From Ewingella americana ATCC 33852 (GTDB taxonomy: Bacteria > Pseudomonadota > Gammaproteobacteria > Enterobacterales > Enterobacteriaceae): a stretch of 64,000 nucleotides of DNA. A program made the position numbers and the translations under genes. The stretch is taken from positions 112,440-176,439 of the forward strand of contig NZ_JMPJ01000026.1 in assembly GCF_000735345.1 (NCBI RefSeq). The letters run 5' to 3'. How positions within the stretch are numbered: the stretch's first letter is position 1; each line of letters opens with the position of its first letter. This document shows, piece after piece, positions 1-64,000 of this stretch. The notes beneath the pieces are model-generated. The model was not told where the DNA came from and searched no databases. It saw only the letters and a program-made list of their open reading frames with translations.

Positions 1-642
1 CCATTTGGCCTGCTGGCGGGTATTGTTAGCCTGACCATGCTTATCACGCAGGGCGCGACCTATCTGCAAATGCGTACCACCGGTGAACTGCACTTACGCA
101 CTCGCACGGCCTCGCAGATTTCAGCCTTGGTAATGATGGTGTGCTTCCTGTTAGCTGGCGTTTGGCTGGTGAAAGGGATCGATGGCTATCTGGTGACCTC
201 AACGCTGGATCACGCAGGTCCATCTAACCCGCTGCATAAGACTGTCGCACATCAGGCTGGTGCATGGCTGGTGAACTTCAACAAGATGCCGGGCCTGTGG
301 GCTATCCCTGCATTGGGCGTTATCTTGCCACTGTTCACTATCCTGTTCTCACGCATCAATAAAGGCGCACTGGCCTTCGTCAGTAACTCACTGACCATCG
401 CCTGTGTCATTTTGACTGCCGGGATCACCATGTTCCCATTCGTTATGCCGTCGATCACTAACCCTGACGCCAGCCTGACCATGTGGGACGCAACCTCGAC
501 ATTACTGACCTTGAAAGTGATGACCGTGGTGGCCTGTATCTTCGTGCCGATCATTCTGATCTACACCAGTTGGGCGTATTACAAGATGTTTGGTCGTCTC
601 GACAAAACTTACATCGAAAACAACAAACACTCTTTGTATTAA
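1..642 (+). CDS. cydB: Cytochrome bd ubiquinol oxidase subunit II, 5'-truncated by window edge
   Basis: The frame is open from base 1 and ends at TAA 640-642, giving about 213 C-terminal residues of a protein that is about 379 residues in E. coli. It holds several hydrophobic membrane segments and the C-terminal tail ending in ENNKHSLY. CydB is the second large subunit of the bd-type quinol oxidase, which reduces oxygen to water at high affinity in the inner membrane. Identity is supported by the next two genes, cydX and ybgE, which follow in the usual enterobacterial order. The start lies outside the window, so nothing can be said about the promoter. Confidence 0.95.
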   Translation, partial: PFGLLAGIVSLTMLITQGATYLQMRTTGELHLRTRTASQISALVMMVCFLLAGVWLVKGIDGYLVTSTLDHAGPSNPLHKTVAHQAGAWLVNFNKMPGLWAIPALGVILPLFTILFSRINKGALAFVSNSLTIACVILTAGITMFPFVMPSITNPDASLTMWDATSTLLTLKVMTVVACIFVPIILIYTSWAYYKMFGRLDKTYIENNKHSLY

Positions 643-669
643 TCGTTCAACTGAACGGGAGATAACACT

Positions 670-789
670 ATGTGGTATTTTGCGTGGATCCTCGGGACTC
701 TGTTAGCGTGCTCATTCGGCATTATTACGGCACTGGCTTTCGAGCACAGTGAAGAAAATAAAGCCGCTGCGGCGAAAGAGCGCGAATAA
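670..789 (+). CDS. cydX: Cytochrome bd oxidase small subunit CydX
   Basis: A 39-residue protein starting MWYFAWILGTLLACSFGIIT, nearly identical at the N-terminus to the 37-residue E. coli CydX. It is a single transmembrane helix followed by a short charged tail. CydX binds the CydAB core and is needed for stable oxidase activity. The ATG follows a GGGAGA ribosome-binding site, 27 bases after cydB. The stop TAA overlaps the start of ybgE by one base, so translation is probably coupled. Confidence 0.95.
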   Translation: MWYFAWILGTLLACSFGIITALAFEHSEENKAAAAKERE

Positions 790-1082
790 TGAGCGCGCTC
801 GCGGATAGAGTTTATGCCGTGACTGACAAGGGCCCCCTGCGGGTCCTTTCATTAGTGATGGCGCTCGTATTAGCTGGATGCGTATTTTGGCAACCGGGTG
901 AGTTCGCTTCTTCCACCAGTCAGTTGCAAGTCTGGCATGGGATCATTCTGATTTGGGCAGTCTGTACTGGCCTAATTCACGGCTTTGGATTCCGTCCACA
1001 TCGCTCTGTATGGAAAGCGTTCTTTTCACCACTCCCGGCGATGATTATTCTGCTGGCGGGGCTGGTTTACTTTTTTAGCTAG
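789..1082 (+). CDS. ybgE: Cyd operon protein YbgE
   Basis: A 97-residue membrane protein with about three hydrophobic segments (roughly residues 18-35, 47-65 and 75-95). It matches the YbgE family, always found behind cydABX in Enterobacterales. Its biochemical role is not established. The ATG overlaps the cydX stop codon by one base (ATAATG), which argues for cotranslation. A hairpin about 40 bases downstream probably ends the cyd transcript. Confidence 0.9.
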   Translation: MSALADRVYAVTDKGPLRVLSLVMALVLAGCVFWQPGEFASSTSQLQVWHGIILIWAVCTGLIHGFGFRPHRSVWKAFFSPLPAMIILLAGLVYFFS

Positions 1083-1124
1083 TTTGTTTATCTAATATTG
1101 ATAGATATTTACACTACTTTTCCT

Positions 1125-1153
1125 ATGGGCCATTCAGGCCCATAATTATTTTC
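1125..1153 (+). terminator. Probable rho-independent terminator of the cyd operon
   Basis: A 7 bp perfect stem (ATGGGCC / GGCCCAT, 1125-1131 and 1137-1143) with a 5-base loop is followed by the AT-rich run AATTATTTT. It lies between ybgE and ybgC, where the cyd and tol-pal transcripts are expected to be separated. The T-run is interrupted, so termination may be partial. Confidence 0.5.
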
Positions 1154-1232
1154 GTTCCTGACTTGCAACCCATTCCCATCAAGAAATCTCTTGCGTATAG
1201 TAGGCCCGTCAAATTGCATTACGGGATGTAGA

Positions 1233-1637
1233 GTGAGTAATTCGTTGTTCCGATGGCCGGTCCGTGTTTATTACGAAGACACAGACGCTGGTGGGGTGGT
1301 TTATCACGCCCAGTACATCGCCTTTTATGAAAGGGCTCGCACAGAAATGTTGCGCCAACGCAATATTCACCAGCAACAGTTGTTGGATGAACACGTCGCT
1401 TTTGCTGTCCGCCGCATGACGGTCGAATACTTGGCTCCTGCTTGTCTTGATGACTTGCTGGATGTCCAAAGTGAGATAACGTCTATCCGGGGGGCCTCAC
1501 TTACCTTTGCACAACGAATTCTTGATGCACGTGGCAACCTTCTGAGTACAGCAGAAGTGTTGATTGCATGTATCGATCCACACCAAAAGAAGCCAAGAGC
1601 GCTTCCTAAGTCTTTTGTCGCGGAGTTTAAGCAGTGA
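1233..1637 (+). CDS. ybgC: Acyl-CoA thioesterase YbgC of the Tol-Pal locus
   Basis: A 134-residue hotdog-fold thioesterase, the same length as E. coli YbgC. The catalytic Asp18 lies in the conserved YYEDTDAGG stretch. YbgC hydrolyses short- and long-chain acyl-CoA and in E. coli associates with acyl carrier protein and phospholipid-synthesis enzymes. I chose GTG 1233 as start because it reproduces the E. coli length and follows a GGGA motif by 7 bases; an upstream in-frame TTG at 1191 would add 14 residues that do not resemble the family. The stop overlaps the tolQ start by 4 bases. Confidence 0.93.
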
Positions 1638-2323
1638 CTGACATGAACATTCTTGATTTATTTTTAAAGGCCAGCATCCTGGTTAAGCTGATCATGCTTA
1701 TTCTGGTGTGCTTCTCTGTCGCGTCTTGGGCAATCATCATTCAGCGCACTAAGGTGTTGAATGCTGCTACGCGTGAGGCAGAAGCGTTTGAAGATAAATT
1801 CTGGTCCGGTATCGAGCTTTCACGTCTTTATCAGGAAAGCCAGGGCCGCCGTGAGACTCTCACTGGCGCAGAACAAATTTTCCATTCAGGTTTCAAAGAG
1901 TTCGCTCGTTTGCACCGTGCAAACAGCCATGCGCCAGAGTCGGTCATCGACGGCTCATCTCGCGCCATGCGTATCTCTTTCAACCGTGAAATGGAAACTC
2001 TCGAAACCCACATTCCTTTCCTCGGCACCGTTGGTTCTATCAGCCCATACATTGGTCTGTTCGGTACCGTTTGGGGGATCATGCACGCGTTCATCGGTTT
2101 AGGCTCTGTTAAGCAGGCCACCTTACAGATGGTTGCGCCGGGTATCGCCGAAGCCTTGATCGCGACAGCAATCGGTCTTTTCGCTGCTATTCCAGCAGTT
2201 ATGGCCTATAACCGATTGAACCAGCGCGTGAACAAGCTCGAGCAAAACTACGACAACTTTATGGAAGAATTCACGGCTATCCTGCACCGTCAGGCTTTCT
2301 CTCGCGAAACAAGCAGTAACTAA
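1634..2323 (+). CDS. tolQ: Tol-Pal proton channel subunit TolQ
   Basis: A 229-residue inner-membrane protein of the ExbB/MotA family with three transmembrane helices (about residues 15-38, 135-160 and 168-190) and a large cytoplasmic domain after the first. With TolR it forms the proton-driven stator that energises TolA during outer-membrane constriction. It starts with GTG 1634 inside the ybgC stop (4-base overlap), and the sequence from [14 protein letters not shown] on matches E. coli TolQ closely. Confidence 0.97.
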
Positions 2324-2334
2324 AGGGGGATAGC

Positions 2335-2763
2335 ATGGCTCGAGTACGTGGTCGCCATCGTCGCGAATTAAAGTCAGAGATTAACATTGTTCCGCTGCTC
2401 GACGTGCTGTTGGTACTGCTGCTGATTTTCATGGCTACAGCGCCAATCATCACGCAAAGCGTGGAAGTTGATCTACCTGATGCGACAGATTCTAAAACTG
2501 TATCTACTGATGATAACCCGCCGGTCATTGTTGAAGTCTCCGGCGTGGGCCAATACACCATCGTGGTGGATCATCAGCGTATGGAGCAGTTGCCGGAACA
2601 GCAGGTTATTGCGGAAGCAACCAGCCGCATCCAAGCCAATCCGAAGACAGTCTTCCTGATCGGCGGTGCAAAAGATGTTCCTTATGATGAAATCATCAAG
2701 GCGCTGAACATGCTCCATCAGGCAGGTGTGAAATCTGTCGGGCTTATGACACAGCCTATTTAA
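2335..2763 (+). CDS. tolR: Tol-Pal system protein TolR
   Basis: A 142-residue ExbD-family protein: a short cytoplasmic N-terminus, one transmembrane helix (about 18-40) carrying the conserved proton-translocating Asp23 in VPLLDVLLVLLL, and a periplasmic domain. It partners TolQ in the stator. A strong ribosome-binding site (AAGGGGGA) precedes the ATG, 11 bases after tolQ. Confidence 0.97.
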   Translation: MARVRGRHRRELKSEINIVPLLDVLLVLLLIFMATAPIITQSVEVDLPDATDSKTVSTDDNPPVIVEVSGVGQYTIVVDHQRMEQLPEQQVIAEATSRIQANPKTVFLIGGAKDVPYDEIIKALNMLHQAGVKSVGLMTQPI

Positions 2764-2891
2764 CGATAGGTAATTTGTAACACTTATTGGAAACCCGGCT
2801 TTTCTTGGCCTGATAAAACAGTTGTCTGCAAAGCGATAACTGGTGCAGAAGAAATCCGGGTTTTTGGCAATCCTGTGTTGGGAAATCTATT

Positions 2892-4166
2892 TTGGTAAAG
2901 GCAACTGCAACTGAACAAAACGATAAGCTCAAACGCGCCGTTATTGTTTCGGTCGTTCTGCATATCATCATAATTGCCCTGCTTATCTGGGGATCGCTGG
3001 ACGAAGATACCAGCATGAGTGGCGGTGGCGGCGGGAGTGATATCTCAGCCGTTATGGTTGATCCAAGCGCGGTGGTTGATCAGTACAATCGCCAGCAGCA
3101 GCAACAAGCCGATGCTCAACGTGCTGCACAATCCCGTCAGAAAAAGTCCGAGCAGCAGGCTGAAGAACTTCAGCAGAAGCAGGCAGCAGAGCAGCAGCGA
3201 CTGAAAGAATTAGAGAAAGAGCGTTTGCAAGCACAGGAAGATGCTAAAGAGCAGCAAAAACAGGCTGCGGAACAACAAAAGCAAGCTGCCGAACAGCAGA
3301 AACAGGCCGCTGCGGAGCAACAGAAAGAAGCTCAGGAGCAGGCGCAGAAAGCCGCCGCTGATGCCGCTGCTAAAGCGAAAGCTGAAGCCGCCAAGCAACA
3401 GGCTGATGCTGCTGCTAAGGCGAAAGCCGAAGCGGATAAAGTCGCTAAAGCTCAGGCCGACGCGCAGAAGAAAGCGGCTGCCGAAGCGAAGAAACAGGCT
3501 GAAGCAGAAGCCGCAGCCACTGCGGCAGCTGCCAAGAAGCAAGCCGAAGCCGAGGCCAAAAAACAGGCTGAAGCTGACGCGAAGAAACAAGCTGCTGCTG
3601 ACGCGAAAGCCGCCGCAGCCGCAGAAGCGAAAGAAAAAGCAGAAGCTGCTGCTCAGGCTAAGGCCGATGCTGCTGCTAAAGCGAAGGCTGACGCCGCCGC
3701 TGAGAAGAAAGCTGAAGCTGCCGCTGCTGCTAAAAAAGCGGCTGCGGACAAGAAAGCCGCTGCCGCCGCTGCGGCGAAAGAGTCCGAGTCTGTTGATGAC
3801 CTGTTTGGTGGTTTGGCTAATTCCAAAAACGCGCCGAAAGGTGGTGGTGGAGCTAGCGCGCCAGCAGGGCAGGGCAAGAACAAGGCAGCCGGTGCTTCTG
3901 GTGCAGATATCGCTAACTATGGCAGCCAAATTAAGGCAGCTATCGAAAGCCGGTTCTATGATGCTTCTTCGTATGCAGGCAAAACCTGTACGTTACGCAT
4001 TAAGATGGAACCCGATGGTACACTGAGAAGTGTGACGCCAGAGGGGGGGGATCCGGCACTCTGTCAGGCGGCTGTTGCAGCAGCTCGACAGGCCAAATTC
4101 CCGAAACCACCGACAGAAGCTGTTTACGAGATATTTAAAAATGCGCCATTGGACTTCAAACCATAG
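2892..4166 (+). CDS. tolA: Cell envelope integrity protein TolA
   Basis: A 424-residue protein with the three TolA domains: an N-terminal inner-membrane anchor (helix about 16-34), a long Ala/Lys/Glu/Gln-rich periplasmic helix (about 60-300), and a C-terminal globular domain (about 325-424) with a cysteine pair (GKTCTLRI and DPALCQ) as in E. coli. TolA links the TolQR motor to TolB-Pal. The start is TTG 2892, eight bases after GGGA; it aligns with the E. coli N-terminus with no better ATG. The helical region is low-complexity DNA and produces long spurious frames on the opposite strand. Confidence 0.96.
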   Translation: MVKATATEQNDKLKRAVIVSVVLHIIIIALLIWGSLDEDTSMSGGGGGSDISAVMVDPSAVVDQYNRQQQQQADAQRAAQSRQKKSEQQAEELQQKQAAEQQRLKELEKERLQAQEDAKEQQKQAAEQQKQAAEQQKQAAAEQQKEAQEQAQKAAADAAAKAKAEAAKQQADAAAKAKAEADKVAKAQADAQKKAAAEAKKQAEAEAAATAAAAKKQAEAEAKKQAEADAKKQAAADAKAAAAAEAKEKAEAAAQAKADAAAKAKADAAAEKKAEAAAAAKKAAADKKAAAAAAAKESESVDDLFGGLANSKNAPKGGGGASAPAGQGKNKAAGASGADIANYGSQIKAAIESRFYDASSYAGKTCTLRIKMEPDGTLRSVTPEGGDPALCQAAVAAARQAKFPKPPTEAVYEIFKNAPLDFKP

Positions 4167-4298
4167 TAATAGTCGAAAGTTATCGTTTTTCGGATTATTA
4201 CGAAGGTAAATGTGGTCGACTTATAGTTTTGTGTGCGTTGGTTTGTTAAAATTCTGCTAATTTATCGCGGGCAGATCGGTCCAGATAAGGGAGATACA

Positions 4299-5591
4299 AT
4301 GAAGCAGGCATTTCGAGTAGCGTTTGGCCTTTTGATACTGTGGGCGTCTGTGTTACACGCAGAAGTTCGCATTGAAATTACCCAAGGGGTCGACACCGCT
4401 CGCCCGATTGGTGTGGTGCCTTTTAAATGGGCTGGTCCTGGTAATCCGCCGGAAGATATCGGTGCTATCGTTGCTGCTGACTTGCGTAACAGCGGTAAAT
4501 TCAACCCGATTGATGCATCACGCATGCCTCAACAACCGACAAGTGCATCAGAAGTGACTCCTGCTGCTTGGACGGCGCTGGGTATTGACGCGGTGGTTGT
4601 TGGTCAAGTTCAGCCAAGTGCTGACGGCAAGTATTTGGTGTCTTACCAGCTGGTTGATACCTCTGGTTCACCGGGTACTGTTCTGGCCCAGAACCAATAC
4701 CAAATCACCAAGCAGTGGCTGCGTTATTCCGCACACACCGCCAGTGATGAAGTGTTTGAAAAATTAACCGGCATTAAGGGTGCGTTCCGTACTCGTATTG
4801 CTTACATCGTGCAGACCAACGGCGGTAAATTCCCGTACGAATTACGCGTTGCTGACTACGATGGCTATAACCAGTTCGTGGTTCACCGTTCACCAGAGCC
4901 TTTGATGTCTCCGGCTTGGTCTCCAGACGGTAGCAAACTGGCTTACGTAACATTCGAAAGTGGGCGTTCTGCTCTGGTTGTACAGACTCTGGCTAATGGC
5001 GCAATCAAACAGATCGCATCATTCCCGCGTCACAACGGTGCTCCCGCGTTCTCTCCAGACGGCAGCAAACTGGCCTTCGCCTTGTCTAAAGGCGGCAGTC
5101 TGAACGTTTATGTAATGAATCTTGGCTCGGGTCAAATCACCCAAGTTACTGATGGACGTAGCAACAACACCGAACCAACCTGGTTCCCAGACAGCCAGAC
5201 GCTGGCTTTCACCTCGGATCAGGGCGGTCGTCCACAGCTTTATAAAGTCGGTATTAATGGCGGTGCGCCTCAGCGTCTGACCTGGGAAGGTTCTCAGAAT
5301 CAGGACTCTGATGTCAGCTCGGATGGTAAGTTCCTGGTTATGGTGAGCAGCAACAATGGCTCGCAGCACATCGCTAAACAAGATCTAGTAACGGGAGCCG
5401 TTCAAACATTGACGGACACGTTCCTGGATGAAACGCCTAGTATCGCCCCAAATGGCACCATGGTGATTTACAGCGCCTCTCAAGGTCTGGGTTCCGTGTT
5501 GCAGTTGGTCTCGACTGATGGGCGTTTCAAAGCGCGTCTTCCGGCAACTGATGGACAGGTAAAATTCCCTGCCTGGTCGCCGTACCTGTGA
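4299..5591 (+). CDS. tolB: Tol-Pal translocation protein TolB
   Basis: A 430-residue periplasmic protein, equal in length to E. coli TolB. Residues 1-21 are a signal peptide (cleavage after VLHA, before EVRIEI); an N-terminal alpha/beta domain is followed by a six-bladed beta-propeller from about residue 165 with repeated SPDGSKLA-type motifs. TolB binds Pal through the propeller and TolA through its N-terminus. The ATG at 4299 follows AAGGGAGA and matches the E. coli start; an in-frame ATG 66 bases upstream does not fit the signal peptide. The 132-base gap from tolA may hold its own promoter. Confidence 0.97.
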
Positions 5592-5637
5592 TGCATATAA
5601 AACTATGTATGGCAAAAATTATAAAAGGATCAACGAG

Positions 5638-6147
5638 ATGCAACTGAACAAAGTGCTTAAAGGGCTGCTGCTGGCTGTGCCTGTACTGGCAATCGCCGCT
5701 TGTAGTTCTCACAAAAGCGCAGACAATGGCCAATCTGGTATGGGCGCTGGCGCTGGCACTGGTGCAGAGAGCGGCAACATGTCTTCTGAAGAGCAAGCGC
5801 GTCTGCAGATGCAAGAACTGCAAAAGAACAATATCGTTTACTTCGGTCTGGACAAGTACGATATCGCTTCTGACTTCGCTCAAATGCTGGATGCGCACGC
5901 TGCATTCCTGCGCAGCAACCCTTCATACAAAGTGACTGTTGAAGGTCATGCGGATGAACGTGGTACTCCGGAATACAACATCGCTCTGGGTGAGCGTCGT
6001 GCTAACGCAGTTAAAATGTACCTGCAAGGCAAAGGCGTTTCTGCTGACCAGATCTCTATCGTTTCTTACGGTAAAGAGAAGCCAGCTGTACTGGGCCACG
6101 ACGAAGCGGCTTACGCTAAAAACCGTCGTGCCGTACTGGTATACTAA
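5638..6147 (+). CDS. pal: Peptidoglycan-associated lipoprotein Pal
   Basis: A 169-residue outer-membrane lipoprotein. The signal peptide ends in a lipobox with lipidated Cys22 (AIAAC). A Ser/Gly/Ala-rich linker leads into an OmpA-like peptidoglycan-binding domain with the typical [12 protein letters not shown] and GERRANAV motifs. Pal tethers the outer membrane to the murein sacculus and is relocated to the septum by TolB and the TolQRA motor. ATG 5638 follows AAGGA; an in-frame ATG at 5605 would break the signal peptide. Confidence 0.97.
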
Positions 6148-6156
6148 GAGAGTCGC

Positions 6157-6939
6157 ATGAGCAGTAACTTCAGACATCACTTGTTGGGTCTGTCGTTACT
6201 GGTTGGCGTAGCGGTCCCATGGGCCGCTACTGCCCAAGCGCCAATCAGTAATGTCGGCTCAGGCTCGATAGACGATCGAGTCACCTCTCTGGAGCGTATT
6301 TCTAACGCTCACAGCCAACTATTAACTCAACTTCAGCAACAACTCTCTGACTCCCAACGTGATATTGACTCTCTCCGTGGTCAAATTCAGGAAAACCAAT
6401 ATCAGTTAAGTCAGCTCGTTGATCGCCAAAAGCAAATCTCTCAGCAGATGGACAGCCTAAGCAGCCAGGGTTCTGGTAATGCCAATGCTGCCGCCTCAGG
6501 AGCTGCTGCCGGCGCAGCCGGTGATTCATCAACTCCTGCACCTTCGCAGGCTCCTGCCAGCACGGGTGATGAAAACACTGACTACAATGCTGCCGTTGCA
6601 CTAGCCCTGGAAAAGAAACAGTACGATCAGGCTATTTCAGCTTTCCAGGCGTTCATCAAGCAATACCCGAAATCGACTTACCTGCCTAATGCCAACTATT
6701 GGTTAGGCCAGTTGTATTACAACAAGGGTAAGAAAGATGATGCGGCTTATTTCTACGCCGTGGTGGTTAAAAGCTATCCTAAGTCTCCAAAAAGTTCGGA
6801 CGCGATGTACAAGGTTGGGGTGATCATGCAGGAGAAAGGTCAGGCTGATAAAGCCAAGGCTGTCTTCTCGCAGGTCGTAAAACAGTACCCAAATACCGAT
6901 GCGGCCAAACAAGCTCAAAAACGCTTGTCTTCACAGTAA
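6157..6939 (+). CDS. cpoB: Cell division coordinator CpoB
   Basis: A 260-residue periplasmic protein (formerly YbgF). A signal peptide ends near residue 28 (ATAQA), followed by a coiled-coil trimerisation segment (about 45-100), an Ala/Ser/Gly/Pro linker, and TPR repeats in the C-terminal half. In E. coli CpoB couples PBP1B-LpoB peptidoglycan synthesis with Tol-driven constriction. It starts 9 bases after pal and closes the tol-pal operon. Confidence 0.95.
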   Translation: MSSNFRHHLLGLSLLVGVAVPWAATAQAPISNVGSGSIDDRVTSLERISNAHSQLLTQLQQQLSDSQRDIDSLRGQIQENQYQLSQLVDRQKQISQQMDSLSSQGSGNANAAASGAAAGAAGDSSTPAPSQAPASTGDENTDYNAAVALALEKKQYDQAISAFQAFIKQYPKSTYLPNANYWLGQLYYNKGKKDDAAYFYAVVVKSYPKSPKSSDAMYKVGVIMQEKGQADKAKAVFSQVVKQYPNTDAAKQAQKRLSSQ

Positions 6940-6953
6940 TTCGTTATTCAGGT

Positions 6954-6984
6954 CCAGAAAATATCCATTTCGATGGTTTTCTGG
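6954..6984 (+). terminator. Hairpin after cpoB, possible terminator or processing stem
   Basis: An outer 8 bp stem (CCAGAAAA / TTTTCTGG) and an inner 4 bp stem (CCAT / ATGG) enclose a UUCG tetraloop, separated by a 3-base bulge. It sits 15 bases after cpoB. No T-tract follows immediately, so it may stabilise the 3' end of the tol-pal mRNA rather than terminate by itself. Confidence 0.4.
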
Positions 6985-7034
6985 GCTTGAATGCGTGAAG
7001 AACAAGCAGTCAGACTTTTTTCTTCAATTAAACG

Positions 7035-7062
7035 TTGCACTGAAAAGTTATATAAGTAATAT
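7035..7062 (+). promoter_or_regulatory. Probable sigma-70 promoter of the tRNA-Lys cluster
   Basis: TTGCAC and TAATAT are separated by 16 bases. The -10 is followed at once by a G+C-rich stretch (GCCGCCG), the kind of discriminator common in stringently controlled stable RNA promoters. The first tRNA begins about 60 bases downstream. This is a prediction from sequence only. Confidence 0.5.
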
Positions 7063-7123
7063 ATGCCGCCGTTGCCTAGGCAACTGTAACGCGTTAAAGC
7101 AGCGAGAGATTTAGTGTTTGAGC

Positions 7124-7199
7124 GGGCCGTTAGCTCAGTTGGTAGAGCAGTTGACTTTTAATCAATTGGTCGCTGGTTCGAATCCAGCACGGCCCACCA
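7124..7199 (+). tRNA. tRNA-Lys (anticodon UUU), copy 1
   Basis: A complete 76-base tRNA with encoded CCA. The acceptor stem GGGCCGT / ACGGCCC pairs perfectly, the anticodon TTT lies at 7157-7159, and the T-arm carries GGTTCGAATCC. It differs from E. coli tRNA-Lys only at a few paired positions. It is the first of four identical copies. Confidence 0.98.
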
Positions 7200-7243
7200 C
7201 TAAATCAAAATGTTTTGATGCGAAGTATTAAGAAGTAGACCGT

Positions 7244-7319
7244 GGGCCGTTAGCTCAGTTGGTAGAGCAGTTGACTTTTAATCAATTGGTCGCTGGTTCG
7301 AATCCAGCACGGCCCACCA
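7244..7319 (+). tRNA. tRNA-Lys (anticodon UUU), copy 2
   Basis: Identical in all 76 bases to copy 1, with encoded CCA, and separated from it by 44 bases of unrelated spacer. Confidence 0.98.
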
Positions 7320-7356
7320 CTTCTTAACTACGACAGGCAGTACCGCAACACAGCGC

Positions 7357-7432
7357 GGGCCGTTAGCTCAGTTGGTAGAGCAGTTGACTTTTAATCAATT
7401 GGTCGCTGGTTCGAATCCAGCACGGCCCACCA
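7357..7432 (+). tRNA. tRNA-Lys (anticodon UUU), copy 3
   Basis: Identical in all 76 bases to copies 1 and 2, with a 37-base spacer in front. Confidence 0.98.
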
Positions 7433-7511
7433 CTTTTAGATAAGTGGCAGCATAGGGAGTGATTCGTTTTCAACGAATTGCGCAGCAGTAAGAAGTATCG
7501 CGACATACCGC

Positions 7512-7587
7512 GGGCCGTTAGCTCAGTTGGTAGAGCAGTTGACTTTTAATCAATTGGTCGCTGGTTCGAATCCAGCACGGCCCACCA
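7512..7587 (+). tRNA. tRNA-Lys (anticodon UUU), copy 4
   Basis: Identical in all 76 bases to the other copies, with a 79-base spacer in front. In E. coli the same locus mixes Lys and Val tRNA genes; here only Lys genes are present. Confidence 0.98.
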
Positions 7588-7631
7588 CTTTTAAGTGGAA
7601 ACAATAGTAAAACAGTGCAGGATGAGAACCA

Positions 7632-7722
7632 CTGGTTCGAGCCGAGCGAAGCGAGACGACAACGCGAACGCGTTGCCCGCAGGGTGAGGTCGAAGACCGA
7701 ATCAATCCAGCACGGCCCACCA
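7632..7722 (+). pseudogene. 3' remnant of a fifth tRNA-Lys, split by an insertion
   Basis: The 5' side of the T-arm (CTGGTTCGA, 7632-7640) and the rest of the T-arm, acceptor strand and CCA (ATCCAGCACGGCCCACCA, 7705-7722) are present, but they are separated by about 64 bases inserted in the T-loop. No D-arm or anticodon arm precedes it. The insert contains a 7 bp hairpin (CAACGCG / CGCGTTG, 7660-7675). This cannot make a functional tRNA. Confidence 0.75.
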
Positions 7723-7757
7723 CTTCTCTGATAAGAACCTGTTAAGAGAAGAAGACT

Positions 7758-7780
7758 AAAACGCCTCAAGGCGTTTTTTT
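7758..7780 (+). terminator. Rho-independent terminator of the tRNA-Lys cluster
   Basis: An AACGCCT / AGGCGTT stem with a 2-base loop is followed by an uninterrupted run of T. It ends the tRNA operon after the broken fifth copy. Confidence 0.85.
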
Positions 7781-7891
7781 CGTTTCTAGCCCTCCTAAAC
7801 CTCCAATCTCCTCACCTTTTTTAAGTCCCTTAAACACTTTTATCTTAAAGCACAAAATACAAGCGACTTTTCTCCACATCTGCGCTATTTT

Positions 7892-7909
7892 GTTTAGCAT
7901 ACAAAACAA
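7892..7909. promoter_or_regulatory. NadR operator upstream of nadA
   Basis: TGTTTAGCATACAAAACA fits the NadR half-sites TGTTTA-N6-TAAACA with one mismatch. It lies 69 bases before the nadA start. NadR represses nadA and nadB in enterobacteria when NAD is plentiful, so position and sequence both fit. Confidence 0.7.
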
Positions 7910-7977
7910 ATGGGTGTTTTATCCCATTATTGGTGCCTTTGTCAGACTGAGCCCCTGACGACAAGAGATGATGAGCG

Positions 7978-9039
7978 ATGAGCGAGACTTTAGATCTGAA
8001 CGCCGCGGTGTATCCATTTCCTCCTAAGCCTGTGCCTTTAAGCCAGGATGAAAAAGCCTTCTATAAAGCCAAGATTAAAACTCTGCTGAAGCAGCGCAAT
8101 GCGGTGATGGTTGCGCACTACTACACTGATCCTGAGATTCAGCAGTTAGCCGAGGAGACGGGAGGTTGTGTGGCCGACTCGCTGGAGATGGCGCGCTTCG
8201 GCAGCCAGCATCCGGCTTCAACTCTGCTGGTCGCGGGCGTGCGCTTTATGGGTGAGACGGCGAAGATCCTCAGCCCGGAGAAAACTGTGCTGATGCCAAC
8301 CCTCAATGCCGAGTGTTCTCTAGACCTAGGCTGCCCAGAGCAGGCGTTCTCTGATTTCTGCGACAGCCACCCGGATCGCACCGTGGTGGTTTACGCCAAT
8401 ACCTCGGCGGCAGTTAAGGCGCGGGCTGACTGGGTGGTGACTTCGAGCATCGCGGTGGAGCTGATTGAGCACCTCGACAGCTTGGGTGAGAAAATCATCT
8501 GGGCACCTGACCGCCATCTTGGCAACTACGTGCGTAAGCAGACGGGTGCCGACGTGCTGTGCTGGCAGGGCGCCTGTATCGTGCATGACGAGTTCAAGAC
8601 ACAGGCACTGACGCGCATGAAGGCGCTGTACCCAGACGCGGCGGTGCTGGTGCATCCTGAGTCACCGCAGGCGATTGTAGATATGGCCGATGCCGTGGGT
8701 TCTACCAGCCAGCTGATTCAGGCGGCCAAGAGCTTGCCTAACAAAAAACTTATTGTGGCCACCGATCGCGGTATTTTTTACAAAATGCAGCAGGCGGTGC
8801 CGGATAAAGAGTTGTTCGAAGCGCCAACCGCCGGTGAAGGGGCAAGTTGCAGAACCTGTGCGCACTGCCCGTGGATGGCAATGAATGGCCTGAAAGCCAT
8901 TGCCGAAGGGTTAGAGCTGGGCGGTGCCGAGCACGCGATTGAGGTGGATGAAGCACTGCGCGTGAAGTCATTGATTCCACTGAACCGCATGCTGGACTTC
9001 GCCGCACAGCTTAAGCTGCGGGTGCAGGGCAACGCGTAA
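7978..9039 (+). CDS. nadA: Quinolinate synthase NadA
   Basis: A 353-residue enzyme that condenses iminoaspartate with dihydroxyacetone phosphate to quinolinate in de novo NAD synthesis, using an oxygen-sensitive [4Fe-4S] cluster. The three cluster ligands fall at Cys113, Cys200 and Cys297, the same numbers as in E. coli. The motif [19 protein letters not shown] is conserved. It is followed 37 bases later by pnuC, and a NadR operator sits upstream. Confidence 0.97.
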
Positions 9040-9076
9040 ACATTTTCATTAACGAAGGCTACAGAAGGGAATCGCG

Positions 9077-9799
9077 ATGGATTTTTTCAGCACCAGCAAT
9101 ATTCTGGTTCATATCCCGCTCGGTAAAGGCGGCTATGACCTGTCGTGGATTGAAGCAATCGGCACGCTGTTTGGCCTGTTGTGCATCTGGTTTGCCAGCA
9201 AAGAGAAAATCATTAACTACCCGTTTGGCCTGATTAACGTCACGCTGTTCGCGGTGATCTTCTTCCAGATCCAGCTCTACGCCAGCCTGCTGCTGCAGAT
9301 ATTTTTCTTCGCGGCCAACATCTACGGCTGGTACGCGTGGAGCCGTCAGACAGAGGATAAACAGGCCGAGCTGCAAATCCGCTGGCTGCCTCGTGGCAAA
9401 GCGCTGGTGTGGGGCGCGGTCTGCGTGATTGGCATTCTGTTTATGACGTTCAACATCGACCGGGTATTTGCGGCACTCAGTCTGGTTGCCGTCAACCTGA
9501 TGCAAGGGCTGGGGCTGAATGTGCATATGCCTGAGCTGCAACCCGACGCTTTCCCGTTCTGGGACTCGTCAATGATGGTGTTGTCGATTATCGCCATGCT
9601 GCTGATGACCCGCAAATATGTGGAAAACTGGCTGGTGTGGGTGGTCATCGATGTGATTAGCGTGGCGATTTTCGCTTATCAGGGCGTGTATGCCATGGCG
9701 CTGGAATATGTGCTGTTAACGCTGATTGCGCTGAATGGTTCGTGGCTATGGATTAAGAGCGCCGCTCAGAATGGCTCTAAGCCGCTACAGCGCGTTTAA
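9077..9799 (+). CDS. pnuC: Nicotinamide riboside transporter PnuC
   Basis: A 240-residue integral membrane protein with seven hydrophobic segments and the family motif YGWYAW near residue 76. PnuC moves nicotinamide riboside by facilitated diffusion, trapped by NadR kinase activity. Adjacent to nadA as in E. coli, so both are likely repressed together by NadR. Confidence 0.95.
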   Translation: MDFFSTSNILVHIPLGKGGYDLSWIEAIGTLFGLLCIWFASKEKIINYPFGLINVTLFAVIFFQIQLYASLLLQIFFFAANIYGWYAWSRQTEDKQAELQIRWLPRGKALVWGAVCVIGILFMTFNIDRVFAALSLVAVNLMQGLGLNVHMPELQPDAFPFWDSSMMVLSIIAMLLMTRKYVENWLVWVVIDVISVAIFAYQGVYAMALEYVLLTLIALNGSWLWIKSAAQNGSKPLQRV

Positions 9800-9821
9800 A
9801 CAGAAGTTAGTACGATTTACT

Positions 9822-9848
9822 CAAGAGCCTCCCATCGGGAGGCTCTTG
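9822..9848. terminator. Strong hairpin between convergent pnuC and zitB
   Basis: A perfect 12 bp stem (CAAGAGCCTCCC / GGGAGGCTCTTG) with a 3-base loop lies between the two converging genes. T-tracts are weak on both sides, so it may act as a bidirectional terminator or as an mRNA 3' stabiliser. Confidence 0.6.
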
Positions 9849-9863
9849 GCGTTTGAGGCGGGA

Positions 9864-10808
9864 TTAATGATGGTGGTGCGCGTGGCTGTGACCGAGATGG
9901 CTATGGCCTTCTTCCGCCACGCTGTCGCTTATCACGCAATCCGGCGTGTTACAGGTGCCGTATTCCATCTGAATGGTGGCGTGGCCGATACGGTATTTAT
10001 CCAGAAGGTAAGCCTGAATTCGGCCTAACAGCGCGTCGTGGTCGTGAGGCGGAACTACCTGCACGTGCAGCGTCATCAGGCGTTTCTCGCCGATTTGCCA
10101 GACGTGAACGTGATGAACGCTGCGCACTTCGGGAATGGTGACGGACAAGTCTTTGCGTAGTTTCTCAATATCAATTTCCTGCGGCGTGCCTTCCAGCAGC
10201 TCGTGGAAACTCTCTTTCATCAAACGCCACGCGTTGTTCAGCACCAAGCAGGAAACCAGAACCGACAGAATCGGGTCGATAGGCGTCCAGCCGGTTTTCA
10301 TGATGATAATGGCTGCCGCCACGGCACCAATAGAACCCAGCAGATCTCCCAACACGTGCAGTGCCGCCGCGCGCACATTGATGTTGGCTTTCTCTTCGCC
10401 CTGATGCAGTAGCCAGAATGAGAACAGGTTGGCAATCAGGCCAGCAATACCAATCGCCAGCATGGTGCCGCCCATCACGGGCTGCGGGTTGGCGAAGCGC
10501 ACGATGGCTTCCCAAACAATCAAAATGACGATAACCAGCAGGGCAGCGGCGTTGACGAAGGCCGCCATGGTGGTCAGGCGCAGGTAGCCAAAGGTGTGGC
10601 TGGCGCTCGGTTTGCGTTTCGCGAAATGCACCGCCAAGAGTGCGATGAGCAGGGCCGCGGCGTCGGTCAGCATATGGCCAGCATCGGCGATCAGCGCCAG
10701 CGAGCCTGAGATCAGGCCGCCAATGACTTCGACAACCATGAAGATGACGGTGACCAAGAAGGCTAACAGTAACCGACGGCTATTTTTATCCTGTGGTAGA
10801 AATGACAT
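9864..10808 (-). CDS. zitB: Zinc transporter ZitB (cation diffusion facilitator)
   Basis: A 314-residue CDF exporter with six transmembrane helices. The metal site residues are visible as H45-x3-D49 in helix 2 (AGHMLTDAA) and HVLGD in helix 5. The C-terminus is His-rich ([14 protein letters not shown]). It exports Zn2+ in exchange for protons. It lies 8 bases downstream of the hybrid kinase on the same strand, so the three genes may be cotranscribed; E. coli has no kinase here. Confidence 0.95.
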
Positions 10809-10816
10809 AGCTTTCC

Positions 10817-13800
10817 TTAAGTGATGATTTGCCGGTTTTCAGCAGCCGGAGTGACTTGTCTATCAAGCTGCTGAAGCAAATCCTGCAACAGTTGATGCAT
10901 TGTAGTATAGGCCTCGGTGGCAGTCTTGCCTTGCTGACAGACGCTGATCACCGCCTGAAATGCCTCGGCAGGCTGCTGATAGCCTAGGATCAGCAGGCTG
11001 CCTTTCATTCGGTGCGCCGCATCTTTCAGAGTTTCCCTATCTTGCTCGGCGTAAGCCTGAGCCGCGCGCAGCTGGTCTTCTCGCAGAGTACGAAGCAGCG
11101 TCTCGCGGAGCTTCTCAATCAGCACAGGGTCGTGATTGCCGGTTAGGGCCAAACGCTCGCCAATATCCTGAAATACTGACCTATTGGCGGGAAGCAGTTG
11201 GCGAATATCTTCTAGTAAAATCGGCTTGGTCAGGCAGTGTGGCACATTGAGCTGTTGCAGCGGCAGGCGGGTGAACTCCTGCACGTCCGCCGAGCAGAGC
11301 ACGATTTGGCTGGCCGCAAGCTGCGGATGGTGGCGCTCGTGGCGGCGAATCAGCTTGGTCAGCAGCACGCCGTCGGGGCGCGGCATGTTGTAGTCGATAA
11401 ACAGCAGTTCAAACGGGCGCTCGGCGTGAGCCTGCAACAGCGCGCGGCCATCATCAAACAGCGTCGCGGTAATGCCCAAGGCGGCAAGCTGGCGCTGCAT
11501 CAGCAGCAGGTTAGTCGGGTGGTCATCAATCACCGCCACGCGGAGCTCGCCTATGCTAGGAGCCGAAGGCGCAGGCGGCGGGGCGACAACTGGCTCGTGG
11601 GTTTCAGCCGCCGGAAGCACCACTCGAACCTCGGTGCCGACATCCAGCCGCGAATGCAGCTCAATCTTGCCGGACATCTTCTCAACAATCTCTTTGCACA
11701 CTGACAGGCCCAGCCCGCTGCCCTGAACCGAGAAGCGCTGGGCGCTTTTGGCGCGGTAATAGGGCTGGAAAAGCATGTCCACTTCGTCGGGATCAATGCC
11801 GCATCCGCTATCCAGCACGCGGATATCCAGTTGATCCTGCTGCCAGCGTAACTCGACCCGGATTTCCCCTTGTGCGGTAAATTTGATCGCATTGCCAATC
11901 AGGTTATTCATCACCTGCATCAATCGATCGCTATCTATCAGCACTCTGTCGGGCAGAGAGGAGAGGGCGGTGACCTGAAAAGTCACCGGCTTCTTGCCAA
12001 TCAGCGGCGGGTAGAGGCGGCTAAGCTGGGCTATCCATTCGGTGGGTGACATTGGCTTGGGTGCCAACGTCAGAATGCCGCTATCCAGACGGGCGTGGTC
12101 CTGAAGGTCATTCAGCAGGTTCATCAGCGAGGACGCCGAGCTGTAAATCACCGGCAAGTTTGAGCTGCTGGCGGGCTGGTGCTGAAGTTCCAGCTCGAGC
12201 AGGCCCAGAATGGCATGCATCGGCGTGCGCAGTTCGTGACTCAAGGTGGCGAGGAACTGGCTCTTGCTGCGGTTGGCCGCTTCGGCCTGCTGGCGTGCCA
12301 GCTCAATCATCTGCCTTTCCAGCCGCTCTTTGCGCTGTTCTCGGCGCTGTAGCCATTGGCGGCGAGCCAGAATCACCAGCAGCACCGCGACGATGCTGGC
12401 CAGCAGGCTCAACAGCCACGTGGTTTGCGGCGGCATGCGGTTGTCATTGACGGCATCAATGAGATTGCGGCGGTCGCTGGTCCAGTCGTCGCGCAGGGAT
12501 TGCAGTGTCTGCGGCGGGATCTGCTGGAGGCTTTTGTCCAAAATCGACAGCAGCAGCGGAGAGGCCGCGTCGACGCCAAAGGAGATCGGATAAGAGATAT
12601 TATTGGCGGCGAAGGCCAGCTTTATCTGACCGGAATAGCGCGAAAGCGAGATGAAGTTGGCCGAAACAATATTGTCGACCAGCGCGTCGATTTGGCCATT
12701 AGCCAGAGCGTTATACAGGGTTTGGGTGTCGTCGAATTCGGTTTGCTGAATATCTGCCGGGAGCAGCGAGGTGGCGAGATCGCCGCGTATCACGCCAATC
12801 CGTTTGCCAGCCAAGTTCTGCCACGTCGAGACACCTTCGCTGCTTTGGCGGACATACACGCCCCACAGTGAGCGATGAAAAGGCATGCTGCTGAGGTAGT
12901 TCTCGCGCGAATTGGCCGACAGAGGCAGTACTGCGCGGAACAGCGCCTCTCCCTGATGCACCTGCGCATCGGCGCGCTGCGGGTTGCTTCCCCACAGAGG
13001 TTCAAACTTCAGCCCAGCGTTCTGCGCGATAATATTGAGAATATCCACCACGTAGCCGTGCGGCAGGCCGTCAGAGCCGCGATAAACAAAGGGATAATCG
13101 TTCTCGGTGGCGGCATAGGTGACCTGCGGATGCTGGCGCACCCACTCCTCTTCCATGGGGGTCAGCGAGGCGTTTCCAGCGTCCAAATAGCTGGGAATGG
13201 GCTTATTCCAGCGGCCTTGCAGGGTGTTCATTACCTCCATCGGCGTGGTGGTGATGGTCTGGTTGAGCACCGCGAGCAGGGCCGGGTTTTTACTGACGAA
13301 AACAAAAGAGAGATTGCCGAAATCCAGAGCACTTTCAATGCGATAGATTTGCCCCAGCTGAAGCTGATCCAGTATAAAACTGGCGCTGGCTTCATCGGCA
13401 ATCAGGTAATCACTTTTGCCATTCAGCAGCGAGTAAATAGCCTGAAGGTTGTTATCGAACAGGTGGACATCCGGGGTTAATTTGCTAATGCGATCAAAAG
13501 CCTGCATGCCGGTCATCTTGCTAATAGCAATCTGGGCGTCGTGGGAATTGACCATCACCTGACGGCCATTTTGCCGGTTTCGCAACACCCGCAGCGGGCT
13601 AACGTAATAAGGCTTTGAGGCCCACATCCCCGAAGGCAGAGCATTTAGCGGAATACCGTAAAACAGATCGATATCCCCCTGAGCCAGCGCGCTCTGCAAA
13701 GCGGGCAGGGAAGGGTAACCGCGCAGGTCAAGCGTGATACCTAAAGCCTGCTGAACATAGCTCAGGTAGTCGGCATTTAGCCCATAAAAGTCATTGTTGA

Positions 13801-14005
13801 TCAGAATGTTATAAGGGCTGGTGTTATCGCTCAGAATGCCAATGCGCAGGGTTTTGCCGCGCCACGGGTTATTCACGCCGTTAAGCAAAACATCGGTGGG
13901 CAGACTGAGGTTGTTCATTAAATGCAGGGTGGTGGGGGCCGCCTGCAGGGGAGGAGCCAGCAGCAAAAACAGCAGCAGCCACAGGCCGCGCATGACCTTG
14001 CTCAC
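10817..14005 (-). CDS. EvgS/BvgS-type hybrid sensor histidine kinase
   Basis: A 1062-residue membrane kinase. Order: signal peptide (1-22), two tandem periplasmic solute-binding (SBP3/Venus flytrap) domains (about 50-270 and 290-510), one transmembrane helix (about 529-547), histidine kinase with H590 in LSHELRTP, N-box N705, G boxes DSGCGID (732-738) and GSGLGL (762-767), receiver with phospho-acceptor D871, and C-terminal HPt with H998. This is the unorthodox phosphorelay layout of EvgS and BvgS. It starts with GTG overlapping the stop of the response regulator by 4 bases. The ligand is unknown; clear orthology to E. coli EvgS cannot be claimed. Confidence 0.9.
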
Positions 14006-14610
14006 TGCTGCAACTCTTTATACACGGCTGCCAGCTCGAACAGATTCTTAGCGCCGGTTTTACGCAAAATGGTGTTTTTATGGGTGCTGACGGTTTTATT
14101 GCTGATGTTGAGCATTTCGGCGATTTGCACATTCGACAGCCCTTGTGACAGCAGCCCGATGACCTGTAGCTCTTTCGGCGTCAGCGCCAGCGACTCTTCC
14201 ACCTCTTCCTGCTGGCAAAGGTTGATGAAGTCCGGGAAGCTGCGCTCACCCTGACTTAGTCCATCAATGGCGGCGATAAGCTGCGGCATCGGCCGGCCCT
14301 TGCTGACAAAGCCGCTGGCCCCGGCGTTAAAGGCCAAACGAGCATACACCTCTTCCTCCTGCGCGGTGTAAATCAGCACGATAAGATTAGGGTAGTGGCG
14401 CAGCATGCGGCGCATCAGTTGTAGCCCGTCGACCTGTGGCAAGCCGATATCCAGCACCACGAGGGCAAACTGCTGTTCACTCAGGGAGGCCATAGCCTGA
14501 ACGTCATCTTCGACGCTGGTCACCTGCCAAGAGAAAGCCGATTTTTGCAGGGCAGCTTCGAGAGCAACCTGAACGAGGGGGTGATCGTCAACGAGGAGCA
14601 AGGCTGGCAT
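14002..14610 (-). CDS. LuxR-family response regulator, partner of the hybrid kinase
   Basis: A 202-residue regulator with an N-terminal receiver (acidic pair D8-D9, phospho-acceptor D54, K104) and a C-terminal LuxR/FixJ helix-turn-helix (about 142-198, LTPKELQVIGLLSQG). This is the EvgA/BvgA architecture, and it is first in an operon with the kinase. Targets cannot be read from the sequence; zitB is a nearby candidate. Confidence 0.9.
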   Translation of the reverse strand: MPALLLVDDHPLVQVALEAALQKSAFSWQVTSVEDDVQAMASLSEQQFALVVLDIGLPQVDGLQLMRRMLRHYPNLIVLIYTAQEEEVYARLAFNAGASGFVSKGRPMPQLIAAIDGLSQGERSFPDFINLCQQEEVEESLALTPKELQVIGLLSQGLSNVQIAEMLNISNKTVSTHKNTILRKTGAKNLFELAAVYKELQQ

Positions 14611-14680
14611 AAAATACGTTCACTACGAGTGGTCAAAAGGACTTTCAGCATAACCGAAGCCGGATCGCTTGCAAACGCTG

Positions 14681-14707
14681 ATAAAAAAGGGAGCCGAGGC
14701 TCCCTTT
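14681..14707 (-). terminator. Rho-independent terminator after ybgS
   Basis: A perfect 10 bp stem (AAAGGGAGCC / GGCTCCCTTT) is followed, in the minus direction, by a T-run (TTTTTTAT). It lies between ybgS and the response regulator and separates their transcripts. Confidence 0.85.
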
Positions 14708-14777
14708 AGACAGTTAACGAGGTGGATTAATCACGGAAGCTTTGTTTTCCGTCATAACACCTTTGGGTCATAACACC

Positions 14778-15116
14778 TTAATTACCGGTAGCTTTAGATT
14801 GGTTGGTGCCCGGAACTTGGTCTGGGCAGCGACCGTCTTTACACATGGCCTTTTTGTGATCTACCGTTTTCTTATGTGCTTCGCTGTGTTTCTTGGTGGT
14901 GTTCTTGTGCGCTTTGTCTTTATGCACTTCGTTCACTGGCTGGTCAGTGTTGTTGATTTTGCTGTTATCAACATTGTTCGGGGCAATTTTCTGGATTGAA
15001 CCCGGATCGTTCGCCTGATTCGCTGCGCCATTGCCTGAACCTGAATCATCTGCAAAGGCTGCACCCGTACCCATCGCCATCGAAGCTGCAAATACCATCA
15101 TAATGATCTTCTTCAT
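14778..15116 (-). CDS. ybgS: YbgS-like secreted protein
   Basis: A 112-residue small secreted protein. Residues 1-22 form a signal peptide (ending AAFA), the mature part is polar and rich in Asn, Lys, Asp and Gly. It shares with E. coli YbgS the APNNVDN segment and the CKDGRCPD motif and occupies the same place next to aroG. The function of the family is unknown. The two cysteines of CKDGRC could form a disulfide or bind metal. A 13-base direct repeat (14751-14763, 14767-14779) runs into the stop codon. Confidence 0.8.
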   Translation of the reverse strand: MKKIIMMVFAASMAMGTGAAFADDSGSGNGAANQANDPGSIQKIAPNNVDNSKINNTDQPVNEVHKDKAHKNTTKKHSEAHKKTVDHKKAMCKDGRCPDQVPGTNQSKATGN

Positions 15117-15342
15117 ACCTGACTCTCCATCTCATGGTTGTGAATTTTCATTTGTCGTAGGGCTGTACAAAAAACGCCATATCTAAAGATTAGCTTAAGT
15201 TAGACAGGTCGAAGGATTATTGAGACTAATCGCAATAGCCATACTGGCTTAAAGTGCATTTACACCAGCTGACAATGCAGCTAGATTGGATGCGTTCAGC
15301 ATTCTGCTACGCCTTTATTGTGAAATACCCATTGGAACAGTT

Positions 15343-16395
15343 ATGACCTATCAAAACGACGATTTACGCATCAAAGACATTAAGGAACTTTTGCCGCCTG
15401 TAGCCCTGTTAGAGAAATTCCCCGCTACCGACAAAGCCGCAAAAACGGTATCCCAGGCACGCAATGCCATTCATAAGATACTGAAAGGAAACGATGATCG
15501 TTTACTCGTCGTTATTGGCCCTTGTTCGATCAATGACCCAAAAGCAGCCAAAGAGTACGCTGCACGTTTACTGAGCCTGCGCGAAGAACTGCGCGGTGAC
15601 TTGGAAATCGTGATGCGCGTTTACTTCGAAAAACCACGTACCACCGTGGGCTGGAAGGGCTTAATCAACGATCCACACATGAACAACAGCTTCCAGATTA
15701 ATGATGGTTTACGCATCGCGCGTAAATTGTTGCTGGATATTAACGACACCGGCCTGCCGGCTGCTGGCGAATTCCTCGACATGATCACGCCACAGTATTT
15801 AGCAGATTTGATGAGTTGGGGCGCTATCGGCGCGCGTACCACTGAATCTCAGGTACACCGCGAGCTGGCGTCCGGCCTCTCTTGCCCAGTTGGCTTCAAA
15901 AACGGCACCGATGGCACCATCAAAGTGGCCATCGACGCTATCAACGCGGCGGGCGCGCCACACTGCTTCCTGTCGGTCACCAAATGGGGCCACTCGGCGA
16001 TTGTCAGCACCAGCGGCAACAACGACTGCCATATCATTCTGCGCGGCGGCAAAGAGCCAAACTACAGCGCTGAAGATGTGAAAGCAGTGAAAGAAGGCCT
16101 GAAGAAAGGCGGCCTGCCAGCGCAAATCATGATCGACTTCAGCCACGCTAACAGCAGCAAACAGTATAAAAAGCAGATGGAAGTCTGTACTGACGTTTGT
16201 GGCCAACTGGCAAACGGCGAACAGTCGATTATTGGCGTGATGGTTGAAAGCCACTTGGTGGAAGGCAACCAGAGCCTCGACAGCGGCGAACCACTGGTTT
16301 ACGGCAAAAGCGTCACCGACGGCTGCATTGGTTGGGAAGACACTGAAGTGCTGCTGCGCCAGTTAGCGGATGCTGTGAAAGCGCGTCGCGGCTAA
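15343..16395 (+). CDS. aroG: 3-deoxy-7-phosphoheptulonate synthase, Phe-type (AroG)
   Basis: A 350-residue class I DAHP synthase, the same length as E. coli AroG. It condenses phosphoenolpyruvate and erythrose 4-phosphate in the first step of the shikimate pathway. The core motifs RTTVGWKGLINDP and GPCSIND are present. ATG 15343 follows GGA by 6 bases and aligns with the E. coli start; an upstream in-frame ATG at 15286 adds 19 residues without similarity. I could not find a convincing TyrR box upstream. Confidence 0.96.
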   Translation: MTYQNDDLRIKDIKELLPPVALLEKFPATDKAAKTVSQARNAIHKILKGNDDRLLVVIGPCSINDPKAAKEYAARLLSLREELRGDLEIVMRVYFEKPRTTVGWKGLINDPHMNNSFQINDGLRIARKLLLDINDTGLPAAGEFLDMITPQYLADLMSWGAIGARTTESQVHRELASGLSCPVGFKNGTDGTIKVAIDAINAAGAPHCFLSVTKWGHSAIVSTSGNNDCHIILRGGKEPNYSAEDVKAVKEGLKKGGLPAQIMIDFSHANSSKQYKKQMEVCTDVCGQLANGEQSIIGVMVESHLVEGNQSLDSGEPLVYGKSVTDGCIGWEDTEVLLRQLADAVKARRG

Positions 16396-16430
16396 GTTTT
16401 AGCACGCCGCTCGCTGAAAAGCAGACATAA

Positions 16431-16456
16431 AAAACGGGGCCGATTGGCCCCGTTTT
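16431..16456. terminator. Bidirectional terminator between aroG and gpmA
   Basis: A perfect 11 bp stem (AAAACGGGGCC / GGCCCCGTTTT) with a 4-base loop has T-runs on both strands, as expected for two convergent genes. Confidence 0.9.
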
Positions 16457-16482
16457 GCTATCTGAAGTTTAGCCGAGGCTAA

Positions 16483-17235
16483 TTACTTCGCTTTACCTTG
16501 GTTAGCAACGGCTGCGGCTTTCGCTGCGATCTCGTCGGCATCACCTAAGTAGTAGCGTTTGATAGGTTTGAAGTTCTCGTCGAATTCGTAAACCAATGGA
16601 ACACCGGTAGGGATGTTCAGTTCCAGGATTTCGTCTTCGCTCAGATTATCAAGGTATTTAACCAGCGCACGCAGGGAGTTACCGTGAGCAGCAACGATCA
16701 CGCGCTCGCCGCTTTCAATGCGTGGTTTGATAACGTCAGTCCAGTAAGGGATAACGCGATCGATGGTCAGAGCCAGACTTTCCGTCGTTGGCAGCTCTTC
16801 AGGGCGCAGTTTTGCGTAACGCGGGTCGTGCCCTGGGAAACGCTCATCGCTCTTGTCTAATTCTGGTGGGGTTACCGCGAAGCCGCGACGCCACTGTTTA
16901 ACTTGCTCGTCGCCGTATTTAGCAGCGGTTTCAGCTTTATCCAGACCCTGCAACGCGCCGTAGTGACGTTCGTTCAGTTTCCAGGATTTCTCAACTGGCA
17001 GCCAAGGTTGGTCCAGTTGGTCTAATACGTTCCACAATGTGTGGATAGCGCGTTTCAGCACGGAGGTGTAGGCGAAATCGAACTGGAAGCCTTCGTCTTT
17101 CAGCAGTTTACCCGCAGCTTTAGCTTCTTTCTGCCCTTTCTCGGACAGGTCAACATCGTACCAACCGGTAAAGCGGTTTTCTTGGTTCCACTGACTTTCG
17201 CCGTGTCTTACCAGAACCAGCTTGGTTACAGCCAT
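16483..17235 (-). CDS. gpmA: 2,3-bisphosphoglycerate-dependent phosphoglycerate mutase
   Basis: A 250-residue dPGM of glycolysis, interconverting 3- and 2-phosphoglycerate. The phosphohistidine motif [12 protein letters not shown] places His11, and the second catalytic histidine is in [11 protein letters not shown]. The start at 17235 (MAVTKLVLV) follows a GAGGAG site and matches E. coli; a longer start at 17250 is unlikely. A Fur box sits about 30 bases upstream. Confidence 0.97.
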
Positions 17236-17264
17236 AGCTAAACTCCTCAATTAACTGAATATTC

Positions 17265-17283
17265 AATGATAACTGTTATCATT
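17265..17283. promoter_or_regulatory. Fur box upstream of gpmA
   Basis: AATGATAACTGTTATCATT is a perfect 19-base palindrome and matches the Fur consensus well. It lies 30 bases before the gpmA start. E. coli gpmA is known to be Fur-regulated, so iron repression is expected here too. Confidence 0.78.
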
Positions 17284-17294
17284 ATATGGCTTGT

Positions 17295-17343
17295 GCGCCG
17301 CAGACGGCAATCTGATTGTTGCATCTCATGCTGCCTGCGGCGC
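17295..17343. repeat. Imperfect inverted repeat between psiF and gpmA
   Basis: The two 15-base arms 17295-17309 and 17329-17343 pair at 13 of 15 positions (first nine perfect, GCGCCGCAG / CTGCGGCGC) around a 19-base loop. It lies downstream of psiF and upstream of the gpmA promoter. It may terminate psiF, though no T-tract follows. Confidence 0.45.
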
Positions 17344-17389
17344 GCATTGGTCACTCACCATAGCGAATTTAAGAGTTCAGTTCAGCCGC

Positions 17390-17722
17390 TTAGCCTGCTT
17401 TTTTCAGGCAAGTGCTCATGAACGTCTTACGGGCATCACCTTTCAGCTCTTTTTTGGCTGCGTCGGCATTACAGGTTTTCATCTTGTTTTGTTGGTCGGT
17501 CAACTTCTGATCCGGCTTAGTTTCAGCCTTCAAACAGTGGCTCATAAAGGTTTTACGCTCATCGCCTTTCAGCGACTGCGTGGTGGCCTGTTGATTACAA
17601 TCAGTCATTTTCTGACGTTGTGCCGTCTGCGCGGCAGAAGGGGCTTTTACAGCATCAGCGGCAAGTGCCGAGCCGCCAATGAACAGCGTAGTAAGCAGAG
17701 GTAAAACCACAGATAAACGCAT
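17390..17722 (-). CDS. psiF: PsiF repeat-containing secreted protein
   Basis: A 110-residue secreted protein: signal peptide (about 1-22, ending ALA) and two PsiF repeats, each with the pattern MxxCNxxA-x(4-6)-LKGDxRKTFMSxCLK. E. coli PsiF (phosphate-starvation inducible) has the same two-repeat structure; its function is unknown. ATG 17722 is preceded by AAGGAA. I saw no Pho box in the 170 bases upstream. In E. coli psiF lies elsewhere, next to phoA, so this position differs. Confidence 0.82.
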   Translation of the reverse strand: MRLSVVLPLLTTLFIGGSALAADAVKAPSAAQTAQRQKMTDCNQQATTQSLKGDERKTFMSHCLKAETKPDQKLTDQQNKMKTCNADAAKKELKGDARKTFMSTCLKKAG

Positions 17723-17846
17723 AACGGATTCCTTTTCAGACGTCCCACTAACGGGACACCCCCTAAGCGTAGATCGGCCTTTGCGCTTTAGCATTAAAAA
17801 AGCGTAGCAGCTGTCGCAGAAAGTGAAGGAAAGGGGAGAGTGCGCA

Positions 17847-17870
17847 AAGAAAACAGGGCCTTGCGGCCCC
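17847..17870 (-). terminator. Terminator of the gal operon
   Basis: A GGGCC / GGCCC stem with a 4-base loop (17856-17869) is followed in the minus direction by TGTTTTCTTT. It lies about 25 bases after the galM stop. Confidence 0.7.
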
Positions 17871-17893
17871 GTCGGTCTGAATCATGTGGCGGT

Positions 17894-18940
17894 TTATAAT
17901 GCGAAAAATTGATAAACCGTCTGCGAACGATAGCTCTGACCGGGTTTTATCCAGCAGCTAGGCTGCGGCCATTCAGGGTGGTTTGGGCTGTCGGGCAGGA
18001 ACTGCGTTTCCAGCGCTACTCCCTGAAAGTTTTCATACTCTGCGCCAGAGCGATTCGGCGTACCGCGCAGGAAATTGCCCGTGTAGACCTGTAGCGCGGG
18101 CGCTGAGGTAAATACGCTCATTTTAACCTTGCCGTCGGCTGACCACAGGTGCGCCGCCGGATGCTCCGCGCTGTTACAGGTGCGGTTGAGTAACCACGCG
18201 TGGTCATAGCCTTTCACACGCTGCTGCTCTCGGTCGCGCAGGAAATCCTCGGCCAGCGTTTTTGGCGCGCGGAAATCCAGCCCGGTGTGCTCGACTGGCG
18301 TCAGGTCGGTACAGGGAATGCCATCGCTGTTGACCGGCAAGAAACGCTCGGCGAACAGTTGCAGCGTCTGTTTGCGGGCATCGTGCCCCTCGCCATCCAG
18401 ATTGAAATAGGCATGATTAGTCAGGTTAACCGGGCAGGGCTGATCGACCGTCGCCTGATAGCGAATTTCCAGCCGATGGTCATCGGTGAGGCGATAGTGG
18501 ACCTCGGCGGTCATATTCCCCGGATAGCCCTGATCGCCATCGGCAGAGAGCAGTTGGAAGCTCACCGCCTGCGCGCTGCGTGACAACAGCGTCCAGCGCC
18601 GCGCGTTAAAGCCTTCAGGCCCGCCGTGCAGCTGGTTTTCACCCTGATTCGGCACCAGCGCATACGTCTGCCCGTCAATCGTCAGCTGAGATTTAGCAAT
18701 ACGATTGGCGTAGCGACCAACGGTTGCGCCAAGGTAGGCGCTTTGATTGACATAGCCCTGCGGCGTTTCGCAGCCCAGCAGCAGCTCGCGCTTGCTGCCA
18801 TCGGCGAGAGGGAATTCCAGCGAAAGCCACGTCGCGCCCCAATCCATGAACGTGGCGGTAGTGCCCGCCGCATTCTGAATGGTTATTAGCTCGAACGGGT
18901 CACCGTCCGGGGCTAATTGGGTGTTTTCCGGTTTTAGCAT
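17894..18940 (-). CDS. galM: Galactose-1-epimerase (mutarotase)
   Basis: A 348-residue aldose 1-epimerase that interconverts alpha- and beta-galactose. Conserved motifs include [20 protein letters not shown] and [11 protein letters not shown] with the catalytic His, and [13 protein letters not shown]. It is the last gene of galETKM and overlaps galK by 7 bases, so translation is probably coupled. Confidence 0.95.
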
Positions 18941-20082
18941 ACGCCCGCTCCCTGAGACGCGGTGCAGACGTAAAACGTCTCTTTCAGCCCGGTTTGCTCA
19001 GGGTATTCACGGGCCACCGCGCTGCGCACGTCGTCAACCAAAGATTCAGGAATCAGCGCCACGATACAGCCGCCGAAGCCGCCGCCGGTCATGCGCACCC
19101 CGCCGTTATCACCAATCACGTTTTTAACAATGTTCACCAGCTTGTCGATTGGTGGCACGGTGATTTCGAAGTCGTCGCGCATGGAGGCGTGAGATTCTGC
19201 CATCAGCAGGCCCATTTTCTTCAGGTCACCGGCAGCCAGAGCATCCGCCGCCGCCAAGGTGCGGGCATTTTCGGAAATAACATGGCGAGCGCGGCGGGAA
19301 ACCACCGGATCCAGCTCGTCAGCCACCACGTCAAACTGCTCTTGCGTCACGTCGCGCAGTGCTTTCACGCCAAAGAAGCGGGCGGCGGTTTCGCACTGCT
19401 CGCGACGCTGGTTGTATTCGCTGTCCACCAAACCGCGTTTCACATTGGAGTTGATGATCACCACCGCGGCGTCTTTTGGCATCGACACCGCGCGGGTTTC
19501 CAGCGAACGGCAGTCAATTAGCAGTGAGTGATCTTGCTTGCCGAGGGCGGAAATCAGCTGATCCATGATCCCGCAGTTACAGCCGACGAACTGGTTTTCA
19601 GCTTCCTGACCATTAAGCGCCAGCGCCACGCCGTCCAGCGGCAGGTCATACAATGATTTCAGTGCCTGACCGACTGCCACTTCCAGCGATGCCGACGAGC
19701 TAAGGCCCGCGCCCTGCGGCACGTTGCCGCTAATTACCATGTCCGCACCGGAGAAATCTTTGTTGCGCTGGAGCAGGTGTTTCACCACGCCGCGCACATA
19801 GTTGGCCCAAGGCAGAGTTTTGCTGCTCAGGATCGGATCGTCGAGGGAGAACAGGTCTTCCTGATTGTCGTAATCTGCCGCCACCACGCGGATCTGGCGG
19901 TCATTGCGCTGGGCGCAGGCGATCACCGTTTCATAATCAATGGCGCAAGGCAGCACAAAGCCGTCGTTATAATCGGTGTGCTCGCCAATCAGGTTAACGC
20001 GACCCGGTGCCTTGACAGTGATAGTCGCCGGGTAACCGAATTTCTGTTCGAAGATTTCTAAGGTTTTGTTTTTCAGACTCAT
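18934..20082 (-). CDS. galK: Galactokinase
   Basis: A 382-residue GHMP kinase that phosphorylates galactose with ATP. The galactokinase signature [15 protein letters not shown] is at residues 28-41, the ATP loop [14 protein letters not shown] follows, and the third motif is MTGGGFGGC. Two adjacent ATGs exist (20085 and 20082); I prefer 20082 because its spacing to GGAG is 7 bases and the product then aligns with E. coli. The first ATG overlaps the galT stop (ATGA). Confidence 0.95.
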
Positions 20083-21131
20083 CATTTCACTCCGGCTTCA
20101 CGATAGTGGACATCACTGACGGCGCGCAGGCGCTCGGCGGCTTGCTCAGCGGTCAGGTCGCGTTGGGTTTCGGCCAGCATTTCGTAGCCAACCATAAATT
20201 TACGCACCGACGCCGAACGAAGCAGCGGCGGATAGAAATGGGCGTGGAGCTGCCAGTGCGCGTGGTCGCCTTCGGTGAACGGCGCGCCGTGCCAACCCAT
20301 CGAGTAGGGGAAGGAGCACTGGAACAGGTTGTCGTAGCGGCTGGTGAGCTTTTTCAGCGCCAGCGCCAGATCACTGCGCTGGGCGTCGCTCAGCTCGGTG
20401 ATGCGCTGCACGTGGGCCTTGGGCAGCAGTAAGGTTTCGAACGGCCACGCCGCCCAATAAGGCACAACGGCCAGCCAGTGCTCGGTTTCCACCACGGTGC
20501 GGCTGCCGTCGGCTTGCTCACGCTTGGCGTAATCGAGCAACATCGGCGAACCCTGCTGTTGCAAGTATGCGCGCTGCAAACGGTCTTCGCGCTCGGCTTC
20601 GTTCGGCAGGAAGCTGTTGGCCCAAATTTGGCCGTGCGGGTGTGGGTTAGAGCAGCCCATGGCCGCGCCTTTGTTCTCAAAAACTTGCACCCACGGGTAG
20701 GTTTTCCCCAAGTCCGCACTCTGCTCTTGCCACGTTTTAACCACTTCTTCTAACGCGCTTAGCGACAGCTGCGGCAGCGTTTTACTGTGGTCTGGTGAGA
20801 AGCAGATAACCCGGCTGGTGCCGCGCGCGCTCTGAATACGCATCAGCGGATCGTCGCTTTCTGGCGCGAAAGGCGTGTCGGGCATCAGCGCGGCAAAGTC
20901 GTTAGTGAAGACGTGGGTGCCGTGGTAATCCGGGTTCACATCGCCGGTCACGCGGGTATTGCCCGGACAAAGGAAGCAGTCAGGATCATGCTGTGGCAGC
21001 GTCTCCTGCGACGGCGTTTCCTGCTGGCCTTGCCACGGACGTTTCGCCCGGTGCGGGCTGACCAAAATCCATTGGTCAGTCAGCGGGTTATAGCGTCGAT
21101 GTGGATGATCAATCGGGTTGAATTCTGACAT
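20082..21131 (-). CDS. galT: Galactose-1-phosphate uridylyltransferase
   Basis: A 349-residue HIT-superfamily enzyme of the Leloir pathway that transfers UMP from UDP-glucose to galactose 1-phosphate. The active site [10 protein letters not shown] contains the nucleophile His166, the same number as in E. coli, and Cys52 and Cys55 fit the zinc site. The start at 21131 ([15 protein letters not shown]) matches E. coli; an upstream in-frame start at 21203 would overlap the end of galE and is not supported. Confidence 0.96.
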
Positions 21132-21166
21132 GTTAATTCCTTTATTCGGGCAGTAGCGCGCGACGA

Positions 21167-22183
21167 TTAGTCTGGGTAACCCTGCGGGTTTTTGGACTGC
21201 CACAACCAGGTATCGTTGGCCATATCTTCCAGCGTGCGGGTGACGCGCCAGTTCAGCTCATTAGCGGCTTTGCTTGGGTCAGCCCAGTAGGCTGGCAGGT
21301 CGCCATCGCGGCGCGGGGCGAAGTGGTACTTCACCGGCTTGCCGCAGGCTTTGCTGAAGGCATTAACCACTTCGAGCACGCTGTGGCCGAAGCCCGCGCC
21401 GAGGTTGTAAATATGCACGCCAGCGCGGTTATGCAGGGTTTTCATCGCGGCGATGTGGCCGTCGGCCAAGTCCACCACGTGGATGTAGTCGCGCACGCCG
21501 GTGCCGTCTTTGGTTGGGTAATCATTGCCGAAGATCGACAGGGATTCGCGGCGGCCCACGGCGACCTGTGCGATAAACGGCATCAGGTTGTTCGGGATGC
21601 CCTGCGGGTCTTCGCCCATCAAACCTGACGGATGCGCACCCACCGGGTTGAAGTAACGCAGCAGGGTGATGCTCCAGTCCGGCTCGGCGCGCTGCACGTC
21701 TTGCAGAATTTGTTCCACCATCAGCTTGCTGCGGCCATACGGGCTGGAAGGGTTGCCGGTCGGGAAGTTTTCGACATAAGGGGTCTTTGGCTGGTCGCCA
21801 TAAACCGTGGCGGAAGAGCTGAAAATCAGGTTCTTAACGCCCGCATCGCGCATGGCTTCTACCAGTACCAGCGTGCCGCTCACGTTATTGTCGTAATAGG
21901 CCAGCGGCTTGGCGACGGATTCCCCCACGGCTTTCCAGCCAGCAAAGTGAATCACCGAATGCACGGCGTGCTCGCTGAAAATCTTATCGAGGATGGCGCG
22001 ATCGCGGATATCGCCCTGATAGAACAGTGGCGTTTTGCCACTCAGCGTGGTGATTCGCTCGAGGACGCTGGCTTTGCTGTTGTGCAGGTTATCTAAAATG
22101 ATTGGCGTATAACCTGCTTCAATCAATTGCACGCAGGTATGACTGCCAATGTAACCGCTACCACCCGTAACTAAGACGTACAT
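21167..22183 (-). CDS. galE: UDP-glucose 4-epimerase
   Basis: A 338-residue short-chain dehydrogenase-type epimerase. The NAD-binding motif GGSGYIG is at residues 7-13 and the catalytic Ser124, Tyr149 and Lys153 occupy the same positions as in E. coli. It interconverts UDP-galactose and UDP-glucose, needed both for galactose use and for envelope sugars. First gene of the operon, with a GalR/GalS operator about 175 bases upstream. Confidence 0.97.
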
Positions 22184-22358
22184 AATTGCTCCCTGAGAGT
22201 CATGTTGAGCTTAAGATACCATGCAGCGAGGCTGAAAAAGGTGATCTAGGCTCAAGTTCATGGAATCGCTTACATCACAGTCTAGCACCTGTATCCGCCT
22301 TAATACAGCGGGGCGCGCAGTGGCAGGATTATGGGCAGGGAAGCAGAGAAGGCGTGGT

Positions 22359-22374
22359 GTGTAATCGTTTACAC
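22359..22374. promoter_or_regulatory. GalR/GalS operator of the gal operon
   Basis: GTGTAATCGTTTACAC fits the 16-base gal operator consensus GTGKAANCGNTTNCAC. It lies upstream of galE in the galE-modF intergenic region. E. coli uses two operators; I saw only this clear one, and no strong internal operator in galE. Confidence 0.8.
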
Positions 22375-22383
22375 TTGAATGAA

Positions 22384-22415
22384 TTCCCCAAATAGCGCGA
22401 TGACTATTTGGGGAA
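22384..22415 (-). terminator. Hairpin after modF, probable terminator
   Basis: A perfect 12 bp stem (TTCCCCAAATAG / CTATTTGGGGAA) with an 8-base loop lies 11 bases after the modF stop codon. The T-tract on the minus side is short, so efficiency is uncertain. It also separates modF from the gal operator. Confidence 0.55.
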
Positions 22416-22426
22416 GAGAGGCGTTT

Positions 22427-23896
22427 TTACTTCAAAGCATCGAGCTGATAACGGTAGATATTGCCATCAGGCACGAAGGAGAGGCGATGGGTGATGCACT
22501 CCGGCGCGTCTTCAGCATGGTGCGAGACAAACAGCAGCTGGGTGTCGCCCTCGCTAATCAGCACGTCGACAAAGCGGCGCACCAGTTGGCGGTTAATCGG
22601 GTCAAGCCCTTGTAGCGGCTCATCGAGGATTAACAGCGCCGGGTGTTTCACTAATCCGCGGGCAATCAGCGCCAGTCGCTGCTGGCCCCATGACAGGCTG
22701 TGGAATGGCGTATCGCCTTTGCTGCCGCCCAAGCCGAGCAGGTCGAGCCACTGGTTAGTGAGGAACAGCTGGCGGTCAGACACGGCCTGATAAATGCCGA
22801 TAGAGTCGAAGAAGCCCGAGGTGATGACGTTGCGCACGCTGGAGCTGACGCGATAGTCGAGATGCAGGCTGCTGCTGACATAACCGATGTGGCGTTTGAT
22901 GTCCCAGATGGTTTCGCCCGATCCGCGACGGCGGCCAAACAGCGTCAGGTCATTGCTGTAGCCCTGCGGGTGGTCGCCGGTGATCAGGCTCAGCAGGGTA
23001 GATTTACCCGCGCCGTTCTCGCCGACGATTTGCCAATGCTGGCCCTGATCCACTTGCCAGCTCAGGCCGTGCAGGATAGGGCGGTCATTATATTCCACCA
23101 CGCCGTTACGCAGAATAATCAGCGGGCCATCGGCGGGGCGCACGCGCTGTGCCGGGTCTTCCGGCTCAGGCAGCGCCATACCCTGCAGGTTTTCACTGTG
23201 TGCCAACTGGGCCACCAGCGCGTCCGCCATCACTTGTTCGCGCGGGCCAATGGTCGCCAGCGTGCAGTCGGCCAAAACGCCCACGTGCTGAACAAACGGT
23301 GGAATATCGTCGAAACGGTTTAGCACCAGCACCAGCGTCTGCCCCTGCTGGGCGAGTCCGGCCAGCAGCTCGGCTAACTGCGCGCGGGCATTGACGTCCA
23401 GCCCGTCGAAAGGCTCATCCAATACCAGCAAATCGGGTTGCTGCATCAATACCTGACAGAGCAGCGTCTTACGGGTTTCCCCGGTGGAGAGGTATTTGAA
23501 GCGGCGGTCGAGCAGCTTGGTAATGCCAAACTGCGCGGCGAGCGTGGCGCAGCGCTGCGGGTCTTTCACCTGCTCTTGGATTATCTCGGCGGCGGTGCGG
23601 CCGGTGTCGTCTTCATCCGGGCTAAGCAGGTCGGTGTTATTGCGCTGCCACTCTTCTTCTACCAGCTTTTGAAGCTGTTCGAATGACAGGCGCACAATGT
23701 TGTGAAAATCGCCGTGGCTTTCACCTTGCAGTTGGACCAGTTCGCTTGCCAGAGCACGTGCCAGCGCCGATTTCCCACTGCCGTTGGAACCAACAAAGGC
23801 CCAGCTTTCGCCTTGTTGAATGCGTAAATCAGAAAGAGTAAGGGTGCGGGTGTCGCTCAGGCGGAAAACGCCCTGCGAGATATGCAACGAAGCCAT
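22427..23896 (-). CDS. modF: Tandem ABC ATPase ModF
   Basis: A 489-residue protein with two fused ABC ATPase domains. The first carries Walker A GSNGSGKS (about 36-43) and Walker B LLVLDEPFDGL; the second carries GENGAGKS and LLILDEPLQGLDP. It has no membrane segments. In E. coli ModF follows modE; its exact role is unresolved, though it has been linked to molybdenum metabolism and photorepair. Here a 124-base gap separates it from modE. Confidence 0.93.
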   Translation of the reverse strand: MASLHISQGVFRLSDTRTLTLSDLRIQQGESWAFVGSNGSGKSALARALASELVQLQGESHGDFHNIVRLSFEQLQKLVEEEWQRNNTDLLSPDEDDTGRTAAEIIQEQVKDPQRCATLAAQFGITKLLDRRFKYLSTGETRKTLLCQVLMQQPDLLVLDEPFDGLDVNARAQLAELLAGLAQQGQTLVLVLNRFDDIPPFVQHVGVLADCTLATIGPREQVMADALVAQLAHSENLQGMALPEPEDPAQRVRPADGPLIILRNGVVEYNDRPILHGLSWQVDQGQHWQIVGENGAGKSTLLSLITGDHPQGYSNDLTLFGRRRGSGETIWDIKRHIGYVSSSLHLDYRVSSSVRNVITSGFFDSIGIYQAVSDRQLFLTNQWLDLLGLGGSKGDTPFHSLSWGQQRLALIARGLVKHPALLILDEPLQGLDPINRQLVRRFVDVLISEGDTQLLFVSHHAEDAPECITHRLSFVPDGNIYRYQLDALK

Positions 23897-24020
23897 GTCT
23901 CATCCATAAATTGCAGTGATATTATTTTCTTAGAGATAATCCCGGAAGAAAATGAAGTCAATTGACGATTCTGCAAACTGTCAAATCTTATTGTGCAAGA
24001 TTCTGATAGATAAGCTTTTT

Positions 24021-24803
24021 CTAGCACAGCGTGGCAATGATCGCCTTGTCGTCTTCAAATTCAGCGAACACATTTTGGCCTTCGGTTAATGACAGTTGTA
24101 TGACATTGGCATTGGGTACCGTGGCGCAGAGGATGTCGCCACCGGCCAGCTGTACCAGCACTTCGCTGTTGTCTTTGCCCTGCTGAATGCTTTGAATCGC
24201 CCCCGGCAAAGAGTTATCGGCGTGGGTGGCTTCGGTGCGCAGGTTGACCCACGGGGCTTTAATCAGCACCAACACCTCTTTGCCCGGCGTCAGGGCCAGC
24301 CGGTCGGCGCTCTGCTCGGTCAACGCTACGCGAATGCGGGTGGTGCCATCATTGAGCAGCACTTCAATATGCTGCTGGACGGAGAGATGGTCGCGCTCAA
24401 CCACTTTGCCAAAGAACTGGTTACGGGCGCTGGTTTGCAGAGAAAAGCGCGAAATGGCGGCCAGTAGGCTGTCGAGGGGCAGGGAGTCATCCTTCAGCAC
24501 GTCAAAAGCTTTTTGCTGGATTTTTGCCAGCAGATCATAGAGTTGCAACAGTCGCTCGCCGTAGCGGGTGATCAGCGCGCCGCCGCCGCCTTTGCCGCCG
24601 GTACTGCGTTCAACCAGCACCTCGTCGGCCAGCTGGTTCATTTCATTAATCGCATCCCAAGCGCTTTTATAGCTAATGCCCGCCAGCTTGGCGCCCTGAC
24701 TGATCGAACCCGTCACCTTGATCTGCTTTAAGAGTTCAATTCGACGCGGATCGGCGAACAGCTTTTGCTGTAATTTCAGGGTTAATAAGATTTCAGCTTG
24801 CAT
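24021..24803 (-). CDS. modE: Molybdate-responsive regulator ModE
   Basis: A 260-residue regulator with an N-terminal winged helix-turn-helix (about 20-85, GSISQGAKLAGISYKSAWDAINEMN) and a C-terminal pair of Mop domains that bind molybdate. Molybdate-bound ModE represses modABC and activates molybdoenzyme genes. A ModE-type operator is visible in front of modA about 530 bases away. Confidence 0.96.
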   Translation of the reverse strand: MQAEILLTLKLQQKLFADPRRIELLKQIKVTGSISQGAKLAGISYKSAWDAINEMNQLADEVLVERSTGGKGGGGALITRYGERLLQLYDLLAKIQQKAFDVLKDDSLPLDSLLAAISRFSLQTSARNQFFGKVVERDHLSVQQHIEVLLNDGTTRIRVALTEQSADRLALTPGKEVLVLIKAPWVNLRTEATHADNSLPGAIQSIQQGKDNSEVLVQLAGGDILCATVPNANVIQLSLTEGQNVFAEFEDDKAIIATLC

Positions 24804-24996
24804 GTGGGGTTCCTTTGAATGCGTTTCAGCTATTGTCGCCTATCCTCTAACTGACATATAGCAGTGTGAAGGCTTTTTGCGGGGCTAAGTTGGTTAAAAG
24901 CTAAAGTATTCTGCTGTTATGGCTGCTATTATCGACAACAGTAATGCTTTTAACACCGCCACTTGGGCGCGTGTCAGCCAGTTAAGTGAGGCTATC

Positions 24997-25173
24997 ATGT
25001 TAGAACTTTTAGGAAGTTTGATTTTTGCCGTGGTCATGGTGCCTATCTTCATCGCCGTGATCCTTGGGCTGATTTGGGGATTGGGCGAAGTGTTCAACGT
25101 GCTTTCCAATATCGGTCACTCTAAAGAGAGCCGTAATCAGCAGCAACAAGCGCAGCAACAGCAGCATCGTTAA
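24997..25173 (+). CDS. acrZ: AcrAB-TolC accessory small protein AcrZ
   Basis: A 58-residue protein, single transmembrane helix (about 7-29), starting [20 protein letters not shown], very close to the 49-residue E. coli AcrZ (YbhT). The Gln-rich C-terminal tail is longer. AcrZ binds AcrB and alters its substrate preference. ATG 24997 has a GAGG site; an in-frame ATG at 24919 would add 26 residues without family support. Placed between modE and modA as in E. coli. Confidence 0.92.
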
Positions 25174-25198
25174 CGCTGGTGGCAAAATTCTCTAAAGG

Positions 25199-25224
25199 AC
25201 CCGATTTTCACATCGGGTTTTTTT
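25199..25224 (+). terminator. Rho-independent terminator after acrZ
   Basis: An ACCCGAT / ATCGGGT stem with a 6-base loop is followed by a run of seven T. It separates acrZ from modABC. Confidence 0.9.
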
Positions 25225-25336
25225 ATATCTTTATTACGCCGATCACTGTTATTCGACCTTTCTTTATATCCCAGATCAAAAACCTTTAAGTTCCTCAAAG
25301 CCCTGCCGATAAATCGAATGACAAGACTGTTTTCCA

Positions 25337-25360
25337 CGCTATATTAACGCCTATATAACG
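25337..25360. promoter_or_regulatory. ModE operator in front of modA
   Basis: The imperfect dyad CGCTATAT-N7-TATATAACG resembles the E. coli ModE operator at modA (CGTTATAT-type half-sites). It ends 28 bases before the modA start, where binding would block transcription when molybdate is ample. Confidence 0.72.
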
Positions 25361-25388
25361 ATGCGTTCTATCAACGAGGAAACATAAT

Positions 25389-26162
25389 ATGAATACTTCT
25401 TGGGGTAAATTAATCGCCGGTTCCGTGCTGGTGGCGGGTCTGGTGACTCAGGCGCAGGCTGCGGATAAAGTCACGGTGTTTGCCGCCGCTTCGCTGACCA
25501 ACGCGATGCAGGACATTGCCGCCCAGTATCAGAAAGAGAAGGGCGTGCAGGTCGTCTCTTCCTTTGCTTCTTCCTCAACGCTGGCTCGCCAGATTGAGCA
25601 GGGCGCGCCAGCAGACCTGTTTATTTCTGCTGATCAGCAGTGGATGGATTACAGCATCAGCAAGCAGCAAATTGTTGAAAATACTCGCTATACTCTGCTG
25701 GGTAACGAGCTGGTGCTGGTAGCGGCGAAAGCCAGTAAAATCGACAACGTCGAGATTGATGATAAAACCCAGTGGACCAAGCTGTTAGGGGATAGCCGCC
25801 TTGCGGTGGGCGACCCTGACCACGTTCCGGCGGGCATTTATGCCAAAGAAGCCCTGCAAAAACTGGGTGCCTGGAGCACGCTTGAGCCGAAACTGGCGCG
25901 CGCCAGCGATGTTCGCGGCGCATTGGCTTTAGTCGAGCGTGAAGAAGCCCCGCTGGGGATTGTTTATGGCTCAGACGCCATTGCCAGTAAAAAAGTAAAA
26001 GTGGTTGGCACCTTCCCGGCACCCAGCCACAAGCCGGTCGAATACCCAATGGCCATTGTTAAAGACCACGAAAAGCCTGAAGTTCGCGCGTTTTATGACT
26101 ATCTGAAAACGCCTGCGGCCTCAGCCATTTTCAAACAATATGGATTTGCGCCCAAAGAATGA
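25389..26162 (+). CDS. modA: Molybdate-binding periplasmic protein ModA
   Basis: A 257-residue solute-binding protein with a signal peptide (1-24, ending AQA) and the conserved start of the mature protein, ADKVTVFAAASLTNAMQDIA. It captures molybdate and delivers it to ModBC. First gene of modABC; its stop overlaps the modB start by 4 bases. Confidence 0.96.
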   Translation: MNTSWGKLIAGSVLVAGLVTQAQAADKVTVFAAASLTNAMQDIAAQYQKEKGVQVVSSFASSSTLARQIEQGAPADLFISADQQWMDYSISKQQIVENTRYTLLGNELVLVAAKASKIDNVEIDDKTQWTKLLGDSRLAVGDPDHVPAGIYAKEALQKLGAWSTLEPKLARASDVRGALALVEREEAPLGIVYGSDAIASKKVKVVGTFPAPSHKPVEYPMAIVKDHEKPEVRAFYDYLKTPAASAIFKQYGFAPKE

Positions 26163-26848
26163 TGTTGAGTGAATATGAGTGGCAGGCGGTACTTTTAAGT
26201 CTGAAGGTGTCCAGTCTGGCCGTAGTGTGCAGCTTGCCGCTTGGTATTCTGATGGCGTGGGTGTTGGTCCGCTGCCGTTTTCCCGGCAAATCCCTGCTCG
26301 ACAGTATTATCCACTTGCCACTGGTGCTGCCGCCGGTGGTGATTGGCTATTTGCTGCTGGTGGTGATGGGGCGACGCGGGGTGGTGGGCGAATGGCTCTA
26401 CCACTGGTTTGGCTTCAGCTTTAGCTTCAGTTGGCACGGCGCGGTACTGGCCTCGGCGGTGGTGGCATTTCCGCTGATGGTGCGCGCTATCCGGCTGGCG
26501 CTGGAGGCGGTAGACACCAAACTGGAGCTGGCCGCCCGCACGCTCGGCGCGTCACCATGGCGCGTCTTCTTCACCATCACGCTGCCTCTCTCGGTGCCGG
26601 GGATCATCGTCGGCATCGTGCTGGCCTTCGCCCGCTCCCTTGGTGAATTTGGCGCCACCATCACGTTTGTCTCCAACATTCCCGGCGAAACCCGCACCAT
26701 TCCGTTGGCGATGTACACCCTGATTGAAACACCCGGCGCAGAAGGCGCGGCGGCGCGGCTCTGCGTGCTGGCGATCATTCTGTCACTGGCTTCCTTAATG
26801 ATTTCCGACTGGCTGGCGAAACGCAGCCGCATTCGGCTGGGGGGTTGA
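26159..26848 (+). CDS. modB: Molybdate ABC transporter permease ModB
   Basis: A 229-residue inner-membrane permease, equal to E. coli ModB in length, with five to six transmembrane helices and the EAA loop [22 protein letters not shown] that contacts ModC. The start at 26159 overlaps the modA stop (ATGA). Confidence 0.96.
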
Positions 26849-27909
26849 TGTTAGAACTCGACTTCAGCCAGCAGCTTGGCGATCTGACCCTACAGGTGAC
26901 GCAAAACCTGCCTGCGCAAGGCATCACGGCGATTTTCGGCCTGTCCGGCGCGGGGAAAACCTCACTGATTAACGCCATAGGCGGGCTGACAAAGCCTGAT
27001 GCCGGGCGCATAGCGCTCAACAATCGGCCACTGTTCGACGCCGAAAAAGGCATCTGTCTGCCGCCGGAAAAACGCCGCATTGGCTATGTATTTCAGGACG
27101 CGCGCCTATTCCCGCACTATCGGGTGCAGGGCAATTTGCAGTACGGCATGGCGGCCTCGATGCGCGGGCAGTTCGACAGCATTGTGGCGCTGCTTGGCAT
27201 TGGGCCACTGCTCAACCGTTTCCCGCTGACGCTCTCCGGTGGCGAAAAGCAGCGGGTGGCGATTGGCCGCGCCTTGCTCACCGCCCCTGAAATTCTGCTG
27301 ATGGACGAGCCGCTGGCGGCGCTGGATTTACCGCGCAAACGCGAGCTGATGCCTTATCTGGAGAAGCTGGCGAAAGAGGTCAATATCCCGATTCTCTACG
27401 TCACCCACAGTCTGGATGAGATCCTGCGTCTGGCCGAGAAAGTGCTGGTGCTGGATAACGGCAGCGTGCTGGCGATGGGTGATTTGGAAGAGGTGTGGGC
27501 CAGCAATATCATGCGCCCGTGGCTGCCGCGCGAGGAGCAAAGCAGCGTGCTGAACGTCAGCGTGCTAGAGCATCATCCGCGCTACGATATGACCGCCTTG
27601 GCTATCGGCGATCAGCGCCTGTGGATTGGCAAAGTGGATGCCGCCGAAGGCACCTCGATGCGCGTGCGCGTCAACGCCGCCGACGTCTCGCTGGTGCTGC
27701 AACCCACCGCCAACAACAGCAGCATTCGCAACATTCTGCCCGCCAAGGTGCTGGAGTGTCTGGAGATAGGCTCTCAGGTGGAAGTGAAGCTGGCCATGGC
27801 CGATCACATCATCTGGGCGCGCATCACTCCGTGGGCCCGAGATGAGCTAATGATCCGCCCCGGCCAGTGGCTCTATGCGCAGATCAAGAGTGTGTCGCTG
27901 AGTCGATAA
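26848..27909 (+). CDS. modC: Molybdate ABC transporter ATPase ModC
   Basis: A 353-residue ATPase: Walker [10 protein letters not shown], signature [15 protein letters not shown], Walker [12 protein letters not shown], and a C-terminal Mop domain (about 290-350). It powers molybdate import. I start at ATG 26848, overlapping the modB stop by one base (TGATG); the in-frame TTG at 26845 is less likely. Confidence 0.96.
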
Positions 27910-27982
27910 CACCCGATTGCTTGCAAATTGAGCCAAAGCAGAACATCATTCATCTCAATAATTCAATTTTTTGAGGTGAAAG

Positions 27983-29347
27983 ATGAAGGTCAAACGTCCT
28001 CCTAAGCTGCTCGCCGTGGGTGAAATCCCCGGCGACGCGCTGACCGCCACCTTTCCCCTCGTCTCTATGCTCAATGAAAAGGGCCAATATCTGCATTGGG
28101 ATGCGCTACGGCATCGCGTTCCTGCGGGCATTAATCCGCAAATCTTCTGGTCACTCACCACCATGGTGCGTCGCGCCAACGGACGATTGCTGACCCTTAA
28201 TGGTTACGATTTCAACCAGTTGGCTTTCCTCAATATCACCCCGCAGATGCAGCAAACTATTTCGATGGTCGATAGGCTGGCGACCTCGGGCGGCGAGAGC
28301 GAGCTGCTTGAGCCACTTTTCGCCTCGCGCCACCTGCTCGAGGAGTTGCGCGCTGAAGAGTCAATTTCATCCAGCCAGCTAGAAGGGGCGGCTACCACCA
28401 GTCGCGTCGCGCTGGAGATGATTAAAGTCAATCGCGCGCCGCGAGATGAGAGCGAAAAAATGATCATGGGGAATTTCCACATGATGGAGTACGTCAATGC
28501 TCATTGTTCAGAAGATCTCAGTTTGGCCAATTTTAAGGAGCTACACGCCATTGCCGTGGGGGAGATTAATGACCAAAAATATCGTCCCGGAGAATTTCGC
28601 CATTCAGACGACGTGGTGGTGGCGGATGTTCAGAATGAGATCATTCATCACCCGCCGACCTATACCGAGGTCGAACTCAGGCTGTCGCTGTTATTCCAAT
28701 GGGCCAACAAACCCCATGAGCGGCTGGAGGGGAAAGAGTATCTTCATCCGTTAATCAAAGCCTGCATCCTGCATTTCATGATTGGGTTTATTCACCCGTT
28801 CAATGACGGCAATGGCCGCGCGGCGAGGGCGCTGTTCTACTGGTATATGCTGCGCTGCGGCTATTCAGCCTTCCGCCATATCTCCATCAGCAAGCTGCTG
28901 AAAAACGCCTCGACGGCCTACGCCAAGTCCTATTGTTACTCCGAGACGGATGACATGGATTTGACTTATTTCGTTGATTATCAATGCGGCATTGTCGGGC
29001 GGGCTTTGAATGAGTACGTGGATTACATTCACCATATGGTGAAGGTGCGGGCCGAGCTCAATGCGTTTTTGTATGAGTCGGAGATTGGCGCGACATTAAA
29101 CGAGCGGCAGAAAAACCTGCTCAACGTGGCTTTTGCGCGGCCAGAAAATATCTTTACCGTGGCGGAAGTCAGAGAGCGGCTGGGCGTGTCGGACAACACG
29201 GCCAGAAAGGATTTGACTGTCTTGGCGGAGCTGGGTTTATTGCGCACCCACAAAGATGGCAAAGAGACGGTGTACGTCTCGCCAAAAAGCCTGCCGCAGG
29301 TCAGTCAGTGGAAAAATCAGGCACGGCCCAAAGGCAGTGCCTGGTAA
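27983..29347 (+). CDS. Fic family protein, class II, with C-terminal winged helix
   Basis: A 454-residue Fic-domain protein. The catalytic motif HPFNDGNGRA is complete (271-280), with the lysine/His-bearing helix before it. The inhibitory motif S-x3-E-G lies upstream of the Fic core (S130 to E134-G135), which defines class II Fic proteins and autoinhibition by Glu134. A winged-helix-like region follows at about 375-435. Fic enzymes usually transfer AMP to protein hydroxyls; the target here is unknown. No antitoxin gene adjoins. It starts 73 bases after modC with a GAGGTG site and converges on ybhA, 20 bases away. E. coli has no gene here. Confidence 0.9.
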   Translation: MKVKRPPKLLAVGEIPGDALTATFPLVSMLNEKGQYLHWDALRHRVPAGINPQIFWSLTTMVRRANGRLLTLNGYDFNQLAFLNITPQMQQTISMVDRLATSGGESELLEPLFASRHLLEELRAEESISSSQLEGAATTSRVALEMIKVNRAPRDESEKMIMGNFHMMEYVNAHCSEDLSLANFKELHAIAVGEINDQKYRPGEFRHSDDVVVADVQNEIIHHPPTYTEVELRLSLLFQWANKPHERLEGKEYLHPLIKACILHFMIGFIHPFNDGNGRAARALFYWYMLRCGYSAFRHISISKLLKNASTAYAKSYCYSETDDMDLTYFVDYQCGIVGRALNEYVDYIHHMVKVRAELNAFLYESEIGATLNERQKNLLNVAFARPENIFTVAEVRERLGVSDNTARKDLTVLAELGLLRTHKDGKETVYVSPKSLPQVSQWKNQARPKGSAW

Positions 29348-29367
29348 GTCAGGCCTAAGCTTGCCGA

Positions 29368-30189
29368 TTAACCCAACACCTTCGCGCGGATCACTTCGGC
29401 GATGCCCGGCTGTTCGTTGTCGGCGATGACCAGACCGGCGCGCTGTTTGATGGCGTCGTCCGCATTGCCCATGGCGACGCCGAGGCCGACATTTTCCAGC
29501 ATGCTCAGGTCATTGTAGTTGTCACCGAAGGCGATGACGTCGGCCATGCTCATGCCTTGCGATTCAACCCACTCCTGCAGGCGGCGGCCTTTGCTGTTGC
29601 CCTGTTTAGCGACATCCACCTGATCGTGCCACGACCATTCGCAGGCCAAACCTAAATCATCTTCTACCTGCTTGGCGAAGGCGCGCAGGGCGTCGAGATC
29701 TTCATGGGAGGTGGCGAATTTCCACACTGAATTTGCCTGATCGGCAGCGTCGCGCAGGCTGTCGACTTTAACGATATTCGGCCGCTGGCCTTCTGGCAGG
29801 GCTTCACCCCAAACGATAGAGCGGCTGACGTGGCCGTTTAAATGCTGATACAGCATGGCATCGTCTACGTAGAGCAGGCCGTGAATGCCGTGTTGCTCGA
29901 GCAGATCCACCACTTTTTTGGCTTTGATTTTATCAAGCGGGTCAGAGGTGATGACTTTGCGCGCCTGATAATCGTACAGATAAGTACCGTTGCAGCAGAT
30001 GGCCGGGGTATCGAGCTGTAAGGCCTGATAGAACGGGTGGATCGCCACGTGGTGGCGGCCAGTGACCACAATCACTTTTACGCCCTGAGCGCGGGCTTCG
30101 GTCAGCACGGCCAGAGATTCAGGAAGAATACGTTTTTGACGGTCCAGCAGGGTGCCGTCTAAATCAAGCGCAATTACGCGATAGGTCAT
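29368..30189 (-). CDS. ybhA: HAD-family phosphatase YbhA (pyridoxal phosphate phosphatase)
   Basis: A 273-residue Cof-type HAD phosphatase. The nucleophile motif DLDGTLLD begins at residue 9, motif II is VTGRHH, and motif III/IV is GNSKGRRL...FGDNYNDLSML. E. coli YbhA dephosphorylates pyridoxal 5'-phosphate and other sugar phosphates. Located between mod genes and pgl as in E. coli. Confidence 0.93.
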   Translation of the reverse strand: MTYRVIALDLDGTLLDRQKRILPESLAVLTEARAQGVKVIVVTGRHHVAIHPFYQALQLDTPAICCNGTYLYDYQARKVITSDPLDKIKAKKVVDLLEQHGIHGLLYVDDAMLYQHLNGHVSRSIVWGEALPEGQRPNIVKVDSLRDAADQANSVWKFATSHEDLDALRAFAKQVEDDLGLACEWSWHDQVDVAKQGNSKGRRLQEWVESQGMSMADVIAFGDNYNDLSMLENVGLGVAMGNADDAIKQRAGLVIADNEQPGIAEVIRAKVLG

Positions 30190-30382
30190 AGTTAGCTCGT
30201 AAGGTTTTCAGAGAATTGAAGAAATTTCACCCATGTTACACCTTAAAAACCGTCGATAAAACCTTACAGAAGAGCATAAAGGTCACCTCCACAGGCTGGG
30301 TTATCGTGGTAACCTGAGCTACGCTTGAATGACTTAACGTATGCCCGAATAAAAATTAATCCGGTGTTAATAAGGAGATGTA

Positions 30383-31384
30383 ATGAAGCAAGTTGTCTAC
30401 GTTGCCAGCCCTGAGAGCCAGCAAATTCACGTATTTCGTCTGGGCGAAAACGGCGAGCTGAGCCCGCTGCAAATCGTTGACGTGCCTGGTCAGGTTCAGC
30501 CAATGGTTATTCATCCTGATGGTCATCGTTTATATGTCGGCGTGCGCCCTGAGTTTGGCATTCTGACTTACCGCATTGACCACGAAGGCAAGCTGGAACA
30601 GGCGGGCATGGCTCCGCTGCCGGGCAGCCCGACCCACGTCGGCACGGACCTACAGGGCCGCTTCCTGTTCTCGGCTTCTTACAGCTTCAACAATGTCAGC
30701 ATTCATCCCATCAATGAAGAAGGCATCGTCACCGCGCCAATTCACGTGCTGGAAGATATTCAGGCGCCGCACTCGGCCAATATCGACCCAACCAACCAGT
30801 TGCTGATGATCCCGGCGCTGAAAGAAGACCGCATTCGCCTGTTTGACTTCAGCCTGCAAGGTGCCGCGACGCCGCACCATGTGGAAGCGCTGAAAACCAA
30901 AACCGGCGCGGGCCCGCGTCATATGGCTTTCCACCCGAATCAGCACTTTGCTTACTGCATTAACGAGCTGGACAGCAGCGTCGATGTCTACCAGAAAGAC
31001 GTGACCAGCGGCGAGTACCACAGCGTGCAGTCGCTGAACATCATGCCAGCTGATTTCAAAGACACCCGCTGGGCGGCGGACATTCATATCACGCCAAACG
31101 GCAAATTCCTCTACGCCTGCGACCGTACTGCTAGCCTGATCTCGGTGCTCAGCGTCTCCGAAGATGGCAGCGTGCTGGAGCTGTTGGGGCATCACGCCAC
31201 GCAGACTCAGCCACGCGGCTTCAACATTGACCATCAGGGCCAGTTTGTTATCACCGCGGGCCAAAAATCTGACGGTATCGAAGTGGCGAAGATTGACCAA
31301 AGCAGCGGCGCGCTGACCACTCTGAAAGAGTACCCGGTGGGCAAAGGCCCAATGTGGGTGAGTATTCTTGAAGTGAGAAATTAA
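30383..31384 (+). CDS. pgl: 6-phosphogluconolactonase (Pgl, YbhE type)
   Basis: A 333-residue seven-bladed beta-propeller lactonase, close to the 331-residue E. coli enzyme. It hydrolyses 6-phosphogluconolactone in the oxidative pentose phosphate pathway. The [18 protein letters not shown] start and the [10 protein letters not shown] motif are typical. A clear AAGGAG site precedes the ATG. It is divergent from ybhA. Confidence 0.96.
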
Positions 31385-31437
31385 GCCTGCTAATGAGTCG
31401 CCTTTTTTCAGGCGAATTCTGCTGGTGAAAAAATCTG

Positions 31438-31465
31438 CCCCGACCCTGACAAGTCGGGGTTTTTT
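31438..31465 (+). terminator. Rho-independent terminator after pgl
   Basis: A CCCCGAC / GTCGGGG stem with an 8-base loop is followed by six T. Confidence 0.9.
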
Positions 31466-31525
31466 ATTACTTTTTTGTTAAAAAGACACTTCGTGCGATT
31501 GATAAGAATTATTTTCATCTCCCTC

Positions 31526-31552
31526 TAAACATTGTGGCCTCCTTGTCGATAA
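31526..31552 (+). promoter_or_regulatory. Flagellar sigma-28 (FliA) promoter of the chemoreceptor gene
   Basis: TAAA-N15-GTCGATAA matches the enterobacterial FliA consensus TAAA-N15-GCCGATAA with one mismatch and exact spacing. It lies 100 bases upstream of the chemoreceptor start, so this gene is likely a class 3 flagellar gene. Confidence 0.8.
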
Positions 31553-31652
31553 CTCTCCCCGTTACCAACACCTCATGTCCCATCCTATTGCGTGTCACAG
31601 GATAGGCCGGGGCAGACAGTTTTTATTAACAATAATAAACAGGGAGAGCAGG

Positions 31653-33173
31653 ATGAGTTTATTTTCAGGGATCACCCGCATTTTCAATAATGCCAACATC
31701 GCTACCAAGCTGGCCGCAGGATTCACGCTGGTTCTGCTGCTCGGTTCCTCCATCGCCGCCTCAGGCATTTACCATCTCACCAGTATTAGCGAGCGAGCCG
31801 AAAAGGCCGTGCTGCTGAAGAAAGTGAATGATTTACTGGCCGAAGCCAAATACACCCGGCTTTCGTACATGGCAAATCACGAGCAGAAATTTGTCGATCA
31901 AAACCGTCAGGCGCTCGACAAGTTAGAAGTGCGACTGGCCGAAGTGGCAACCTACCACTGGGAGCCGGTCGATCAGGCGCAGGTTGACGCCATGCCGGAG
32001 AATATCCGCCGTTACCGCGAAAACTGGCAGCACACGCTGAACCCGCCAGCAGGCAGTGATCCGCAGCAAATCCGTGACAGTCTGGCCGCCGCCGGATTGG
32101 CGCTGACCTCGGCGTCGGACCAGCTTCTCAATCATGAAATGACCTACACCCAAGAAGAGGTCAGCCGCACCATCAAAGAGATGCTGATCATCATCACCAT
32201 CGCCATTCTGACCGGCGCGCTGCTGTCGTGGCGCATGACGCGTCAAATCACCGTGCCACTGCGCCACACGCTGGATGTCGCCCAGCGCATCGCGGCGGGT
32301 GATTTAACCGCGCACATTCGCAGCCAGAGCAATGATGAAGTGGGGCAGTTGACCCGCGCCGTCGAAGGGATGAACCAGAACCTGCGCGGCATCATTGGTG
32401 ATATTCGCAACGGCGTCACCCAAGTGACTCGCGCCTCGAGTGAAATCGCGGCGGGCAACATTGACCTCTCGGCTCGCACCGAGCAGCAGGCGTCGGCGTT
32501 GGGCCAGACGGCGGCCAGCATGGAAGAGCTGACCGCGACGGTGAAGCAGAACGCCGACAACGCCAGTCAGGCCAGCAAACTGGCTTCTTCCGCCGCCGAC
32601 ACGGCAGGGCGCGGCGGCAAGCTGGTCAGCGACGTGGTGGGGGTGATGAAGGATATCGCCGTCAGCTCGAAGCAGATTTCTGAAATCACCTCGGTCATCA
32701 ACAGCATCGCCTTCCAGACCAATATTCTGGCGCTGAATGCCGCGGTTGAAGCCGCGCGCGCCGGAGAGCAGGGGCGCGGCTTTGCCGTGGTTGCCAGCGA
32801 AGTGCGCAATTTGGCGCAGCGCAGCGGGCAGGCGGCGAAAGAGATTGAAACCCTGATTGGTCACTCAGTGAGCAAGGTTAACAGCGGCTCGGTGCTGGTG
32901 GGCAAGGCCGGGGACACTATGGAGGAGATTGTGCAGTCGGTGGGCCATGTGACCAGTATTATTCATGAGATTGCGTCGGCATCGGAAGAGCAGAGCCGCG
33001 GTATCGGCCAGATTGCGCTGGCAGTGGCGGAGATGGACACCGTGACCCAGCAGAACTCGGCGCTGGTGCAGCAGTCGGCCAACGCCGCCGCGTCGCTGGA
33101 CGAGCAGGCGGTGAATCTCGAAGAGACGGTGGCTATCTTCCGCCTCGGCAATGAGCCAGTCGCCCAAGGCTAA
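31653..33173 (+). CDS. Methyl-accepting chemotaxis protein
   Basis: A 506-residue transmembrane chemoreceptor: helix TM1 (about 20-41), periplasmic sensor domain (about 42-176) of the four-helix type, TM2 (about 177-194), HAMP (about 195-247), and the cytoplasmic signalling domain with the conserved hairpin tip [16 protein letters not shown] (366-381). The ligand cannot be predicted. The C-terminus ends LGNEPVAQG and lacks the NWETF-type CheR/CheB-docking pentapeptide. ATG 31653 has a GGGAGA/AGGA site; an earlier in-frame ATG at 31575 would place extra residues before TM1 and lie nearer the sigma-28 promoter. Confidence 0.93.
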
Positions 33174-33194
33174 TTTGTTCTGAGTTCTTGCCAA

Positions 33195-33231
33195 TAAAAA
33201 AGCCGCTGAGCATCCACTCAGCGGCTTTTTT
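33195..33231. terminator. Bidirectional terminator between the chemoreceptor gene and ybhC
   Basis: AGCCGCTGAG / CTCAGCGGCT forms a 10 bp stem with a 6-base loop, flanked by A-run and T-run on both sides, so it can serve both convergent genes. Confidence 0.9.
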
Positions 33232-33245
33232 CGATCCTCGCGGGC

Positions 33246-34559
33246 TTATTTAGCCGGCGCGGTGATCACGTTGTTGAACTGCCACAGACGGTTGAAGTTC
33301 ACGTCATTCAGGTCACGCGCCTGCTTCTCATCTTTCGGCGCGTTACCGGCGAAGGCGCGCCCAGACACGGCTGCATCGCCCCACGGGTTCGCTTGGTTGT
33401 AGCCGCTGTCGATTTGGCTATCGCGGATAACAACTTGGCTGTTTGGCGTGGTGCCCGGCACATAACCGCCGTTTTCAGCGCCTTGATCCCATGCACGGCC
33501 CAGCTGTGCTTTCGCCGCCTGACCTTCAAAACCGCGGTCAGAAGTCAGGGTGCTGTTGGTCACCAGGAAGCCGTAAGGCACGTTAGCAGGAGTGTTTGGA
33601 GAGAAGATTGAAGCTTGCTTCACGCCACGGCTGCTCACGGTGTGGAACTCAACGCGGTCGAATACCGCGCTTGAGCGGCCAATCACGTAATCCAGGTCAC
33701 CTTCAATCAGGCTGTTATGCACGTAAGCACGGCTATAACGGCTGTTGTTAGGCTGGTTTTTGATGTTCGCGGTGGTCAGCATCAGGGTGTTCTGGCGGCC
33801 AATAATATGCACGTTATCCAGCACGATATTGTCGCCGTCGGTGCGCAGAGCGACCGCCGGGTGATCACCCGCGTCCACGGTGTCCAACAGGCTGTTGGTC
33901 ACGGTCAGGTTCTGCAATTGCAGGCTGCTGCTCTGTGCCCAGACGGTGGCCGTACAGCCCGCGCCGATGGTGTCAGACTGCTGATCGCTACAATCTTTGA
34001 ACATGTATTCGCTGCGGTTGCCCGGAATGAACTGGCCATTCGGGTTGACCGTTGCGCGGTACACGGCAGGGGTTGCAGAGGCTTCCAGACCTTGCTGGAT
34101 AACCACGTCGCTCGCGCTGTTGCCAGCACCGAACAGGGTGATTGGCGGTGCGCCAGCCGGAATGTAAACCGCGCCGGTGTAGGTGCCCGGCAGGATTTTG
34201 ATGAACACGCGCTCACCGTGGTTACGCACGCGCAGGGCGGCTTCAACGGCTTGCTGGATACTGGTGTACGCTGCGCCGTCGGTACCCATCTGGGTGCCAA
34301 CCACGAAGTTAGTTTTCGCGGCAGAAATATCGCTTACGGACGGGAACCAGCCTTGCTGCTGAACCTGAAGAGAGCGCCCGCCGAAGGCCAGATAGTTCTT
34401 GGCGGTGAAGTTTGCCGCTTCGTCTGGGCTAAGAATTGGGTTGGCGGCTGTGCCCGGAGCAACTTGGGTTGAAACGCCTTCGTGACTGCTGCTACAAGCA
34501 GCCAGAACCAAGCTGGCTGACAAAATAGCGCAGGCGCGCGACAGGGTAGTTAATTTCAC
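33246..34559 (-). CDS. ybhC: Pectinesterase-family outer-membrane lipoprotein YbhC
   Basis: A 437-residue lipoprotein with lipobox LAAC (Cys22) and a right-handed beta-helix of carbohydrate esterase family 8. The nucleophile-type Asp290 (GDLDYVIG) and the LGRAW motif (Arg355, Trp357) are present, but the usual QDT acid/base Asp is Asn257 (QNTLM). The same family in E. coli (YbhC) is known as a lipoprotein without clear pectin methylesterase activity. Location next to ybhB as in E. coli. I therefore call it YbhC rather than a secreted pectinase such as PemA. Confidence 0.9.
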   Translation of the reverse strand: MKLTTLSRACAILSASLVLAACSSSHEGVSTQVAPGTAANPILSPDEAANFTAKNYLAFGGRSLQVQQQGWFPSVSDISAAKTNFVVGTQMGTDGAAYTSIQQAVEAALRVRNHGERVFIKILPGTYTGAVYIPAGAPPITLFGAGNSASDVVIQQGLEASATPAVYRATVNPNGQFIPGNRSEYMFKDCSDQQSDTIGAGCTATVWAQSSSLQLQNLTVTNSLLDTVDAGDHPAVALRTDGDNIVLDNVHIIGRQNTLMLTTANIKNQPNNSRYSRAYVHNSLIEGDLDYVIGRSSAVFDRVEFHTVSSRGVKQASIFSPNTPANVPYGFLVTNSTLTSDRGFEGQAAKAQLGRAWDQGAENGGYVPGTTPNSQVVIRDSQIDSGYNQANPWGDAAVSGRAFAGNAPKDEKQARDLNDVNFNRLWQFNNVITAPAK

Positions 34560-34665
34560 TGGGTCTGACTCCTTGATAAAAGTTACTCATATTTTCTACC
34601 CGTCAACCTTCAAACTGCCTGATGCAAGTCGAGTGATTCTGGGCAACAGCGCAATGTACCACAAT

Positions 34666-35148
34666 TCAGCTATATAACACCGTCAGCGAAGATTTGCCTA
34701 TTGTATGGAAGTGTATATTGAAGCCGAGATAGGCGCCGCTGGCGTTTTCGTCGACTTCCAGCGTGTCGACGTCTAAGGCATAAATCGTGAATTGGTAACG
34801 ATGGCTCTCACCCTGCGGAGGTGCCGCGCCGCCGTAGCCCGCCTTGCCAAAGTCAGTTCGGGTTTGCACCGCGCCGTGCGGCAATTCTGCTTTGCCTGAG
34901 CCCGCGCCTTGCGCCAGTTCGCTGACGTCGGCGGGGATATTCGCCACGCCCCAGTGCCACCAGCCGGAGCCGGTCGGGGCGTCTGGGTCGTAGCAGGTGA
35001 TGGCGAAACTTTTGGTGCCTTCGGGGGCGCCGCTCCACGCCAAGTGTGGCGACAAGTTCTGTCCCTGATAACCCATGCCGTTGAACACCTGAGCTTCAGG
35101 CATTTTCTCGCCATCTTTCAGGTCATGGCTGGTCAGTGTAAAGGTCAT
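34666..35148 (-). CDS. ybhB: YbhB/PEBP-family protein
   Basis: A 160-residue phosphatidylethanolamine-binding-like protein of the YbhB/RKIP family, close to the E. coli length of 158. The ligand-pocket motifs CYDPDAPTGSGWWHWG and YGGAAPPQGESHRY are conserved. There is no signal peptide. Function in bacteria is unclear. It lies upstream of ybhC on the same strand. Confidence 0.93.
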   Translation of the reverse strand: MTFTLTSHDLKDGEKMPEAQVFNGMGYQGQNLSPHLAWSGAPEGTKSFAITCYDPDAPTGSGWWHWGVANIPADVSELAQGAGSGKAELPHGAVQTRTDFGKAGYGGAAPPQGESHRYQFTIYALDVDTLEVDENASGAYLGFNIHFHTIGKSSLTVLYS

Positions 35149-35206
35149 AAGTTCCTCCCGTTTTTGATGATAAAAAGCATAAAAAGGGCAATCAGCCGAC
35201 CTTGGC

Positions 35207-35899
35207 TCATTTCGCGCTTTCGCCGCCCAGCAGTTTCAATAGCGCCTGCGCGACGCTGGCGGAAGAGGCCGGATTCTGCCCGGTGATCAGATTGCCGTCG
35301 GTCACCACGTAAGGCCGCCAGTCGGCCGCCTTACTGTAGTCGCCGCCGTTTTTCTTCAATTCATCTTCGACTAAAAACGGTACGATGTCAGTGAGGCCGA
35401 CCGCGTCTTCTTCACTGTTACTGAAGCCGGTGACGCGTTTATCTTTCACCAGCGGCAGCCCGTGCTGGTCTTTCACGTCACGCAGCACGCCGGGCGCGTG
35501 GCACACGCTGGCGACAGGCTTGCCCGCCGCCCAAAAAGACTCAATCAGCTTCACCGAGTGAGCATCTTCAGCCAGATCCCACAGCGGGCCGTGGCCGCCG
35601 GGATAAAATACCGCGTCAAAATCATCGGCTTTCACCGTGGATAATTTCACCGTATTGCCCAGTGCCTGCTGGGCGGCTTTATCCTGACGAAAACGGTCGG
35701 TAGTTTCTGTCTGTGCATCCGGCTCATCGCTTTTCGGGTCCAACGGCGGCTGCCCGCCCTTGGGCGACGCCAGCGTCAGTTCGGCCCCTGCATCCAAAAA
35801 CTGGTAGTAGGGGGCGGTGAACTCTTCGAGCCAAAAGCCGGTTTTCTTGCCGGTATCGCCGAGCCTGTCGTGTGACGTTAATACAATCAGTAATTTCAT
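35207..35899 (-). CDS. DJ-1/PfpI family protein (class I glutamine amidotransferase-like)
   Basis: A 230-residue cytoplasmic protein. The nucleophile elbow SVCHAPG gives Cys133-His134, an acidic residue is available in FWLEEF (25-26), and the YPGGHGP motif is at 100-105. This resembles the Hsp31-like glyoxalase III / deglycase branch. The start at 35899 follows AGGAGG by 5 bases; a start at 35923 is unlikely. It is 58 bases upstream of ybhB and may share its transcript. Exact substrate unknown. Confidence 0.85.
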   Translation of the reverse strand: MKLLIVLTSHDRLGDTGKKTGFWLEEFTAPYYQFLDAGAELTLASPKGGQPPLDPKSDEPDAQTETTDRFRQDKAAQQALGNTVKLSTVKADDFDAVFYPGGHGPLWDLAEDAHSVKLIESFWAAGKPVASVCHAPGVLRDVKDQHGLPLVKDKRVTGFSNSEEDAVGLTDIVPFLVEDELKKNGGDYSKAADWRPYVVTDGNLITGQNPASSASVAQALLKLLGGESAK

Positions 35900-35955
35900 G
35901 TTACCTCCTGTGGGTCCGGTCACGCCGTGGCCCAGCCATTGTCATTGAGTAGCTA

Positions 35956-36999
35956 TCAGTCGTTGTCTTTCGAGACGCGAACTACCAGCTTGCCGAAGTT
36001 TTTACCTTCCAGCAGGCCGATAAACGCCTGTGGCGCATTCTCTAAACCTTCAACTACATCTTCGCGGAACTTCACTTTCCCAGCTTCGAACCATTCACCC
36101 ATCTGCTTGGCGAACTCGGCATAACGGTGGGCGTAATCCTGCGTGATGATGAAGCCCTGCATGCGAATACGCTTTCTGAGGATAGTACTTGCCAGCAGGG
36201 AAAGGCGATCTTTGCCATCAGGCAGCTCCGACGCATTGTATTGCGACACCAAGCCGCACACCGGAATACGCGCCTTGGTGTTGAGCAGCGGCAGTACCGC
36301 GTCGAACACCGCGCCACCGACGTTTTCGAAATAGACGTCAATGCCGTCCGGGCAGGCGGCTTTTAGGCGTTGAGCAAAGTCCGGCGCGCGGTGGTCGATA
36401 CACTCATCAAAGCCAAAATGCTCTACCGCGTAGCGGCATTTCTCTTCGCCACCGGCGACACCCACCACGCGGCTGCCTTTAATCTTAGCAATTTGGCCGA
36501 CCAGTGAACCCACCGGGCCGGTTGCGGCGGCCACCACCACGGTTTCGCCCGGCTGTGGCTGGCCGATGTCCAGCAGCCCCATAAAGGCGGTGTTGCCCGG
36601 CATACCTAAAACGCCGAGGGCCAGAGAAGGGTGCTTAAGGGCCGGGCCTTCGACTTTGCGCACCTCTTTGGCGCTGACCACCGGGCGCTCTTGCCAGCCG
36701 GTGTAGGCCAGAACCAGATCACCCACTTTGAAGTTAGGATCTTTGGATTCCACCACGCGGGATACCGCTTCGCCAGTCATCACCTCGTCGATTTGCACCG
36801 GCGGCACATAAGACGGTGCGTCGCTCATACGGCCGCGCATATAGGGGTCGAGAGAGAGATAGAGGGTGTGCAGCACCAGTTCCCCGTCTTTGGCCGCCGG
36901 GACGGATTTTTCTTCCAGACGGAAGTTCTCTGGCGTTGGGGCACCTTTCGGACGCGAGGCCAGCACAAAGCGGCGGTTTACTGCTGAATTCTGAGACAT
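35956..36999 (-). CDS. curA: NADP-dependent oxidoreductase, CurA-like (MDR family)
   Basis: A 347-residue zinc-free medium-chain reductase of the leukotriene B4 dehydrogenase group. The NADPH-binding segment AAATGPVGSLVGQIAKIKG is at about 170-190. E. coli CurA (YncB, 345 residues) reduces curcumin and related enones and is the closest match I recall. The start MSQNSAVNRRFVLASRPKG at 36999 follows a TAGGAG site. It is divergent from aphA. Confidence 0.85.
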   Translation of the reverse strand: MSQNSAVNRRFVLASRPKGAPTPENFRLEEKSVPAAKDGELVLHTLYLSLDPYMRGRMSDAPSYVPPVQIDEVMTGEAVSRVVESKDPNFKVGDLVLAYTGWQERPVVSAKEVRKVEGPALKHPSLALGVLGMPGNTAFMGLLDIGQPQPGETVVVAAATGPVGSLVGQIAKIKGSRVVGVAGGEEKCRYAVEHFGFDECIDHRAPDFAQRLKAACPDGIDVYFENVGGAVFDAVLPLLNTKARIPVCGLVSQYNASELPDGKDRLSLLASTILRKRIRMQGFIITQDYAHRYAEFAKQMGEWFEAGKVKFREDVVEGLENAPQAFIGLLEGKNFGKLVVRVSKDND

Positions 37000-37233
37000 A
37001 CAAACTCCTATTCTGATGATTGTTTGGTGGAAACCACTACCAAAGGGCAACAGGTCATGAGGAATAAGTATAGGCAGCTAACTCAGCCTTAGGCTGAGCG
37101 GTTTATGCTTTGTCAAAATGTGCTGTCACAAAACCGTAACAAAACCCCTTCCGCTCGGAGCATTTCACGAGTATGTTTTGAGGCGATGATGTCGCGATAA
37201 CTCACCGATAAATAAGCATAAAAGGAAAATAAG

Positions 37234-37947
37234 ATGCATAAGATTAAATTGGCACTAGGGGCGGTTTGCGTACTGCTGAGTTTGAACCAGAGCGCATTGG
37301 CGAAAGAAGCCAACCCCGCGCCGCTCTATCCGGGCGTCAACGTCGCGCAATTGGCGCAGCAGTCGCCGGTACACTGGGTATCAGTGGCGCAGATTGAAAA
37401 CAGTTTGGTGGGTCGCCCGCCGATTGCCGTGGGTTTTGATATTGATGACACCGTGCTGTTCTCCAGCCCTGGCTTCTACCGCGGGCAGAAAGAGTTCTCT
37501 CCGGGCAAAGAGGATTACCTGAAAAACCCGCAATTCTGGGAAAAGATGAACAACGGCTGGGATGATTTCAGCATTCCCAAAGAAGTGGCGAAGCAGCTGA
37601 TTGATATGCACCTCAAGCGCGGCGACAGCATTTATTTCGTCACTGGGCGCAACCAGACTAAAACCGAGACGGTGACTAAGACGCTGCAAGACGATTTCCA
37701 AATCCCGCGAGACAAGGTCAATCCAGTGATTTTCGCCGGAGATAAGCCGGGCCAAAATACCAAAACCCAGTGGCTGAAAGACAAGCAGATTAAGATTTTC
37801 TACGGCGATTCCGACGGTGATATCACCGCCGCACAGGCCGTCAGCGCCCGTGGTATCCGCGTTCTGCGCGCTTCTAACTCCAGCTATAAGCCACTGCCGC
37901 AGGCCGGGGTGTTTGGCGAGGAAGTGGTGGTTAATTCGGAGTATTGA
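37234..37947 (+). CDS. aphA: Class B acid phosphatase AphA
   Basis: A 237-residue periplasmic phosphatase with a signal peptide (about 1-23, ending ALA). The DDDD-superfamily motif [11 protein letters not shown] places the nucleophile at Asp69 and Asp71 next; [11 protein letters not shown] and YGDSDGDI are the other motifs. It hydrolyses nucleotides and other phosphomonoesters with Mg2+. AAAGGAAAA precedes the ATG. The stop codon abuts an intergenic inverted-repeat element. Confidence 0.95.
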
Positions 37948-38081
37948 TTGGTTTTTTTACTCCTTCTCCTCTCAGAGGAGAAGGCTGGGATGAGGAGTGG
38001 TTTAGCTCAAGGCTCAATGCGGCAAATCCCACACCCCGCCTGCCTCCCCTCCTGAGAGGGGAGGGAGCAAAAATAAACCAA
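37948..38081. repeat. 134 bp intergenic element with long terminal inverted repeats
   Basis: The left arm (about 37948-37999) and the reverse complement of the right arm (about 38028-38081) align over some 50 bases: both start TTGGTTT, then T-rich, then a C/T-rich palindrome (left stem CTTCTCCTCT / AGAGGAGAAG; right stem CTCCCCTC / GAGGGGAG), then GGCNGGGNTGNGG. No coding capacity. It fills the whole gap between aphA and the convergent binding-protein gene and may serve as a terminator for both. It looks like a MITE-like element or a pair of inverted palindromic repeats. Confidence 0.7.
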
Positions 38082-38088
38082 ACAAAAC

Positions 38089-38868
38089 TTACTTCACCGT
38101 CACATCGATATCGCCGAAATACTTCTTCGAAAGCTGCTGGATCACGCCTTCCTGCTTAATCTTGGCGATGGCGGCGTCTAGCTTCTGCTTATTGGCGGTG
38201 TCGCCTTTGCGCAGGCCGAAAGCGATGCCGCTGCCGAGGATTTTGTCATCGCGCACGGCGTCACCGACGAAGGCGAAATCTTTACCGTCCGGGCGGTCAA
38301 GGAAGCCGGTCTGCCCAGCCGGAGCCAGTACCAGCGTGCCGTCGAGGCGGCCGGAGGACAAGTCCAGATAGACCTGATTCTGATCCTGATAAGAGACCAC
38401 ATCGACCCCTTTCGGTGCCCAGTGCGCCTGCGCGTAGCTCTCCTGAATCGAGCCTTGCAGCACGCCAACGTGCTTGCCTTTCAGCGACTCAACCGTCGGC
38501 AGCAGGCCGGAGGACTTCTTGGCAATCAGCTGGCTTGGCACGCGGTAGATAACATCAGTGAAATCAATTGCCTGACGGCGTTTCTCGGTGACGTTCATCG
38601 CCGAGTTAATGGCATCGAATTTACGGGCTTGCAGCGCGGGGATCAGGCCGTCGAAGGCGGTATCGAACCACTCACACTTCAGCTTGGCGGCGGCGCAGAC
38701 CGCGTTACCCACGTCAATATCAAAGCCCTGCAACTCGCCGCTGGCGCTTTTTGATTCGAACGGCGGATATTGCGCTTCCAGACCAAATTTAAACGCGGTG
38801 CCCTCTGCCAGTGTTGAGAAAGAGGCCAGTGCGCAACCCAGCAGTAATGCAATCTTCATTTTTTTCAT
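38089..38868 (-). CDS. Amino-acid ABC transporter substrate-binding protein (family 3)
   Basis: A 259-residue periplasmic binding protein with a signal peptide (1-21, ending LAEG region) and the family 3 signatures FGLEAQYPPFESKSASGELQ and GFDIDVG. It resembles the lysine/arginine/ornithine and histidine-binding group. No permease or ATPase gene is adjacent, so it must use a transporter encoded elsewhere. It starts 18 bases downstream of ybdL on the same strand and is probably cotranscribed. Confidence 0.88.
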   Translation of the reverse strand: MKKMKIALLLGCALASFSTLAEGTAFKFGLEAQYPPFESKSASGELQGFDIDVGNAVCAAAKLKCEWFDTAFDGLIPALQARKFDAINSAMNVTEKRRQAIDFTDVIYRVPSQLIAKKSSGLLPTVESLKGKHVGVLQGSIQESYAQAHWAPKGVDVVSYQDQNQVYLDLSSGRLDGTLVLAPAGQTGFLDRPDGKDFAFVGDAVRDDKILGSGIAFGLRKGDTANKQKLDAAIAKIKQEGVIQQLSKKYFGDIDVTVK

Positions 38869-38886
38869 GTCATTTCCTCGGAGAGA

Positions 38887-40041
38887 TTAAACCCGGCTCA
38901 GGCGGCGGGCACCTTCGTACAGTGTGTCATCGTCTTTGGCAAAGCTCAGGCGGATAAGCCCGGTCGGCTGGTTACTGCTGTAAAACGCCGACAGCGGGAT
39001 GGTGGCGACCTGATAATCACGGATCAAACTCAGTACAAACTCATCATCGGTCAGCGGGCTAAAGTGGCTAAAGCGCGCCAGCATAAAGAAGCTGCCACGG
39101 CTCGGCAGCAGCTCGAAACGCGAGCCGCTGAGGGCATCGGCCAACAGGTCGCGTTTGTGCTGATAGAAGTCCGCCAGCCCCAGATAGCTCTGCGGATCGG
39201 CCATCGCTTCGGCGAAAGCCACCTGCATCGGGGTGTCGGCGGAGAACATCATGAACTGATGCACCTTGCGGATCTCATTCATTAATTCTGCCGGCGCCAG
39301 ACAGTAGCCGACGCGCCAGCCGGTGACGTGATAGGTCTTGCCGAAGGAGGAGACAATCACGCTGCGCTCGGCCAGCTGCGGGTGGCAGGCCATGCTGTGG
39401 TGGCGCTGGCCGTCGAACACCACGTGCTCATAGACTTCATCGGACAGGATCACGATATCGGTGTCGCGGGTGAGGGCGGTGAGACGCTCAATGTCCACGT
39501 CGCTGAAAATCGCCCCGGTCGGGTTGTGCGGGCTGTTAATGATGATCATCCGCGTTTTGCTGTTAATCGCACTGGCGACCTGATCCCAGTCGATGCTGAA
39601 ATCTTCCAGCGACAGGCTGATGGCCACCGGCGTCGCGCCCTGCAAACGGACAATCGGCGCGTAGCTGTCAAACGACGGCTCGAAGTAGATCACCTCATCG
39701 CCCGGATGCACCAGCGCGCTGATTGCCGAGTACAGGCCTTCGCTGGCGCTGGCGGTGACCGTCACTTCTTCATTGGCGTCATAATGGCAGCCATACAGCG
39801 CCTCGACCTTGGCCGACAGCGCGTGGCGCAGCGCGGCGACGCCGCTCATTGGTGCATACTGGTTATGACCATCACGCATGGCTTTGGTCACGGCATCAAT
39901 CAGCGAAGGCTGGCAGGAGAAGTTTGGCGCGCCTTGGGATAAATTCAGCGCATTATGCTCAGCGCTCAACTGACCGATAACGGTGAAAATCGTGGTGCCG
40001 ACATCAGGCAATTTGGATTGAGTCGATAAAGGGCTTTTCAT
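38887..40041 (-). CDS. ybdL: Methionine aminotransferase YbdL (PLP-dependent)
   Basis: A 384-residue class I aminotransferase. The PLP lysine is Lys235 in SSFGKTYHVTGWRVGY, and NSPHNPTGAIF and DEVYEHVVF are conserved. E. coli YbdL (386 residues) prefers methionine, histidine and phenylalanine with 2-oxo acids. In E. coli it lies elsewhere. Here it heads an operon with a binding protein and is divergent from a LysR regulator. Confidence 0.88.
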   Translation of the reverse strand: MKSPLSTQSKLPDVGTTIFTVIGQLSAEHNALNLSQGAPNFSCQPSLIDAVTKAMRDGHNQYAPMSGVAALRHALSAKVEALYGCHYDANEEVTVTASASEGLYSAISALVHPGDEVIYFEPSFDSYAPIVRLQGATPVAISLSLEDFSIDWDQVASAINSKTRMIIINSPHNPTGAIFSDVDIERLTALTRDTDIVILSDEVYEHVVFDGQRHHSMACHPQLAERSVIVSSFGKTYHVTGWRVGYCLAPAELMNEIRKVHQFMMFSADTPMQVAFAEAMADPQSYLGLADFYQHKRDLLADALSGSRFELLPSRGSFFMLARFSHFSPLTDDEFVLSLIRDYQVATIPLSAFYSSNQPTGLIRLSFAKDDDTLYEGARRLSRV

Positions 40042-40107
40042 ATATCACCTCGGGAAGGCATAAATATTTATATATTATGAATGATTAAGCAGTAGTTTAT
40101 TTGTGCA

Positions 40108-40125
40108 GACAATGGATAATTTGTC
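40108..40125. promoter_or_regulatory. Candidate LysR-type binding site
   Basis: GACAA-N8-TTGTC is a perfect dyad and contains the T-N11-A-type spacing common at LysR sites. It lies in the 135-base divergent region between ybdL and the LysR gene. Prediction only. Confidence 0.4.
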
Positions 40126-40176
40126 ATACTCGCCATGATCTACATGCATGGCTGACAGCGATATCAAGAGGCGAAC

Positions 40177-41139
40177 ATGGCAACTCCCCCAGACCTTTCT
40201 TACCTAACGGCGCTCAATCTTCCCTCGCTTAACCTGTTGAAAACCTTCAGCGTGGTGGCGAAAACCCTTAACTTGACCCACGCGGCTGAGTTGCTGCACA
40301 TCACCCAAGGGGCGGTGAGTCGGCAGATAACCGGGCTGGAGAATACGCTGGGCTACCCGCTATTTTTGCGTCAGGCGCGCGGGCTAACCCTAACGCCGCG
40401 CGGCGCGCAACTGCTGCCGCCAATCCAGCAGGCGCTGGAGCAGATGGGCGAGGCGATGAAGCGCGTCGGCTCGCACCCCGATACCTTGCGCATCAAATGC
40501 CCGACTTGCTCCATGCGCTGGCTGCTGCCACGGGTGATTCAATTACAGAACGACCGCCCTGAGCTGCGTATTGAGCTGACGGCCTCCATTGCCCACGGCG
40601 TGGACTTCAGCACCGAGCACTTCGACGCCGCCGTGGTGTTTGGCCGCGCGCCGGACTCGCCTCGCCGGGCGCATCATCTGTTTGATGAGATCTTAACGCC
40701 TATCTGCACGCCGGACTTCTTCGGCAAGAGTGCGGAGAGCACTACGATTGAGGATTTAGCGGAGAAAACCTTGCTGCACCCGACCCGCGACCGCCGCGAC
40801 TGGCTGCTGTGGCTGCGGGAATCCGGCGTAAAAGGGCTGCCGTCGGCTAAGTCTCAGCACTTCGACACGCTGGATCTGGCCATCAATTCGGCATTGCAGG
40901 GGTATGGCATTGCGATTGGGGATTTGACGCTAATAGAGGATGACCTGCAGGCCAAGCGCGTGATGGCGCCATTCCCACTCTGTGTGGCGAGCGGCGCGTC
41001 TTACACCTTGCTCTATCCGGATAACCCGACCCCGGCGCTACAGGTTGCTATTGATTATTTGAACGAGCAGGCCAGAATCAGCCGGCAGAAGTTGAGCACG
41101 CTGCTTTCAACCTCACACCGGCTGGTGACCAGCAATTAA
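40177..41139 (+). CDS. LysR-family regulator (GcvA-like)
   Basis: A 320-residue LysR-type regulator with N-terminal helix-turn-helix (about 18-77, LNLTHAAELLHITQGAVSRQI) and a type 2 periplasmic-fold effector domain. The overall pattern, with LPSLNLLKTFSVVAKTLN at the start, is of the GcvA-like group. Divergent from ybdL, it likely controls the ybdL operon. It converges on bioA with a 9-base gap. Confidence 0.88.
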   Translation: MATPPDLSYLTALNLPSLNLLKTFSVVAKTLNLTHAAELLHITQGAVSRQITGLENTLGYPLFLRQARGLTLTPRGAQLLPPIQQALEQMGEAMKRVGSHPDTLRIKCPTCSMRWLLPRVIQLQNDRPELRIELTASIAHGVDFSTEHFDAAVVFGRAPDSPRRAHHLFDEILTPICTPDFFGKSAESTTIEDLAEKTLLHPTRDRRDWLLWLRESGVKGLPSAKSQHFDTLDLAINSALQGYGIAIGDLTLIEDDLQAKRVMAPFPLCVASGASYTLLYPDNPTPALQVAIDYLNEQARISRQKLSTLLSTSHRLVTSN

Positions 41140-41148
41140 TCGCAGAGA

Positions 41149-42426
41149 TTAATAGAGGGACTCAAGCGCGCTGGCAATCGCGCCGGTCAGCTGGCTGAGC
41201 TGAGCAGGGGAGATAACGTAAGGCGGCATCAGGTAAATCAGCTTGCCGAAAGGCCGAATCCACACGCCCTGACTGACGAAGTGCTTCTGCAACGCCGCCA
41301 TGTTCACCGGCTCGCGCATCTCCACCACGCCAATCGCGCCCAGCACCCGCACGTCGGCCACCGCTGAGTGCGCGGCCAGCGGCGTCAGCTCGCTTTGCAA
41401 CTGGCGCTCAATGCCCGCCACCTGTTCCTGCCAGTTATTTTCTGCCAGTAAACTCAGGCTGGCGTTAGCCACGGCGCAGGCCAGCGGGTTGCCCATAAAG
41501 GTCGGGCCGTGCATAAAGCAGCCCGCCTCGCCGTCGCTTATCACCTCGGCGACGTGGCGAGTGGTGAGGGTCGCCGAAAGCGTCATGTAGCCGCCGGTCA
41601 GGGCTTTGCCGAGGCACATAATATCTGGCGAAATCCCCGCGTGGTCGCAGGCGAACGGCTTGCCGGTGCGGCCAAAGCCGGTGGCGATCTCATCGGCAAT
41701 CAGCAGCACGCCGTAATGGTCACACAGCTCGCGTACGCGCTTGAGGTAGGTTGGGTGATAGATACGCATGCCGCCCGCGCCTTGCACCACTGGCTCAAGG
41801 ATCACGGCGGCAATCGAATCCTGATGCTGTTCCAGCAGGGCGGCAAACGGCGCGATATCCTGTTCATTCCACGCCTCGCCGAAGCGCGACTGCGGCGCAT
41901 CGGCAAACAGATGCTGCGGCAAATAGCCCTGATACAAACTGTGCATTGAGTTTTGCGGGTCACACACCGACATCGCGCCGAAGGTGTCACCGTGATAGCC
42001 ATTGCGCAGCGTCAGCAGGGTCTGGCGCTTCTCGCCGCGCGCCTGCCAGTACTGCATCGCCATCTTCAGCGCCACTTCTACCGCCACCGAACCCGAGTCG
42101 GCCAAAAACACGCATTCCAGCCCGGCGGGGGTCATCTCGACTAAACGCCGCGACAGCGCCACCGCCGACGGATGGGTTATGCCGCCGAACATCACGTGAG
42201 ACATCTTGCCAATCTGCTCAATCGCCGCCTGATTCAGCACCGGGTGGTTGTAGCCGTGGATCGCCGCCCACCATGACGACATGCCGTCGATAAGCTGCCG
42301 CCCGTCAGCCAGTTGTAGCTCCACGCCCTGTGCTGATTCCACCGGATAGCACGGCAGCGGGTGAGTCATAGAGGTGTAAGGGTGCCAGATGTGGCGCTGG
42401 TCGAACTCGAGATCGGCAGGGGTCAT
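41149..42426 (-). CDS. bioA: Adenosylmethionine-8-amino-7-oxononanoate aminotransferase
   Basis: A 425-residue PLP enzyme that uses SAM as amino donor to make 7,8-diaminopelargonate. The PLP lysine is Lys274 (CLGKALTGG), the same number as in E. coli, and [15 protein letters not shown] and [12 protein letters not shown] are present. The start at 42426 ([20 protein letters not shown]) matches E. coli. The frame stays open upstream through the bio operator and antisense to bioB, but that extension is spurious. Divergent from bioB and controlled by the shared BirA operator. Confidence 0.96.
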
Positions 42427-42479
42427 TGCGATATCCTGAAAGCTAACTTGTAAACCAAAAAATAATTTTAACGTTGACG

Positions 42480-42509
42480 GTAAACCAAAACAAATGAAAA
42501 ATGGTTTAC
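42480..42509. promoter_or_regulatory. BirA (bioO) operator between bioA and bioB
   Basis: GTAAACC-N16-GGTTTAC is a perfect match to the BirA site consensus. It lies between the two divergent genes, where BirA bound to biotinyl-AMP represses both. Additional TTGTAAACC (42448-42456) and AAACCAAAA copies flank it. Confidence 0.88.
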
Positions 42510-42555
42510 AGAATAGGTAGAAACCAAAACTCAAAATATTTTTGGAGATGGCACC

Positions 42556-43593
42556 ATGTCGACCCGCACCCATTGGACGCTGGAAAAAACCCAAGCTTTG
42601 TTCGATAAACCCTTCCTCGAGCTGATGTTCGAAGCCCAGCAGGTCCACCGCCAACACTTCTACCCGCGTCAGGTTCAGGTCAGCACCTTGCTGTCGATCA
42701 AAACCGGTGCTTGCCCGGAAGACTGTAAATACTGCCCGCAAAGCTCGCGCTACAAAACCGGGCTGGAAACGGAACGCCTGATGGAAGTGAAGCAGGTGCT
42801 GGAGTCTGCCCGTCAGGCCAAGGCCGCCGGTTCCACTCGTTTTTGCATGGGCGCGGCGTGGAAAAACCCGCACGAGCGCGACATGCCTTACCTTGAGCAG
42901 ATGGTGCAGGGCGTGAAAGAGCTGGGGATGGAAACCTGCATGACGCTCGGCACACTGGACACCTCGCAGGCGCAGCGTCTGGCGACAGCGGGTCTGGATT
43001 TCTACAACCATAACCTCGACACCTCGCCAGAATTCTACGGCAGCATCATCACCACCCGTAGCTATCAAGAGCGTCTGGATACCCTGTCAGAAGTGCGCAA
43101 CGCGGGCATTAAAGTCTGCTCCGGTGGCATCGTGGGTCTGGGCGAAACGGTCAAAGACCGCGCCGGATTGCTGATGCAGCTTGCCAACCTGCCGGTTGCC
43201 CCTGAGAGCGTGCCGATCAACATGCTGGTCAAAGTGAAAGGCACGCCGCTGGCTAACAATGACGACGTCGATCCTTTCGATTTTATCCGCACCATCGCCG
43301 TGGCGCGCATCATGATGCCAAGCTCCTATGTGCGCCTGTCTGCCGGTCGTGAGCAGATGAGTGAGCAGACGCAGGCGATGTGCTTTATGGCCGGTGCTAA
43401 CTCGATTTTCTACGGCTGCAAGCTGCTGACCACGCCAAACCCGGCGGAAGACAAAGACCTGATCCTGTTCGGCAAGCTGGGCCTCAACCCACAAGTTTTC
43501 GAAACCGAAATGGGCGACAACCAGCAGCAAGAGGCGCTGGCCGAGCAGTTGGTTCACGCCGACACCGACCAGTTCTACAACGCAGCCGTCTAA
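42556..43593 (+). CDS. bioB: Biotin synthase BioB
   Basis: A 345-residue radical SAM enzyme that inserts sulfur into dethiobiotin. The radical SAM cluster motif CPEDCKYC gives Cys53, Cys57 and Cys60, as in E. coli; the [2Fe-2S] ligands are in [15 protein letters not shown] and KVCSGGI. First gene of bioBFCD. Confidence 0.97.
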
Positions 43594-43596
43594 ACC

Positions 43597-44748
43597 ATGA
43601 GCTGGGAAAGCCGAATTCAGGACGCCCTGCAGGCGCGGCGCGAGGCGGCGGCGTTTCGCTTGCGCCTGCCTAACGCCGGAGGCAGCGCCCGCTGGCTGAC
43701 ACAGGGCGAGCGCCGCTGGCTGAATTTCTCCGGCAATGACTATCTCGGGCTGAGCCAGCACGAGGAGATTGTTGCCGCGTGGCAGCAGGGGGCGGCGCGG
43801 TTTGGCGTCGGCAGCGGCGGCTCGGGGCATGTTACCGGCTATAGCGATGTCCACGCCGAGTTCGAGCAGCAGCTGGCGCAGTGGCAGGGTTATCCGCGCG
43901 CGCTGCTGTTTATCTCCGGCTTTGCAGCCAATCAGGCAATTTTGGCCGCGCTGCTGCAAAAAGGTGACCGCGCGCTGGCAGACAAGCTGAGCCACGCTTC
44001 GCTGCTGGAGGCGGCGACCCAGTCTCCGGCCCAGCTGCGGCGCTTCACCCATAATCAGCCGGATTCCCTGCAACGGCTGCTGCAATCCTCATGCGACGGC
44101 GAAACTCTGGTGGTTACCGAAGGGGTGTTCAGCATGGACGGCGATGCCGCGCCGCTGGCAGAAATCCATCAACAGGCTCGCGATAACCGCGCGTGGCTGC
44201 TGGTGGACGATGCCCATGGCGTCGGGGTGATGGGCGAGCAGGGGCGGGGCAGTTGCTGGCAGCAAGGGGTTCGCCCCGAGCTGCTGGTGGTCACTTTCGG
44301 CAAGGCGTTTGGCTGTAGCGGGGCTGCCGTACTGTGCGACGACGATACGGCGGACTACCTGCTGCAGTTCGCTCGTCATCTGATTTACAGCACCGCCATG
44401 CCCGCCGCGCAGGTCTGCGCCCTTCAGGCCAGCCTGCGCTGTATTCAGCAAGGCGATGCGCTGCGTGATAAACTGGCGGCCAATATTGCCCGTTTTCGCG
44501 CTGGCGCGGCAGATTTGCCTTATCAGCTTACTTCGTCCGCGACCGCCATTCAGCCGGTGATTGTCGGTGAAAACCAGCCGACGCTCGACTTAGCCCAGCG
44601 TCTGCGCGACAGCGGCCTGTGGGTGAGCGCCATTCGCCCACCGACCGTACCGCCGGGCAGCGCAAGACTGCGCATTACCCTCACGGCTGCTCATCAGCCG
44701 GAAGATATCGATTTTTTGCTGGAGTCCCTTCATGGGTGCAGTCACTGA
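43597..44748 (+). CDS. bioF: 8-amino-7-oxononanoate synthase BioF
   Basis: A 383-residue alpha-oxoamine synthase that joins pimeloyl-ACP and alanine. PLP binds Lys236 ([13 protein letters not shown]), and [11 protein letters not shown] is conserved. It begins 3 bases after bioB and overlaps bioC by 17 bases. Confidence 0.96.
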
Positions 44749-45523
44749 ATTAGTGAACAAACAAGCGGTAGCAGACGCCTTTAGCCGCGCTGCCGGTCAT
44801 TACGAAAACGCCGCGCAGTTACAGCGTGACGTGGGCGAACATTTGCTCAGCATGGTGGCAGAGCAGCATCAAAGCGCCGGTAACCGCGTACTTGACGCGG
44901 GCTGTGGCACGGGCTATTTCAGCCGCCGCTGGCGTGATATGGGCAAACAGGTGACGGCGCTGGATCTGTCGCAAGGCATGCTGGACATGGCCAGCGCGCT
45001 GAATTCTGCCGACAGCTATATTCCCGGCGACATTGAACGCCTGCCGCTGGCGGATCAGTCGGTGGACATCTGCTACAGCAATCTGGCGGTGCAGTGGTGT
45101 AACGCGCTGCCGCGCGCGCTGGAAGAGATGCACCGCGTGACGCGTATCGGCGGGCTGGTGGTGTTCTCCACGCTGGCCGAAGGTTCGCTCGGCGAGCTGG
45201 CTGCGGCATGGATGAAGGTCGACGGGCGTCGCCACGTCAATCAGTTCCTCACGCCGGATAAAATCGCCGAAGCCTGCGCGCCTTATCGCCACGACGTGCA
45301 GTTTAGCCAGCAAACCCTGCTGTTCCCCGACGTGATGAGCCTGATGCGTTCGCTTAAAGGCATCGGTGCGACCCACATCAAAAACGGTCGCCTTGGCGGC
45401 TTAGGCGGTCGCGAACGCCTCGCCCTGCTGGAAAAGCACTACGCCCGCCAAGACGGCATGCTGCCGCTGACCTATAAGTTGGTGTATGGGGTGCTGCAGG
45501 TCGAAGAATTAATTCCACGCTAA
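44732..45523 (+). CDS. bioC: Malonyl-ACP O-methyltransferase BioC
   Basis: A 263-residue SAM-dependent methyltransferase with the SAM motif [12 protein letters not shown] (about 53-64). It methylates malonyl-ACP to start pimelate synthesis. The ATG lies inside the end of bioF. Its stop codon is at the very edge of an ERIC-like element. Confidence 0.95.
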
Positions 45524-45647
45524 AATCCTTCCTCCTTGACGCTGTCTCTGCGTTGGCTGCGCGTGCTCACCCGAATCACTGACCTATGTCAGCTCATCGG
45601 GCTGAACCCGCTTGCCGCCTTGATACAGCGCCAATGACTTTGGATTT
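45523..45647. repeat. ERIC-like element between bioC and bioD
   Basis: About 125 bases with imperfect terminal inverted repeats (AAATCC...TTG-N-CGCTGT at the left and its complement at the right) and the central palindrome around CTGACCTATGTCAG. The reverse strand reads GAGCTGACATAGGTCAGTGA then GGGTGAGC and CAGCCAACGCA, closely matching the core of the enterobacterial ERIC/IRU repeat (127 bp). It touches the bioC stop codon and lies within the bio operon. Confidence 0.85.
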
Positions 45648-45681
45648 CGATTTTGTTCGATAAAGACATTGGCTATTTAAA

Positions 45682-46362
45682 ATGAAAAAAACATTCTTCA
45701 TTACCGGCACGGACACTGAAGTCGGTAAAACCGTGGCGACCACGGCTTTCTTGCAGGCTGCGGCGCAGGCTGGGTTTTCCACTGCGGGCTATAAGCCGGT
45801 GGCGTCTGGCAGTGAAATGACCGCCGAGGGTGCGCGAAATAGCGACGCGCTGGCCCTTCAGGCCAATAGCTCGGTGGCGTTGAGTTATAACGAAGTGAAC
45901 CCCTGTACCTTCCTTGAGCCAACTTCGCCGCACATTGTTAGCCAGCTAGAACAGCGGCCTATCGCGCTGGAGACGCTGTCGGCGGGCTTGCGCCATCTTC
46001 AGCCGAAAGCTGACTGGACGGTGGTCGAGGGGGCGGGAGGCTGGTTTACGCCGCTCAACGAGCAGCACACCTTTGCCGACTGGGTGGTCAGCGAACAGCT
46101 GCCGGTGGTTCTGGTGGTGGGAATGCGTTTGGGCTGCATCAACCACGCGCTGCTAACCGCGCAGGCGGTGGCGCAAAGCGGCCTAAAATTGGTGGGATGG
46201 ATTGCCAATGATGTACAGGAAACGGGGAAGCATCATCAGGCCTATCTCGCGACGCTCGCGCTTATGCTGCCTGCGCCCATGCTGGGCGAGATCCCGTTCC
46301 TTGATAACACCAGCGATACCGATCTGGGGCAGTATCTCGACCTTTCGCCTCTCACACGCTGA
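45682..46362 (+). CDS. bioD: Dethiobiotin synthetase BioD
   Basis: A 226-residue ATP-dependent enzyme closing the ureido ring. The P-loop GTDTEVGKT (about 9-17) and VEGAGGWFTPL are typical. It is separated from bioC by 158 bases, most of them the ERIC-like element. No good ribosome-binding site is seen; the bases before the ATG are AT-rich. The 3' end overlaps the convergent ABC ATPase gene by 11 bases. Confidence 0.94.
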   Translation: MKKTFFITGTDTEVGKTVATTAFLQAAAQAGFSTAGYKPVASGSEMTAEGARNSDALALQANSSVALSYNEVNPCTFLEPTSPHIVSQLEQRPIALETLSAGLRHLQPKADWTVVEGAGGWFTPLNEQHTFADWVVSEQLPVVLVVGMRLGCINHALLTAQAVAQSGLKLVGWIANDVQETGKHHQAYLATLALMLPAPMLGEIPFLDNTSDTDLGQYLDLSPLTR

Positions 46363-47062
46363 GATAGTCTTTCACTAAATCGTCGTTGAGCTGCGCCAAG
46401 GTGCCCTGTGCCACGTTGCGGCCGCTATCGAGCAGGCAGAAGCGGTCCGCGACGCTGCGAATAAAGGGCAGTCGGTGACCGACCAGCAGCAGTGTCAGGC
46501 CCAAATCGCGGTTGAGACGGTGAATGATATTGCCCATGTTGGCCGCCATCGCCGGGCTGGTGTGCTCGGTTGGCTCATCAAGGATCAGCAGCTCCGGCTC
46601 CAGCACCAGCGCGCGGCTGATAGCCAGCTGCTGCTGCTCGCTTTCGTCCAGCTCTCCGGCCTTGTGCGCCCCCATCTCCTTCAAGGCAGGGAAAAGCTCG
46701 TAGACCTGCTCGGGGATGCGGCGGTTCTTGTTGCGCCCGGCCATCATGGCGATTTGCAGGTTTTCATCGACGCTCATTTGCGAAAAAATCTGCCGACCTT
46801 CAGGCACATAGCCAATCCCCACTAAGGCCCGGCTCTCCACCGGCAAATCCAGCAGGTTCTGCGGCTCGGCGTCTGCCGACTGCCAGCAGATGCTGCCACT
46901 CTTCACCGGCAAATGCCCCATGATGCAGTTAATCAGCGTGGTTTTGCCGACGCCGTTGCGGCCAATCAGGAAAGTGCATTGGCCGCGATACAGCTCCAGA
47001 TTGATATCCCACAGAATATGCTTCTGGCCGTAATACTGGTTTACCGACTTTATACTCAACAT
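46352..47062 (-). CDS. Orphan LivF/UrtE-like ABC ATPase with degenerate signature motif
   Basis: A 236-residue ABC ATPase of the branched-chain amino acid / urea importer group (LivF, UrtE). Walker A GRNGVGKT (34-41) and Walker B LLILDEP (158-164) are intact. The signature, expected as LSGGQ, reads LDESE (138-142) although the following QQQLAISRAL is normal, and the D-loop region reads EHTSPA rather than EGIQPS. No permease or binding protein lies nearby. It may be a decaying paralogue or a repurposed subunit. Confidence 0.8.
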   Translation of the reverse strand: MLSIKSVNQYYGQKHILWDINLELYRGQCTFLIGRNGVGKTTLINCIMGHLPVKSGSICWQSADAEPQNLLDLPVESRALVGIGYVPEGRQIFSQMSVDENLQIAMMAGRNKNRRIPEQVYELFPALKEMGAHKAGELDESEQQQLAISRALVLEPELLILDEPTEHTSPAMAANMGNIIHRLNRDLGLTLLLVGHRLPFIRSVADRFCLLDSGRNVAQGTLAQLNDDLVKDYLSV

Positions 47063-47556
47063 CAGACCTCCCTAAACTCCGCCTGCTGGCTGGCCTCAGT
47101 GCCTTAGCAAGCCGGAGTCGCTGTTTAACTGACCGTCACTGTCATATTTCTGACATTTATGTTTTGCCATTTCGGCGATTTCACAGAATTTTATGTGGTG
47201 CGTTAGCCCACTGACTTACAGCATCAATTGGCAATAAATAGCCGTTAGCCAGTGATAAAAGGCTGAAACGACGCTTTCTCACGGCTTAAGCTAGCGAGAG
47301 CGACCTAAAAGTAGCTTTTTCGTAAAGCCTGCGCTTTCAGGGCGATCCGCTGTAAATGGCCGACATGATTAATATTGCAACTCTCAGGCCAAGTTTGGAG
47401 AGATAACTCCTAAAGAGGTTGTAACCAGAGTGTTAAAGGCGCGCGTGTGAATGAATAACAATAAAACATTAATACGGGTTATGAATGGGGCGGGGATACG
47501 GCGAAAATATGCACTTTCCCAGTGCTGAAGCAGCAGTTTTTGGTGCAGAGCCTGAG

Positions 47557-47565
47557 TGTGGATAA
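47557..47565 (-). promoter_or_regulatory. DnaA box
   Basis: TGTGGATAA is the exact complement of the DnaA box TTATCCACA. It is one of four DnaA-box-like sites in about 430 bases upstream of uvrB (see 47752-47776 and 47975-47983). Confidence 0.55.
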
Positions 47566-47684
47566 GACAAATCCGACAGGCAATATACAATTTTTTTCAT
47601 TTTGCAATATCTATGGCGCAGCATATCTAGGCAAAATCGGCATATATAAAGAAGTAAAAAAGGCAAAAAATAACTAAAAACCTT

Positions 47685-47720
47685 AGCCCGAAACCCTTCG
47701 AGGGTGAAACTGGCTTTTTT
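47685..47720 (+). terminator. Terminator-like hairpin, possible end of a small RNA
   Basis: An outer AGCC / GGCT stem and an inner ACCCT / AGGGT stem with a 3-base loop are followed by six T. No gene precedes it on the plus strand, so it could end a small transcript or be fortuitous. Confidence 0.35.
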
Positions 47721-47751
47721 GACAGGTCGCGCTGCGTGGGGCGTGCTGTGA

Positions 47752-47776
47752 GTTATCCACCATTCCTGTGGATAAC
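47752..47776. promoter_or_regulatory. Inverted pair of DnaA boxes
   Basis: GTTATCCAC and GTGGATAAC form a 9 bp inverted repeat with a 7-base spacer; the right half (TGTGGATAA) is a perfect DnaA box and the left differs at one base. DnaA was reported to take part in E. coli uvrB regulation, which fits the position. Confidence 0.6.
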
Positions 47777-48101
47777 CATGTGCATGAGAGTAAGAAAAGT
47801 TGCTACAAGCGAGTCTGGACGCGGCTTGCGCTCGGTTTGTCGTTAATCCCACCTTTTTAATCAAAATTATATTTTTCAATGAGTTATGATAAATCAAGCG
47901 TTGTCAAATTGTGATCTGGCGCTTGTGTCAATTTTCGTCAGTCTGTGGTCAAAAAGTTAATTCGCGAAAATAATTGGGGATAAATGTTCTGCCGTGGGGA
48001 AAAACGGCTTAATGGAATAACCTAAAAAAGTGCAGTTTTCTTCGTGTCTTAGAAACAAGGGGCAGGGTGGGTGAACAAATCAACATCACATGCCCATTGG
48101 A

Positions 48102-48121
48102 AGCTGGTTTTATATCCAGTA
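48102..48121. promoter_or_regulatory. LexA box of uvrB
   Basis: CTGGTTTTATATCCAG has the CTG-N10-CAG core with an AT-rich centre. It lies about 95 bases before the uvrB start. uvrB belongs to the SOS regulon in E. coli. Confidence 0.85.
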
Positions 48122-48212
48122 CTATATAGCTGGCAAAAATTGCGGAGTCTTCCATACTCAGTCTCCGCAGTCCGTGTTGTGCGTTTCTTCTCTTCTGTCA
48201 GGTAGCCCGTTC

Positions 48213-50219
48213 ATGAGCAAAGTATTCAAACTGCATTCCGACTTTAAACCGTCAGGCGATCAGCCTGAGGCCATACGCGCTTTGGAAGAAGGGCTGGAGA
48301 ATGGTCTGGCGCACCAGACGCTGCTGGGGGTAACCGGCTCGGGGAAAACCTTTACCGTCGCCAACGTGATTGCCGACCTGAATCGCCCAACCATGGTGCT
48401 GGCGCCTAACAAAACGCTGGCTGCCCAGCTGTATGGCGAGATGAAAGAGTTCTTCCCGGAAAACGCCGTGGAATATTTTGTCTCCTACTACGACTACTAT
48501 CAGCCAGAAGCCTACGTTCCTAGCTCCGATACCTTTATTGAAAAAGACGCCTCGGTGAACGAACACATCGAGCAAATGCGTCTTTCCGCCACCAAAGCCC
48601 TGCTTGAGCGCCGCGACGTGGTGGTGGTGGCTTCGGTTTCGGCCATTTATGGTCTGGGTGACCCGGATCTCTACCTGAAGATGATGCTGCACCTGACCAA
48701 GGGGATGATCATCGATCAGCGCGCTATTTTGCGCCGCTTGGCCGAGCTGCAATATGCCCGCAACGATCAGGCATTCCAGCGCAGTACCTTCCGCGTGCGC
48801 GGCGAGGTGATCGACGTGTTCCCGGCAGAGTCCGATGACATGGCGCTGCGCATCGAGCTGTTCGACCAAGAAGTGGAGCGCCTGTCGCTGTTTGACCCGC
48901 TGACCGGGCAGATCCAGCAAGAAGTGCCGCGCTTCACCATCTACCCGAAAACCCACTATGTGACGCCGCGCGAGCGCATTATTCAGGCGATGGAAGAGAT
49001 CAAAGTCGAGCTGGCGGATCGTCGCAAAAAACTGCTCGACAACAACAAGCTGCTGGAAGAGCAGCGCATCAGTCAGCGCACCCAGTTTGATCTGGAGATG
49101 ATGAATGAGCTGGGTTACTGCTCGGGTATCGAAAACTACTCGCGCTACCTGTCAGGGCGCGGGCCGGGCGAGCCGCCACCGACGCTGTTCGACTATTTGC
49201 CTGCCGACGGCCTGCTTATTGTTGACGAATCCCACGTCACCATTCCGCAAATCGGCGGCATGTACAAAGGCGACCGCTCGCGTAAAGAGACGCTGGTGGA
49301 GTACGGATTCCGCCTACCTTCGGCGCTGGACAACCGCCCAATGCGTTTTGAAGAGTTTGAAGCCGCCGCGCCGCAAAGCATCTACGTGTCGGCAACGCCG
49401 GGCACCTATGAAACGGAGAAATCCGGCGGCGACGTGGTAGAGCAAGTGGTGCGCCCAACCGGCCTGCTGGACCCGCTGATTGAAGTGCGCCCGGTCGCGA
49501 CGCAGGTTGATGATTTGCTGTCGGAGATCCGCAAACGCGTGGAAATTAACGAGCGCGTGCTAGTGACCACGCTGACCAAGCGCATGGCCGAAGACTTGAC
49601 CGAGTATCTGGAAGAGCACGGCGAGCGCGTGCGCTACCTGCACTCCGACATCGACACCGTCGAGCGTGTCGAAATCATTCGTGATTTGCGCTTAGGCGAG
49701 TTCGACGTGCTGGTGGGTATCAACTTACTGCGAGAAGGTTTGGACATGCCTGAGGTGTCGCTGGTGGCGATTCTGGACGCCGACAAAGAGGGCTTCCTGC
49801 GTTCCGAGCGTTCACTGATCCAGACCATCGGCCGTGCGGCGCGTAACCTCAACGGCAAAGCCATTCTTTACGGCGACAAAATCACTAACTCGATGCGCAG
49901 AGCTATCGACGAAACTGAGCGCCGTCGCGCCAAGCAAGAGGCTTACAACACCGAGCACGGCATCACACCGATGGGGCTGAATAAGAAAATCTCTGACATT
50001 CTTCAACTGGGTCAACCTAAGACCAAGAAGAACAAAGACAAGCGCGATGCCGAAGCCTTCGAAACCGCCAAGCTGCTTACGCCAAAAGCGCTGGAGCAGC
50101 GTATTCGCGAGCTAGAAAGCAAGATGTACTCCCACGCGCAGAATCTGGAGTTTGAAGACGCGGCGAGAACGCGTGACGAGTTGCAGTCTCTGCGAGATCA
50201 ATTTATCGCCTTGTCCTAA
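48213..50219 (+). CDS. uvrB: Excinuclease ABC subunit B
   Basis: A 668-residue nucleotide excision repair protein. Walker A GVTGSGKT is at 39-46, the damage-probing beta-hairpin contains [12 protein letters not shown] (about 92-103), the helicase motifs include [13 protein letters not shown] and the C-terminal UVR domain binds UvrC. ATG 48213 ([20 protein letters not shown]) matches E. coli; an upstream in-frame ATG at 48090 overlaps the LexA box and is unlikely. Confidence 0.97.
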
Positions 50220-50301
50220 TCCTTCCCGCCTTCCAACATGGTCGCGCGCAGTCAAAAGATGCTAGACTGCGCGCCCTGTAAAATCGACTTGCGAGCCAAC
50301 C

Positions 50302-50679
50302 ATGACTGACACACCTTCACCGAAACCCGCTGCGGCGAAAGATCCCCTGCACGGCGTGACGCTGGAAGCACTGCTGACGAAGCTGGTGGACAGTTTTGGC
50401 TGGCCAGCGTTGGCGTCTCAGGTGAACATCAACTGCTTCAAAAGCGACCCGAGCATCAAGTCCAGTCTGAAGTTTTTGCGTCGAACGCCGTGGGCGAGAA
50501 AGGAAGTGGAAACGCTGTATCTGGATTTCGTGGAAGGGCATTTGCGTCCCGACATGACGCGCAGCAAACGCCGCACGCCACTGTCTGCTGAGAAGCCGCA
50601 AAAGCCGAAAGTCAGCACCGCCAAACCGGCAGCGGACAGCCCGTGGAACAACCATCCGCTGGTGAATAAAAAGCCTTAA
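50302..50679 (+). CDS. VF530-family DNA-binding protein
   Basis: A 125-residue protein with a VF530 (DUF2132) domain at about 14-75 ([20 protein letters not shown]...INCF...[13 protein letters not shown]). The C-terminal third is basic, with Lys/Pro/Ala. The family is thought to bind DNA, from a structure of a Vibrio fischeri member; its role is unknown. The stop codon overlaps the convergent ybhK end by 4 bases. Confidence 0.8.
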
Positions 50680-51584
50680 ATCATCTTCTGCAAAGCTTCT
50701 TCTAGCGCTTTGCGCAGTAACTCGCGGTCGTGGCGATAAGGAATGTCGCTGGCTTCGAGCTGGGTTTGAATGATCAACCGCTCGCTGGCATCGGCGATAT
50801 TCACCTTCGGCCCGACGATGGCGGCATCCACCGCGCGGCGTCCAATCTGGTTTTCAATCAGCGAAAGCTTGTCATGCAGGGTCAGCGACGCTGCCGCCAC
50901 GCTAAGTTCTTTACCCAAATTCCCGATGTAAACGATGTGCGCCCGGCTGCGGCGCAGGGCCTGCGTTAAATCTTTCATCAGCAGCAGCGGCATCAGGCTG
51001 GTGTAAAAGCTGCCCGGACCAATTAGCACCAAATCTGCTTCTTTGATTGCCAGAATGGCTTCGCGGGTGGCGGTTACTTCCGGTTGTAGCATCAGTTCGC
51101 GCGGGAGTTGCGTCAGCTTGTCGACATTCACTTCGCCATGCACCCACTCGCCGTCGGCACCCAGCGCGGCTAAATCCACCGGATGTTCCGACATCGGGAT
51201 CAGCTCGGCATCAACCTTCAACAGGCTGCGCACCAAATTGATCGCTTCCAGAGGACGCACGCTGAGATGATCCAAGGCGCGCAGCATCAGGTTGCCGAGG
51301 TTATGCCCAGCCAGTTCACCCTGACCCCCGAAGCGGAACTCAAACATCGCGGACGCCACGGTAGGCTCGGTGATCAACTGATTGAGGCAGTTACGCATGT
51401 CGCCCCAAGCGATGCCGCCTTCGGAGCTGCGAATGCGCCCGGTGGAGCCGCCGTTATCGGTGGTGGTGACAATGCCGGTCAAACGCGAGCCAAGGAAGGA
51501 GAGGGATGACATAACGCGGCCAAGGCCGTGTCCGCCCCCCAGTGCTACTACGCGGTCGAGATCGGCTAACGTGCGATTGCGCAT
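50676..51584 (-). CDS. ybhK: Gluconeogenesis factor family protein YbhK (YvcK/CofD-like)
   Basis: A 302-residue protein of the CofD/YvcK family, the same length as E. coli YbhK. The N-terminal [13 protein letters not shown] and [13 protein letters not shown] motifs bind a nucleotide sugar in YvcK. E. coli function unknown. The start at 51584 ([20 protein letters not shown]) matches E. coli; a longer frame from 51680 is spurious. Divergent from moaA. Confidence 0.93.
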
Positions 51585-51897
51585 AAAGATCCTTGAAGCT
51601 GTCCAGAGAAAGATAAACCTGCCACTCGCGCGGCAGCAAAATAGGGTTTTGATGTCATTTCGTCGATTGATTTTACCCAATTTTGCAACAAGGTGTTATC
51701 CAACTTATATCTGAAAAGCGAGGTAAACCCGCAGCTTTGATGATGTTTCTTGTCGCTAACGTGCTGAGAATTGCCTTTAAAATCCGCTATGTAGAGAAAT
51801 ACATAGCGAAAACCACCTTGGAGTTCCTTCCCGCGCGGCGCTACAATAGACCCTGTAACCGCGTTTTTTCGCCTGCGTTTGCAGCTGAAAAAATCAA

Positions 51898-52040
51898 ACT
51901 CCTAGCCTTGCCGCCTAAGTTACTGGGCTGAATTGGTGATACTTCTCACTGGTTTAGTCGATTAATACGGCGTCCTGGCCGTGGCTCAGCCACCAGGGTG
52001 CAAGGTAGAAATGCCTGCATCTCCCGTATTTGGAAAGGTG
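51898..52040 (+). promoter_or_regulatory. Moco (molybdenum cofactor) riboswitch
   Basis: The leader contains the conserved blocks of the Moco RNA motif as found before E. coli moaA: ACTCCTAGCC, GGTGATAC, a TACGG...CCTGGCCGTGG arm, CCACCAGGG, then GCAAGG and CTCCCGTATTTGGAAAGGTG. The 3' end carries the ribosome-binding site of moaA, so folding can control translation. Ligand response in this organism is inferred. Confidence 0.85.
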
Positions 52041-52045
52041 TTAAG

Positions 52046-53032
52046 GTGCTTCAACTTACCGATGCTTTTGCGCGCAAGTTTTATTACTTGCGGCTATCTA
52101 TTACTGACGTGTGCAATTTCCGTTGCACCTATTGCCTGCCCGACGGCTACAAACCGCAGGGTCACAGCAATAAAAGCTTCCTGTCGCTGGACGAAATCCG
52201 TCGTGTCAGCCGCGCTTTTGCCCATTTAGGGACTGAAAAAGTGCGCCTGACCGGGGGCGAGCCGTCTCTGCGCCGCGACTTCTGCGACATCATTGCCGCC
52301 GTGCGCGAAAACCCCACTATTAAAACGCTGGCTGTCACCACCAATGGCTATCGCATGGCGCGTGACGCTAAACACTGGCGCGACGCGGGCCTGACCGCGA
52401 TTAACGTCAGCGTCGACAGCCTCGATGCCCGCCAATTCCACGCCATTACCGGGCAGGATAAATTCAACGACGTGATGCGCGGCATCGACGCCGCGTTTGA
52501 GGCCGGTTTCAGCAAGGTGAAAGTCAATGCCGTGCTGATGCGCGACGTCAACCACGCCAGCCTGAATACCTTCCTCAACTGGATCAAAAACCGCCCAATC
52601 CAGCTACGCTTTATCGAGCTGATGGAGACCGGCGACGGCAGCGAGCTATTTCGCAAACACCACGTCTCAGGTGAAGTCCTGCGCGAGCAGTTGGTGCAGC
52701 AGGGCTGGCAGTTGCAGGTCCGCGCGCGCAGCGACGGCCCGGCGCAGGTGTTCAGCCACCCGGATTATGTCGGCGAAATCGGCCTGATCATGCCTTATGA
52801 GAAAGACTTCTGCGCCAGCTGCAACCGCCTGCGGGTATCTGCCATCGGCAACTTGCACTTGTGCCTGTTCGGCGAGCAGGGCATTGGGCTGCGCGATTTA
52901 CTGGCAGACGATATGCAGCAAGATGAATTAATGGATAGAATTCAAGGCGGCCTGCGGCAGAAAAAGCAGACCCATTTCCTGCATCAGGGCAACACGGGTA
53001 TTACCCAGAACCTGTCGTTTATTGGTGGTTGA
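52046..53032 (+). CDS. moaA: GTP 3',8-cyclase MoaA
   Basis: A 328-residue radical SAM enzyme, one shorter than E. coli MoaA. The N-terminal cluster motif CNFRCTYC gives Cys23, Cys27 and Cys30; the C-terminal cluster ligands are in FCASCNRLR and HLC. With MoaC it converts GTP to cPMP. The start is GTG 52046 ([17 protein letters not shown]), 7 bases after the AAAGG at the end of the riboswitch; the frame open from 51998 runs into the riboswitch and is not used. Confidence 0.94.
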
Positions 53033-53053
53033 AGTCATTCAAGGAGCAACAAG

Positions 53054-53566
53054 ATGAGCAAGGCCAGCAAAGATTTCCTTCCCCTTTCTTTGGCGATTTT
53101 GACCGTTTCAGACCATCGCACCGAGGCAGAAAACACCTCCGGGCACTACCTGAAAGAGGTGGCTGAAGAAGCCGGGCACCGCGTCGCGGCGCAAACCATC
53201 GTCAAAGATAATTTGTATAAAATTCGCGCGGTGGTGTCGCAATGGATTGCCGATGAGCAGATCCAAGCCATTTTGATTAACGGCGGTACCGGCTTCACGC
53301 AGGGTGACAATACGCCGGAAGCACTGAAGCCGCTGTTTGACCGCGAAATCGAAGGCTTTGGCGAGCTGTTCCGCATGGTGTCATTTGAAGAGATTGGCAC
53401 CTCGACCATTCAGTCCCGCGCCTTAGCCGGTATGGCCAACCAGACGGTGATTTTTGCCATGCCGGGCTCGACCAGCGCCTGCCGCACCGCGTGGGAACAC
53501 GTTATCGAGGCCCAGTTAGACGCGCGCAACGGCCCGTGTAACTTCACGCCTCACGTCAAGAAATAA
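53054..53566 (+). CDS. moaB: Molybdenum cofactor protein MoaB
   Basis: A 170-residue MogA-like protein of the MoCF_biosynth fold, with [15 protein letters not shown] and [11 protein letters not shown] conserved. Its place in the pathway is less clear; it resembles MogA, which adenylylates molybdopterin. It starts 21 bases after moaA, with AAGGAG. Confidence 0.95.
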
Positions 53567-53574
53567 GCCCAACT

Positions 53575-54054
53575 ATGACCACTTTTACTCACATTAACGC
53601 CTCCGGCGACGCGCATATGGTGGATGTCTCCGCCAAGGCCGAAACCGTGCGTGAAGCCCGCGCTGAATCCTTTGTGACCATGGCCGCCGAGACGCTGGCG
53701 ATGATTGTTAACGGCAATCACCACAAGGGCGACGTGTTCGCCACGGCGCGTATTGCCGGGATTCAGGCGGCGAAGAAAACTTGGGATTTGATCCCGCTTT
53801 GCCATCCACTGCTGCTCACTAAGGTGGAAGTTAACCTTGAAGCTCAGCCGGAGCACAACCGCGTGCGCATTGAGTCGCGCTGTCGCCTAAGTGGCAAGAC
53901 CGGGGTGGAAATGGAAGCCCTGACCGCCGCCTCCGTCGCTGCGCTGACCATTTACGACATGTGCAAAGCGGTGCAGAAAGACATGGTGATCGGCCCGATT
54001 CGCCTGCTGGAGAAAACCGGCGGCAAGTCCGGTGATTTCAAGGTGGAGCCATGA
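53575..54054 (+). CDS. moaC: Cyclic pyranopterin monophosphate synthase MoaC
   Basis: A 159-residue enzyme that forms cPMP from 3',8-cH2GTP. The [15 protein letters not shown] and [20 protein letters not shown] motifs are typical. It starts 8 bases after moaB and overlaps moaD by 4 bases. Confidence 0.96.
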
Positions 54055-54296
54055 TCGACATTCTGTTTTTTGCTCAGGTGCGTGAAATCATCGGCGTCGG
54101 TTCGCTGCAACTGCCTGCCGAATTCGCTAATGTCGAAGCGCTGCGCCAGTCATTGTGCCAGCGCGGCGATCGCTGGGCGCTGGCGCTAGAGTCCGGCAAG
54201 CTGTTGGTGGCGGTGAATCAAACTCTGGTCGACACTGACCATCCGGTGAAAGCCGGGGACGAAGTGGCCTTCTTCCCACCGGTAACAGGGGGCTGA
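54051..54296 (+). CDS. moaD: Molybdopterin synthase small subunit MoaD
   Basis: An 81-residue ubiquitin-fold protein ending in the required GG (FFPPVTGG), whose C-terminus is thiocarboxylated to donate sulfur. The ATG overlaps the moaC stop (ATGA). Confidence 0.95.
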
Positions 54297-54297
54297 G

Positions 54298-54750
54298 ATG
54301 GAAAACACGCGGATCGTAGTCGACAGCGCGGCGTTTAGCGTTGGTGACGAATACCAGTGGCTGGCCCAGTCAGACGCCGACGGCGCGGTGGTGACTTTCA
54401 CCGGCAAGGTGCGCAATCACAATTTGGGCGATAACGTCAGTGCTTTAACCCTCGAACACTATCCAGGCATGACCGAAAAAGCCTTGGCTGAAATCGTCGC
54501 CGAAGCCCGCCAGCGCTGGCCGCTGCAACGGGTGTCGGTGTATCACCGCGTCGGGGCAATGTATCCCGGCGATGAAATTGTGTTTGTTGGCGTGACCAGC
54601 GCCCATCGCGGTATGGCCTTCGAAGCCACCGAATTTATTATGGATTATCTCAAAACCCGCGCCCCGTTCTGGAAGCGCGAAGCCACCGAGCAGGGCGACC
54701 GCTGGGTGGATGCCCGCGACAGCGACAAACAAGCCGCCAAGCGCTGGTAA
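54298..54750 (+). CDS. moaE: Molybdopterin synthase catalytic subunit MoaE
   Basis: A 150-residue protein that, with MoaD, converts cPMP to molybdopterin. The conserved GAVVTFTGKVRNHN, LEHYPGMTEK and the substrate-binding KTRAPFWKRE are present. It follows moaD by one base and closes the moa operon. Confidence 0.96.
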   Translation: MENTRIVVDSAAFSVGDEYQWLAQSDADGAVVTFTGKVRNHNLGDNVSALTLEHYPGMTEKALAEIVAEARQRWPLQRVSVYHRVGAMYPGDEIVFVGVTSAHRGMAFEATEFIMDYLKTRAPFWKREATEQGDRWVDARDSDKQAAKRW

Positions 54751-54775
54751 ACTGCAACTAAACCTTACGCTTAGC

Positions 54776-54797
54776 AACCGCGCAAAGCGGCGGTTTT
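54776..54797 (+). terminator. Probable terminator of the moa operon
   Basis: An AACCGC / GCGGTT stem with an 8-base loop and a short TTTTG tail lies 25 bases after moaE and before ybhL. Confidence 0.55.
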
Positions 54798-54869
54798 GTG
54801 ATACTGTTATCCAACAGGCGGGCTGTGTTTACGGCCTAAATTTTGTCCTCCATGCAAGAGGTAATCATC

Positions 54870-55580
54870 ATGGATCGATATCCACGCAGTAACGGCTCGA
54901 TTGTTGAACGCGCAAACTCCGGCATTCAAGCCTACATGGCGCAGGTCTATGGTTGGATGACCTGTGGTCTGCTATTAACCGCATTTGTTGCCTGGTACGC
55001 ATCTCGCTCACCGGCCATTCTCGGTTTTATTTTCTCCAGCCAGATAACCTTCTTTGGTCTGATCATCGCCCAGCTGGCGCTGGTCTTCGTGATTTCCGGC
55101 ATGGTTAACCGCCTGAGCGGCACCGTCGCTACCGGCTTGTTCATGCTGTATTCGGCCTTAACCGGGCTGACGCTCTCCAGCATTTTTATCGTCTACACCG
55201 GCTCTTCCATCGCCAGCACCTTCGTCGTGGCAGGCGGGATGTTCGGCGCGATGAGCGTGTTCGGCTACACCACCAAACGCGACCTGAGCCGCATGGGCAG
55301 CCTGCTGTTCATGGGGTTGATTGGTATCGTGCTGGCGTCGCTGGTCAATATCTGGCTGAAAAGCCCGGCATTGATGTGGGCGGTGACCTACATTGGCGTG
55401 GTTATCTTCGTTGGTCTGACAGCCTATGACACCCAGAAGTTGAAAAACATGGGTGAGCAGCTGAACGTGAATGACAAAGACAATTTCCGCAAATACTCGA
55501 TTGTTGGCGCATTGACGCTGTATTTGGATTTCATCAACCTGTTCCTGATGTTGTTGCGGATTTTTGGTAATCGTCGGTAG
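54870..55580 (+). CDS. ybhL: Bax inhibitor-1 family inner-membrane protein YbhL
   Basis: A 236-residue protein with seven transmembrane helices of the BI-1/YccA family. The C-terminal FVGLTAYDTQKLKNMGEQ and GALTLYLDFINLFLMLLRIF stretches are nearly identical to E. coli YbhL (234 residues). Its function is unclear; family members are linked to Ca2+ leak and quality control. ATG 54870 (MDRYPRSNGS) has an AGAGG site and matches E. coli. Confidence 0.94.
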   Translation: MDRYPRSNGSIVERANSGIQAYMAQVYGWMTCGLLLTAFVAWYASRSPAILGFIFSSQITFFGLIIAQLALVFVISGMVNRLSGTVATGLFMLYSALTGLTLSSIFIVYTGSSIASTFVVAGGMFGAMSVFGYTTKRDLSRMGSLLFMGLIGIVLASLVNIWLKSPALMWAVTYIGVVIFVGLTAYDTQKLKNMGEQLNVNDKDNFRKYSIVGALTLYLDFINLFLMLLRIFGNRR

Positions 55581-55601
55581 GGTTTTTAATTGCAAATTGA
55601 G

Positions 55602-55630
55602 AGGGGGCCGAAAGGCCCCTTTTTGTTTTT
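55602..55630 (+). terminator. Rho-independent terminator after ybhL
   Basis: A GGGGCC / GGCCCC stem with a GAAA tetraloop is followed by TTTTTGTTTTTT. Confidence 0.9.
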
Positions 55631-55662
55631 TGGGCGGCGGCCCAAATGCGGTTTAAATCTTT

Positions 55663-55710
55663 GAATTCAAATTCAAATTCAAATTCAAATTCAAATTCAA
55701 ATTCAAATTC
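55663..55710. repeat. Tandem hexamer repeat, 8 units
   Basis: One GAATTC followed by seven perfect AAATTC units lies at the outer end of the left arm of the inverted-repeat element. Such an array is prone to slippage and copy-number change. Confidence 0.95.
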
Positions 55711-55737
55711 AAGGTCGTGGGCGTCGGCCCACACCGA

Positions 55738-55767
55738 CCAAGGGAGGCGTAAACGCGCCTCCCTTGG
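55738..55767. repeat. 12 bp hairpin in left arm
   Basis: CCAAGGGAGGCG pairs perfectly with CGCCTCCCTTGG around TAAACG. The right arm has a hairpin of equal stem length but different sequence at 56184-56215. Confidence 0.85.
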
Positions 55768-56183
55768 AACCCTGCGTTTTTTCTTGTTGTGAGATCGAGG
55801 CTGCGCAGTGTTGGAATGGACGTGTTTCAGCAGCCACAATGATCGTCGCGAAGTGCCGCCGCTTAGGCGGTTCCCTCAGTTCGGGCTTCGAGCCATAGGT
55901 CTCGAACCACTCCCTCGGCGTCACTTCTGAACGCGACCTACTGGCATTTACGCCGAACCGTTCCATTCCACCTCGCAAAACATATAAGAAACCCACTGAA
56001 ACGGCACGATTGAGAAGCCTCAAAACCGCAGTCAAAAATGGCGCTGAGCGAGAGGTTCGAGACCTATGGCTCGAATCCCGTGGCGAAGGAACCGCCTAAG
56101 CGGCGACATTTTGCGGTGGATAACTGAAGTACCTGAAACACGTCCGGCCAACGAGCGAAGCGCGCAGTATAGAGCCGGGGAGT

Positions 56184-56215
56184 CTTGAGGGGCGCGGCGA
56201 TAGGCGCCCCTCAAG
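56184..56215. repeat. 12 bp hairpin in right arm
   Basis: CTTGAGGGGCGC pairs perfectly with GCGCCCCTCAAG around an 8-base loop. It occupies the same place relative to the hexamer repeats as the left-arm hairpin. Confidence 0.85.
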
Positions 56216-56236
56216 GCCGGTGTGGCGGCAGCGCAC

Positions 56237-56272
56237 GACCTTGACCTTGACCTTGAATTTGAATTTGAATTT
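56237..56272. repeat. Tandem hexamer repeat, two variants
   Basis: Three GACCTT units are followed by three GAATTT units (complement of AAATTC). The last unit runs into the stop codon of mdtG (TTA at 56271-56273 on the plus strand). Confidence 0.92.
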
Positions 56273-57473
56273 AAAATCTCGTCTGGCGTGTCGGTACACG
56301 CCGAAAACTCCACGCTACCTGTATCAGGTTAAACAACACTAGGATCGCGGTGACGAGAAATACCCACCGGAAGCCCATTAGCGCTGAGACGCCGGAGCCG
56401 AGCAGGGGGCCGATGACGTTGCCGAGATACATAAATGATTGGTTATAACCAAAGATGCGGCCGGTGGTTTGGTCGCTGCTGTATTTCACCAATAGCGCCT
56501 GAATCGCGGGCATTAGCGCGCCGTCGCAGAAACCGAGCATAAAGCGCAGGATGCCTAGCTGGGTCGGTGAGCTGATGGTGGACATCAAGCAGAACAGCAC
56601 GAAGCACAGCACCAGCGCGGCGATGAGGATGCGGTGCGCGCCGATTCGGTCGCCCAATTTGCCGAGCTTCGGCGCGGACATCAGCGCGGAGACGCCCGGC
56701 ACGGCGGCGATCACCCCGCTGATAAAGGCGATATTACTGGTGTCGGAAGAGAGGTCACGGATGAACAGCGTCAGGATTGGGCTGATGGAACCGTTGGCCA
56801 ACTGCACCATCAGCGTGGTGACGAACAGGCTGACAATCAGCCACGGGTAGGGCAGCGCGGTGAAGACGGCTTTGCCGCTCAGGCGATCGGCCTTGGCGAC
56901 TGGCACCACGCGCTCTTTGATTAAGAACAGAGTTATCAAGAAACTGGTGAATAACATGCCGCCGGTGACGAAAAACACCGTGCGCAGGCCGAGGTGGTCG
57001 GCCATAAAACCGCCGAGCAACGGGCCGATGATGACGCCAGCTACTTGCCCGGTAGACAGCGTGCCAAGCGCCCAGCCGCTCTTATCGCGCGGAACCTGCG
57101 AGGCCACTAAAGCCATGGCATTGGGGATATAACCTGATGTCAAACCCATCAGCGTGCGCAGGATAAACAGCTGCCAGACGTTGGTGGCGAAACCTTGCAA
57201 CACCATCACAATCGCCATGCCCAGCGCGGCGCGCAGCAGCATTAGCTTACGGCCTTTACGGTCGGCGAGACTACCCCAGAGCGGGGCGACAATGGCGGAA
57301 ACTAAAAAGGTGCCGCTGAAGACTAAACCAGACCATAAACTCAGGGATGCGTGGGAAGTGACGCCCAGCTGTTCAATATAAAGTGGCAGGAAAGGCAGGA
57401 TTTGGCTCATCGCCATGCCGGTGAAAAAACACCCGAGCCAGACGGAGATTAAATTGAGTTTCCAAGTTTCCAT
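56271..57473 (-). CDS. mdtG: Multidrug efflux MFS transporter MdtG
   Basis: A 400-residue MFS drug:proton antiporter with 12 transmembrane helices. The stretch [20 protein letters not shown] is motif A, and [24 protein letters not shown] and [10 protein letters not shown] closely match E. coli MdtG (408 residues). In E. coli overexpression gives fosfomycin and deoxycholate tolerance. The 3' end abuts the hexamer array of the inverted-repeat element. Confidence 0.88.
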
Positions 57474-57866
57474 TATGCTGCGGAGTTACCTTAACGATGA
57501 GTGTGTTGGCTGCATAAAGCATAGCAACTCAGGGCGTTAAGGTGACGGCAAAAAGTGGGAAGATATTCATCAAATCAATAATTGACGCTCTGTGGCAGCC
57601 TTTTCACCTAAGTCCACACAATCTGTTGTCAGCGTTGAAAACACGACAGTTAATGTGCTTTTCATGCTCTTATTACACCTGCTTACACCCATTGACGGCA
57701 GATAATTTAACGCCCTGACGCGTCTTGTGTTAAAATCTCGTCAACTGGCGCACTGCAGTTTGTGCCGAATCCTCGTGGTAATGCCTCATTTGCCTCGTCT
57801 GATCATCCACTCTTGAAACTGCACCGAACCCCGTTCGGGTTAGAGTGGACTGGAGCTTTTCCCTAT
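57474..57866 (+). other. 393 bp divergent region, leader of rhlE
   Basis: No gene seen. It must hold the promoters of mdtG (minus) and rhlE (plus). A possible rhlE promoter is TTAACG, 17 bases, TTAAAA near 57708-57736. A short AACCC / GGGTT hairpin lies at about 57826-57841 in the rhlE leader. The frame open from 57762 in front of rhlE has no ribosome-binding site and no family similarity. Confidence 0.4.
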
Positions 57867-59294
57867 ATGTCATTTGATACTCTCGGCTTAAGTGCCGAAA
57901 TTTTGCGTGCTGTTGAAGAACAGGGCTATCGTGAACCTACGCCTATTCAGCGTCAGGCTATTCCTGTTGTGATGCAAGGCCGTGACTTAATGGCAAGTGC
58001 GCAGACCGGTACTGGTAAAACCGCTGGTTTTACTCTGCCACTGCTGAACATGCTGAGCCACTCCAACCCGCAATTCAAAGGACGTCGCCCGGTCCGCGCG
58101 CTGATCCTGACTCCGACCCGTGAGCTGGCAGCACAGATCGGTGAGAACGTGCAGTCTTACAGCAAATATTTGACCCTGCGCTCGCTGGTGGTTTTCGGCG
58201 GCGTGAGCATTAACCCGCAGATGATGAAACTGCGCGCCGGTGTTGACGTGCTGGTCGCTACCCCTGGTCGTCTGCTGGACTTAGAACATCAGAACGCGGT
58301 GGATTTATCCAAAGTCGAAATTCTGGTGCTGGACGAAGCTGACCGCATGCTGGACATGGGCTTCATCCACGACATCCGTCGCGTACTGGCGAAACTGCCC
58401 GCTAAACGCCAGAACCTGCTGTTCTCCGCGACCTTCTCTGACGAAATCAAAGCGCTGGCTGGCAAATTGCTGACCAACCCTGCGTCGGTTGAAGTGGCGC
58501 GTCGTAACACGGCGTCCGAGCAAATCGAACAGAGCGTTCATTTCGTTGATAAGAAACGTAAAAGAGAACTGCTGTCACAAATGATTGGCGAAGGCGACTG
58601 GAAACAGGTGCTGGTGTTCACCCGTACTAAACACGGTGCGAACCATTTGGCCGAGCAGTTGAATAAAGACGGCATCACCGCCGCCGCTATTCACGGTAAT
58701 AAAAGTCAGGGTGCCCGTACTCGCGCACTGGCAGATTTCAAAGACGGCGGCATTCGCGTGCTGGTAGCTACTGACATCGCGGCGCGCGGTCTGGACATCG
58801 ACCAGCTGCCTCACGTCGTCAACTATGAGCTGCCAAACGTACCGGAAGACTACGTTCACCGTATTGGCCGTACTGGCCGTGCGGAATCCACCGGTGAAGC
58901 GATTTCTCTGGTGTGTGTCGATGAACACAAACTGCTGCGTGACATTGAGCGCCTGCTCAAGCGTGAAATCCCACGCATCGCGTTTGAAGGCTATGAGCCA
59001 GACCCAAGCATCAAAGCTGAGCCGATCATCAATGGTCGTCAAGGCAGCGGCGGTCGCGGTGCTCCACGTCAGGGCGGTCAACGTTCTGGCTCCGGCGCAC
59101 CTCGCTCAGGTGCTCCGCGCTCTGGTGCACCACGCACCGGCGGCAATGGTCAACGTAGCGGCAACGGCGGCGGCGAAAGCCGTGGCGCAGGCGCGGGTGA
59201 AGGGCGTCCAGCACGTCCGGCGCGCGCAGCTAACGCAGGCCAGCGTCGCTCAAACCCGGCTAACGCAGGGCGTCGTAAACCGTCTGGCGAATAA
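57867..59294 (+). CDS. rhlE: ATP-dependent RNA helicase RhlE
   Basis: A 475-residue DEAD-box helicase. The Q motif ([10 protein letters not shown]), Walker A AQTGTGKT (45-52), DEAD (156-159), SAT, and HRIGRTGR are all present. The C-terminal tail (about 395-475) is Gly/Arg/Pro-rich with repeated GAPRSGAPR, typical for RNA contacts. It takes part in ribosome assembly and RNA turnover. ATG 57867 matches the family N-terminus ([16 protein letters not shown]), although its GGAG is a distant 11 bases upstream. Confidence 0.95.
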
Positions 59295-59313
59295 TCGCTT
59301 CGGCTGAATAAAC

Positions 59314-59343
59314 AAAAACCGCCTCTTCGCAGGCGGTTTTTTT
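59314..59343. terminator. Bidirectional terminator after rhlE
   Basis: An AAAAACCGCCT / AGGCGGTTTTT stem with a 6-base loop is flanked by A- and T-runs, between two convergent genes. Confidence 0.9.
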
Positions 59344-59364
59344 ATGTCTATTGTTCGCGGAATT

Positions 59365-60015
59365 CTACAGCCAGATGCGATACGCGCAGCGCCGCGCCCC
59401 TTGTAAAATGTGCTCGGTGCGTTCAACCTTTGCCTCCAGCGTGGCGCTAAACACCTCCCGCTCGGCGCGGCAGAAGCCCTGACAGGCAGTGGCTGCTGCG
59501 CAGATAGGGCAGTGGTTTTCGACCAGCAGGTAGCTGCCATCTTCTTGTGGCTGCCAGTCCGCCATATAACCTTCGCGGGTGCGAATGGCGGTCAGCCTTT
59601 GCAGGCGTTCTTCCAGCGTTTCTGCCCCTTCCATCGCGAGATGATAGGCATTGCGAGTGAGTTCCTCGCGGCTGGTGATCAGCTGCTCCAGCGCATTTTC
59701 ACCCAGCGAACTGCGGATAAGCGTTAGCAACTGCACGGTGAGATCGGCGTGAGCGTCGGGGAACCGGGCGTGGCCCTGTGCCGTGAGCTGCCAGAACTGC
59801 GACGGGCGGCCTACGCCGTGCGAAACCGATTTCGGCTCCACCAGACCTTCTTTCGCCAGCTTCACAAACTGCTGGCGCGCGGCTTCGCCCGTGGTGCCCA
59901 AAATGTGGCCGGCGTCGCTGGCCTGCAATTCTCCACGAGTTTTAAGCAGCATGAGCAGGCGTTCGGCGACGCTTTGCTTAACCTCAGATGTATTTTCCAA
60001 GTGTTTGCTTGACAT
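59365..60015 (-). CDS. HTH regulator with Cys-rich C-terminus (SufR/DeoR-like)
   Basis: A 216-residue regulator: winged helix-turn-helix at about 12-85 (GHILGTTGEAARQQFVKLAKEG, with GVGRPSQFW in the wing) and a C-terminal domain with Cys169, Cys172, Cys178, Cys182 and Cys210 (CPIC-x5-C-x3-C). The architecture is that of COG2345 regulators, some of which (SufR) hold an iron-sulfur cluster. It is divergent from an MFS pump, 107 bases apart, and likely controls it. It occupies the place of E. coli cecR (ybiH), a TetR-type regulator, but is unrelated to it. Confidence 0.82.
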   Translation of the reverse strand: MSSKHLENTSEVKQSVAERLLMLLKTRGELQASDAGHILGTTGEAARQQFVKLAKEGLVEPKSVSHGVGRPSQFWQLTAQGHARFPDAHADLTVQLLTLIRSSLGENALEQLITSREELTRNAYHLAMEGAETLEERLQRLTAIRTREGYMADWQPQEDGSYLLVENHCPICAAATACQGFCRAEREVFSATLEAKVERTEHILQGARRCAYRIWL

Positions 60016-60037
60016 ATTGCCTCGTCAGATCTTAGAT
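60009..60037 (+). promoter_or_regulatory. Possible sigma-70 promoter of the MFS gene
   Basis: TTGACA is followed after exactly 17 bases by TTAGAT. The -35 overlaps the start codon of the divergent regulator, which would suit autoregulation and mutual control. Prediction only. Confidence 0.45.
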
Positions 60038-60122
60038 TACGGAACCGTTAAGTATTCCAAGTTAATTCTTGTTTAATCTTACCACAACTCAAATAGACTT
60101 TAAAAATAAAAGGGAAATACCG

Positions 60123-61553
60123 ATGTCGGACAATGAAACGGGCTGGGGCGGCTTATTTAGTACGGAAAATCGGGGCAGCGCCATTGCCCTCAGCGCGGGT
60201 GTGGCGCTGTACGCGACCAACAGCTATATCGTCATCACTATCTTGCCTTCGGTGGTGCAGGATATCGGCGGGCTGGCGTGGTACGCGTGGAACATGACCC
60301 TGTTTGTGGTGTTCTCGATTCTCGGCTCGGCACTCTCTGCGCGGCTGATGCGCAAAGCGGGTCCGCGCGGCAGCTATCTCACCGCAACCGGCATATTTAT
60401 GGCCGGTGCAGCTATCTGTGCCATGGCGCCAAGTATGCCGGTTCTGCTGCTGGGCCGTGCTATTCAGGGGCTGGGCGGTGGCTTCCTGTTCGCGCTCTCC
60501 TACGCCATGATCAATCTGGTGTTCAAAGAATCTCTCTGGCCGCGCGCGATGGCGCTGATCTCCGCGATGTGGGGGATAGCCACGCTGATTGGCCCGGCGG
60601 TGGGCGGCATCTTTGCTGAACTGCACGCTTGGCGCTGGGCCTTTGGCCTGCTGGTGCCGGTGACCTTGCTGTTTGGCCTGCTGATTTGGCGAACGCTGCC
60701 CGCGCAGCAAAAGGAAAAACGCGCCGACGAGCCTCTGCCTCTCTTTCAACTTCTGCTGCTGACCGGCTCCGTGCTGGTGGTGTCGGCGGGCAGTTTGTCT
60801 TCCCACGGCTGGGTGAATTTCGCCGGGATTGTGGTGGCGGTGCTGATGGTGATTGCCCTGCGCCAGCGTGAATTCAGCTCTAACGTTCGCCTGTTGCCGC
60901 GCAACTCGCTGTCGCTCTCTTCGCCAATTTGCTGGCTGTACATGACCATGGCGACGCTGATGATTGCGATGGGCTGCGAAATCTATGTGCCTTATATGCT
61001 GCAACACCTGCACGGCCAGACGCCTTTGGCTGCGGGCTATATCACGGCGGCGGCAGCGGCGGGCTGGACCCTAAGCGAAATGGTCAGCGCCAGTTGGACC
61101 GGGCGTCTTGCCAACCGAGCGATCATCTCTGGCCCACTGGTGTTAGGCGTGGGGTTGCTGCTGTTACTGGCTTCGGTGCCGGTGGTCTTCGGCCTGCACG
61201 CGCTTAATATTTCCGGCGTGGTGCTTGGTCTGACGCTGGCAGGCTTTGGTATCGGGCTAGGCTGGCCACACATTTTGACCCGCGTTCTACAGCAGGCGGA
61301 TGAAGCGGAGAAAGAGACCGCCGGGGCTTCGATTACCGTGGTGCAGTCCTTCTCGGCGGCGCTGGGCGCGGCGCTATCAGGGACCATAGCCAATCTGGCC
61401 GGCATGAATACCGGGCCGGAAAATGCCAGCAACGTGGCTTTCTGGCTGTTCGTGTTCTTCTTAATTCCTGCCGGTCTGGCCGTGTTAACCGCCATCCGTT
61501 CGGTAAGAAAACGCCGACTGTCGCACCCAGAAACCTTGGTCTGTAAGGGATAA
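60123..61553 (+). CDS. MFS efflux transporter
   Basis: A 476-residue major facilitator with 12 to 14 hydrophobic segments, motif C-like GPAVGGIFAELHAWRWAF, and RAIQGLGGGFLFALSYAMI. It resembles drug exporters of the DHA type; substrate unknown. ATG 60123 (MSDNETGWGGLFS) follows AAGGGAAA. Divergent from the Cys-rich regulator. No close E. coli counterpart at this locus. Confidence 0.88.
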   Translation: MSDNETGWGGLFSTENRGSAIALSAGVALYATNSYIVITILPSVVQDIGGLAWYAWNMTLFVVFSILGSALSARLMRKAGPRGSYLTATGIFMAGAAICAMAPSMPVLLLGRAIQGLGGGFLFALSYAMINLVFKESLWPRAMALISAMWGIATLIGPAVGGIFAELHAWRWAFGLLVPVTLLFGLLIWRTLPAQQKEKRADEPLPLFQLLLLTGSVLVVSAGSLSSHGWVNFAGIVVAVLMVIALRQREFSSNVRLLPRNSLSLSSPICWLYMTMATLMIAMGCEIYVPYMLQHLHGQTPLAAGYITAAAAAGWTLSEMVSASWTGRLANRAIISGPLVLGVGLLLLLASVPVVFGLHALNISGVVLGLTLAGFGIGLGWPHILTRVLQQADEAEKETAGASITVVQSFSAALGAALSGTIANLAGMNTGPENASNVAFWLFVFFLIPAGLAVLTAIRSVRKRRLSHPETLVCKG

Positions 61554-61617
61554 CGGCATTGCCTTGACGCATCGTTCAACCGTATTATTGCCCGTCATTT
61601 TTTAAGGGTTGAACGAC

Positions 61618-62547
61618 ATGCGTGTATTACTGGCTCCGATGGAAGGCGTACTGGACCCTTTGGTCAGAGAACTGCTGACTGAAGTGAACGATTACGACTT
61701 ATGCATCACCGAGTTTTTGCGCGTGGTTGACCAACTGCTTCCCGCCAAATCCTTCTATCGACTCTGCCCTGAATTACTTAATCAAAGCCGCACGCCGTCC
61801 GGTACGCGGGTGCGGGTCCAACTGCTGGGGCAATACCCGCAGTGGTTGGCTGAAAATGCCGCGCTGGCGGTGCAACTTGGCTCTTATGGGGTGGATCTCA
61901 ACTGCGGCTGTCCGTCGAAAACGGTGAATGGCAGCGGCGGCGGGGCAACGCTGCTCAAAGACCCTGAGCTGATTTATCAGGGAGCTAAGGCGATGCGCGA
62001 AGCCGTGCCCGCCGAGCTGCCGGTGACGGTGAAAGTGCGACTGGGCTGGGATTCGCTGGCGCAAAGCTTTGAAATTGCCGACGCCGTCCAGCAAGCCGGA
62101 GCCACCGAGCTGACGGTACACGGGCGCACCAAGGAAGACGGTTACAAGGCCGAGCGCATTAACTGGCAGGCGATTGGTGAAATCCGCCAGCGGCTGACTA
62201 TTCCGGTGATCGCCAATGGCGAGATTTGGGACTACGCCAGTGCCCAAGCCTGTATGCAAACCACCGGCTGCGACGCCGTGATGATTGGGCGCGGCGCGCT
62301 CAACGTGCCGAATCTGAGCCGGGTGGTGAAGTACAACGAGCCGCGCATGCCGTGGTCTGGGGTAATGACCCTGTTGCAGAAGTACACCCATCTGGAGAAG
62401 CAGGGCGACACCGGGCTGTATCACGTCGCGCGCATCAAGCAGTGGCTGGGGTATTTACGCAAAGAGTACGACGAAGCGACCGAGTTATTTAGTGAAGTGC
62501 GCGTGTTGCAAACATCGAAAGAGATCGCCGAACGCATTAACCGCTGA
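61618..62547 (+). CDS. dusC: tRNA-dihydrouridine(16) synthase DusC
   Basis: A 309-residue FMN enzyme reducing U16 in tRNA. The catalytic Cys98 lies in [17 protein letters not shown], and the first residues [13 protein letters not shown] match E. coli DusC (315 residues). ATG 61618 follows AAGGG; an in-frame TTG at 61609 is less likely. In E. coli dusC and pbpG are near each other but far from rhlE. Confidence 0.95.
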
Positions 62548-62607
62548 TCGTTTTCCCTGATTTCTCCACGCGCTGCTTCAAGCACAAAAGCAAAATGGAG
62601 AAATATC

Positions 62608-63033
62608 ATGGATAACAAAGATAAAGGTCTGACCCACATCGCTTTTTCCGTCAAAGATCTCGATACCAGCATCGCCTTCTATGAAAAATTTGCCGATATG
62701 CAAGTGATTCACCGGCGCGGGGAGCGCGGGACAGATGTCGACCCGGTGGCTTGGATGAGCGATATGACCCGACCTTTTGCCATCGTACTGGCAGAAGACC
62801 CTGACTCCAAAGACACCAAGCTCGGCCCTTTCGGCCACCTCGGCGTGGCCTGTAAAACCAAAGAATATATGGACGCCAAGTTGGCTCTGGCTCGCGCCGA
62901 CGGCGTGTTGCGCACTGAGCCAAAACAGAGCGGGGCGCCCGTCGGCTACTGGGCATTTCTCGATGACCCGGATGGCAACACATTCGAGCTATCTTATGGC
63001 CAAGAAATCCGCTACCTGATTGAAAATACCTAA
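62608..63033 (+). CDS. VOC-family (glyoxalase/dioxygenase-like) protein
   Basis: A 141-residue vicinal oxygen chelate protein with paired beta-alpha-beta-beta-beta modules (THIAFSVKDLDTSIAFYEKF and FGHLGVACKT). Possible metal ligands are His10, His77 and Glu in NTFELSYG. It could be a lyase, dioxygenase or resistance protein; the substrate is not predictable. Standing alone between dusC and pbpG. Confidence 0.85.
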   Translation: MDNKDKGLTHIAFSVKDLDTSIAFYEKFADMQVIHRRGERGTDVDPVAWMSDMTRPFAIVLAEDPDSKDTKLGPFGHLGVACKTKEYMDAKLALARADGVLRTEPKQSGAPVGYWAFLDDPDGNTFELSYGQEIRYLIENT

Positions 63034-63064
63034 CGTTCGCCTGTCTCTGTGAGACAACTTTACT

Positions 63065-63088
63065 CAGCCACGGCATACTCCGTGGCTG
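63065..63088 (+). terminator. Hairpin after the VOC gene, possible terminator
   Basis: A perfect 9 bp stem (CAGCCACGG / CCGTGGCTG) with a 6-base loop lies about 30 bases after the gene. The following ATGTTGTTCATTTC is only moderately T-rich. Confidence 0.4.
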
Positions 63089-63307
63089 ATGTTGTTCATT
63101 TCTCGCTCCCCTCTTATCCTTCCATTCTCCGCGCTTCGCGCAAGTGTTCACTTACTCGTCAGCCCCTGCCATCAAAGGCGTTGTGACAGACTTTGTGACA
63201 AATGCACAAGAAAAATCCGAGTGCCAAGCCCATCAGCCTAACTTATAATTCGCCGGCAGTTTTGATGCTCCATTGATGACAACCTTCTTAAATACAGAGC
63301 AATGCAT

Positions 63308-64000
63308 GTGAAAATTCGTCTTTTGGTTGTGAGCCTGTTGGCTCTTAATGCAGGCATGATGTCTGCCACTTCCGCCGTAGCTGGCGAAAAACATGCGCCG
63401 GTTGTCGCGCCTATCGTGCAGATTGCCTCTGGCAGCGCGATGGTGGTTGATCTTAAATCTCATGAAGTGATTTATTCCCGAAATCCAGACCAAGTGCGGC
63501 CAATCGCCTCACTCACCAAATTAATGACGGCGATGGTGACGCTCGACGCGAAGCTGCCGCTGGACGAAGTGATTTCGGTTGATATTCATAACACCAAAGA
63601 GATGCGCGGCGTGTTTTCCCGCGTGAAGGTTAACAGTGAAATTAATCGCCGCCAGATGATCCAACTGGCGCTGATGTCATCCGAAAACCGCGCCGCCGCC
63701 AGTCTGGCCGCGCACTATCCGGGCGGCTACGAAGCCTTTATCCGCGCGATGAATGCCAAAGCCAAGCAGCTGGGAATGACCCACACGCGCTACGTCGAGC
63801 CAACCGGCCTGTCGCCGTTAAACGTCTCAACCGCGCGTGATTTGACCCGCCTGCTGCTGGCTTCGCAGAAATATCCGCTGATTGGTGAACTGAGTACCAC
63901 GCAGGAGAAAACCGCGGTGTTCAGTAGCCCGGCCTATGCTTTGCCGTTTCGCAACACTAACCACTTGATCATGAACCCGAGCTGGAGCATTCAGCTGACC
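63308..64000 (+). CDS. pbpG: D-alanyl-D-alanine endopeptidase PbpG (PBP7), 3'-truncated by window edge
   Basis: The first 231 residues of a serine peptidase of the S11 family. A signal peptide (about 1-25) is followed by the catalytic SLTK motif (Ser68, Lys71) in [13 protein letters not shown] and SEN (125-127) in [13 protein letters not shown]; the KTG motif lies beyond the window. PbpG cleaves DD-crosslinks in peptidoglycan. I prefer GTG 63308 (eight bases after AGAG) to the in-frame ATG 63302, whose spacing is only two bases. Confidence 0.92.

What the first reader, a model, noticed from the sequence alone, without database searches (positions are those of the whole stretch)
55640..56272. 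A 630 bp inverted pair of related non-coding units between ybhL and mdtG
The gap between two ordinary genes holds two diverged copies of one roughly 250-280 bp unit facing each other. Blocks of 22, 18 and 13 bases are identical in inverted orientation, while the intervening sequence differs, so the copies have evolved separately or have been kept similar only where it matters. Each unit contains several stems (TTCGAG / CTCGAA, CCGCC / GGCGG, a 12 bp hairpin) and ends in AAATTC hexamers. The pattern suggests a structured RNA or mobile non-coding element rather than random repeats. I know of no named family that fits, though similar hexamer-tailed intergenic sequences may exist in related genomes.
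Basis: seen in the sequence. Interest (0 to 1): 0.72.

Follow-up and report, generated by a model that had tools for sequence, protein, structure and literature searches.

The report
Invertible palindromic repeats at gene ends
The stretch is one copy of a non-coding, two-armed DNA repeat that sits at dozens of places in this Ewingella-like bacterium and its relatives, mostly where two genes end facing each other, and that can flip, collapse and swap its hairpin parts in place.

Summary
55652-56275 is one copy of a dispersed non-coding element: two structured arms of about 270 bp, head to head. The genome has at least 57 arm cores, a same-genus genome at least 71; Ewingella americana, Rahnella species and Rouxiella aceris have their own versions. 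Rouxiella badensis and E. coli gave none. I found no named family.

In the better-assembled relative 28 of 40 sites lie between convergent genes. Of 39 element loci in this genome, 35 fall at a site also occupied there, yet content at a site turns over: hairpin modules swap, one whole element is inverted (612 bp, 98.2% identity), and at two sites only one end palindrome is left. Paired arms are never alike (0 of 45 above 80% identity, against 37% of arm pairs from different copies). Stems covary strongly, with little preference for G·U over A·C, which fits structure kept in DNA better than in RNA.

Best reading: a foldback-like, non-autonomous mosaic element, related in kind to BIMEs and MITEs. 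Its end palindromes act as symmetric recombination points, and dissimilar arms avoid an unstable long palindrome. Mobilising enzyme and any host function remain unknown.

The parts
54843..55580 (+). ybhL (left flanking gene, reads towards the element)
   Evidence: ORF; YbhL relatives found in named Enterobacterales
55603..55624 (+). ybhL intrinsic terminator (GGGGGCC GAAA GGCCCC TTTTT), outside the element
   Evidence: seen; similar terminators stand there in relatives with and without the element
55630..55645 (.). extra outer palindrome (TTGGGCGGCGGCCCAA), module-A-like
   Evidence: seen; similar palindromes lie outside other copies
55652..55714 (.). left hexamer tail, AAATTC array
   Evidence: direct repeats D1
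55717..55732 (+). left end palindrome, module A (GTGGGCGTCGGCCCAC)
55738..55767 (+). left hairpin B, 12-bp perfect stem, type I allele
   Evidence: 21 distinct B hairpins in 121 arms of two genomes
55818..55966 (+). left arm core (type I): GTTTCAG box, long-range stem, hairpins C and D, inner box
   Evidence: 173.6 bits; typed
55845..55855 (+). long-range stem, 5' side (pairs with 55922-55937)
   Evidence: A1 columns 29-39; covariation
55856..55870 (+). hairpin C
   Evidence: helix 3
55887..55906 (+). hairpin D (TTCGAGCC-ATA-GGTCTCGAA), allele D1
   Evidence: helix 4; allele swaps
55922..55937 (+). long-range stem, 3' side, with a 5-nt bulge
   Evidence: A1 columns 123-138
55967..55995 (.). 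central spacer between the two arm cores
55996..56145 (-). right arm core (type II), reads outer to inner on the - strand
   Evidence: 165.7 bits; typed
56184..56215 (-). right hairpin B, 12-bp perfect stem, type II allele
56222..56236 (-). right end palindrome, module A variant (GTGCGCTGCCGCCAC)
   Evidence: seen; aligned
56237..56275 (.). right hexamer tail (AAGGTC x3, AAATTC x3), overlaps the mdtG stop
56271..57473 (-). mdtG (right flanking gene, reads towards the element)
   Evidence: ORF; aligned to relatives

Best explanation
It is one copy of a dispersed, non-coding, non-autonomous DNA element with a foldback layout: [hexamer tail - end palindrome A - hairpin B - GTTTCAG box - branched stem with hairpins C and D - inner GTTTCAG-type box] - short spacer - [the same, inverted]. 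SHOWN: a family with dozens of arm cores in most carrier genomes looked at; mostly between convergent genes; sites kept across species; one whole-element inversion whose reversed stretch ends in A modules on both sides; two sites with a single A left between both tails; hairpin-module swaps; two dissimilar arms per element. INFERRED: the palindromic A modules at both ends serve at once as inverted and as direct repeats, so recombination between them either flips or deletes the element, like a symmetric recombination site. Hairpins are kept perfect in DNA by template switching and by conversion among copies. Dissimilar arms are kept because a near-perfect 600-bp palindrome would be cut or lost. 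The convergent-gene position is where such DNA does least harm, or has some gene-end role. The copies were once spread by a transposase or recombinase that was not found.
For: Family and counts. Restricted range: 6 of 246 genomes, 3 of 154 genera (12 candidates scored a genome). Convergent sites: 28 of 40 in G001, 16 of the 20 G000 loci with a gene call on both sides, against 8 of 39 background gaps in the window. Shared sites: 35 of 39 G000 loci; 28 of 44 fetched loci of other species match the flank of a G000 or G001 site. Inversion L008/L182, 612 bp at 98.2%. Single A left at L240 and L243, with the L098 site occupied in both outgroups looked at. Module swaps. Two arm types: 28 of 30 pairs mixed in G001 (0 of 100,000 permutations as high), 11 of 15 in G000 (p 0.05). 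Arm identity within an element at most 0.776, 0 of 45 above 0.80, against 37% between elements. Covariation: 94.3% paired against at most 40.9% slid on A1; 91.2% against at most 41.9% on A2, which was fitted to the model. Little G·U preference. A 246-bp interrupted palindrome is cut by SbcCD in E. coli (PMC3315005, passages). Template switching can create and repair stems (PMC8794818, abstract).
Against: No copy was caught inserting; no clean empty site or target duplication was found. Only one transposase family was searched for (Y1, PF01797: absent from G000, and from five of eight other carriers); DDE transposases and site-specific recombinases were not. Only one inversion is proven along its whole length; six more of 20 determinable sites rest on arm order alone. 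G000 alone gives only borderline support for mixed arms (p 0.05). Site conservation across species could mean host selection and not a passive element. The covariation by itself would also fit a selected RNA. The two plasmid-borne matches opened are not convergent as annotated.
Confidence: 0.6

Rival explanations
1. Gene-end RNA element: each arm, read from the gene that runs into it, folds as a 3' structure that ends or protects the mRNA; the inverted pair serves both convergent genes.
For: 28 of 40 sites convergent; arms face the gene ends at a median gap of 47 nt, and only 11 of 93 such gene ends have a recognisable intrinsic terminator of their own; strong covariation. REPs are found mostly between convergent and tandem genes and were argued to act as RNA (PMC3733652, passages).
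Against: Little G·U preference; one intrinsic-terminator-like end inside an arm over 93 gene ends; occupied and unoccupied orthologous sites coexist among Rahnella species; ybhL keeps its own terminator.
Confidence: 0.2
2. MITE: internally deleted copies of a cut-and-paste transposon whose long inverted ends are the arms.
For: Some Rahnella copies end in an imperfect 24-bp terminal inverted repeat; total size about 550-620 bp; presence/absence at orthologous sites.
Against: No target-site duplication seen by eye at three copies; among the G000 and G001 pairs examined none has an obvious transposase between the arms (ORFs judged by eye); outer ends differ between genera.
Confidence: 0.12
3. REP/REPIN-type repeats spread by a RAYT (Y1 transposase).
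For: Module A is a short palindrome that opens with GTGG, as some REPs do (recalled), and occurs in tandem and at both ends.
Against: No Y1 transposase in G000 or in 5 of 8 other carriers; in the three that have one, no A palindrome flanks it. The 150-nt branched core has no counterpart in REPs as I know them (recalled).
Confidence: 0.05
4. A chromosome-organising site (for example a topoisomerase or condensin loading site) selected between convergent genes, where positive supercoils meet, mainly in the terminus half.
For: Convergent placement; 35 of 41 G001 sites in the terminus-side half if the origin is at 0; site conservation.
Against: The terminus bias falls to 28 of 41 with the origin at 150 kb; Rouxiella badensis lacks the element; no binding data.
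Confidence: 0.08

Closest known systems
BIME / REP (bacterial interspersed mosaic elements)
   Same: Intergenic, palindromic units in opposite orientation, mosaic make-up, convergent or 3'-end location (PMC3733652, passages)
   Different: Far larger (about 600 bp), branched 150-nt core with GTTTCAG boxes, no RAYT linked, no match in 20,395 E. coli records
ERIC / RU-1, RU-2, RU-3 (enterobacterial MITE-like repeats)
   Same: Non-coding intergenic repeats of Enterobacterales
   Different: 103-168 bp (PMC2759123, passages) against about 600 bp; E. coli genomes, which carry RU-1, give no match
BOX elements of pneumococcus
   Same: Modular, stem-rich, many intergenic copies (recalled)
   Different: Different organism and modules (recalled); not compared by sequence here
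Drosophila foldback (FB) elements
   Same: Long modular inverted arms with short tandem repeats and a middle of variable content (recalled)
   Different: Bacterial and short; no sequence comparison made; analogy only
attC sites of integrons
   Same: Imperfect folded stem with bulged bases flanked by short boxes (recalled)
   Different: Arranged as inverted pairs, not cassette arrays; an integrase was not looked for

Membership tests
REP / BIME / REPIN | Associated Y1 (RAYT) transposase in the genome | tested here: not met
   None in G000; 3 of 8 other carriers have one, not flanked by module A
REP / BIME / REPIN | Short palindromes (20-40 bp) in opposite orientation | tested here: met
   Module A at both ends and in tandem
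REP / BIME / REPIN | Convergent or gene-end location | tested here: met
   28 of 40 sites convergent in G001; 16 of 20 two-sided G000 loci
ERIC / RU | Sequence match to copies in E. coli | tested here: not met
   No match in 20,395 E. coli records at E 1e-3
MITE | Terminal inverted repeats | tested here: met
   Imperfect 24-bp ends in some Rahnella copies; module A plus tail in Ewingella
MITE | Target-site duplication | tested here: inconclusive
   None seen at three Rahnella copies; flanks too diverged for an empty site
MITE | Parent transposon with the same ends | tested here: inconclusive
   No transposase-bearing copy noticed among fetched loci, but only the Y1 family was searched for
Known RNA family (Rfam 15) | Score above a family's gathering cut-off | tested here: not met
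   Only mir-4637, 24.3 bits against 89 needed
Intrinsic terminator | GC hairpin followed directly by a T run, in the arm | tested here: not met
   One such end over 93 gene ends
BOX | boxA-boxB-boxC modules | not tested
   No BOX sequence was compared

The most novel reading that the evidence does not exclude
A bacterial 'foldback' element whose palindromic ends behave as symmetric recombination sites. The same sites give both in-place inversion and collapse. Pairing of two unlike arms is enforced by palindrome-cutting nucleases, and hairpin alleles are reshuffled across the genome while the sites between convergent genes stay fixed for the age of a genus or more. If the flips are frequent within a strain, convergent gene ends would be a phase-variable DNA structure.
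Probability: 0.25. Interest if true: 0.8.

Novelty: new variant of a known kind. Interest (0 to 1): 0.6.

Why it matters
Bacterial intergenic repeats are usually short and simple. Here a 600-bp, branched, two-armed repeat has been kept at the same, mostly convergent, gene ends across species while its content flips, collapses and recombines. That gives a natural, sequence-readable record of how cells tolerate long inverted repeats, and a way to tell structure kept in DNA from structure kept in RNA. It also warns that strong base-pair covariation alone does not prove a functional RNA. It bears on assembly too: 19 of the 39 loci of this draft genome lie within about 160 bp of a contig end.

Tried and rejected
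Unique local duplication: rejected, 112 matching pieces in the own genome. Known RNA family: rejected. E. coli-type repeats (ERIC, RU, BIME) and phage origin: no match. RAYT-driven REPs: not supported. Intrinsic terminator inside the arm: rejected. The comparison of own-terminator rates (11 of 93 against 70 of 245 control ends) is weak, because the controls repeat the same genes from many species and come from other genomes. Clean empty site with target duplication: sought at ybhL-mdtG in ten Rahnella loci and at the L095 site, not found. Terminus-half enrichment: 35 of 41 with the origin at 0, 36 of 41 at 4.45 Mb, 28 of 41 at 150 kb.

Orientation flips beyond L008/L182: the 35 matched G000 loci are 32 sites. 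By hand, arm order can be read at 20 of them: 13 same, 7 reversed (L008, L090, L093/L097, L099, L106, L113, L117). Left out are 12: homotypic, solo or changed pairs (L007, L091, L096, L103, L109, L111, L112, L114, L115, L116, L120) and L119, a 112-bit partial that would read as reversed. Most of the seven show one arm only in G000, and arm replacement could mimic a flip; identity settles L106 and L099 neither way.

Literature: ten searches. The four that name Rahnella or Ewingella (17, 20, 63, 86) listed 0, 4, 1 and 0 papers, none of which looked like a description of this family by title and start of abstract. Passages of PMC3733652, PMC2267715 and PMC12306157 do not mention Rahnella or Ewingella. 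Subscription papers are mostly not held.

Full report
WHAT IS THERE. Between ybhL (54843-55580, +) and mdtG (56271-57473, -) lie two inverted arms. Outside to inside, each arm has a hexamer tail, a short palindrome (module A), a perfect 12-bp hairpin (B), a GTTTCAG box, a branched core with a long-range stem enclosing hairpins C and D, and a second GTTTCAG-type box. A spacer of 29 bp separates the two cores.

A FAMILY. The 633 bp gives 112 matching pieces in this genome, and all 6 genomes of the genus that were searched have matches. A covariance model of the core, R1, was built from 41 of 51 full-length G000 arm cores. With it there are 57 cores in this genome (G000) and 71 in a better-assembled same-genus genome, G001 (150 candidates scored per genome, so lower bounds). 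Ewingella americana E4 has 78, Hafnia psychrotolerans 52, 'AwEntero' 45, a metagenome-assembled genome 74, Rahnella rivi 51, Rouxiella aceris 64, Rahnella inusitata 7 and Rouxiella badensis 0 (R. rivi and R. aceris named by a 100% ybhL match). Across the GTDB family 6 of 246 sampled genomes and 3 of 154 genera had a match at E 1e-6, with strict filters and 12 candidates scored a genome. E. coli genomes and phages gave none; 9 plasmid records, all Rahnella, gave partial matches. Identical contig places show that the genus of the window includes E. americana E4, H. psychrotolerans and AwEntero; flanking genes are 80-83% identical to theirs.

STRUCTURE. On 41 arms of G000 the 22 proposed pairs are 94.3% paired, with 73 two-sided changes; sliding the partner by 1-3 columns gives at most 40.9%. 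On 116 matches from nine genomes (115 distinct) it is 91.2% and 243 two-sided changes, against at most 41.9%; that alignment was fitted to the model, so it leans towards the structure. Departures from pairing are G·U 25 and A·C 20 in A1, 83 and 57 in A2, where one column gives 50 of the 83; columns with any G·U are 6 and 8, with any A·C 8 and 13. Hairpin B, with 21 distinct sequences in 121 arms of G000 and G001, has no G·U (the stem was chosen for most Watson-Crick pairs, a small bias, and the A·C count there is inflated by ends outside the stem). If the arms were selected as RNA in the sense in which the genes run into them, G·U should be clearly favoured. This points to structure kept in DNA. 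Template switching during replication can both create and repair such stems (PMC8794818, abstract), so covariation need not mean RNA function.

WHERE IT SITS. In G001 28 of 40 fetched sites lie between convergent genes, 5 are --, 4 ++, 2 divergent and 1 undetermined (longest-ORF calls). Of the 20 G000 loci with a gene call on both sides, 16 are convergent, 3 are -- and 1 divergent. The background in the window is 8 convergent of 39 gaps of 30 bp or more (this includes spurious ORFs in the element). Arms face the gene ends at a median gap of 47 nt. Against: the two Rahnella plasmid matches that I opened are not convergent as annotated, though that gene table is incomplete. In G001, 35 of 41 sites lie in the terminus-side half if the origin is at 0, 28 of 41 if it is at 150 kb.

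SITES STAY, CONTENT CHANGES. Of 39 G000 loci, 35 match the flanks of an occupied G001 site, at 85-97% identity and mostly near 93%; three sites are counted twice as the broken halves of one site. Of 44 fetched loci of other species (some of them the same place), 28 match the flank of a G000 or G001 site, including one place each in Rahnella inusitata and R. rivi with both flanks; the three R. aceris loci do not. At ybhL-mdtG four of ten Rahnella loci are occupied (two with only one arm found), and three of the others hold a different inverted-pair repeat. Content turns over: at several orthologous arms hairpin D or B has been exchanged for another allele, and a paralogue is often closer than the orthologue. 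At other sites the orthologous arms stay 95-99% identical (for example L002, L006, L103).

INVERSION AND COLLAPSE. At L008/L182 the whole element is reversed between two species: 612 bp match at 98.2% on the opposite strand while the flanks run the same way, and the reversed stretch ends in module-A copies on both sides. Arm order is reversed at 7 of 20 determinable sites, L008 included (by hand). At two G000 sites, G001 has only one A palindrome between the two outer tails (L243 for L095, L240 for L098); an outer TTGGGC palindrome beside it is also present. The L098 site is occupied in E. americana and H. psychrotolerans, so there the element was lost in G001. At the L095 site these two outgroups have neither element nor A, so gain and loss cannot be told apart. 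The other two unmatched G000 loci, L092 and L118, were not tested. Because A is itself a palindrome, two copies at opposite ends are inverted and direct repeats at once, and exchange between them can flip or delete what lies between. This is inference from the products.

UNLIKE ARMS. Arms fall into two types. Of pairs with both arms over 220 nt, 28 of 30 in G001 are mixed (0 of 100,000 permutations as high) and 11 of 15 in G000 (p 0.05). Identity between the two arms of one element never exceeds 0.776 (0 of 45 above 0.80), whereas 37% of arm pairs from different elements exceed 0.80. The six like-type pairs, at 0.706-0.776, lie below the like-type average of 0.82, two of them under its 5th percentile. 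In E. coli a 246-bp interrupted palindrome is cut by SbcCD, while an 85-bp one is not cut during replication (PMC3315005, passages). Selection against near-perfect palindromes is the simplest reading; descent from one two-ended ancestor is the other, and the two are compatible.

MOBILITY. Presence and absence among relatives implies spread or loss, but no insertion was caught. The Y1 transposase family is absent from G000 and from five of eight other carriers; in the three that have it, no A palindrome flanks it. Other transposase and recombinase families were not searched for. Some Rahnella copies end in an imperfect 24-bp terminal inverted repeat. Two G000 pairs enclose genes: an HTH-cupin-like and a GNAT-like ORF in L111, a P-loop-like ORF in L116 (names are by eye, from no search).

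VERDICT. A real repeat family, unnamed as far as the ten paper searches reach, of a known broad kind, with an unusual anatomy and in-place rearrangements read directly from related genomes. Function is open.

Noticed in passing
window 37960-37984: A perfect copy of another palindromic repeat, CTCCTTCTCCTCTCAGAGGAGAAGG, between convergent ORFs 37234-37947 (+) and 38089-38868 (-). The same module follows several solo type I arms.
   Followed up: partly
L079, L084, L087 (Rahnella victoriana, woolbedingensis, bruchi), ybhL-mdtG gap: A different inverted pair of CTCCC-rich hairpins, about 150 bp, occupies the same convergent gap that holds the present element in other species.
   Followed up: no
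L168 568-1701 (Rouxiella aceris): Four arm cores in direct tandem about 300-360 bp apart, unlike the inverted pairs elsewhere.
   Followed up: no
L111 1830-3082; L116 175-836: Genes lie between the two arms of an element (two ORFs in L111, one in L116); G001 has arms at similar distances at both sites (L205, L200).
   Followed up: partly
G001 chromosome C1: Element sites crowd into 1.19-2.15 Mb, on one side of the GC-skew switch; 35 of 41 in the terminus-side half if the origin is at 0.
   Followed up: partly
L210, L211, L212: Single Y1-transposase-like genes in E. americana, a MAG and H. psychrotolerans, in L211 and L212 beside a long ORF that looks ATP-grasp-like by eye, without flanking palindromes of type A.
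   Followed up: partly
G000 contig ends (for example L090, L097, L106, L107, L110, L118): 19 of the 39 G000 loci lie within about 160 bp of a contig end, so the family may account for part of the assembly's 92 contigs.
   Followed up: no
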